From positions 1 through 25,165 of IMG/VR virus record IMGVR_UViG_3300043446_000803: a stretch of 25,165 bases of DNA, one strand, 5' to 3'. This DNA is from a virus. A program made the translations under genes and the position numbers. Shown piece after piece: positions 1 to 25,165 of the stretch (positions are counted from its first letter, which is position 1; each line of letters starts with the position of its first letter). The notes beneath the pieces are model-generated. The model did no database searches, was not told the origin of the DNA, and was given only the letters and a program-made list of their open reading frames with translations.

Positions 1-1
1 A

Positions 2-64
2 CTACTCGGCAAATACATTAGAAAGTTTGTTGGAGATAAACTGGAGCTCTATGGAACCAAATAA
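2..64 (+). CDS. possible C-terminal end of an upstream gene (partial)
   Basis: Frame 2 is open from the left edge and ends at TAA 62-64. It encodes about 20 residues, beginning LLGKYIRKFVGDK, a plausible basic amphipathic protein end. It would overlap the probable gp33 start at 51 by 14 bases, an arrangement common in this compact genome. The gene body lies outside the window, so no function can be given. The other two forward frames are less likely: frame 1 stops at 19-21 and frame 3 runs into gp33. Confidence 0.35.
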   Translation, partial: LLGKYIRKFVGDKLELYGTK

Positions 65-311
65 AGAACTAGAACAGGCAATAGAAAGCAAGTTTTTAAC
101 ACCTTCCAAGTTTGCTCTTGAGATTGAAAAGATTGTTGCTGAGGAAAACTTCAACTATATTGATGCGATTTGTCATTATTGCGAAATCAATAGTCTTGAG
201 GTAGAATCTGTAGTAAAACTCATTTCAAAACCATTGAAAGAGAGACTGAAGTGGGACGCAACCCGTCTTAACTTTATGAAGAAAACTTCTAGAGCACGAT
301 TGCCTTTGTGA
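51..311 (+). CDS. 33: gp33-like late transcription co-activator
   Basis: Small acidic/basic protein of 86 aa resembling T4 gp33, which bridges the sliding clamp and host RNA polymerase so that gp55-bound polymerase fires late promoters. The central segment (FALEIEKIVAEENFNYIDAI, then a stretch like NSLEVESVVKLIS) follows the T4 gp33 pattern of a helical EKMV / SYLEA / ENSIPE core. T4 gp33 is 112 aa, so this is a short form. ATG 51 is chosen, with GGAG at 43-46. The frame is open upstream, and TTG 27 would add eight residues. It sits just before gp59 and gp32, the same gene neighbourhood as T4, but is separated from gp59 here by a homing endonuclease. The many late promoters in the window fit the presence of this factor. 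Confidence 0.75.
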   Translation: MEPNKELEQAIESKFLTPSKFALEIEKIVAEENFNYIDAICHYCEINSLEVESVVKLISKPLKERLKWDATRLNFMKKTSRARLPL

Positions 312-327
312 AACTAAACTATATAAT
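300..327 (+). promoter_or_regulatory. weak sigma70-like promoter at the end of gp33
   Basis: TTGCCT (300-305) and TATAAT (322-327) are separated by 16 bases. The -10 is perfect but the -35 matches only about four of six positions. It could drive the homing endonuclease and gp59 early. Chance occurrence in AT-rich DNA is quite possible. Confidence 0.25.
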
Positions 328-335
328 AATGCCTG

Positions 336-403
336 GTTTGTTCGCACTTTTCAGGTGGGGAGAGTAGGAATGCTCTCCCTTATAAATAGTAATGCGAACA
401 AAC
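336..403 (+). promoter_or_regulatory. nested hairpin region enclosing a late promoter
   Basis: An 11-bp perfect inverted repeat (GTTTGTTCGCA 336-346, TGCGAACAAAC 393-403) encloses a second hairpin, GGGAGAG 358-364 with CTCTCCC 373-379 (8-nt loop), and the late promoter TATAAATA at 381-388. Late transcripts should begin near 394, inside the right arm, so only read-through RNA from upstream could form the outer stem, which ends three bases before the endonuclease ribosome site AAGAG (406-410). The inner hairpin has only a short AT-rich tail and is at best a weak terminator. Confidence 0.6.
381..388 (+). promoter_or_regulatory. late promoter TATAAATA
   Basis: Exact match to the T4 late promoter core TATAAATA recognised by gp55/gp33-modified polymerase. 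It lies 28 bases before the preferred endonuclease start at 416. Its transcript would exclude the in-frame ATG at 392, which argues for the downstream start. Confidence 0.75.
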
Positions 404-415
404 TTAAGAGCAGAA

Positions 416-892
416 ATGTATTACGTTTATCTCTATTTGAGAGAAGACAGAACTCCTTATTATGTTGGTAAAGGTATTGGTAGAAGATGCTATAAACCTC
501 ATATTAGGGGTGGTGCTAATATTTGTCCCCCGAAAGATAGAATAATAATCGTCAAAGAATTTGAAAATGAGGAAGAAAGTTACGAATATGAAAAGTGGCT
601 TATTTCTTTTTATGGTAGAAAAAGTGACGGAGGTATTCTAATTAATTTAAGGGATGGTGGTGTAGATGGAAACATAATATCCAGAGACCTTGCCGAAAGA
701 GAACAACATATTCGGGAGTGGAATAGAAAATATCATAGGCAATATTATAAGGATAATCCAGATAAACAAAAACAGTATAGAGAAAAAAGAAAAGAACAAA
801 GAAAGGAAACTTATAAAAAATGGTATGAACAAAACAGAGATGCTGTGCTAAAATATAAAAGGGAAAAATACCATAGAGAAAAGAAAAAATAG
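416..892 (+). CDS. GIY-YIG homing endonuclease
   Basis: Protein of 158 aa with an N-terminal GIY-YIG nuclease domain: YVYLY (residues 3-7) replaces GIY, YYVGKG (15-20) replaces YIG, followed by Arg23/24, His29, a Glu in EYEKW (about 57-59) and Asn78 in INLRDGG. These match the order of catalytic residues in I-TevI (Tyr, Arg, His, Glu, Asn). The C-terminal half (about 95-158) is very basic and rich in Tyr/Lys/Arg repeats, suiting DNA binding. ATG 416 is preferred over ATG 392 because AAGAG lies at 406-410 and the late promoter at 381-388 would leave 392 at or before the transcript start. It is a free-standing selfish element inserted between gp33 and gp59, which are neighbours in T4. Its target is probably that junction or a neighbouring gene, which is inference. 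Confidence 0.85.
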   Translation: MYYVYLYLREDRTPYYVGKGIGRRCYKPHIRGGANICPPKDRIIIVKEFENEEESYEYEKWLISFYGRKSDGGILINLRDGGVDGNIISRDLAEREQHIREWNRKYHRQYYKDNPDKQKQYREKRKEQRKETYKKWYEQNRDAVLKYKREKYHREKKK

Positions 893-894
893 TT

Positions 895-1485
895 ATGGCG
901 CCTTTTGAAGTTTATTGTGAGTATCTTGCGTTAAAGTCGCATTTTACAAATCCAAAATATGATTACTTCAAATATAACAAAAAAGTAAGAGCAACTATTA
1001 CATCCTTTAATCGTCGTCGTGATAAATATTTTTTCGAAAAAACGTCGAGAAAATATTCTGATAAAGAAGTTGTTGATTTTTTAGTCGCAAACTTTGTAGA
1101 ATCTACTAGTGTGAATCAAATATGGATTGGAGAAATTATCAATTCTGGCGAAAGGACTTACGCAGATTGGATGCGAAGACAACAGAGTTTGACGTACTTG
1201 TTCAAGGAGCAATCGGAAGAATTGTTCTCTCAGACAAAATTAGACGATGCTCTGAACTGCTCCAAAGGACATCCAACGGTTCTCAAAAAGTTTCTAAGCG
1301 GGAAGTTATCGCTAGAAACTTTAACAATCTACGACAGAATATTCCGTTTCTCCGCAGATTTTGATAAAAAACTTCTGGACCCAGTGTGGGAAACCGTCAG
1401 TCTTAAAATCAAAAAATATACACCGTTTCTAAATATTGATGTGTTCAATTACAAGAAGATTTTACGGGAAATCATAGATGAGTAG
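895..1485 (+). CDS. 59: gp59-like replicative helicase loader
   Basis: A 196-aa helical protein resembling T4 gp59 (217 aa), which loads the gp41 helicase onto gp32-coated single-stranded DNA at forks and recombination intermediates. The N-terminus (APFEVYCEYLALKSHF) and the basic segment following (KVRATITSFNRRRDKYFFEK) match the family pattern of a short helical start followed by a basic DNA-binding helix. It begins two bases after the homing endonuclease stop and overlaps the next gene by eight bases (ATG at 1478, stop 1483-1485), suggesting translational coupling. The location two genes before gp32 fits their joint action. No base-composition anomaly is seen here. Confidence 0.8.
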   Translation: MAPFEVYCEYLALKSHFTNPKYDYFKYNKKVRATITSFNRRRDKYFFEKTSRKYSDKEVVDFLVANFVESTSVNQIWIGEIINSGERTYADWMRRQQSLTYLFKEQSEELFSQTKLDDALNCSKGHPTVLKKFLSGKLSLETLTIYDRIFRFSADFDKKLLDPVWETVSLKIKKYTPFLNIDVFNYKKILREIIDE

Positions 1486-1810
1486 CTTTTTCGATTCTGA
1501 TATTATTCAAGATGAACTGAGAGAAATCAATAAGTTACAGGAAGAAATCTACGGAAGTATTCTAACTTTTGGTATGATGCCCCGTGAGACCAAACTGGAA
1601 CACATTGAGAAACTTGAGCTCTTGCTAGAAAAGCAAAGAGTGATGTATACTAGGTTGTCTCTTTCAGATGACCCACAAGCGGTTGAGATGAAAGAGAACC
1701 TACGCAAGTCAGTTGCCCTGATGGGATTCCCACCAGAGACTGATATGCAAGTTTTATTCAGTAGTATGAACAAGACCATTGAGTCACTCAAACGATTTAT
1801 TGACAGGTGA
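1478..1810 (+). CDS. DUF1825-like protein
   Basis: A 110-aa predicted all-helical protein. The start SSFFDSDIIQDELREINKLQ and the middle segment EKQRVMYTRLSLSDDP resemble the DUF1825 family, shared by cyanobacteria and their T4-like phages; function unknown. The family resemblance is from memory and supports a cyanobacterial host. It overlaps the 3' end of gp59. Its last codons (ATT GAC AGG TGA) contain the -35 box of the gp32 promoter, so the two genes are tightly packed. Two helices with heptad-like spacing (about 10-60) suggest a coiled coil or dimer. No catalytic motif is visible. Confidence 0.65.
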   Translation: MSSFFDSDIIQDELREINKLQEEIYGSILTFGMMPRETKLEHIEKLELLLEKQRVMYTRLSLSDDPQAVEMKENLRKSVALMGFPPETDMQVLFSSMNKTIESLKRFIDR

Positions 1811-1828
1811 TCCAATCTTCGCTATACT
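1800..1828 (+). promoter_or_regulatory. strong sigma70-type promoter for gp32
   Basis: TTGACA at 1800-1805, a 17-base spacer, and TATACT at 1823-1828. This is near-consensus for bacterial housekeeping RNA polymerase and lacks any late-type TAAATA. gp32 should therefore be made early by unmodified host polymerase. The -35 overlaps the 3' end of the preceding gene. Confidence 0.8.
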
Positions 1829-1869
1829 ATCCGAGTAATCCCCCGAATCCAAACTATCCGAGGTAATCC
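1826..1869 (+). repeat. direct repeats in the gp32 mRNA leader (possible autoregulatory operator)
   Basis: ACTATCCGAGTAATCC at 1826-1841 is repeated as ACTATCCGAGGTAATCC at 1853-1869, with a related CCCGAATCC between them. The second copy contains GAGG (1860-1863), the likely ribosome site of gp32 (ATG 1872). T4 gp32 represses its own translation by binding cooperatively on its mRNA leader, so these repeats could be the equivalent site; that role is inferred. Confidence 0.5.
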
Positions 1870-1871
1870 AA

Positions 1872-2792
1872 ATGTCGTTTTCCGACCTTAAGAAACAGTC
1901 CAAGCTTGGCAATCTGACCGCCAAACTGGTCAAAGAAGTTGAAAAAATGAATAATAACAGCGGTTCGTCTGACGACCGTGTGTGGAAACTGGATGTAGAT
2001 AAGAGCGGCAATGGTTATGCCGTCATCCGTTTCCTGCCCGCCCCCAACGGTGAAGACCTGCCGTTCGTGAAACTGTACTCCCACGCCTTTCAAGGTCCTG
2101 GTGGTTGGTACATTGAGAACAGTCTCACTACCCTGAATCAAAAAGATCCTGTGTCCGAACTGAACTCCGAACTGTGGAACAATGGCACTGATGCTGGTAA
2201 GGAACTGGCACGTAAGCAGAAGCGTAAACTGACCTATGTGTCCAACATTTACGTGGTGAAGGATCCTGCCAATCCCGCCAACGAAGGTAAGGTGTTCCTG
2301 TTCAAGTATGGTAAGAAGATCTTTGACAAACTCACCGCTGCCATGCAACCCGAGTTTGAAGATGAGGAAGCAATTGATCCGTTTGACTTCTGGCAGGGTG
2401 CTAACTTCAAACTGAAGGCAAAGAACGTTGCTGGTTATCGCAACTATGACTCTTCCGAGTTCGCCGCTTCTGCTCCTCTCCTGGACGATGATGATGCTAT
2501 GGAAGCAGTGTGGAAGAAGCAGTATTCTCTTGCTGAACTCGTTGCTGCCGATCAGTTCAAGTCCTATGATGAACTGAAGAAGCGCCTGGACTATGTGCTT
2601 GGTTCCAAAGGCACTCCCCGTTATCAAGATCCTGAAGATATGGATGAGGACAACACCCGTGGTTCTACCCGTGAACTGACCGAAGATCTTCGTACTGAAA
2701 TCAACAATCTCCAACCCACCCGTCGTGCTGCGGTTGAGGAAGACGAGGACGATGATGCCCTGTCGTACTTCGCCCGTCTTGCCGAGGAGTGA
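1872..2792 (+). CDS. 32: gp32 single-stranded DNA-binding protein
   Basis: A 306-aa protein coating single-stranded DNA during phage replication, recombination and repair. The OB-fold core is clear: YAVIRFLPAPNGEDLPFVKL and YSHAFQGPGGWYIEN match T4 gp32, as do SNIYVVKDPANPANEGKVF, FKYGKKIFDKL and GANFKLKAKNVAGYRNYD. The basic N-terminus (residues 1-20) fits the cooperativity domain. The C-terminus is acidic (VEEDEDDDALSYFARLAEE), as needed for contacts with gp59 and other partners. Unlike T4 gp32, there is no cysteine anywhere, so the zinc ribbon is absent although the equivalent of T4 His64 remains (His71). Length is close to T4 (301 aa). Codon use is GC-richer and strongly biased to CTG, GGT, CGT and AAC compared with the tail genes, which suggests high expression. 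The next gene overlaps its stop. Confidence 0.95.
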   Translation: MSFSDLKKQSKLGNLTAKLVKEVEKMNNNSGSSDDRVWKLDVDKSGNGYAVIRFLPAPNGEDLPFVKLYSHAFQGPGGWYIENSLTTLNQKDPVSELNSELWNNGTDAGKELARKQKRKLTYVSNIYVVKDPANPANEGKVFLFKYGKKIFDKLTAAMQPEFEDEEAIDPFDFWQGANFKLKAKNVAGYRNYDSSEFAASAPLLDDDDAMEAVWKKQYSLAELVAADQFKSYDELKKRLDYVLGSKGTPRYQDPEDMDEDNTRGSTRELTEDLRTEINNLQPTRRAAVEEDEDDDALSYFARLAEE

Positions 2793-3376
2793 AGACTGAT
2801 TACTACATTGACCGTGTAAGTAAATCCGAAGCCGCAGAGTTACTTCTGCGGTTTCATTATCTTAAGGACTTTTCTAAAGGATTTAGATCAGGATACAACT
2901 ACGGTCTTTACAAGGGTAATGACTTTTGCCCATTGAATATTGGTGGTATTCAGGGAGTTTGTGTCTTCACAGGTCTCCCTGTTCCAGAAATCGCACAAGG
3001 AGCATTTGGACTAGAACGGAATGAGCAAGAAGGACTATTTGAACTTTCACGACTTTGCATCCACCCTGAAACCCAACGAACCGAATATAATATCACTTCT
3101 TGGTTTGTTTCAAGAGCGATTAGACAGTTACGGAAGGATACAAAAGTTAGGGCAATCATCTCTTACGCTGATAGTGATTTCCATCATGGTACAATCTATC
3201 GTGCTTGTAATTTTAAATATTGCGGACTTTCAGACCCAAAGAAGGATTTCTACTATGCAGACGGAACTAAACACTCTAGAGGCAAAATTAAAGGTGCTGA
3301 AGGAGAATGGAAAGAACGCTCCCGCAAACACCGATATGTGATGGTATTTGATAAGAATCTAGAGTTATTGTGGTAG
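2789..3376 (+). CDS. Mom-like (GNAT-fold) putative DNA-modification protein
   Basis: A 195-aa protein. Residues 125-146 (SYADSDFHHGTIYRACNF followed by KYCG) match the signature of the phage Mu Mom family: an SYAD block, then H-x-G-T-x-Y and a closing F-x-Y-x-G. Mom is an acetyltransferase-fold enzyme that converts adenine in phage DNA to a carbamoylmethyl derivative, protecting it from restriction. Other family-like parts are HYLKDF near residue 24 and FELSRLCIHPETQ at about 88-100, the usual GNAT beta-strand region. The start is GTG 2789, overlapping the gp32 stop (TGA 2790-2792); no ATG lies near. GAGGAG directly before it is too close to be a good ribosome site, so translation is probably coupled to gp32. 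The 3' end overlaps convergent gp53 by 12 bases. The family call is fairly secure, activity in this phage is not. Confidence 0.65.
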   Translation: MKTDYYIDRVSKSEAAELLLRFHYLKDFSKGFRSGYNYGLYKGNDFCPLNIGGIQGVCVFTGLPVPEIAQGAFGLERNEQEGLFELSRLCIHPETQRTEYNITSWFVSRAIRQLRKDTKVRAIISYADSDFHHGTIYRACNFKYCGLSDPKKDFYYADGTKHSRGKIKGAEGEWKERSRKHRYVMVFDKNLELLW

Positions 3377-4015
3377 TGTAACGTTAGTATTCTGAGTCTG
3401 AATTAATGTATCATTAACGTATTCTGAAGACTCAGAGTACAGCATTTCTCTTCTCATATCATTCAAGAACTGCTGTAGATAGATTGGTTTTAAAAGATAG
3501 ATTGATCGCTTCTCATCATTCTTTCTGGTTTCATACTCATAGTTCGTGATTCCAGTTACAGGATTCAATGTTGATGTTGGACTTCCTGGATTCGGAATTG
3601 TGAAAGTCTTATCTACAACCTTACCAGCAGGAAGAATCAGTCGGTTAGAAGAGTCTTTGACTTCTGTAGTTTCATAGAATCTGATCTTGGTTAGATCATT
3701 ACCATACTTGTTTTCTGCGTAATTATAAAGTTGATAGTCTGACAGTGGCCATTGGTCTCTAACATTTGTGATGTTGGCAGTGACTAGAACAACCCAGTCT
3801 AGTTGAGGACTACCATACATCTCATCAGCAACAGTATCTGGACGAGCACCATCTTTGATTTGATACTTGTCAAAGATGGTGAATACGTTGTATAAGTCAT
3901 CACGAAGTTTAACCCTACGGAAAAGATTCTTCGCAATCACATAGTCTTGTGATGAGTTCTTATGTGGTAAGAACGACTGATATGCGAGGTCTGGTAGTTC
4001 TCTGAAGTATCCCAT
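3365..4015 (-). CDS. 53: gp53 baseplate wedge protein
   Basis: A 216-aa baseplate wedge subunit. In T4, gp53 joins the wedge last before wedges close around the hub. The N-terminus (MGYFRELPDLAYQSFL) and the following region (AKNLFRRVKLRDDL, then GARPDTVADEMYGSPQLDWV) show the gp53/LysM-like arrangement in which a disordered-to-ordered strand precedes the DEMYG..QLDWV core typical of tail baseplate proteins. It is the last gene of the minus-strand operon. The preceding gp48 stop and this ATG overlap as TAATG (sharing base 4015), so translation is probably coupled. Its 3' end overlaps the Mom-like gene on the opposite strand by 12 bases. Confidence 0.85.
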   Translation of the reverse strand: MGYFRELPDLAYQSFLPHKNSSQDYVIAKNLFRRVKLRDDLYNVFTIFDKYQIKDGARPDTVADEMYGSPQLDWVVLVTANITNVRDQWPLSDYQLYNYAENKYGNDLTKIRFYETTEVKDSSNRLILPAGKVVDKTFTIPNPGSPTSTLNPVTGITNYEYETRKNDEKRSIYLLKPIYLQQFLNDMRREMLYSESSEYVNDTLIQTQNTNVTLPQ

Positions 4016-4974
4016 TAGTATCCTGTTCCGATTTGACCTTCATCAGTTCCATAATCTGATGCGTAGATTGGTTCAAGTTCTTTAAAACTAAGATCCATTA
4101 CCGTTGATACTGGTTGTCCATCAGGGTAAGTTGCATATACATTTTCGCCAGTATAATTAACAGAAATATTTTCAAGAACACAACGTTTAAATCTATTTAA
4201 ATATTGATGATTGCGTGTTCCATTTTTATATCGCAACTCAAAAATATTCGGAGCTTTTAAAAATACATTATCACCTGAAACATCGTCCCTAGGAGACATA
4301 TGTTGTTTAAAACTTCTTATAATTAATTTAATTTGATTTGCTTCGTCTTTATTTCTAGGAGTCATTTTAAATGAAAATCTAAAATTACGAATTGTTGGAT
4401 TATTAAATAATAATTCCATATTTGGATTTACAATTTGCCCAGATGATCTTGCTAAAGCTTGATTAAGGGATAAATTTCCCAATCCTGCCAAACCAGCCGC
4501 TTGCCCAGCTAAGTTTGTTAATATTAAATTTTTTATTAATGGGAAATTGTTAGCAATATCTGTATTAAAAAAAGTAGATAATTTTTGATTAAAAGAAGTT
4601 AAATCTAAAGATCCTTCTTTGTTGAATAAAGTTGTGCTTGTTAAATCTCCAATTTTACCAGCAAGAGTAGCTGTGATAGCATCTAAACTATCTTCAGAAT
4701 AACTTACTTGATTAGTGTCATTAATACTGGATGGCATTGGTAGAATAATAATATTAACAATATTGTTTATTTCTTTTACCAATTGTTTTCCTTTTAATCC
4801 TCTAGGGACTTTTTTTGAGTCTGAATTATTAAATTTTCCTCTGTTTATTAGATCTAGTTCGCTTAAAAAACTTGTATCAGTAAATTCTTTCGTTTTCTTT
4901 TCAACAAGATTTATCTGCAGATAATCTGTGCTATCTGTTAGTGCTTCGTATGGATATCTTAATACGTTCGCCAT
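4015..4974 (-). CDS. 48: gp48-like baseplate tail-tube cap protein
   Basis: A 319-aa protein resembling T4 gp48 (about 364 aa), which caps the hub and starts tail-tube polymerisation with gp54. The C-terminal half contains FRFSFKMTPRNKDEANQIK, matching the T4 block of TPRS followed by a helix, and the end (PVSTVMDLSFKELEPI) matches the T4 ending FTLEITMREI. The N-terminal third is Asn/Leu/Thr-rich with little conservation. The gene is AT-rich, with many AAT/TTA/ATT codons, more so than its neighbours. A minus-strand late promoter lies at 4991-4997. It is read after the 133-aa gene and before gp53. A gp54 identity is possible because the two T4 proteins share the tube fold, but a better gp54 candidate lies at 5864. 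Confidence 0.75.
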   Translation of the reverse strand: MANVLRYPYEALTDSTDYLQINLVEKKTKEFTDTSFLSELDLINRGKFNNSDSKKVPRGLKGKQLVKEINNIVNIIILPMPSSINDTNQVSYSEDSLDAITATLAGKIGDLTSTTLFNKEGSLDLTSFNQKLSTFFNTDIANNFPLIKNLILTNLAGQAAGLAGLGNLSLNQALARSSGQIVNPNMELLFNNPTIRNFRFSFKMTPRNKDEANQIKLIIRSFKQHMSPRDDVSGDNVFLKAPNIFELRYKNGTRNHQYLNRFKRCVLENISVNYTGENVYATYPDGQPVSTVMDLSFKELEPIYASDYGTDEGQIGTGY

Positions 4975-4985
4975 ATGGCTATTTT

Positions 4986-5387
4986 TTAACTATTTAGACG
5001 GATATTGGCAAAAGGAATCTCTCTTAAATCGGCAAGTTCATCAGCATAAACCTCATATAACTGCCCAGCAACTTCATCATAAGTGTATTGTCTTAATTCA
5101 CCCCAGTGAAAATTAATACCTTTAAATCCCCATCGGAAAACTTCAGTGACAGCAACTAAGGGATTTTGATCGTAAGTTATGTATGGTGTCTTTGGTTGGT
5201 AAACAAAGGTGTAATATTTTCCTGCTCTTGGAACTCGTCCACTTTCTTGTAAAACATTCAGAATCTCAAGCATCAAATCATCAGGATCTTCATTGCCAAT
5301 GACGCCATCAATGACAGAACGAACCCGATTGTCATTATCATCGGTTGGATTTCTTTCTTGTCTTTGCTTGAGGGTCTTTCTAGGCAT
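4986..5387 (-). CDS. conserved-looking unknown in the gp4-gp48 operon
   Basis: A 133-aa protein of unknown function. It has a basic N-terminus (PRKTLKQRQERN) followed by a helical segment, then an aromatic-rich core with GKYYTFVYQPKTPYITYDQNP near residues 57-77 and FRWGFKGINFHWGELRQYTY near 87-107. The core pattern of a Lys-Tyr-Tyr start, PKTP and PLV, followed by a His-Trp-Gly-x-x-Arg-Gln-Tyr turn, looks like a small beta-rich virion protein, not an enzyme. It starts one base after the gp4 stop and its end carries the gp48 late promoter, so it belongs to the gp4-gp48-gp53 morphogenesis operon. A minor head-completion or baseplate role is likely by position only. Confidence 0.6.
   Translation of the reverse strand: MPRKTLKQRQERNPTDDNDNRVRSVIDGVIGNEDPDDLMLEILNVLQESGRVPRAGKYYTFVYQPKTPYITYDQNPLVAVTEVFRWGFKGINFHWGELRQYTYDEVAGQLYEVYADELADLREIPFANIRLNS
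4991..4997 (-). promoter_or_regulatory. late promoter CTAAATA (minus strand) for gp48
   Basis: TATTTAG on the given strand reads CTAAATA towards gp48, 17 bases before its ATG (4972-4974). It lies inside the last codons of the upstream 133-aa gene (reading CGT CTA AAT AGT TAA), so gp48 and gp53 can be transcribed separately from gp4. Confidence 0.6.
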
Positions 5388-5388
5388 C

Positions 5389-5823
5389 TCAAATACCTAA
5401 TTCGTTTTCTGTGAGAACTTTGAACTCATAACCACGATCAGCACACCATTCTTCTGCTGCTTTCCATTTTGCTTGATTTTTGGCATACTCATACGCTTCA
5501 TAAAGGTATTGTTTAGTCTGCCTTTTTGGTTTTGCTGGAGGAGTCGTCTGTCTTTTTGGTTTAATCTCAATCAAATACTTTTTAATTTGTCCAGTTGATT
5601 CTTGAACTTTGATATAAAAGTCTGGAAAATATCGGTGAGGTTTACTATCTACTGGAGATCTATACCACACAAACATTTCCTCTGATCCCCATTCTAATAT
5701 CTTTTCATTCAAATCACAATAAACCATAAATTTACGTTCCCAAAGAGATCTATAAATGATATTCGTTGGATCTCCTTTATATTTTTGGGGGAACGATGGT
5801 TGATATTTTCCTTTATATGACAT
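5389..5823 (-). CDS. 4: gp4 head completion protein
   Basis: A 144-aa protein strongly matching T4 gp4 (gp50/gp65, about 150 aa), needed to finish DNA-filled heads so that tails can attach. Motifs in order: KGKYQPSFPQKYKGDP (residues 4-19), IIYRSLWERKFM (22-33), ILEWGSEEM (42-50), PHRYFPDFYI (61-70), YLIEIKPKRQTTPP (about 83-96) and the C-terminal AKWKAAEEWCADRGYEFKVLTE. The E-x-x, PD-x-Y and EIKPK elements are those of a TnsA-like PD-(D/E)xK nuclease fold, which is typical for this family. It is the first gene of the minus-strand operon, and its ATG is the left arm of the divergent promoter palindrome. GGAG in the minus-strand leader (near 5844-5847) may be its ribosome site. Confidence 0.9.
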   Translation of the reverse strand: MSYKGKYQPSFPQKYKGDPTNIIYRSLWERKFMVYCDLNEKILEWGSEEMFVWYRSPVDSKPHRYFPDFYIKVQESTGQIKKYLIEIKPKRQTTPPAKPKRQTKQYLYEAYEYAKNQAKWKAAEEWCADRGYEFKVLTENELGI

Positions 5824-5866
5824 CTAAATACTTAATAATTAAGACTCCATAAGAGATATTTAGATG
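5821..5866. promoter_or_regulatory. divergent overlapping late promoters in a 10-bp inverted repeat
   Basis: CATCTAAATA at 5821-5830 and TATTTAGATG at 5857-5866 form a perfect inverted repeat. Each arm contains the start codon of one gene and the late promoter of the other: CTAAATA 5824-5830 fires right towards the gene at 5864, and CTAAATA read leftward from 5863 to 5857 fires towards gp4. Leaders would be about 28 bases each. AAGAG (5851-5855) is the likely ribosome site for the rightward gene. Confidence 0.75.
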
Positions 5867-6661
5867 GCTGGTACGCCCGTATACACCATACTAACTCAAG
5901 ATCAACGTAAGTTATACAGTGATCTTTCATTGAGTAATGAATATGTGGTTGAATTTGGTCTACCACCAGATCTTATACAATTTTTAGGTAGAGAAGGATA
6001 TATGGAAAGTGGGGTTACTTTAGACCCAAGAGCATATGGTGTCCTTTGTTCTGATGTATCTTTACCAGGATCAACATTTGCTACATCCGAAGTTAAAGAT
6101 AATTTTCTAGGAGTAACTCAAGAGTTTGCTCATACTAGACTGTATACTGATATTGATGCTACATTTTACGTTGACAAAAGGTACAGAGTACTTGAATTGT
6201 TTCAAGGTTGGATGGATTTTATATCGGGTGGATCTGGTGGAAAAGTAGCACAAAATTCAGAAAATAAAGGATTTTACAGAAGATTTAGATTTCCAGATGA
6301 ATATAAAACTTCTGTCCAAATTGCTAAGATGGAAAGGGATTACGGAATAGTTGGTAAAGATTTTAAATCAAGAACTTACAGTTTAGTTAATGCTTTTCCA
6401 AAATCAGTTTCTTCTGTACCAGTTTCTTATGGTCCTGCTGATATTTTGAAAATTACAGTAACGTTTAATTATGATAGGTATATAATTATCCGAGAAAATG
6501 AAACTGGAAGTTTAAATGCTGGATCGTCACCACAAACATCAATAACAGAAACAGAAGGAACAAACATAACCAGTGGAAGACCAAAATCAAAAATTAGAAG
6601 ACCTCTTGGTCAGGAAATTGGTGCTACTCAAAGAGGAACTATTCTTGGGCCAGGTCAATAA
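5864..6661 (+). CDS. tail-tube-fold baseplate protein, gp54-like
   Basis: A 265-aa virion protein. The segment from SDVSLPGSTFATSEV (about residues 63-78) through HTRLYTDIDATFYVDKRYRV and LFQGWMDFIS has the pattern of the tail-tube family (T4 gp19/gp54): a conserved loop, a beta-strand of the DATFYVD type, then a helix with WMDFI. The second half (YSLVNAFPKSVSSVPVSYG, then LKITVTFNYDRY) matches the closing strands, seen in T4 gp54 as an IPVAVSSPELSY...VTFAY pattern. This suggests the baseplate tail-tube initiator gp54, which works with gp48. The last 45 residues are Ser/Thr/Gly-rich and may be disordered. It follows the late promoter at 5824 and starts the tail cluster. Another tube-fold baseplate protein cannot be excluded. 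Confidence 0.55.
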   Translation: MAGTPVYTILTQDQRKLYSDLSLSNEYVVEFGLPPDLIQFLGREGYMESGVTLDPRAYGVLCSDVSLPGSTFATSEVKDNFLGVTQEFAHTRLYTDIDATFYVDKRYRVLELFQGWMDFISGGSGGKVAQNSENKGFYRRFRFPDEYKTSVQIAKMERDYGIVGKDFKSRTYSLVNAFPKSVSSVPVSYGPADILKITVTFNYDRYIIIRENETGSLNAGSSPQTSITETEGTNITSGRPKSKIRRPLGQEIGATQRGTILGPGQ

Positions 6662-6668
6662 TTCTCTT

Positions 6669-6675
6669 CTAAATA
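6669..6675 (+). promoter_or_regulatory. late promoter CTAAATA for gp26
   Basis: CTAAATA lies eight bases after the preceding stop and 28 bases before ATG 6703, the spacing seen at the other late promoters here. Confidence 0.65.
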
Positions 6676-6702
6676 ATCACAACTGAATTTCTATAGGTTA
6701 TT

Positions 6703-7425
6703 ATGCCTTTACCAAAGATCTCTACACCAACGTATGAGTTGGATTTGCCCTCTACTGGAAAAAAAGTTAGATACAGACCATTTTTAGTAAGAGAAGAAAA
6801 AATTCTGATCATGGCACTGGAATCAGAAGATATGAAGCAAATTTCAAGTGCCATTGTTCAGATTCTGTCAGATTGCCTTCTGACTAAGAATGTAAAAATT
6901 TCTGAACTATCTACATTTGATATTGAGTATCTTTTCCTTAATGTTCGTGCCAAGTCAGTTGGTGAGACTGTTGAAGTGAATGTGACTTGTCCTGATGATG
7001 GTGAGACGCAAGTTCAAATGGAAATCAATATTGATGACATCAAAGTTCAAAAAGATCCAAAACACAGTAATATCATTAAGTTAGATGATACACTTTCAAT
7101 GAAACTAAAGTATCCATCACTGGAACAGTTTGTTGAAAATAATTTTGAAATCAATGAGTCTGGTGGCGATGTTGATAAGTCATTGGCAATGATTACGTCT
7201 TGTATTGATATGGTTTATGATGAAGAGGAATCGTGGAGTGCTGCTGATTGTACAAAGAAAGAACTTCAAGAATTCATTGAACAAATGAATACCAAGCAGT
7301 TTAAAGAAATTGAAACTTTCTTTACAACAATGCCTAAACTTTCTCATACAGTCAAAGTTAAGAATCCAAACACTAAAGTTGAAAGTGATGTCGTTCTGGA
7401 GGGTCTGGCGAGTTTTTTCACTTGA
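6703..7425 (+). CDS. 26: gp26-like baseplate hub / hub assembly protein
   Basis: A 240-aa protein of the T4 baseplate family (gp26/gp51 type). The N-terminal pattern is characteristic: MPLPKISTPTYELDLPSTGK, then VRYRPFLVREEKILIMA, followed by a helical region (DMKQISSAIVQILSDCL) and an FDIEYLFLNVRAKSVGE block with a CPDDGE turn that resembles a zinc-ribbon remnant with one Cys. In T4, gp26 and gp51 are neighbours and take part in hub assembly. The stop (7423-7425) lies directly after a T_TTT_TTC slippery heptamer at 7413-7419, with a hairpin downstream in the spacing used for -1 frameshifting. The protein may therefore exist in two forms, like lambda G and GT (see the separate entry). A late promoter precedes it. 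Confidence 0.8.
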   Translation: MPLPKISTPTYELDLPSTGKKVRYRPFLVREEKILIMALESEDMKQISSAIVQILSDCLLTKNVKISELSTFDIEYLFLNVRAKSVGETVEVNVTCPDDGETQVQMEINIDDIKVQKDPKHSNIIKLDDTLSMKLKYPSLEQFVENNFEINESGGDVDKSLAMITSCIDMVYDEEESWSAADCTKKELQEFIEQMNTKQFKEIETFFTTMPKLSHTVKVKNPNTKVESDVVLEGLASFFT

Positions 7426-7439
7426 GTATGGCTCATACT
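7413..7439 (+). promoter_or_regulatory. candidate programmed -1 frameshift site (T_TTT_TTC + hairpin)
   Basis: In the gp26 frame the codons are AGT TTT TTC ACT TGA. T7413-TTT-TTC7419 is a canonical X_XXY_YYZ heptamer. After a 5-base spacer (7420-7424), a perfect 6-bp stem AGTATG (7425-7430) / CATACT (7434-7439) follows, with loop GCT. Shifting back one base avoids the gp26 stop and enters the frame of the 61-aa product, reading Phe-Phe-His-Leu-Ser-Met. The stem also covers the ATG at 7428. Confidence 0.6.
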
Positions 7440-7607
7440 AGTCTTGAGTCATACTATAATATCAATTTTCAGTTGATGCAGCACCATAAATATTCATTAA
7501 CTGAGCTTGAAAATATGATGCCTTGGGAACGTGAAGTTTATGTCTCATTGCTTCAGAGTTATATTGAAGAAGAAAACCTAAAGGCAAAGCAATCTAGTGG
7601 CATTTGA
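7428..7607 (+). CDS. small hub-assembly protein at the gp51 position, or frameshift extension of gp26
   Basis: A 59-aa helical protein: SLESYYNINFQLMQHHKYSL, then TELENMMPWEREVYVSLLQ and YIEEENLK. The LENM-PWER-x-x-Y-x-x-LL core is like the short C-terminal extensions of phage tail assembly chaperones, which fold onto the tape measure. It lies directly after gp26, where T4 has gene 51, and directly before the tape-measure-like gene. ATG 7428 is chosen for independent translation, but no good ribosome site is visible and the ATG lies in a hairpin. The frame is also reached from gp26 by a -1 shift at 7413-7419, giving a fusion of about 300 aa. TTG 7422 is an alternative start. It overlaps the following gene by 11 bases. 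Confidence 0.6.
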   Translation: MAHTSLESYYNINFQLMQHHKYSLTELENMMPWEREVYVSLLQSYIEEENLKAKQSSGI

Positions 7608-9192
7608 AAGTCCCATTTATAAGGCACCAGCAATACCGAAGATTAGTAGTAGAAACATTTCATCTTCGGTAATTCGTGGTGCTCAAGCTGCTTCAACTGC
7701 TGCTACACCAAGACTCAGAAGATCTAGTTTTAGTTTCTTACAAAGACCAAAACTACAAGGAACTCAAGGATCTTTAAAATTAGAGACAAATCAAGTAGAC
7801 GCATTACAAGAAACAAATAGAATTCTTGTAGAAATTCAGAATCAACTAGCTATAGACTTTTCCACAAGAATCGCAGAAAGAAAGCAAGCAATTCGTGGTA
7901 TCAAAAAACAGACTGAAAAAGAAAGAGCAAGTAGAAAAGAAGCATCAATTGAATCTATAGGTAAGTTCAATCAAAAAGTTGGTAACTTTTTTGATAAGGT
8001 AACTGCCCCTGCCAAAAATATATTCCAAAAACTGATTGACTTTTTTGGAATCATTGTATCTGGTATTGCGATTAACACAGCATTTACTTGGTTATCTGAT
8101 AAGAATAATCAAAAGAAACTATCAGATACTCTTAGTTTTGTTGGGAAATATTGGAAAGAAATAGTTGGCACACTAATTGGACTTCAGTTGATTTCTACAA
8201 TCGCTAGTTTAGTTAGTGCTTTTCAAGTAGCGGCCGCTTTATTAACAAGTCCTGCTTTTCTTACTGCTGTTGGTGGTGTTATCATTGCAGCATCCGTAGT
8301 AAAATTAGGTCAAGAAAGTGCTCAATATTTTCAAAATCTGATCAAACAAAAAGAAAAAGAAAAAGGAAGACCTTTAACAAGACAAGAACAGGAAGAGGTG
8401 GTTCGTGGGCAAGTAATGCAGACCCCAGGAATGCCTTTTATGGGGGCTCTTGTCCAACAGCAATTAAATCAACCACCAATACAAAAAAGAAGTCATGGTG
8501 GAACTATTATACCATTTAATTTTAAATCAAATATAATTAATCAATATCCAAACATCATTCAAAAATTTTCTACCGGTGGTACTGTTGGTGGTAAAGGATC
8601 TGGAAAAGTTGATAGTGTTCCAGCAAGATTGGCTCCTGGAGAAGAAGTCATTAAATCGTCTATGGCAATGCTCTTCAGACCATTGTTGAAAGACATTAAT
8701 GATGCTGGTGGTAGATTGTGGTATACATTCAGTAATGGTGTCCGTGAGATGCTTGATGGTAATAAAATGTTAAAGGTGGTAATATATGGTCTTCAGTATC
8801 AATTAAATAAATTTACTGAAAGTTTAGATAAATTTACTAATGAAATTAAACTTGGTAAAATAAAAAATAAACAAAATCCAGGTAATGGACCTGTAGTTCC
8901 AAAGGCATTTCCAATGATTCCTGATAGGGAAGAAGTTATTCAACCTTCATCAGTGAAACAACTAAGACCAATAATAAAAGCAATTAATGTAGAAAGAACT
9001 AAAAAATCTAAGAGATCTTCAAAAGAACCAATTATAATACCGATGTCTAAACCACCAATAGTTCAGGGTGGTGGAGATGAACTAGTTCAACCATCTGGAG
9101 GAACAGCGACGGAAGAACCATCAGTTGGATCTGTCAATATGATGAATCCTTATATGAGAATAACCTCAAAGATATATGGTATTTTTGTATAA
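7597..9192 (+). CDS. tape-measure/baseplate hub protein, gp29-like
   Basis: A 531-aa protein, close to T4 gp29 (590 aa), the tail tape measure and hub component. The N-terminus is Ala/Ser/Arg-rich, then a long helical, charged region (about 60-125) leads into FFDKV (near 131) and a hydrophobic stretch DFFGIIVSGIAINTAFTWL. A second hydrophobic block (GTLIGLQLISTIASLVSAF, then AALLTSPAFLTAVGGVIIAASVV) could enter a membrane, as in tape measures. GKVDSVPARLAPGEEVI (about 335-350) is a motif often seen in phage tape measures and tail tip proteins. The start is GTG 7597, inside the previous gene's end. Position after the gp26 pair and before the hub genes supports tape measure; a paralogous domain in the next gene means either could be gp29. 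Confidence 0.6.
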   Translation: MAFESPIYKAPAIPKISSRNISSSVIRGAQAASTAATPRLRRSSFSFLQRPKLQGTQGSLKLETNQVDALQETNRILVEIQNQLAIDFSTRIAERKQAIRGIKKQTEKERASRKEASIESIGKFNQKVGNFFDKVTAPAKNIFQKLIDFFGIIVSGIAINTAFTWLSDKNNQKKLSDTLSFVGKYWKEIVGTLIGLQLISTIASLVSAFQVAAALLTSPAFLTAVGGVIIAASVVKLGQESAQYFQNLIKQKEKEKGRPLTRQEQEEVVRGQVMQTPGMPFMGALVQQQLNQPPIQKRSHGGTIIPFNFKSNIINQYPNIIQKFSTGGTVGGKGSGKVDSVPARLAPGEEVIKSSMAMLFRPLLKDINDAGGRLWYTFSNGVREMLDGNKMLKVVIYGLQYQLNKFTESLDKFTNEIKLGKIKNKQNPGNGPVVPKAFPMIPDREEVIQPSSVKQLRPIIKAINVERTKKSKRSSKEPIIIPMSKPPIVQGGGDELVQPSGGTATEEPSVGSVNMMNPYMRITSKIYGIFV

Positions 9193-9195
9193 CGT

Positions 9196-10872
9196 ATGGA
9201 AACTCAACAGTTACAGCAGTTAAAAATAAATTCTACTAATATAAAAAGTTCCTTAATTAGTTACAATAAACAGTTAAGGAAACTAAGACTTGATGAAAAT
9301 AAGTTATTGGTTGATAGAGAAAAGAAATCACAAGCATTAGATAAAGAAAAAAAATTAGAGACACCTGGAAAAGGACTTATTGAAAATATAAAGTCTAGAA
9401 TTATTGCCGGTCCAATGAGTTTCTTTGATAAAGTCAAAGAATTTTTTGGAATTATTCTAATTGGTATAGCGATCAATAATTTACCTGCGATTGTTAGTAA
9501 AGTCTCTGAAGTTGGAAAAAGTCTGATTGATGTTGCTAATTCAGTTGTTGGAGTCATTACTACCACAGTAAACGGTGTCAATGGGTTCATTAGTATTATT
9601 CAAAGTTTACCAGAGACTACAAAAAATAAATTGATTGAAGGAAAGAATCAATTAGAACAATTGATCTTGGATATGAACAAAATTATTGATCCATTGAATG
9701 AACAATATACAAAATTCAATAAAGATTTAAATTCCAAATCTGGTGGCACACCCAATTCAAGACAATCTGGTCAACCTAATCCTCAATCACAAAAAACACC
9801 ACAAGGAAAGGCAAAAGGTGGAACAATTTCAAATATTCCATCAAAAGGAGTGACAGGTAAAAGTGGTCCAGCAGATAAAGCAAATGTTTCAAGAGGAACT
9901 GTTGATACAAAAGTCACTTCTTCACCATACGCAAGACCTGGTGGATCTCCAAAACTGAGACAAGCAAGGCAATCATATAATGCTTTTGGAGAATTCTTTA
10001 ATCTATCAAAAGAAAATAAAGAAAATTATCTATTACTTGAATCATCTAGTGATACTTTTAATGGGGTAAATAAGTCTTTTGAAACTTTCTTAACACAGTT
10101 AAGAGATTTACAATTGACTAAACCATTTAAAACGACACCAATGAGCTCTCCAGCATCACAGCAACCAATACCAACAACAGGTCAAACAGGAACGGTTGCT
10201 ATCAATACAAACGAGGTTATTGGAACAGTTGGATATACTGGATACACTGATCCTGTAGGTCCAGATGGATCACACATTCACATTGAAAGAGTTGGTGATT
10301 ATAATCTTGGCATACCTGCTGATGTGAAAAAGAATATCTTAGTAGAAGGTGTTCCAATGACAAGTAGATTGAAATTTACTTCTGGAATTGGTTTTAGATG
10401 GGGGAGACCTCATAAAGGTGAAGATTATGCTGGAAATCCTGACCAGAGAATTACTTTGACTGGTGGACTAAAATTTTTAAAATTTATGCCAGATTCTGGT
10501 AGTGGTTATGGTAATCAAGTTTATATCCAAGCACCAGATGGATCACAATACACTTTGAATCATTTAAATGCTGGACCTACAAACTTACAACAACTTTTAC
10601 AGCAACAAAAAAGACAACAACAAATTCAACAAGCACCAGTATCACCTTATCAAGTTCAACCTGGACAACAAGGTCCTGTAATTTCACCACAAACGTCCTT
10701 TCTTTTAGAGGAAGAAGAAGATATTCAAATTGTTATGGTCAATACAACTCAACAAATTATCCAGCAAGGAAAGACAAGAACTGTTGTGGTAAATAGTGGT
10801 AGAAAAGATCCATTCCCATCAGAATCTCCTAGTTTTGCACCATTATCCGGTATTTGGAATCCAACAACGTAA
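9196..10872 (+). CDS. tail hub protein with permuted M23-type peptidase domain
   Basis: A 558-aa protein. The first 60 residues are helical and charged; FFDKV (77-81) and EFFGIILIGIAINN (about 83-96) repeat the module of the preceding protein. A Ser/Gly/Pro-rich linker follows (about 180-330). The C-terminal part carries M23 (LytM-like) peptidoglycan endopeptidase elements in changed order: the GTVGYTG and HIHIE strand (His360, His362) comes first, then FRWGRPHKGEDYAG (His406, Asp410), then YGNQVYIQAPDG and NHL (His456). Normal M23 runs H-x-x-x-D, then HL, then H-x-H. All five expected residues are present, so the domain may be active in cutting peptide cross-links during infection. The tail (460-558) is Gln/Pro-rich. 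It begins three bases after the previous stop. Confidence 0.65.
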   Translation: METQQLQQLKINSTNIKSSLISYNKQLRKLRLDENKLLVDREKKSQALDKEKKLETPGKGLIENIKSRIIAGPMSFFDKVKEFFGIILIGIAINNLPAIVSKVSEVGKSLIDVANSVVGVITTTVNGVNGFISIIQSLPETTKNKLIEGKNQLEQLILDMNKIIDPLNEQYTKFNKDLNSKSGGTPNSRQSGQPNPQSQKTPQGKAKGGTISNIPSKGVTGKSGPADKANVSRGTVDTKVTSSPYARPGGSPKLRQARQSYNAFGEFFNLSKENKENYLLLESSSDTFNGVNKSFETFLTQLRDLQLTKPFKTTPMSSPASQQPIPTTGQTGTVAINTNEVIGTVGYTGYTDPVGPDGSHIHIERVGDYNLGIPADVKKNILVEGVPMTSRLKFTSGIGFRWGRPHKGEDYAGNPDQRITLTGGLKFLKFMPDSGSGYGNQVYIQAPDGSQYTLNHLNAGPTNLQQLLQQQKRQQQIQQAPVSPYQVQPGQQGPVISPQTSFLLEEEEDIQIVMVNTTQQIIQQGKTRTVVVNSGRKDPFPSESPSFAPLSGIWNPTT

Positions 10873-12174
10873 ATGTCAGCACTAAAAAGAGCTCAAGTAG
10901 AAGCACTCACGATTGTAAAAGATAATCAGAGGGTTGAAATAGGACCACCAAAAGCGATTGCTTTTCAATATTATGAGAGTCTATTATCACCAATCGTCAC
11001 TGGAAATATGCTAGTTGTTGACACTGGTGTTCCTTCTGGTAATTCAGTATCTGGTGATCAAAATAAACAACAAATACCAGGTACATTATTAAGTTCTTTA
11101 CCAATCACCGGAAATGAAGAAGTTCAATTTAAAATAACCAATAGTCGTGGAACTTTAGATTTTCAAAAGTTTCCATTACGTGTTGATGGAGCACCTGGAT
11201 TTGCCAAAGAATCAAATAGAGAATCATATATGATATCTCTAGTTTCTCCATATTCTTTTGAGAATGAGAAATCGCAGATTTACAAAAAATATACACATAA
11301 GATTTCAGAATCGGCACAGAAAATTTTAAAAGAATATTTCAATGTTCCACAAACTCGTATTGATATAGATCAAACTGAAAATAATTATAATTTTATAGGT
11401 AATACTGAAGATCCATTTTTTATTTTACTCAATCTAGCATCAAAATCTGTTCCAGCAGAATCTCCTGGTGGTCAAAAAACAAACGGTGATCCTGGATATT
11501 TTTTCTATGAGACTAAAAATGGATTTAATTTTAAATCAATTTCAAATTTGATTTCTAAACAAGCAAAGTATGTTTATAGACAAACTTCTGTTTTAAGAGA
11601 TGATGATCCATTGGCAGACTTTAAGATTCTGTCAATGACTCAATCAAAAAATCAAAGTGTCTTAAATGCTTTAAGATCTGGAGTCTATTCTTCTAGAAAT
11701 ATCTTTTTTGATCCAAGAACATTCAAGTATGATGAGATCGTTATAAAATTAAGAGAAAAAAATCTTAATAACTATTTGGGTAAAAAACCAAATGTCCCAG
11801 AAGAATTTGACAATTTCACAAGAACTCACTACCATATTCTAGATGTGGGTGCTTTGGATGATGGAATATCTATCAGAACCAATAATGATCCAAAAAGATG
11901 GCAGGCAGAGGCAACGACAAGGTATAATTTACTGTTCAATCAAGTCGTTCAAATTAATGTTCCTTGTAATCCAGATTTAGTTGCTGGTGATGTAATTGAA
12001 TGTCAGTTTCAATATGTAACTTTAGGTAATAAGAACGAATCACCATTTGATCAGCATTTGAGTGGTAAATACTTAATATTACATTTGTGCCATAGTTTTG
12101 ACTTTAGTGCTGGTGGAAAGTCAATTACATCATTAACCTTAGTAAGAGATACCTACGGATTGTATACAAACTGA
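10873..12174 (+). CDS. gp27-like baseplate hub protein
   Basis: A 433-aa protein, close in size to T4 gp27 (391 aa), which forms the trimeric hub ring holding the gp5 spike. The C-terminal region is the most telling: VVQINVPCNPDLVAGDVIEC, then SGKYLILHLCHSFDFSAGG and LTLVRDTYGLY. A defined G-D-x-I/V surface, a GKYLI strand with a His, then a closing L-x-L-V-R-D strand is the pattern of gp27/VgrG-type hub domains. The position, directly before the gp5 OB-domain gene, is the same as in T4 and in contractile injection systems. It starts immediately after the preceding stop, and its own stop overlaps the next ATG by one base. Direct sequence identity with T4 gp27 was not recognised, so the name rests on pattern and position. 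Confidence 0.55.
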   Translation: MSALKRAQVEALTIVKDNQRVEIGPPKAIAFQYYESLLSPIVTGNMLVVDTGVPSGNSVSGDQNKQQIPGTLLSSLPITGNEEVQFKITNSRGTLDFQKFPLRVDGAPGFAKESNRESYMISLVSPYSFENEKSQIYKKYTHKISESAQKILKEYFNVPQTRIDIDQTENNYNFIGNTEDPFFILLNLASKSVPAESPGGQKTNGDPGYFFYETKNGFNFKSISNLISKQAKYVYRQTSVLRDDDPLADFKILSMTQSKNQSVLNALRSGVYSSRNIFFDPRTFKYDEIVIKLREKNLNNYLGKKPNVPEEFDNFTRTHYHILDVGALDDGISIRTNNDPKRWQAEATTRYNLLFNQVVQINVPCNPDLVAGDVIECQFQYVTLGNKNESPFDQHLSGKYLILHLCHSFDFSAGGKSITSLTLVRDTYGLYTN

Positions 12175-12851
12175 TGGAAAATATCGGATTTGCTGGTCTT
12201 AATTATCAATGGTTTATTGGACAAGTACCACCCAATCAAACTCTAGATAAGACCGACCCAGACGGTTGGGGAGATAGAGTTAAAGTCAGAATCGTTGGAA
12301 TTCACAATAAATCTGGAGCAATTACACCAGACGAACAACTACCTTGGGCAATTGTAGAACGACCAACATCTCAAGGAAATGCCAGTAGAGGGTCAACAGG
12401 TTTGACTGGTGGTGAATGGGTTCGTGGATACTTTTTAGATCCGCTCAATCAAGTTCCTGTAATTACTGCGGTATTAGGTAGAGGAACTTATGAAAACAGT
12501 ACGTCACTACAAATAGTCAAAGAAAGAAAATCAACTGAATTTGAGAACATTACACGATATAATTCTTTCCCTCCTTACAGTGGGCAGATGAGAGGCGGTA
12601 ACAAACCACTAACACCAGCACAACCAACAAAACAGGAATTTGAACAAGCAAAAGACTCTATGACACTTGATACGAGTAAGTTATCAACGTCAACGGAAAT
12701 TGCCAGAGATTATACCCCACAAGATAGAGCAGAAGATAAATTACTTCTCCGATCTATTCAAAGAGGAGAACTTGGTCCAGTTCCGAGAGAACAAATTGAT
12801 GCTATTATTAATCGTATCAATGGTGTTGGTGGACAAGTTCGTGGTGCCTAA
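12174..12851 (+). CDS. 5: gp5 N-terminal OB-fold domain protein (lysozyme-less gp5)
   Basis: A 225-aa protein. Residues 10-115 match the N-terminal OB fold of T4 gp5: LNYQWFIGQV corresponds to LNWFVGVV, DRVKVRIVGIH to GRVRVRVVGLH, LPWAIVERP to LPWMSVIQP and VRGYFLDP to VYGHFLD. In T4 this domain joins the spike to the gp27 ring. The rest (about 130-225) is Pro/Thr/Gln-rich and helical and has no trace of the T4-type lysozyme domain or the beta-helix. Those functions appear to lie in the next two genes, an RlpA-type transglycosylase and a beta-helical spike. It follows the gp27-like hub with a one-base overlap. A late promoter (ATAAATA 12851-12857) begins at its last base. Confidence 0.8.
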   Translation: MENIGFAGLNYQWFIGQVPPNQTLDKTDPDGWGDRVKVRIVGIHNKSGAITPDEQLPWAIVERPTSQGNASRGSTGLTGGEWVRGYFLDPLNQVPVITAVLGRGTYENSTSLQIVKERKSTEFENITRYNSFPPYSGQMRGGNKPLTPAQPTKQEFEQAKDSMTLDTSKLSTSTEIARDYTPQDRAEDKLLLRSIQRGELGPVPREQIDAIINRINGVGGQVRGA

Positions 12852-12857
12852 TAAATA
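12851..12857 (+). promoter_or_regulatory. late promoter ATAAATA with strong ribosome site downstream
   Basis: ATAAATA begins at the last base of the preceding stop codon. A near-perfect Shine-Dalgarno AAGGAGGT (12865-12872) lies ten bases before ATG 12883, the strongest ribosome site in the window, suggesting high output of the RlpA-domain protein. Confidence 0.6.
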
Positions 12858-12882
12858 TCAGAACAAGGAGGTAGATTGATAA

Positions 12883-15321
12883 ATGGCAGATGTAAGACCA
12901 AGAGGTGTTGCCAGTTGGTATGGTCCTGGATTTTATGGTAATAAAACAGCGGATGGAACTGTCTTACAAAGAGATAGTATTTGGGTGGCACATAAAACTC
13001 TACCATTTGGAACAAAAATAAGATTTACCAATCCTCAGAATGGAAAATCAATTGTTCTTACCGTAAAAGACAGAGGTCCTTTTATTTCTGGTAGGGATTA
13101 TGATCTAACTGAAAAAGCAGCAGAACTCATAGGTCTTAAAACAGGACCAAGTTCAGGAACAGGAACTCTTTTAACCACTCAAGTCACTAAAAATACAAGA
13201 ACTGGTGCTGTAAGACAACTTGATAGACCACAATTAAATTCTTTACAAGAAAGAGCAATCGCAGAAGAAATATCAAATCCACCAGAAACAACGACAACTC
13301 AAAATCCAACTTATGTGGAGAGTGGTACAAGTCCTAATGGAAAAACTTTATACATTGTTACTCCACCAGATGGAACTCCGTACTCTACAAATAATCTTCC
13401 TCCAAATGCCGTTCCTTTAGAAGATAGCACAACAACTTCGTCAGGAAGAACAGAATCAACAACTTATAATGTTGATTACTCTGAGTTTACATTCAATGAA
13501 CTTCAGGATCAATTTAAATTTCTGGAGGATCAATACACACAACTAGAAAAAGAATTTCAACAAAGAGAAGCAGAAAATCTAGATTTAACACCTGAAGAAC
13601 TTGAAAAACTCAAAAAGATAAAAACTTATCAGGCAGAATTACTAGCAGAAATAAGAAAAAGACAAGATTGGGCAAGAGAAGACTGCCCAGTAGCATCAGA
13701 AACAACCACATCTTGGTCTCCCGAAGAAAAGAAGTGTAGAGATGGATATAACTATACAGCACTAAGAGCACTTGAGGCAGAACTTGAGAAACAGATCCAG
13801 GAACTACCAGATCCCTGTGGAAAAAGTACCCTCTCAGGAATCAATAATGCTTTGTTAAACTTCTTTGAAACATTAAAGACGATCAAGAAGTATTACAATG
13901 TTTATGTAAAAGGAACAATTAACAAAATACAGAATATTACTAATCTTGTTTCTAAAACAAGTCAGATCATCGCATCAATCTTGAAACTACTTGTCCAGAG
14001 AATGCGTAATTATATTCTGAATCTTCTTCGTAAGTTGATTGAAAAAACGATTGATAGAATTCTAAAGAAATTGTCAAAAGCACTTAAGAATACATTTATC
14101 AAAGCAATCATTGATTCCATCATTTGTAAGTTTAATGAAATTATTAAGGGACTTACAAATCTCGTCGTTGATTTCTTATATGCGATGATTGGTAATGTCA
14201 TCAATGCTCCTATCTGTGCCGTAGAACAATTCACAAATGCTCTAATCAATAATCTATCTGCTAAAATTGATGAGGCCATTCAACCTGTCGTATCTGCGAT
14301 CAATGATGTATTAGGTGGTGTTGCTCAAATTGCTGGAAAGGTATTTGAAGCAATTGATTTTATTCTTGGGTTTGAATCATTCCTTTGTGCCAAACCAAAG
14401 TGTCCACAAATTAAATCTTGGATTCCAGGAGCAGGAGTTACACCATCAGCAATAGAAGATTTCAATAATAACTTCTTACCAATTCCAGATGCTAATCAAC
14501 TTGAAGATGCTATATTAGGTGGTGTTGATTCTGCGATTGGTGGTCTTTTACCAGGGGTCAGTATCTTTGGTGATGAAAGAATTGAGGGAAGTGATCTTGC
14601 GAGTGGCACTCCTCCACCAGGCGTTCAATGTTTCCCAGGCGCTTTCCGTTGTGGACCACCAAAAGTTGAATTCTTTGGTGGTGGAGGAGTAGGTGCGGTT
14701 GGAAATGCTGTTATTAACTCTATTGGTGAAGTAGTTGGTGTAGACTTATCTTATGGTGGACGAGGATATACTGCACCACCATTTGTAACGTTTAAAGATA
14801 CGTGTTCTGATGGAAATCCCTCTGGAAGTGGTGGATATGGAGCATCAGGATATACTGTCATCAACAATGAAGGTGAAGTTGTTCAGGTTGTAATGGTCAA
14901 CGGTGGATCCAGATACTTGAATACACCTTCAGGAATTACAGAGTTTGGGCAACCAGTAGGACAACTTCTACCAAATGAAGAAGTTGTGACAAGAGAATAT
15001 GTAACCTGTTTAGATGAGATTCAGATTCTAGACACTGGTATCGGATATTCTCCAACTGATACTGTTTCTATTACTCCTGATGTTGCTGGACTACAAGTTA
15101 AGGTTCAGATTACAGAAGTTGGTCAGATTGTTGCGATGGAAGTCCTTTCTTCTGGTTGTGGATTTGGTGAAGTTCCGGAGATCACAATAAATAGTGATAC
15201 TGGAGCAGGATTAAAAGTTCGTCCTGTGATGAGATTTATCAATAGAGATCAATATCTCCAAGAGCAACCTGATTTTGATCCCGCAAGACTCATTAAAGTT
15301 ATTGACTGTGTATTAAAGTAA
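12883..15321 (+). CDS. tail protein with N-terminal RlpA-like lytic transglycosylase domain
   Basis: An 812-aa structural protein. Residues 8-86 form an RlpA-type double-psi beta-barrel: GVASWYGPGFYGN (8-20), TADG (22-25), AHKTLPFGTKIRFTN (36-50), VKDRGPF (61-67) and YDLTEKAAELIG (73-84). RlpA proteins cut naked glycan strands; the conserved His (His37) and Asp of DRGP (Asp63) are present. A Thr/Pro-rich linker follows, then a charged coiled coil (about 205-275), a hydrophobic helical region (about 315-510), and Gly-rich beta repeats near 625, 675, 720 and 760 of the type GGRGYTAPP, GGSRYLNTP, GIGYSPT, GCGFGEVP. No signal peptide is present, fitting a virion enzyme. By position it supplies the wall-degrading activity that T4 keeps in gp5. 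It shares one base with the next gene. Confidence 0.85.
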   Translation: MADVRPRGVASWYGPGFYGNKTADGTVLQRDSIWVAHKTLPFGTKIRFTNPQNGKSIVLTVKDRGPFISGRDYDLTEKAAELIGLKTGPSSGTGTLLTTQVTKNTRTGAVRQLDRPQLNSLQERAIAEEISNPPETTTTQNPTYVESGTSPNGKTLYIVTPPDGTPYSTNNLPPNAVPLEDSTTTSSGRTESTTYNVDYSEFTFNELQDQFKFLEDQYTQLEKEFQQREAENLDLTPEELEKLKKIKTYQAELLAEIRKRQDWAREDCPVASETTTSWSPEEKKCRDGYNYTALRALEAELEKQIQELPDPCGKSTLSGINNALLNFFETLKTIKKYYNVYVKGTINKIQNITNLVSKTSQIIASILKLLVQRMRNYILNLLRKLIEKTIDRILKKLSKALKNTFIKAIIDSIICKFNEIIKGLTNLVVDFLYAMIGNVINAPICAVEQFTNALINNLSAKIDEAIQPVVSAINDVLGGVAQIAGKVFEAIDFILGFESFLCAKPKCPQIKSWIPGAGVTPSAIEDFNNNFLPIPDANQLEDAILGGVDSAIGGLLPGVSIFGDERIEGSDLASGTPPPGVQCFPGAFRCGPPKVEFFGGGGVGAVGNAVINSIGEVVGVDLSYGGRGYTAPPFVTFKDTCSDGNPSGSGGYGASGYTVINNEGEVVQVVMVNGGSRYLNTPSGITEFGQPVGQLLPNEEVVTREYVTCLDEIQILDTGIGYSPTDTVSITPDVAGLQVKVQITEVGQIVAMEVLSSGCGFGEVPEITINSDTGAGLKVRPVMRFINRDQYLQEQPDFDPARLIKVIDCVLK

Positions 15322-15917
15322 TGGCAAAGAAAAGACCACCAGAGTATATACTTTATGATGGAGCTCATGGATCAGCCTTTTTTGGTCCAGGTGGTCCAAA
15401 GGAAGTTGATGATGGAACAGAGTTCAGACTTGCTGTTCCTTCTAATTCAACGTGTAAGTATACAAATGATGGCAGCAAGACAGAACATATACAAGGAAGT
15501 CATATTGTCACCTGCGGTCATAATGCTTTAAAGGGTCGTGATAAGGCAGAAGAAGAAGCAGTAGGATATGGTGTCTATTGTGAGAATGGGGATCTAGTCT
15601 TATGTGCCCCATCAGGAAACGTCAAGATACTTGCCAGAAACATCTTCATTGAATCTCGTGGATTTGATACTGATGATGGTGCTTTCTTACTTAAGGCAAA
15701 TGGTGGAATCACAATTGATAGTGGAGAACAACTGACTCTATCAGGGACGAAAGTTTGTGTTAGGGGACAAGCAGAAATTAATCTAGTCACAGATCACTTC
15801 ATCAATGTCGTAGGTGAAATTCAAGAAGGAGGATCTCCACTTTCTGAAGTACTAAATGCTTTAATTCCTGGATTATTTGCGGATTTACTCAAGGGTGTAG
15901 GCGAGAGTTGTAAGTAA
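15321..15917 (+). CDS. beta-helical tail spike (gp5 C-terminal / puncturing tip like)
   Basis: A 198-aa protein. Residues about 85-165 show short beta repeats of the triangular-helix type: ENGDLVLCAPSGNVKILARN, then a turn, FLLKANGGITIDSGEQLTL, KVCVRGQAEINLVTDHFINV. Alternating hydrophobic residues every second position with Gly/Asp turns are what VgrG/gp5C/gpV spikes show. The N-terminal part (HGSAFFGPGGPKEVDDGTEF) is Gly-rich, and the C-terminus is a hydrophobic helix (about 172-195). Six Cys are present, unusual for a spike. It follows the OB-domain and RlpA genes, so these three together cover the parts of T4 gp5. A metal-binding PAAR-like tip is not evident. Confidence 0.55.
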   Translation: MAKKRPPEYILYDGAHGSAFFGPGGPKEVDDGTEFRLAVPSNSTCKYTNDGSKTEHIQGSHIVTCGHNALKGRDKAEEEAVGYGVYCENGDLVLCAPSGNVKILARNIFIESRGFDTDDGAFLLKANGGITIDSGEQLTLSGTKVCVRGQAEINLVTDHFINVVGEIQEGGSPLSEVLNALIPGLFADLLKGVGESCK

Positions 15918-15918
15918 A

Positions 15919-16767
15919 ATGTTTGCTAATTCAGATTCCTTTAATCTATCGGTCGTTCATCCAGCATTTGGAGATGCTCTACAACTTCCTGGAATAATTA
16001 GATCGGCATTTCCTGGTACAGCATCAATCTATCAGGGATATTTTGGTCCAGGTGCAACACCATTAATTGGAACTGGATCTATTGTTGGTGGACCTTCTGC
16101 TGCTCCCTTTACAACTAACTTTTCTGGTATTGGTCTTTTTACCGGTGCTCATACAACGGTTGGTGCTGACGTATCAATCGGAACCAAAGTCAATTTAGGT
16201 GCTTCTGATATTTCTGTTTCTGCGATTCTATCAGGTCTCAACTTATTCAGAGGAAAAGTTGTTCCAAAAGAAGACACTGTAACACCAGACTTTTATGTTA
16301 ATGCTTTGTCTTCAACGATCAACACGGCAAATCTTTTCCAGGCATTCTGTGGATTCAATGTTTATTTGACAATGAATCCATCACTGGGTTCTCTGACGGG
16401 AAGTTGGGTGTTAAATGGATCCGCAATTTGTGTTGCACCTTGCTCTGATGAGAGAGCAAAAGTTAATGTAGTTGAACTAGAAAGTTCTTTAGATAAGGTA
16501 TTGGGTTTAAGAGGTGTTTCTTTTGATTGGAACCCTGAAGTTGTTCCATCATTAGCAGAAGAACAGAGTAGACAGATAGGTTTAATTGCTCAAGAAGTTG
16601 AAGAGATTGTTCCAGAAGTTGTAAGTGTTGAAAAGGTAGAGGGTCAAGAACTCAAAAGCGTCAGATATGAAAATCTAGTTGCTCTTTTAATTGAAGGAAT
16701 GAAAGAGCAACAGCAGCAGATTGAAGACCTAAAGCAAAGGGTCTCCGAACTAGAGTCCAATAAATAA
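15919..16767 (+). CDS. structural protein with C-terminal S74 intramolecular chaperone domain
   Basis: A 282-aa protein. The N-terminal part (1-170) is Gly/Ala/Thr-rich and beta-like (GPGATPLIGTGSIVGGP and similar), suiting a fibre or tail tip trimer. From about residue 175 it has a peptidase S74 / endosialidase chaperone domain: CSDERAKVNV (Ser176, Lys181), VLGLRGVSFDWNPEV, RQIGLIAQEVEEIVPEVV, VRYENLVALLIEGM, then a coiled-coil tail (EQQQQIEDLKQRVSELE). S74 domains help fibres trimerise and usually cut themselves off at the conserved Ser, so the mature protein may be about 175 aa; cleavage here is inferred. It starts one base after the spike gene. Its last codons (AAT AAA TAA) contain a late promoter for the next gene. 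Confidence 0.75.
   Translation: MFANSDSFNLSVVHPAFGDALQLPGIIRSAFPGTASIYQGYFGPGATPLIGTGSIVGGPSAAPFTTNFSGIGLFTGAHTTVGADVSIGTKVNLGASDISVSAILSGLNLFRGKVVPKEDTVTPDFYVNALSSTINTANLFQAFCGFNVYLTMNPSLGSLTGSWVLNGSAICVAPCSDERAKVNVVELESSLDKVLGLRGVSFDWNPEVVPSLAEEQSRQIGLIAQEVEEIVPEVVSVEKVEGQELKSVRYENLVALLIEGMKEQQQQIEDLKQRVSELESNK
16760..16766 (+). promoter_or_regulatory. late promoter ATAAATA overlapping a stop codon
   Basis: The closing Asn-Lys-stop codons of the S74 gene (AAT AAA TAA) contain ATAAATA. It lies 24 bases before ATG 16790. Confidence 0.55.
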
Positions 16768-16789
16768 CAAAATCTACTAGATTATTCAA

Positions 16790-17755
16790 ATGGCAGAGGG
16801 TGCGGCAAAAAGTGCGATTGAGATTCTCCAGAGAGAACAGACTCAGATTGGTCTAGCTACGAGTCCTCAAACAAATGTAGAAATTTCACCTACGATCACC
16901 AAAATCAATGCCTACCAGAATGAAAGTGGTCAGTGGGTCAAGGATGAAATTATAGAAGAGAACCCTGCGAAAGATGAGAACGTTGTTGATGAGACTTACG
17001 AGCAAATCAAACAAGACGCAATAGTTTTAAGAGAGTTCTGTGCGACCGTAGATAATAGAATTCTTGAGTTTAATGCTCAAATCAATACTCTAAAAGATCA
17101 GATTGTTACTCTCTCAACCGAGGCAATTAATCGTAACTGTTGGCCAGGAATCGCAAAGAGCACACTGAATACTGGCGTCACAAGTTTCTTTGGTGTTAAT
17201 ACAAATTATCTGTATGATAAGGAGAACATCAGCAGATATGTTGATATGGAAGGTCCATCACCAAACTATGGAGTCTTGAATCCTTTTACTTCAACAACTT
17301 CTACATTATCATCTACTCTTGTTGGATATGGATATACAAACTCAAAGAGTGATGATGGTGGTAGTTCTGCTGGAACAGCACGATTTGATATTTCAACCAC
17401 ACAATCCAATCATTTAAGTAGAACATTCAATGCGACAGGAATCAATACAACCGCAACTTGGAACTGGACTTATGATGGTGTTGGAGTTTCTCCAGGGGCA
17501 ACAAATACATCATTGACTGGAACTGCTGGTGCTGATAGATGTATTGCGATTGCGAACTCAATTACAAGTTTACAAAGTCAAATCGTAACAATCAGAGCAC
17601 AAAGAGATGCTTTGAGATCAGATCTTAATATCATAAAAACAAAAAAGACAGAAAAAGATTTACAAAACTGGGGAATCAATAATCATAAACGACAAATAGA
17701 AAACAGGACAACAGCAAACAACAGCATCATCACGGCAATCCAAAATCTTTCTTAA
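16790..17755 (+). CDS. coiled-coil virion structural protein, unknown
   Basis: A 321-aa protein of unknown function. Helical coiled-coil segments lie near residues 65-115 (VDNRILEFNAQINTLKDQIV) and 250-321 (ITSLQSQIVTIRAQRDAL, then KTEKDLQNWGINNHKR). Between them is a Ser/Thr/Gly/Asn-rich beta-like region (about 140-245) with many aromatic turns. Two coiled coils around a beta domain fit a trimeric tail or neck fibre. It is the last gene of the long tail cluster and has its own late promoter. A sigma70-type promoter for the next, different set of genes begins only six bases after its stop, so it marks the end of the late block. No enzyme motif is seen. Confidence 0.6.
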   Translation: MAEGAAKSAIEILQREQTQIGLATSPQTNVEISPTITKINAYQNESGQWVKDEIIEENPAKDENVVDETYEQIKQDAIVLREFCATVDNRILEFNAQINTLKDQIVTLSTEAINRNCWPGIAKSTLNTGVTSFFGVNTNYLYDKENISRYVDMEGPSPNYGVLNPFTSTTSTLSSTLVGYGYTNSKSDDGGSSAGTARFDISTTQSNHLSRTFNATGINTTATWNWTYDGVGVSPGATNTSLTGTAGADRCIAIANSITSLQSQIVTIRAQRDALRSDLNIIKTKKTEKDLQNWGINNHKRQIENRTTANNSIITAIQNLS

Positions 17756-17760
17756 GACCC

Positions 17761-17789
17761 TTGACAGGGGCGCCTAGGTGCCCTATAAT
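17761..17789 (+). promoter_or_regulatory. consensus sigma70 promoter with palindromic spacer
   Basis: TTGACA (17761-17766), exactly 17 bases, then TATAAT (17784-17789): a perfect bacterial consensus. The spacer is a near-perfect palindrome, GGGCGCCTAGGTGCCC (17768-17783, one mismatched pair). In RNA it would form a 6-bp hairpin with a CTAG loop. It may be an operator for a repressor, or also act as a boundary hairpin for the late genes upstream. It drives the 69-aa gene and possibly the island beyond. Confidence 0.8.
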
Positions 17790-17814
17790 ATGTGGGTAAT
17801 CAAGAAAACCCCCA

Positions 17815-18024
17815 ATGAGCACCGCACAAGAAACCGTCCAAGGTATTGTGATTGATGTCTGTACTCGTTCCTTTCTTCTGTTGAGCGATCAAGGTAGCGA
17901 GCGTCTGGTAGAGTGTGAGACTGTTCAGGAGTTTATGAACGTTCTGGAAGTTGTCACCGCCCAACTGGATCCTGAGCAGATTGAGTATGCCGACCTTGCA
18001 GTCTATGGTCAGGATAACAACTAA
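17815..18024 (+). CDS. small acidic unknown (69 aa) behind a consensus promoter
   Basis: A 69-aa acidic protein with no motif I recognise. A predicted beta-hairpin (VQGIVIDVCTRSFLLLSD) is followed by an acidic helix (ECETVQEFMNVLEVVTAQL) and an acidic end. Codon choice is GC-richer than the neighbouring tail genes and resembles gp32, in line with strong early expression from the consensus promoter 26 bases upstream. No clear Shine-Dalgarno is visible; AAGAAAACC is the nearest purine run. Such small, strongly expressed early phage proteins often act on host proteins, but nothing in the sequence identifies a target. Its stop overlaps a CTAAATA late promoter for the next gene. Confidence 0.65.
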   Translation: MSTAQETVQGIVIDVCTRSFLLLSDQGSERLVECETVQEFMNVLEVVTAQLDPEQIEYADLAVYGQDNN

Positions 18025-18027
18025 ATA
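18021..18027 (+). promoter_or_regulatory. late promoter CTAAATA overlapping a stop codon
   Basis: The end of the 69-aa gene (AAC TAA ATA) contains CTAAATA, 12 bases before ATG 18039. This is shorter than the usual gap to a late start, so the transcript leader would be only a few bases unless the promoter serves the tRNA genes. Confidence 0.4.
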
Positions 18028-18038
18028 CAAAAACAAAA

Positions 18039-18212
18039 ATGGAAGTTTTCACTGTGGAAGAGTTTCAAGAACGATGGGATGAACTTATGAATCGTGTAGA
18101 GAAAGGCGAGAACATAGGAATCGTAAATGAAGCAGGGCAGGCAGCAGTTATGATGCCCGCAGATGATGAACTGATACGAATACACACCGAATTAAACAAC
18201 GAAGCTCCGTAG
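18039..18212 (+). CDS. orphan Phd/YefM-like antitoxin
   Basis: A 57-aa protein reading FTVEEFQERWDELMNRVEKG, then IGIVNEAGQAAVMMPADDEL. This is the N-terminal pattern of Phd/YefM antitoxins: a helix with a spaced Asp/Glu-Leu, the V-E-x-G-E turn, a central I-x-N/T-E-x-G-x-x-x-A-V strand and M-P-x-D/E. In full antitoxins this part binds operator DNA and a C-terminal tail binds the toxin; here the C-terminal tail is very short (IRIHTELNNEAP). No toxin gene lies next to it. It could bind DNA as a small regulator or bind a host toxin to prevent abortive infection; both are inference. It precedes three tRNA genes and has its own late-type promoter. Confidence 0.6.
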   Translation: MEVFTVEEFQERWDELMNRVEKGENIGIVNEAGQAAVMMPADDELIRIHTELNNEAP

Positions 18213-18222
18213 TATTTGTATT

Positions 18223-18310
18223 GCGAGTGAGACTTGGTAGTCAGAGGGCACTTATAACGCCTTTCCGCCAGATTAGCGGCTTTGACCTGGTTCGAATCCA
18301 GGCACTCGTA
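18223..18310 (+). tRNA. tRNA-like gene with long variable arm, apparent anticodon UAU (isotype uncertain)
   Basis: An 88-nt gene. Acceptor GCGAGTG (18223-18229) pairs with CACTCGT (18303-18309, one G-T), with discriminator A. The T arm CCTGG-TTCGAAT-CCAGG is perfect. A long variable arm with stem CCGC/GCGG (18265-18268, 18276-18279) makes it class II like Leu or Ser. The anticodon loop CTTATAA would give UAU (Ile, AUA codons), which does not suit class II; its closing pair is A-C, or the loop has nine bases. The D arm is short (GAC/GTC around TTGGTA) and the usual T8 is missing. CCA is not encoded. It may be degenerate. Confidence 0.6.
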
Positions 18311-18314
18311 TCGT

Positions 18315-18388
18315 GCCCGTTTACCTATCTGGTTGAAAGGACTCGACTCATAATCGAATTTAGAGTGGTTCAATTCCACTAACGGGCA
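18315..18388 (+). tRNA. tRNA with CAU anticodon (Met or lysidine-type Ile)
   Basis: A 74-nt gene. Acceptor GCCCGTT (18315-18321) pairs perfectly with AACGGGC (18381-18387), discriminator A. D arm 18324-18340 with GG in the loop. Anticodon loop CTCATAA (18347-18353) gives CAU. The anticodon stem has one C-A mismatch at its base. T arm AGTGG-TTCAATT-CCACT. CCA is not encoded. CAU serves Met, or Ile for AUA codons after lysidine modification; the acceptor does not look like an initiator tRNA. Confidence 0.8.
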
Positions 18389-18391
18389 CTT

Positions 18392-18422
18392 GACCATAAA
18401 GACTCTTTGAGTTATTATGGTC
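18392..18422 (+). other. intergenic hairpin between tRNA genes
   Basis: GACCATAA (18392-18399) pairs perfectly with TTATGGTC (18415-18422), and an inner ACTC-TTT-GAGT stem continues it with one mismatch. It fills the gap between the CAU and UAA tRNAs. It could mark tRNA processing, or be the remnant of another tRNA anticodon arm. No poly-T tail, so terminator function is unlikely. Confidence 0.5.
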
Positions 18423-18427
18423 TCATT

Positions 18428-18502
18428 GGCGGTGTAGCCCAATCGGCAGCAGGCAGTTGACTTAAAATCAATACAGTGCGAGTTCGAATCTCGCCACCGC
18501 TA
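18428..18502 (+). tRNA. tRNA with UAA anticodon (Leu, UUA codons), class I shape
   Basis: A 75-nt gene. Acceptor GGCGGTG (18428-18434) pairs with CACCGCT (18495-18501, first pair G-T), discriminator A. T8, a D arm with GG in the loop, anticodon stem GTTGA/TCAAT, loop CTTAAAA with anticodon TAA at 18463-18465, and T arm GCGAG-TTCGAAT-CTCGC. The variable loop is only five bases (ACAGT), whereas bacterial leucine tRNAs normally have a long variable arm. CCA is not encoded. UUA is common in the AT-rich tail genes, so it may help phage translation. Confidence 0.8.
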
Positions 18503-18515
18503 TTATAATATAAAA

Positions 18516-18546
18516 GGTTCTAAATAACTATTAGTTATATCGAACC
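18516..18546 (+). promoter_or_regulatory. hairpin enclosing a late promoter, upstream of the HNH gene
   Basis: GGTTC (18516-18520) pairs with GAACC (18542-18546), and ATAAC (18524-18528) pairs with GTTAT (18534-18538) inside it, separated by small internal loops. The late promoter CTAAATA (18520-18526) lies in the left arm, so its transcript (start near 18532) would lack that arm. Read-through RNA from the tRNA side would fold, ending two bases before ATG 18549. No Shine-Dalgarno is visible. Confidence 0.55.
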
Positions 18547-18548
18547 CT

Positions 18549-18872
18549 ATGCCTTACAAAGATAAAGAAAAGCAAAGAGAAGCACAGAGACTTTGGGCCC
18601 AGAAAAAATATGAGAAGTCTGGAAAAAAAGGAGATGTATCTTTACAAAAAAGAAAACAAATGGTTATAGACGCTAAAAATGTCCCTTGTGCTAGATGTGG
18701 CGAAGAACATCCACATTACGTTATGGACTTACATCATATAAATCCAGAAGAAAAGGAAGGAATGATAGGGTATTTTATAAAGTCTGGAAACTATCAATCT
18801 TTACAAGAAGAGATAACCAAGTGTATATGTGTCTGTGCTAATTGTCATCGATACATTCACAATGAAAAATAA
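18549..18872 (+). CDS. HNH endonuclease (free-standing homing type)
   Basis: A 107-aa protein. The N-terminal half (1-45) is highly basic and helical, starting PYKDKEKQREAQRLWAQKKY, and probably binds DNA. The HNH domain follows: Cys47-x-x-Cys50, DLHHINP (60-66) with the catalytic His, and a second zinc pair Cys96-x-x-Cys99 followed by HRYIH (100-104). All key positions are present. It lies next to the tRNA cluster, a common landing place for homing elements. Its start is poorly placed for translation: no ribosome site, and a hairpin directly upstream. Its stop (TAA 18870-18872) is part of a late promoter for the next gene. Confidence 0.85.
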   Translation: MPYKDKEKQREAQRLWAQKKYEKSGKKGDVSLQKRKQMVIDAKNVPCARCGEEHPHYVMDLHHINPEEKEGMIGYFIKSGNYQSLQEEITKCICVCANCHRYIHNEK

Positions 18873-18875
18873 ATA
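18869..18875 (+). promoter_or_regulatory. late promoter ATAAATA overlapping the HNH stop codon
   Basis: The HNH end (AAA TAA ATA) contains ATAAATA, 21 bases before ATG 18896. Confidence 0.55.
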
Positions 18876-18895
18876 CAAGATATGGGAATTTTCCT

Positions 18896-19198
18896 ATGTC
18901 TTATCGCATAGATCACGCATACTGCTGGTACAATAATGGCAGTATGATTGTGAAAATGTATTTCATTAATCATGTCCCTTTTACGTTTGATGAGATGCCT
19001 GATGGACATTTATATGATCAGGATTTGTGTAGAGCAGCGGACAAGAACAGATCATTTGAACCAGAAGACTTATACCGAACTTCTTTTTATTTGATAGACG
19101 AAGAGGTTCATCCCTGCTTTTTCCCAGTGGAATTGGAGAATCCAGAGGATATGCCAGACGATGTTATTGCGTATGACGAGGAAGATTTAATGGGATAA
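18896..19198 (+). CDS. small acidic unknown (100 aa)
   Basis: A 100-aa, strongly acidic protein rich in aromatic residues, with no recognised family. The N-terminus (SYRIDHAYCWYNNGSMIVK) suggests paired beta-strands, continued by MYFINHVPFTFDEMPDG. Then come a short helix with RAADKNRSF, a LYRTSFYLIDEEVH strand and an acidic end (ENPEDMPDDVIAYDEEDLMG). The compact acidic shape resembles small phage proteins that mimic DNA or bind host enzymes, but nothing here proves it. It has a late-type promoter at 18869 and its stop carries the late promoter of the next gene, so it is probably expressed late between the HNH gene and the large structural gene. Confidence 0.6.
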   Translation: MSYRIDHAYCWYNNGSMIVKMYFINHVPFTFDEMPDGHLYDQDLCRAADKNRSFEPEDLYRTSFYLIDEEVHPCFFPVELENPEDMPDDVIAYDEEDLMG

Positions 19199-19201
19199 AT
19201 A
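19194..19201 (+). promoter_or_regulatory. late promoter GATAAATA overlapping a stop codon
   Basis: The end of the 100-aa gene (GGA TAA ATA) contains ATAAATA, 33 bases before ATG 19234 of the large structural gene. Confidence 0.6.
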
Positions 19202-19233
19202 AAAGATAGAAATATTTTGGCGAATATAATCCG

Positions 19234-22200
19234 ATGCCTCTCAACAAGTTAGAGAATTTTGTTAAGAATACAGAGGGAAGAATTCTCTATGTTAACCCAA
19301 ATGACATTGATGCTACTGATAGTATTTCAAATCAGGGAAACTCCCTAACCCAACCTTTTAAAACAATTCAAAGAGCCCTTCTTGAGTCAGCAAGATTCTC
19401 ATACTTAAGAGGCAGCAATAACGATATTACCGAAAAGACAACCATTCTTCTGTTTCCTGGCGAGCACGTCATTGACAACAGACCTGGTTTTGCGATTAAA
19501 GATGTAGGTGGTGTAGCAACTGCTGTATCACCATCAGGAGCAGAGACCGCAGCACAAGATACTCTGTCTCTTACACTATCATCTAATTTTGATTTAACCC
19601 AGAACGACAATATTCTCTATAAGTTTAACAGTATCAATGGTGGTGTCGTTGTTCCTAGAGGCACATCTATTGTTGGTCTTGACCTAAGAAAGACCAAACT
19701 GCGTCCAAAATATGTTCCAAACCCAACTGATACTAGCGTAGCAAAGTCAGCAATCTTTAGAATTACTGGTGCTTGTTACTTCTGGCAGTTCTCTCTGTTT
19801 GATGGTGATGAAACTGGTCTGGTTTATACCGATGATGCTGATTTCTCATCAAATAATCAGTCAAAACCAACTTTCTCTCACCACAAACTGACTTGTTTTG
19901 AGTATGCTGATGGTGTCAATGTCCCACAAGGATATGCGATCACCGATCTTGACATGTATTACAGCAAACTATCAAACGCATTTAACAGTGCGTCTGGTAG
20001 AGATATTGATCAAAAGTACCCATCAGATACTCTTGGATTCGCAAAACAGCGTCCAGAATGGGAAATTGTTGGTGCTTTTGCTCCTGATCCAGTCAATATC
20101 TCTGCGATTATTTCTGGAGATGGATCAACCCCAGGAACTGTTATTACCGTAACAACCAGTTCAGCACACGGATTCACTGCTGGAACCCCAATCAAGATCA
20201 ATGGAATCAGCACTCTAGATTATAACATCTCAACCAAAGTTCAGAATGTAATCAGTGCTACCCAGTTTACATACCTGCTTCCATTTGTTAGAGACAATCT
20301 CCCAGCATCTCCAGGTGTTGCCTCTGGAACAGTAACCATTGAAACTGATACTGTTTCAGGTGCTTCTCCATACGTTTTCAACGTATCTCTGAGATCCGTA
20401 TGGGGTATGAATGGAATGCACGCAGATGGTAGCAAGGCATCTGGTTTCCGTTCAATGGTTGTCGCACAGTTTACTGCTGTTTCGCTACAAAAAGACGACC
20501 GTTCATTCGTAAAATACAATAAGACTTCTAGACTCTATGAAGGTCTGACTGTTAACTTAACAAAGGGATCTGCTCTTTCTGCAGCAGCATCATCTCTTGA
20601 TCCAGCAACAGTCTATCACTTAGATGCTGACGCAATTTATAGACACGGTTGGGAAACAAGTCACATCAAAATCACTAACGATGCGTTCGTTCAGATCGTT
20701 TCTGTGTTTGCGATTGGTTTCAACAAACACTTTGATGCTCAATCTGGTGGTGATGGTTCTATCACCAACTCCAACTCCAACTTCGGTCAGATCTCACTGG
20801 CAGCAGACGGATTCAAAAAAGAAGCATTTGCGAAAGATAATAATGCCTATATAACCTCTATCATTACTCCAAGAGCAAATGTAGAAGAAGAGGTTAATAT
20901 TGACTGGATCTCACTTGATGTTGGACTGACAACCTCTGTTGGTATTTCAAGTCACCTGTATCTGTTTGGATACAATGACCAGGACGATGCTCCACCAATC
21001 ATCATTCAAGGTTATAGAATTGGTGCCAGACAGAATGATAAACTGTATGTAAATATTGGTTCAGGAACAAGCGAAGCATCAATCTGTATGCTTGACAATG
21101 TTCTTGGATCAGGAACAACTATTGCTCAAGGGGGAAGTGTATCAGAAAAGAACTATCCTGTTCTTTCTGGTCCAACATCTAATATCTTTACGCTTGGAAC
21201 ACACCAGATTCAGACTGGTGAAACAATTAGAATCTTCAGCGATGATGGTGATCTACCAGAAAACATTCTAGACAATACTCTTTATTATGCGATTCGCCAA
21301 TCGTCCACCGAAATCAAACTCGCATCATCACAAACAAACGCAGAAAATGGATCTGCGATCACTGTTTATGGTGGATCAAAACTCAGTATTGTAAGTAGAG
21401 TTTCTGATAAGAGTGCTGGAGATATTGGATCTCCAGTTCAATGGGATACTTTACGCTCTAACTGGTTCGTAAAAGCACAATCAAACAACCAAATCTATTC
21501 TGCGATTGCTTCTCAGGGAGTCGCAAATCTGACTTCAAGAACCAATGTATCTTTTGTCAAGAGAAAGGATGATCCAAGATCTCTGGACGAAAAACTCTAT
21601 AAGGTTCGTGCAGTTATTCCAAAAGAATCAATTAACGCAAAAAATCCTAGCGAAGGATTTATCATTCAAGAATCTAGCAGCACTGGTGCTAGAACAAACA
21701 ATGACTTTACGCTCACATCAATCAGTGATACAGATTATGCTTACAACAGAAATCCAAGATTCATTAGCACTTGTTCTGTTTCTACCAACACAGTAACAGT
21801 TCTCGCAGAACTTCCACACAATCTAAATGTTGGTGAGCAAATTATTGTCCGTAACGTAACCAGTACTACAAACACTGCTGGAACAAATGATGTTGGATAC
21901 AATGGAACATTTGAAGTTACATCAATTATTGATGATAAGAGATTCCAATATTCAACCACTGATGTAAATGGAACTACTCATAGCGTAGGAACATTCACAA
22001 ACGATGTATCTACAAGAAGCACGGCTCTACCAAGATTTGAGAGAAATGATCTTAAGTCCAACTACTATGTTTATAGAAGTGAAGTCATCACTCCTTACAT
22101 CTATAACACTCAAGATGGAATCTATCATCTCTATGTTCTGAAAGCAGATAATGCGATTCCAACTGAGTTCACGGGTCTTAAGTATAGTCAAAATGTCGTA

Positions 22201-24522
22201 GATCTCTATCCACAACTTGACAAAGATAATGTAGATGATAATCCAAGATCAGCAAAAACATTTGCGAAGAGAAGTCCTCTTGGCGATGTTTCAACCAATG
22301 ATCTGAAGAAGAGTATTACCAGAGAAGCAACCGATAAATTTGTCAGAGATTTTGGTATTGGTCTTAAGATCTCTGGTGTTTCCACTTCATTTACAAGTGC
22401 CACTGCTGGTATTGCCACAATTACATTTGAAAGAGAGCACGGATTTAGTGGAATTATTACTTACAGTGCTCTGACAGGTGGTTCTGGATATACAAACGGA
22501 ACCTTCTATAACGTCAAACTGTTTAATGATGGAACCAGCAACTGGGATGGTGCAACAGCAAAAGTCACTATTTCTGGTGGAAGTATTAGATCAGCAGAAA
22601 TCATTGATGGTGGTTCAGGATACACGAACAATGAACAACTTGACTTTGATACATCACTGATCGGTGGTGGAACAGGTGCTGGACTTACCGTTACAACTTC
22701 TGGCATTTCTACAAACATTGGTGATGTTCTTCAAATTACTGGTATTGGAACCACCTCTGATGGTTACTACAGAATCTCGTCGGTTCCTTCAACCACAACA
22801 GTTGCGATTGCGATTACAAATGGTGATCCAAGAATCACAACAAACCAATATGCGATTGATCTTGGACCATCCATTCGTGTCTCAACAAGTTCTTATGACT
22901 CTGTAAGTGGAGTCACCACATTTAATTGTTCATCAGGTCATGCTCTTGTATCCGGAAATAGATTTAGAGTTCTAGATAGTTCAAATAATAATATTGGGGA
23001 CTTCCTAGTCAAGGAAAGAGTTGGTGTTAATACGTTCTCAGCAACAACTAATAGATCTCTGTCTCCTCTTTATATCTTGAGGCACGGTTTATCGGCAAAT
23101 GAAGGAACATCTGATTCTTCAACAGAAAGTCTAGGTGCTCGTGGTATTTCGTTCTATGGTGGAGAAACCCTAACTCTACTCTCAAACGTCACAAACGATA
23201 CTACATTCCACGTTCAGACAACCAATTCTGGAATTGGAACAGTAACAAGATTCCCACTTGGATCTTATATTCAGATTGATAATGAGATTATGAGAATCAC
23301 CAGCTCTACATTGTCTGGTGCAAGTCTTAATGAAGTTACAGTCATTCGTGGTGCTCTAGGAACTACAAAACAGAATCATTCTGGTGGATCACTGATTAAA
23401 AAAATCAAACCACTTGCAGTTGAATTCCGTAGACCATCTATCATTCGTGCTTCTGGACATACCTTTGAATACCTTGGTTATGGTCCTGGTAACTATTCAA
23501 CTGGTCTACCACAAGTTCAAGTCAAAACTCTGACAGAAAGAGAAGACTTCCTCGTTCAGGCACAAGAAAGATCTTGTGGAACCGTTGTTTATACTGGTAT
23601 GAACAGTGATGGAGACTTCTTCATCGGCAATACCAAGTATTCATCATCCTCTGGCGAACAGAAGACCTTTGATATTCCAACTCCAACAATCACTGGACAA
23701 GATCCTTCAAGATTATCTGTTGTATTTGATGAGGTTGTTATTAAAGAGAGATTGATTGTTGAGGGTGGAAACTCTGGCACAGTTCTTTCACAATTTGATG
23801 GACCTGTTACTTTCAACCAAGAAATCAAGATTAATGATGACACCATCATCAACGGATCTCTGAAGATTAATAATACTGTTGAGATCACTAACACAACAAA
23901 CTCAACCAACAAAGATACTGGTGCTCTGATTGTTGATGGTGGTCTTGGACTTGAAAAGAACTTGAACGTTGGTGGAAATGTTTCTGTAGCAGGAACATTC
24001 GGCGTGTCCCGTGGTATGACAATCACGGGCGTCAGTACATTCAACAATCTGATTGATGCCAATGATGGTGCGACAATTGATAACATCAGAATTGGTGTTG
24101 CTGGTGACAACACAATTGACACTTCAACTGGACAACTGACTCTGGACAGCAATGGTGGTCAACTTAACATTAATGATAACACGATCATCACTGGAAGCTT
24201 GAATGTAACTGACGATATTACAGCATTCTACAGTTCTGACGAAAGATTGAAGGACAATATTACTCCAATTGAAGATCCACTTGCGAAGGTTCTTTCTATC
24301 AGTGGAAACAGTTTTGATTGGAATAATCAATCTTCACATACTGGTAGAGACATTGGTGTCATCGCACAGGAAATTGAGAAGGTTCTTCCAGAAATTGTCA
24401 CAACAAGAGAGAATGGATTCAAGGCAGTCCAATATGAAAAGATCACACCACTTCTGATTGAAGCGATCAAGGAACTTTCTCATAAAGTTGATGATCTTCA
24501 GCAAAAACTGAACGATAAATAA
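19234..24522 (+). CDS. very large tail/fibre structural protein with S74 chaperone C-terminus
   Basis: A 1762-aa virion protein. The N-terminal region (about 30-95) has a pectin-lyase-like opening: GRILYVNPNDIDATDS, SLTQPFKTIQRALLESARF and TTILLFPGEHVI, typical of the first coil of right-handed beta-helix phage spikes. The middle is long and Ser/Thr/Gly/Asn-rich, with repeats of the type GGSGYTNG (about 1085-1150). The region from about 1500 to 1660 has short fibre repeats (DDTIINGSLKINN, LEKNLNVGGNVSVAGT). The last 95 residues form an S74 chaperone: SSDERLKDNI (Ser1668, Lys1673), SGNSFDWNN, RDIGVIAQEIEKVLPEIV and a coiled-coil end. Self-cleavage before Ser1668 is expected from the family, not shown. 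It is probably a baseplate-attached fibre or a large wedge protein; host receptor binding is inferred. Confidence 0.8.
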   Translation: MPLNKLENFVKNTEGRILYVNPNDIDATDSISNQGNSLTQPFKTIQRALLESARFSYLRGSNNDITEKTTILLFPGEHVIDNRPGFAIKDVGGVATAVSPSGAETAAQDTLSLTLSSNFDLTQNDNILYKFNSINGGVVVPRGTSIVGLDLRKTKLRPKYVPNPTDTSVAKSAIFRITGACYFWQFSLFDGDETGLVYTDDADFSSNNQSKPTFSHHKLTCFEYADGVNVPQGYAITDLDMYYSKLSNAFNSASGRDIDQKYPSDTLGFAKQRPEWEIVGAFAPDPVNISAIISGDGSTPGTVITVTTSSAHGFTAGTPIKINGISTLDYNISTKVQNVISATQFTYLLPFVRDNLPASPGVASGTVTIETDTVSGASPYVFNVSLRSVWGMNGMHADGSKASGFRSMVVAQFTAVSLQKDDRSFVKYNKTSRLYEGLTVNLTKGSALSAAASSLDPATVYHLDADAIYRHGWETSHIKITNDAFVQIVSVFAIGFNKHFDAQSGGDGSITNSNSNFGQISLAADGFKKEAFAKDNNAYITSIITPRANVEEEVNIDWISLDVGLTTSVGISSHLYLFGYNDQDDAPPIIIQGYRIGARQNDKLYVNIGSGTSEASICMLDNVLGSGTTIAQGGSVSEKNYPVLSGPTSNIFTLGTHQIQTGETIRIFSDDGDLPENILDNTLYYAIRQSSTEIKLASSQTNAENGSAITVYGGSKLSIVSRVSDKSAGDIGSPVQWDTLRSNWFVKAQSNNQIYSAIASQGVANLTSRTNVSFVKRKDDPRSLDEKLYKVRAVIPKESINAKNPSEGFIIQESSSTGARTNNDFTLTSISDTDYAYNRNPRFISTCSVSTNTVTVLAELPHNLNVGEQIIVRNVTSTTNTAGTNDVGYNGTFEVTSIIDDKRFQYSTTDVNGTTHSVGTFTNDVSTRSTALPRFERNDLKSNYYVYRSEVITPYIYNTQDGIYHLYVLKADNAIPTEFTGLKYSQNVVDLYPQLDKDNVDDNPRSAKTFAKRSPLGDVSTNDLKKSITREATDKFVRDFGIGLKISGVSTSFTSATAGIATITFEREHGFSGIITYSALTGGSGYTNGTFYNVKLFNDGTSNWDGATAKVTISGGSIRSAEIIDGGSGYTNNEQLDFDTSLIGGGTGAGLTVTTSGISTNIGDVLQITGIGTTSDGYYRISSVPSTTTVAIAITNGDPRITTNQYAIDLGPSIRVSTSSYDSVSGVTTFNCSSGHALVSGNRFRVLDSSNNNIGDFLVKERVGVNTFSATTNRSLSPLYILRHGLSANEGTSDSSTESLGARGISFYGGETLTLLSNVTNDTTFHVQTTNSGIGTVTRFPLGSYIQIDNEIMRITSSTLSGASLNEVTVIRGALGTTKQNHSGGSLIKKIKPLAVEFRRPSIIRASGHTFEYLGYGPGNYSTGLPQVQVKTLTEREDFLVQAQERSCGTVVYTGMNSDGDFFIGNTKYSSSSGEQKTFDIPTPTITGQDPSRLSVVFDEVVIKERLIVEGGNSGTVLSQFDGPVTFNQEIKINDDTIINGSLKINNTVEITNTTNSTNKDTGALIVDGGLGLEKNLNVGGNVSVAGTFGVSRGMTITGVSTFNNLIDANDGATIDNIRIGVAGDNTIDTSTGQLTLDSNGGQLNINDNTIITGSLNVTDDITAFYSSDERLKDNITPIEDPLAKVLSISGNSFDWNNQSSHTGRDIGVIAQEIEKVLPEIVTTRENGFKAVQYEKITPLLIEAIKELSHKVDDLQQKLNDK
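24515..24521 (+). promoter_or_regulatory. late promoter ATAAATA overlapping a stop codon
   Basis: The closing Asp-Lys-stop codons (GAT AAA TAA) of the large structural gene contain ATAAATA, 15 bases before the next ATG at 24536. Confidence 0.55.
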
Positions 24523-24535
24523 CTAAAAAACCAAG

Positions 24536-25165
24536 ATGTCTAATATTAGAAAGACTTTTAATTTTAGGGATGGTGTCCAGGTTGATGATGATGATCTCGT
24601 CGTTCGTGGTGGTCAGGTCGGAATTGGAAGCACAGTTCCGACCCAAACATTGGATGTAAATGGAAATATTCGTGCGGTAGGAGTTGTAACTACCACTAAT
24701 CTATTTGTAACTGGAGTATCAACAACCACAGAACTTAGAGTTGGTAATAATATCAGTGCTTCGGCAAGCAGTGGCGTCATTACAGCCACTGCTTTTTATG
24801 GTAATGGTGCAACTCTTTCTAATCTTCCAACATCACAATGGGTTGATATTGATGTAGGTCTTGGTTTTACATCAATTTATGCCGCTGGTAATGTGGGTGT
24901 GGGGACCACAGATCCCCGTAGCACCTTCCAGGTTGGCGCCAATCCAAACGCTGGTGGTAGAGGGGTTGGATTCAATTCAACAGGCGATATAAGGGCATCT
25001 GGAGTTGTTACAGCGTATGCTTTTGCTGGATTTGGAACCAATATTACTAATTTAAACGCAGATAATATTACAAACGGAACGATTCTTAACACGTTCCTTC
25101 CAACGATTGATAATACTAAACTTCCAGCAAACATCAGTGTATCTGGAATCATCACAGCAACTGGT
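24536..25165 (+). CDS. tail fibre-like structural protein (partial, runs off the window)
   Basis: Open from ATG 24536 to the right edge (210 codons, no stop). The start is SNIRKTFNFRDGVQVDDDDL, followed by fibre repeats: GQVGIGSTVPTQTLDVNGNI, then GVVTTTNLFVTG, GVITATAFYGNGATLSNLP, NVGVGTTDPRSTFQVG, GVVTAYAFAGFGTNITNLN and GIITATG. The alternation of VGIGTT-x-P-x-x-x-(L/F)-x-V with GVVTA-x-x-F-x-G-x-G-x-x-(L/I)-x-N(L) is a regular beta-structural repeat typical of marine phage tail fibres. A C-terminal chaperone domain would be expected beyond the window. AACCAAG is the only weak purine run before the start. The late promoter overlapping the previous stop should drive it. Confidence 0.75.
   Translation, partial: MSNIRKTFNFRDGVQVDDDDLVVRGGQVGIGSTVPTQTLDVNGNIRAVGVVTTTNLFVTGVSTTTELRVGNNISASASSGVITATAFYGNGATLSNLPTSQWVDIDVGLGFTSIYAAGNVGVGTTDPRSTFQVGANPNAGGRGVGFNSTGDIRASGVVTAYAFAGFGTNITNLNADNITNGTILNTFLPTIDNTKLPANISVSGIITATG

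Follow-up and report, generated by a model that had tools for sequence, protein, structure and literature searches.

In a T4-like cyanophage, a putative homing endonuclease gene, free-standing and probably mobile, is preceded by a leader that is likely to act as a late-only translation switch, as judged from sequence comparison and predicted RNA folding. The window, i.e. the whole 25,165-nt stretch analyzed here (a 25-kb virus record), begins with gp33, the GIY-YIG gene, gp59, a DUF1825 gene and gp32 (Table 1). Any RNA begun 5′ of the left arm, including read-through RNA from gp33, would contain both arms of an outer hairpin, and the outer stem, extended onto part of the Shine-Dalgarno (SD) sequence, would keep ribosomes out. 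Because TATAAATA sits between the arms, late transcripts (start ∼394) would lack the left arm and their ribosome site would be open. The nuclease would be translated late only, because this internal box (P2) is read as a late promoter; NATAAATA is the reported late-promoter motif of cyanophages (PMC2984593). We infer the promoter activity, the repression and the timing of the switch from evidence that was computed: the sequence itself, its non-randomness, covariation, conserved promoter placement and a difference in accessibility.

Table 1. Features of the nuclease locus at the start of the window, in order of position.
Feature	Position	Strand	Evidence or remark
gp33 late-transcription co-activator, upstream host gene	3..311	+	Pfam Trans_coact 3e-28; phrog_254; 5′ end outside window
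P1 box, degenerate in window	318..325	+	ACTATATA; family consensus N[A/C]TAAATA; predicted +1 at 331; alignment to 69-181 cassettes
Strand a (GCCTG)	331..335	+	partner a′ (352-356) in short RNA or a″ (407-412) in read-through RNA; covariation, swap test, fold
b, left arm of outer hairpin	336..346	+	GTTTGTTCGCA
a′ (CAGGU)	352..356	+	pairing with a puts b in the loop
Inner hairpin c/c′	357..380	+	10-bp stem closed by GGAA; resembles a terminator in most relatives, weak U-tract in window
P2, internal late promoter (predicted)	381..388	+	TATAAATA; predicted +1 at 394; NATAAATA is the cyanophage late promoter in PMC2984593
b′, right arm of outer hairpin, 5′ end of predicted late mRNA	393..403	+	TGCGAACAAAC
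Shine-Dalgarno AAGAG (406-410) and a″ (407-412)	406..412	+	fold; covariation of columns 16/109 and 17/108
GIY-YIG endonuclease gene, between gp33 and gp59	416..892	+	phrog_10829 2e-30; phrog_314 homing endonuclease 1.5e-5
gp59 helicase loader, downstream host gene	895..1485	+	adjoins gp33 in uninserted phages

The gene is assigned to the GIY-YIG nucleases on the basis of its phrog matches, a profile match of its product to a GIY-YIG domain of known PDB structure (E 0.003) and its predicted fold: the top matches of the AlphaFold model were GIY-YIG structures, including GIY-YIG UvrC, all of them weak. The Pfam GIY-YIG model gave no match to the window protein; alignments revealed a GIY-YIG module with the conserved Y, G, R, E and N residues. 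The product is considered a homing endonuclease whose cutting, and homing into a target allele, are putative. The conserved nuclease start is at position 416 (MYYVYLYLRED), and a further in-frame ATG at 392 spans the start of the right arm. An empty gp33-gp59 site was seen in S-SRM01, S-SKS1 and S-CAM9. Since both genes are nearly contiguous in these uninserted phages, the GIY-YIG gene and its leader represent an insertion.

Two other loci of the window were noted. A Mom-like DNA modification gene (2789-3376; Pfam Mom 2e-26) lies immediately 3′ of gp32, with a 12-bp hairpin and modest T tail (2828-2855) within its first codons. At 18315-18502 and 18549-18872, two tRNA genes and then an HNH endonuclease gene without a late-promoter hairpin leader were found.

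The arms GTTTGTTCGCA and TGCGAACAAAC are 100% complementary over 11 bp and enclose TATAAATA, which is present in a single copy in the window when both strands are counted. A perfect hairpin of at least 11 bp around TATAAATA arose in none of 300 Markov-shuffled windows (∼1.5 TATAAATA per window), and the perfect 11-bp inverted repeat described in the original prediction is confirmed. The RNA of positions 330-450 folds at −43.3 kcal/mol (z = −5.9), a value equalled by none of 200 shuffles. A chance hairpin is ruled out by the fold score and the shuffled windows. The inner hairpin, earlier given as 7 bp, has a 10-bp stem (357-366/371-380) capped by a GGAA tetraloop.

The main stem of the window copy ends 2 nt before the SD, consistent with the position first proposed for AAGAG, directly after the right arm. 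The outer stem extends outward, however, through bulged pairing of 330-334 with 407-412 that covers part of the SD; therefore, the SD lies partly within the extended structure, not merely beside it as had been thought. With the right arm at the ribosome site and the late consensus between the arms, the window copy has the hairpin plus internal late promoter layout of a T4-type leader. The seg43(25) leader of Aeromonas phage 25 is similar to the main stem of the window in that a strong hairpin lies directly 5′ of the SD, not over it (PMC2988022). Unlike the window copy, no extension over the SD is reported there, and the role of that hairpin is left open in the same paper.

The predicted cost of opening positions −16 to +3, averaged over 173 related leaders (termed cassettes), was 12.2–12.8 kcal/mol with the left arm in the RNA (12.2 for read-through RNA) vs. 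3.2 kcal/mol for late RNA. RNA starting at the upstream P1 box was costlier to open than late RNA by >2 kcal/mol in all 173 cassettes. In the window copy, opening of 401-430 required 13.1 kcal/mol with the left arm in the RNA vs. 7.2 kcal/mol in late RNA, and the difference for SD to AUG alone was modest (6.4 vs. 3.5 kcal/mol). The late RNA of the window is by itself not fully open, and the effect is smaller than the family mean.

Close relatives of the window protein are encoded on 27 viral contigs (L001-L027). The outer stem, the inner hairpin and the internal TATAAATA are all kept in L001-L023, with three unrelated stem sequences among them, and L024-L027 have no leader of the window kind. 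The window protein is 97% identical to that of L001, yet their stems are wholly different, and L193, from another protein subfamily, has the same stem as the window, so the leaders are exchanged as modules. The first ∼30 nt of coding DNA (416-445 in the window) are almost identical between the window and L001-L023 even at 40% protein identity, which suggests that leader and N-terminus move as one block.

The unrelated stems of near-identical proteins also bear on a DNA-level role of the inverted repeat, as an operator bound by the endonuclease, a cruciform or a mobility signal. The repeat encloses a promoter, the cassette has a sharp edge at P1, and I-TevI, which represses its own late promoter, provides an operator precedent (PMC2988022). 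Against this, 97%-identical proteins have unrelated repeats and one repeat precedes different protein subfamilies, which makes a protein-specific site unlikely, and an RNA feature is indicated both by where the repeat lies with respect to the start codon and by its bulged extension onto the SD. We give a DNA-level role very little credence. Across relatives the stem is substituted wholesale, base for base, with complementarity retained. This replacement, the fixed position of P2 and of the start, and the predicted accessibility support the originally proposed occlusion of the ribosome site in read-through RNA and its relief in late RNA, which would constitute the translation switch.

Searching phage records with the leader by nucleotide blast returned nothing useful because the stems are hypervariable; it was replaced by protein-anchored and pattern searches. 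Wider protein searches yielded 108 distinct GIY-YIG starts, and a stem of at least 9 bp around NATAAATA was found just upstream of 84 of them vs. 20 of 3000 random ATGs, a control that may contain true cassette copies. A slightly stricter rerun gave 83 of 108 starts with the cassette, and nine of the other 25 have an imperfect-stem cassette, as judged by eye. Since ∼15 of the 108 GIY-YIG starts examined are without such a leader, it is not indispensable. A scan for the junction of inner hairpin and promoter revealed the leader also before further GIY-YIG types and before HNH and NUMOD3 proteins; the nucleases downstream of the cassettes belong to different families, and the host genes upstream of them differ as well. 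Removal of duplicates left 181 distinct cassettes, a set with 47–71 nt between P1 start and P2, and with 93 distinct left arms (about 90 stem sequences).

A covariance model scored the window copy, one of its 69 training sequences, at 94 bits. It also detected six copies in isolate S-SRM01, two copies in B23 and, in a single contig, as many as nine. The S-SRM01 copies (host Synechococcus sp. KCZYC6) are located in MW015081.1 near 17953, 48433, 51247, 55959, 62406 and 192421, and four of them fall within an array of small hypothetical genes, which we infer to be early genes. The S-B68 copy was found by the model and confirmed by eye, and S-N03 and S-CREM2 gave weak matches, yet showed the same element order on inspection. 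No significant match was obtained in T4, Aeh1, Aeromonas phage 25, Syn9, P-SSM2, S-CRM01, S-SKS1 or ACG-2014f.

Several variants were observed. In S-B68 (MK016664.1, 44316-44428, minus strand) the cassette lies between DNA polymerase and uvsX, with CTAAATA and not ATAAATA as internal promoter. A compact variant (L006:583, L069:698, L250:786, L256:11277 and L295:4158), the nearest to the T4 form, has a 12–17 bp hairpin whose arms are separated by the late promoter alone (∼25 nt), mostly immediately before a GIY-YIG-like start. In a second subtype (L031:992, L056, L071, L105, L112, L141 and L185) the left arm lies in the loop of a long GTGGGcaGCAAC/GTTGCgtaaGTCCCAC-like stem; the a/a′ stem is longer, a separate inner hairpin is missing and the start codon is flush with the right arm. 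Very short broken frames follow the cassette at L244:3579, L266:5941 and L298:6856; these leaders were apparently orphaned when the nuclease gene decayed.

The portable leader is ∼100 nt long, stands before several GIY-YIG and HNH nuclease families and reads, 5′ to 3′, P1, a, b, a′, the c/c′ inner hairpin and its T-rich tail, P2, b′, a″ with the SD, and start codon. Conservation is lacking upstream of P1, which therefore marks the 5′ edge of the cassette. In 69 diverse cassettes, 81.5% of the cells were paired vs. 67.6% when shuffled and 46–60% when slid, a percentage inflated because the stem pairs had served both in finding the cassettes and in drawing the structure; the shuffle controls leave relatedness in place and the slid controls keep it (46–60% vs. 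81.5%). Double changes, which are the better evidence, numbered 265 vs. 97 in the control. Covariation is strong for b/b′ (in every class) and c/c′, and likewise for a/a″, which forms the base of the outer stem (columns 16/109 and 17/108, each paired in 68 of 69).

Strand a also covaries with a′ (82 double changes vs. 34), and a/a′ pairing is present in 168 of 181 cassettes vs. a mean of 82 when 5′ ends were swapped among cassettes. On reasoning only, a stable pseudoknot of a/a′ and b/b′ in one RNA was judged implausible: strand a adjoins b directly, which leaves no linker that could cross an 11-bp stem. The pairings were treated as alternatives. An HDV-like ribozyme, with a similar strand order, was likewise dropped by reasoning only: the connecting stretch is a promoter, and no catalytic core was seen.

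The late start near 394, beyond the left arm, that the original prediction proposed coincides with the predicted P2 +1; in 180 of 181 cassettes P2 +1 is one of the first four nt of the right arm. The P2 box ATAAATA, which the strict detector itself required, occurs in each of the 83 cassettes that it found before GIY-YIG starts. P1 ([A/C]TAAATA-N-T-A-A-T-R-C) and P2 (TATAAATA-N-T-A-A/T-T-R-C) share a discriminator, and stem a begins exactly at the predicted P1 +1. A late-type P1 box is present in 174 of 181 cassettes, a set chosen because a P1-like box was present (197 of the 230 raw candidates), and the window copy, which reads TATATA, has one mismatch. P1 as a target-site promoter predating the insertion was rejected for the gp33-gp59 site, since P1 is absent from the empty sites. 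From the alignment, the cassette family predicts a late start upstream of 336 (331 in the window), which would yield a short untranslated RNA.

The inner hairpin could in principle act as a plain insulator of an ordinary late unit, terminating upstream transcripts before P2 restarts synthesis, with the outer stem secondary; termination at P2 or polymerase from P1 might then hinder P2. The hairpin is terminator-like, with a tetraloop and a T-rich tail, and directly abuts P2, and the late-promoter motifs of the window frequently share nucleotides with the stop of the preceding gene. Insulation leaves unexplained the b/b′ covariation in every class and the a/a′ pairing, and the window copy and the short variants keep the outer stem without a good U-tract. 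The inner hairpin of the window copy did not qualify as an intrinsic terminator (G+C-rich stem plus U-tract): the stem is good, only 4 T occur in 8 nt, and the terminator scan did not list it. Termination is predicted to be weak in this copy and strong in those of the L189 type. We regard insulation by itself as unlikely.

A reading that we consider possible, short of probable, adds a short RNA to the translation switch. P1 would be a late promoter whose transcript, stopped by the inner terminator, is an RNA of ∼50–70 nt with two hairpins; its loop b would pair with b′ at the 5′ end of the P2 mRNA and damp nuclease translation even late, in trans and in cis. The common discriminator and the placement of the predicted P1 +1 agree with this, as do the two-hairpin fold of 177 of 181 predicted P1-to-P2 RNAs and the a/a′ pairing, which has no obvious use in a cis-only switch. 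At least 5 T occur in the last 10 nt before P2 in 169 of 181 cassettes, retrieved by a pattern scan that selects strong-tail copies, and 99 of 181 passed a strict terminator rule (background for the tail, 7.6%). Predicted pairing with the cognate leader is −13.0 kcal/mol vs. −3.4 kcal/mol with non-cognate ones, although cognate complementarity is automatic given the cis hairpin. The element order is conserved in the divergent isolates S-N03, S-CREM2 and S-B68. In contrast, P1 is under less constraint than P2 (A 70%, C 30% at a position that is nearly always A in P2, with C in S-B68). In 42 of 103 cases its TAA also ends the reading frame of the gene upstream, which could account for part of its conservation. 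An incompatibility function, in which a genome avoids two cassettes with the same stem, was unsupported: a genome does not keep its stems distinct from one another, at least 9 nt being shared in 4 of 72 within-genome pairs vs. 3 of 558 between genomes.

From the P1 box, the a/a′ pairing and the terminator-like hairpin, most copies would make a two-hairpin RNA of 47–71 nt that is complementary to the nuclease leader. Most relatives may thus have an extra layer, in which a late start at P1 would give a short RNA, ended by the inner hairpin and with the left arm looped, that could pair with the nuclease mRNA at its 5′ end. This layer seems weakened in the window copy. With its degenerate upstream box and weak U-tract, plain T4-like occlusion is the best supported reading there. 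The original prediction is supported as to the mechanism but incomplete, having missed the terminator-like hairpin, the P1-like box, the a/a′ pairing and the occurrence before many nuclease families. As a tentative proposal, cyanophage free-standing homing endonucleases may share an exchangeable cassette in which two tandem late promoters give the nuclease mRNA and a 47–71 nt antisense-like RNA with a loop matching only its own mRNA, i.e. a self-matched, hypervariable RNA governor swapped between nuclease families.

In T4 I-TevI, I-TevII, I-TevIII and segB and in Aeh1 mobE, a hairpin sequestering the ribosome binding site is bypassed via an internal late promoter (PMC2988022), and the leaders of the T4 late genes e and soc follow the same principle (PMC3014915); these precedents had been cited correctly. 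The cyanophage cassette is like those of I-TevI, I-TevII, I-TevIII, segB and mobE in having a hairpin at the ribosome site, a late promoter whose RNA would lack the left arm and a homing endonuclease downstream. It differs from them in its free-standing genes, inner terminator-like hairpin, box at the 5′ edge and a/a′ pairing, and in a layout common to several nuclease families. The textbook hairpin of T4 gene e, recovered by a similar detector, is a single compact one with ∼10 nt between the arms, lacking both an inner hairpin and an upstream box. When the 65 NATAAATA sites of T4 were screened, this compact hairpin was recovered and none had the P1/terminator layout.

CfrI, an RNA of cyanophage S-PM2, is likewise tied to a homing endonuclease gene. 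It is ∼225 nt long and antisense to that gene (PMC2984593), whereas the presumed cassette RNA is in tandem on the same strand. No Rfam family matched the cassette at or near the gathering score, and the only Rfam matches in the window were two tRNAs. A literature search, with most subscription journals outside its scope, found no publication describing the cassette. The principle is already known, and the P1/terminator form of the cyanophage cassette appears to be new.

A mechanism studied so far in a small number of T4-like phages that infect enteric bacteria or Aeromonas is extended by these data to abundant aquatic viruses, with nearly 200 natural variants. Isolate S-SRM01, with its six copies, opens the switch and the proposed short RNA to direct testing. 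The late-only leader would be common to different nuclease families, and selfish nuclease genes that bring their own insulated leader could settle among phage genes of the early or middle class and still avoid mistimed expression.
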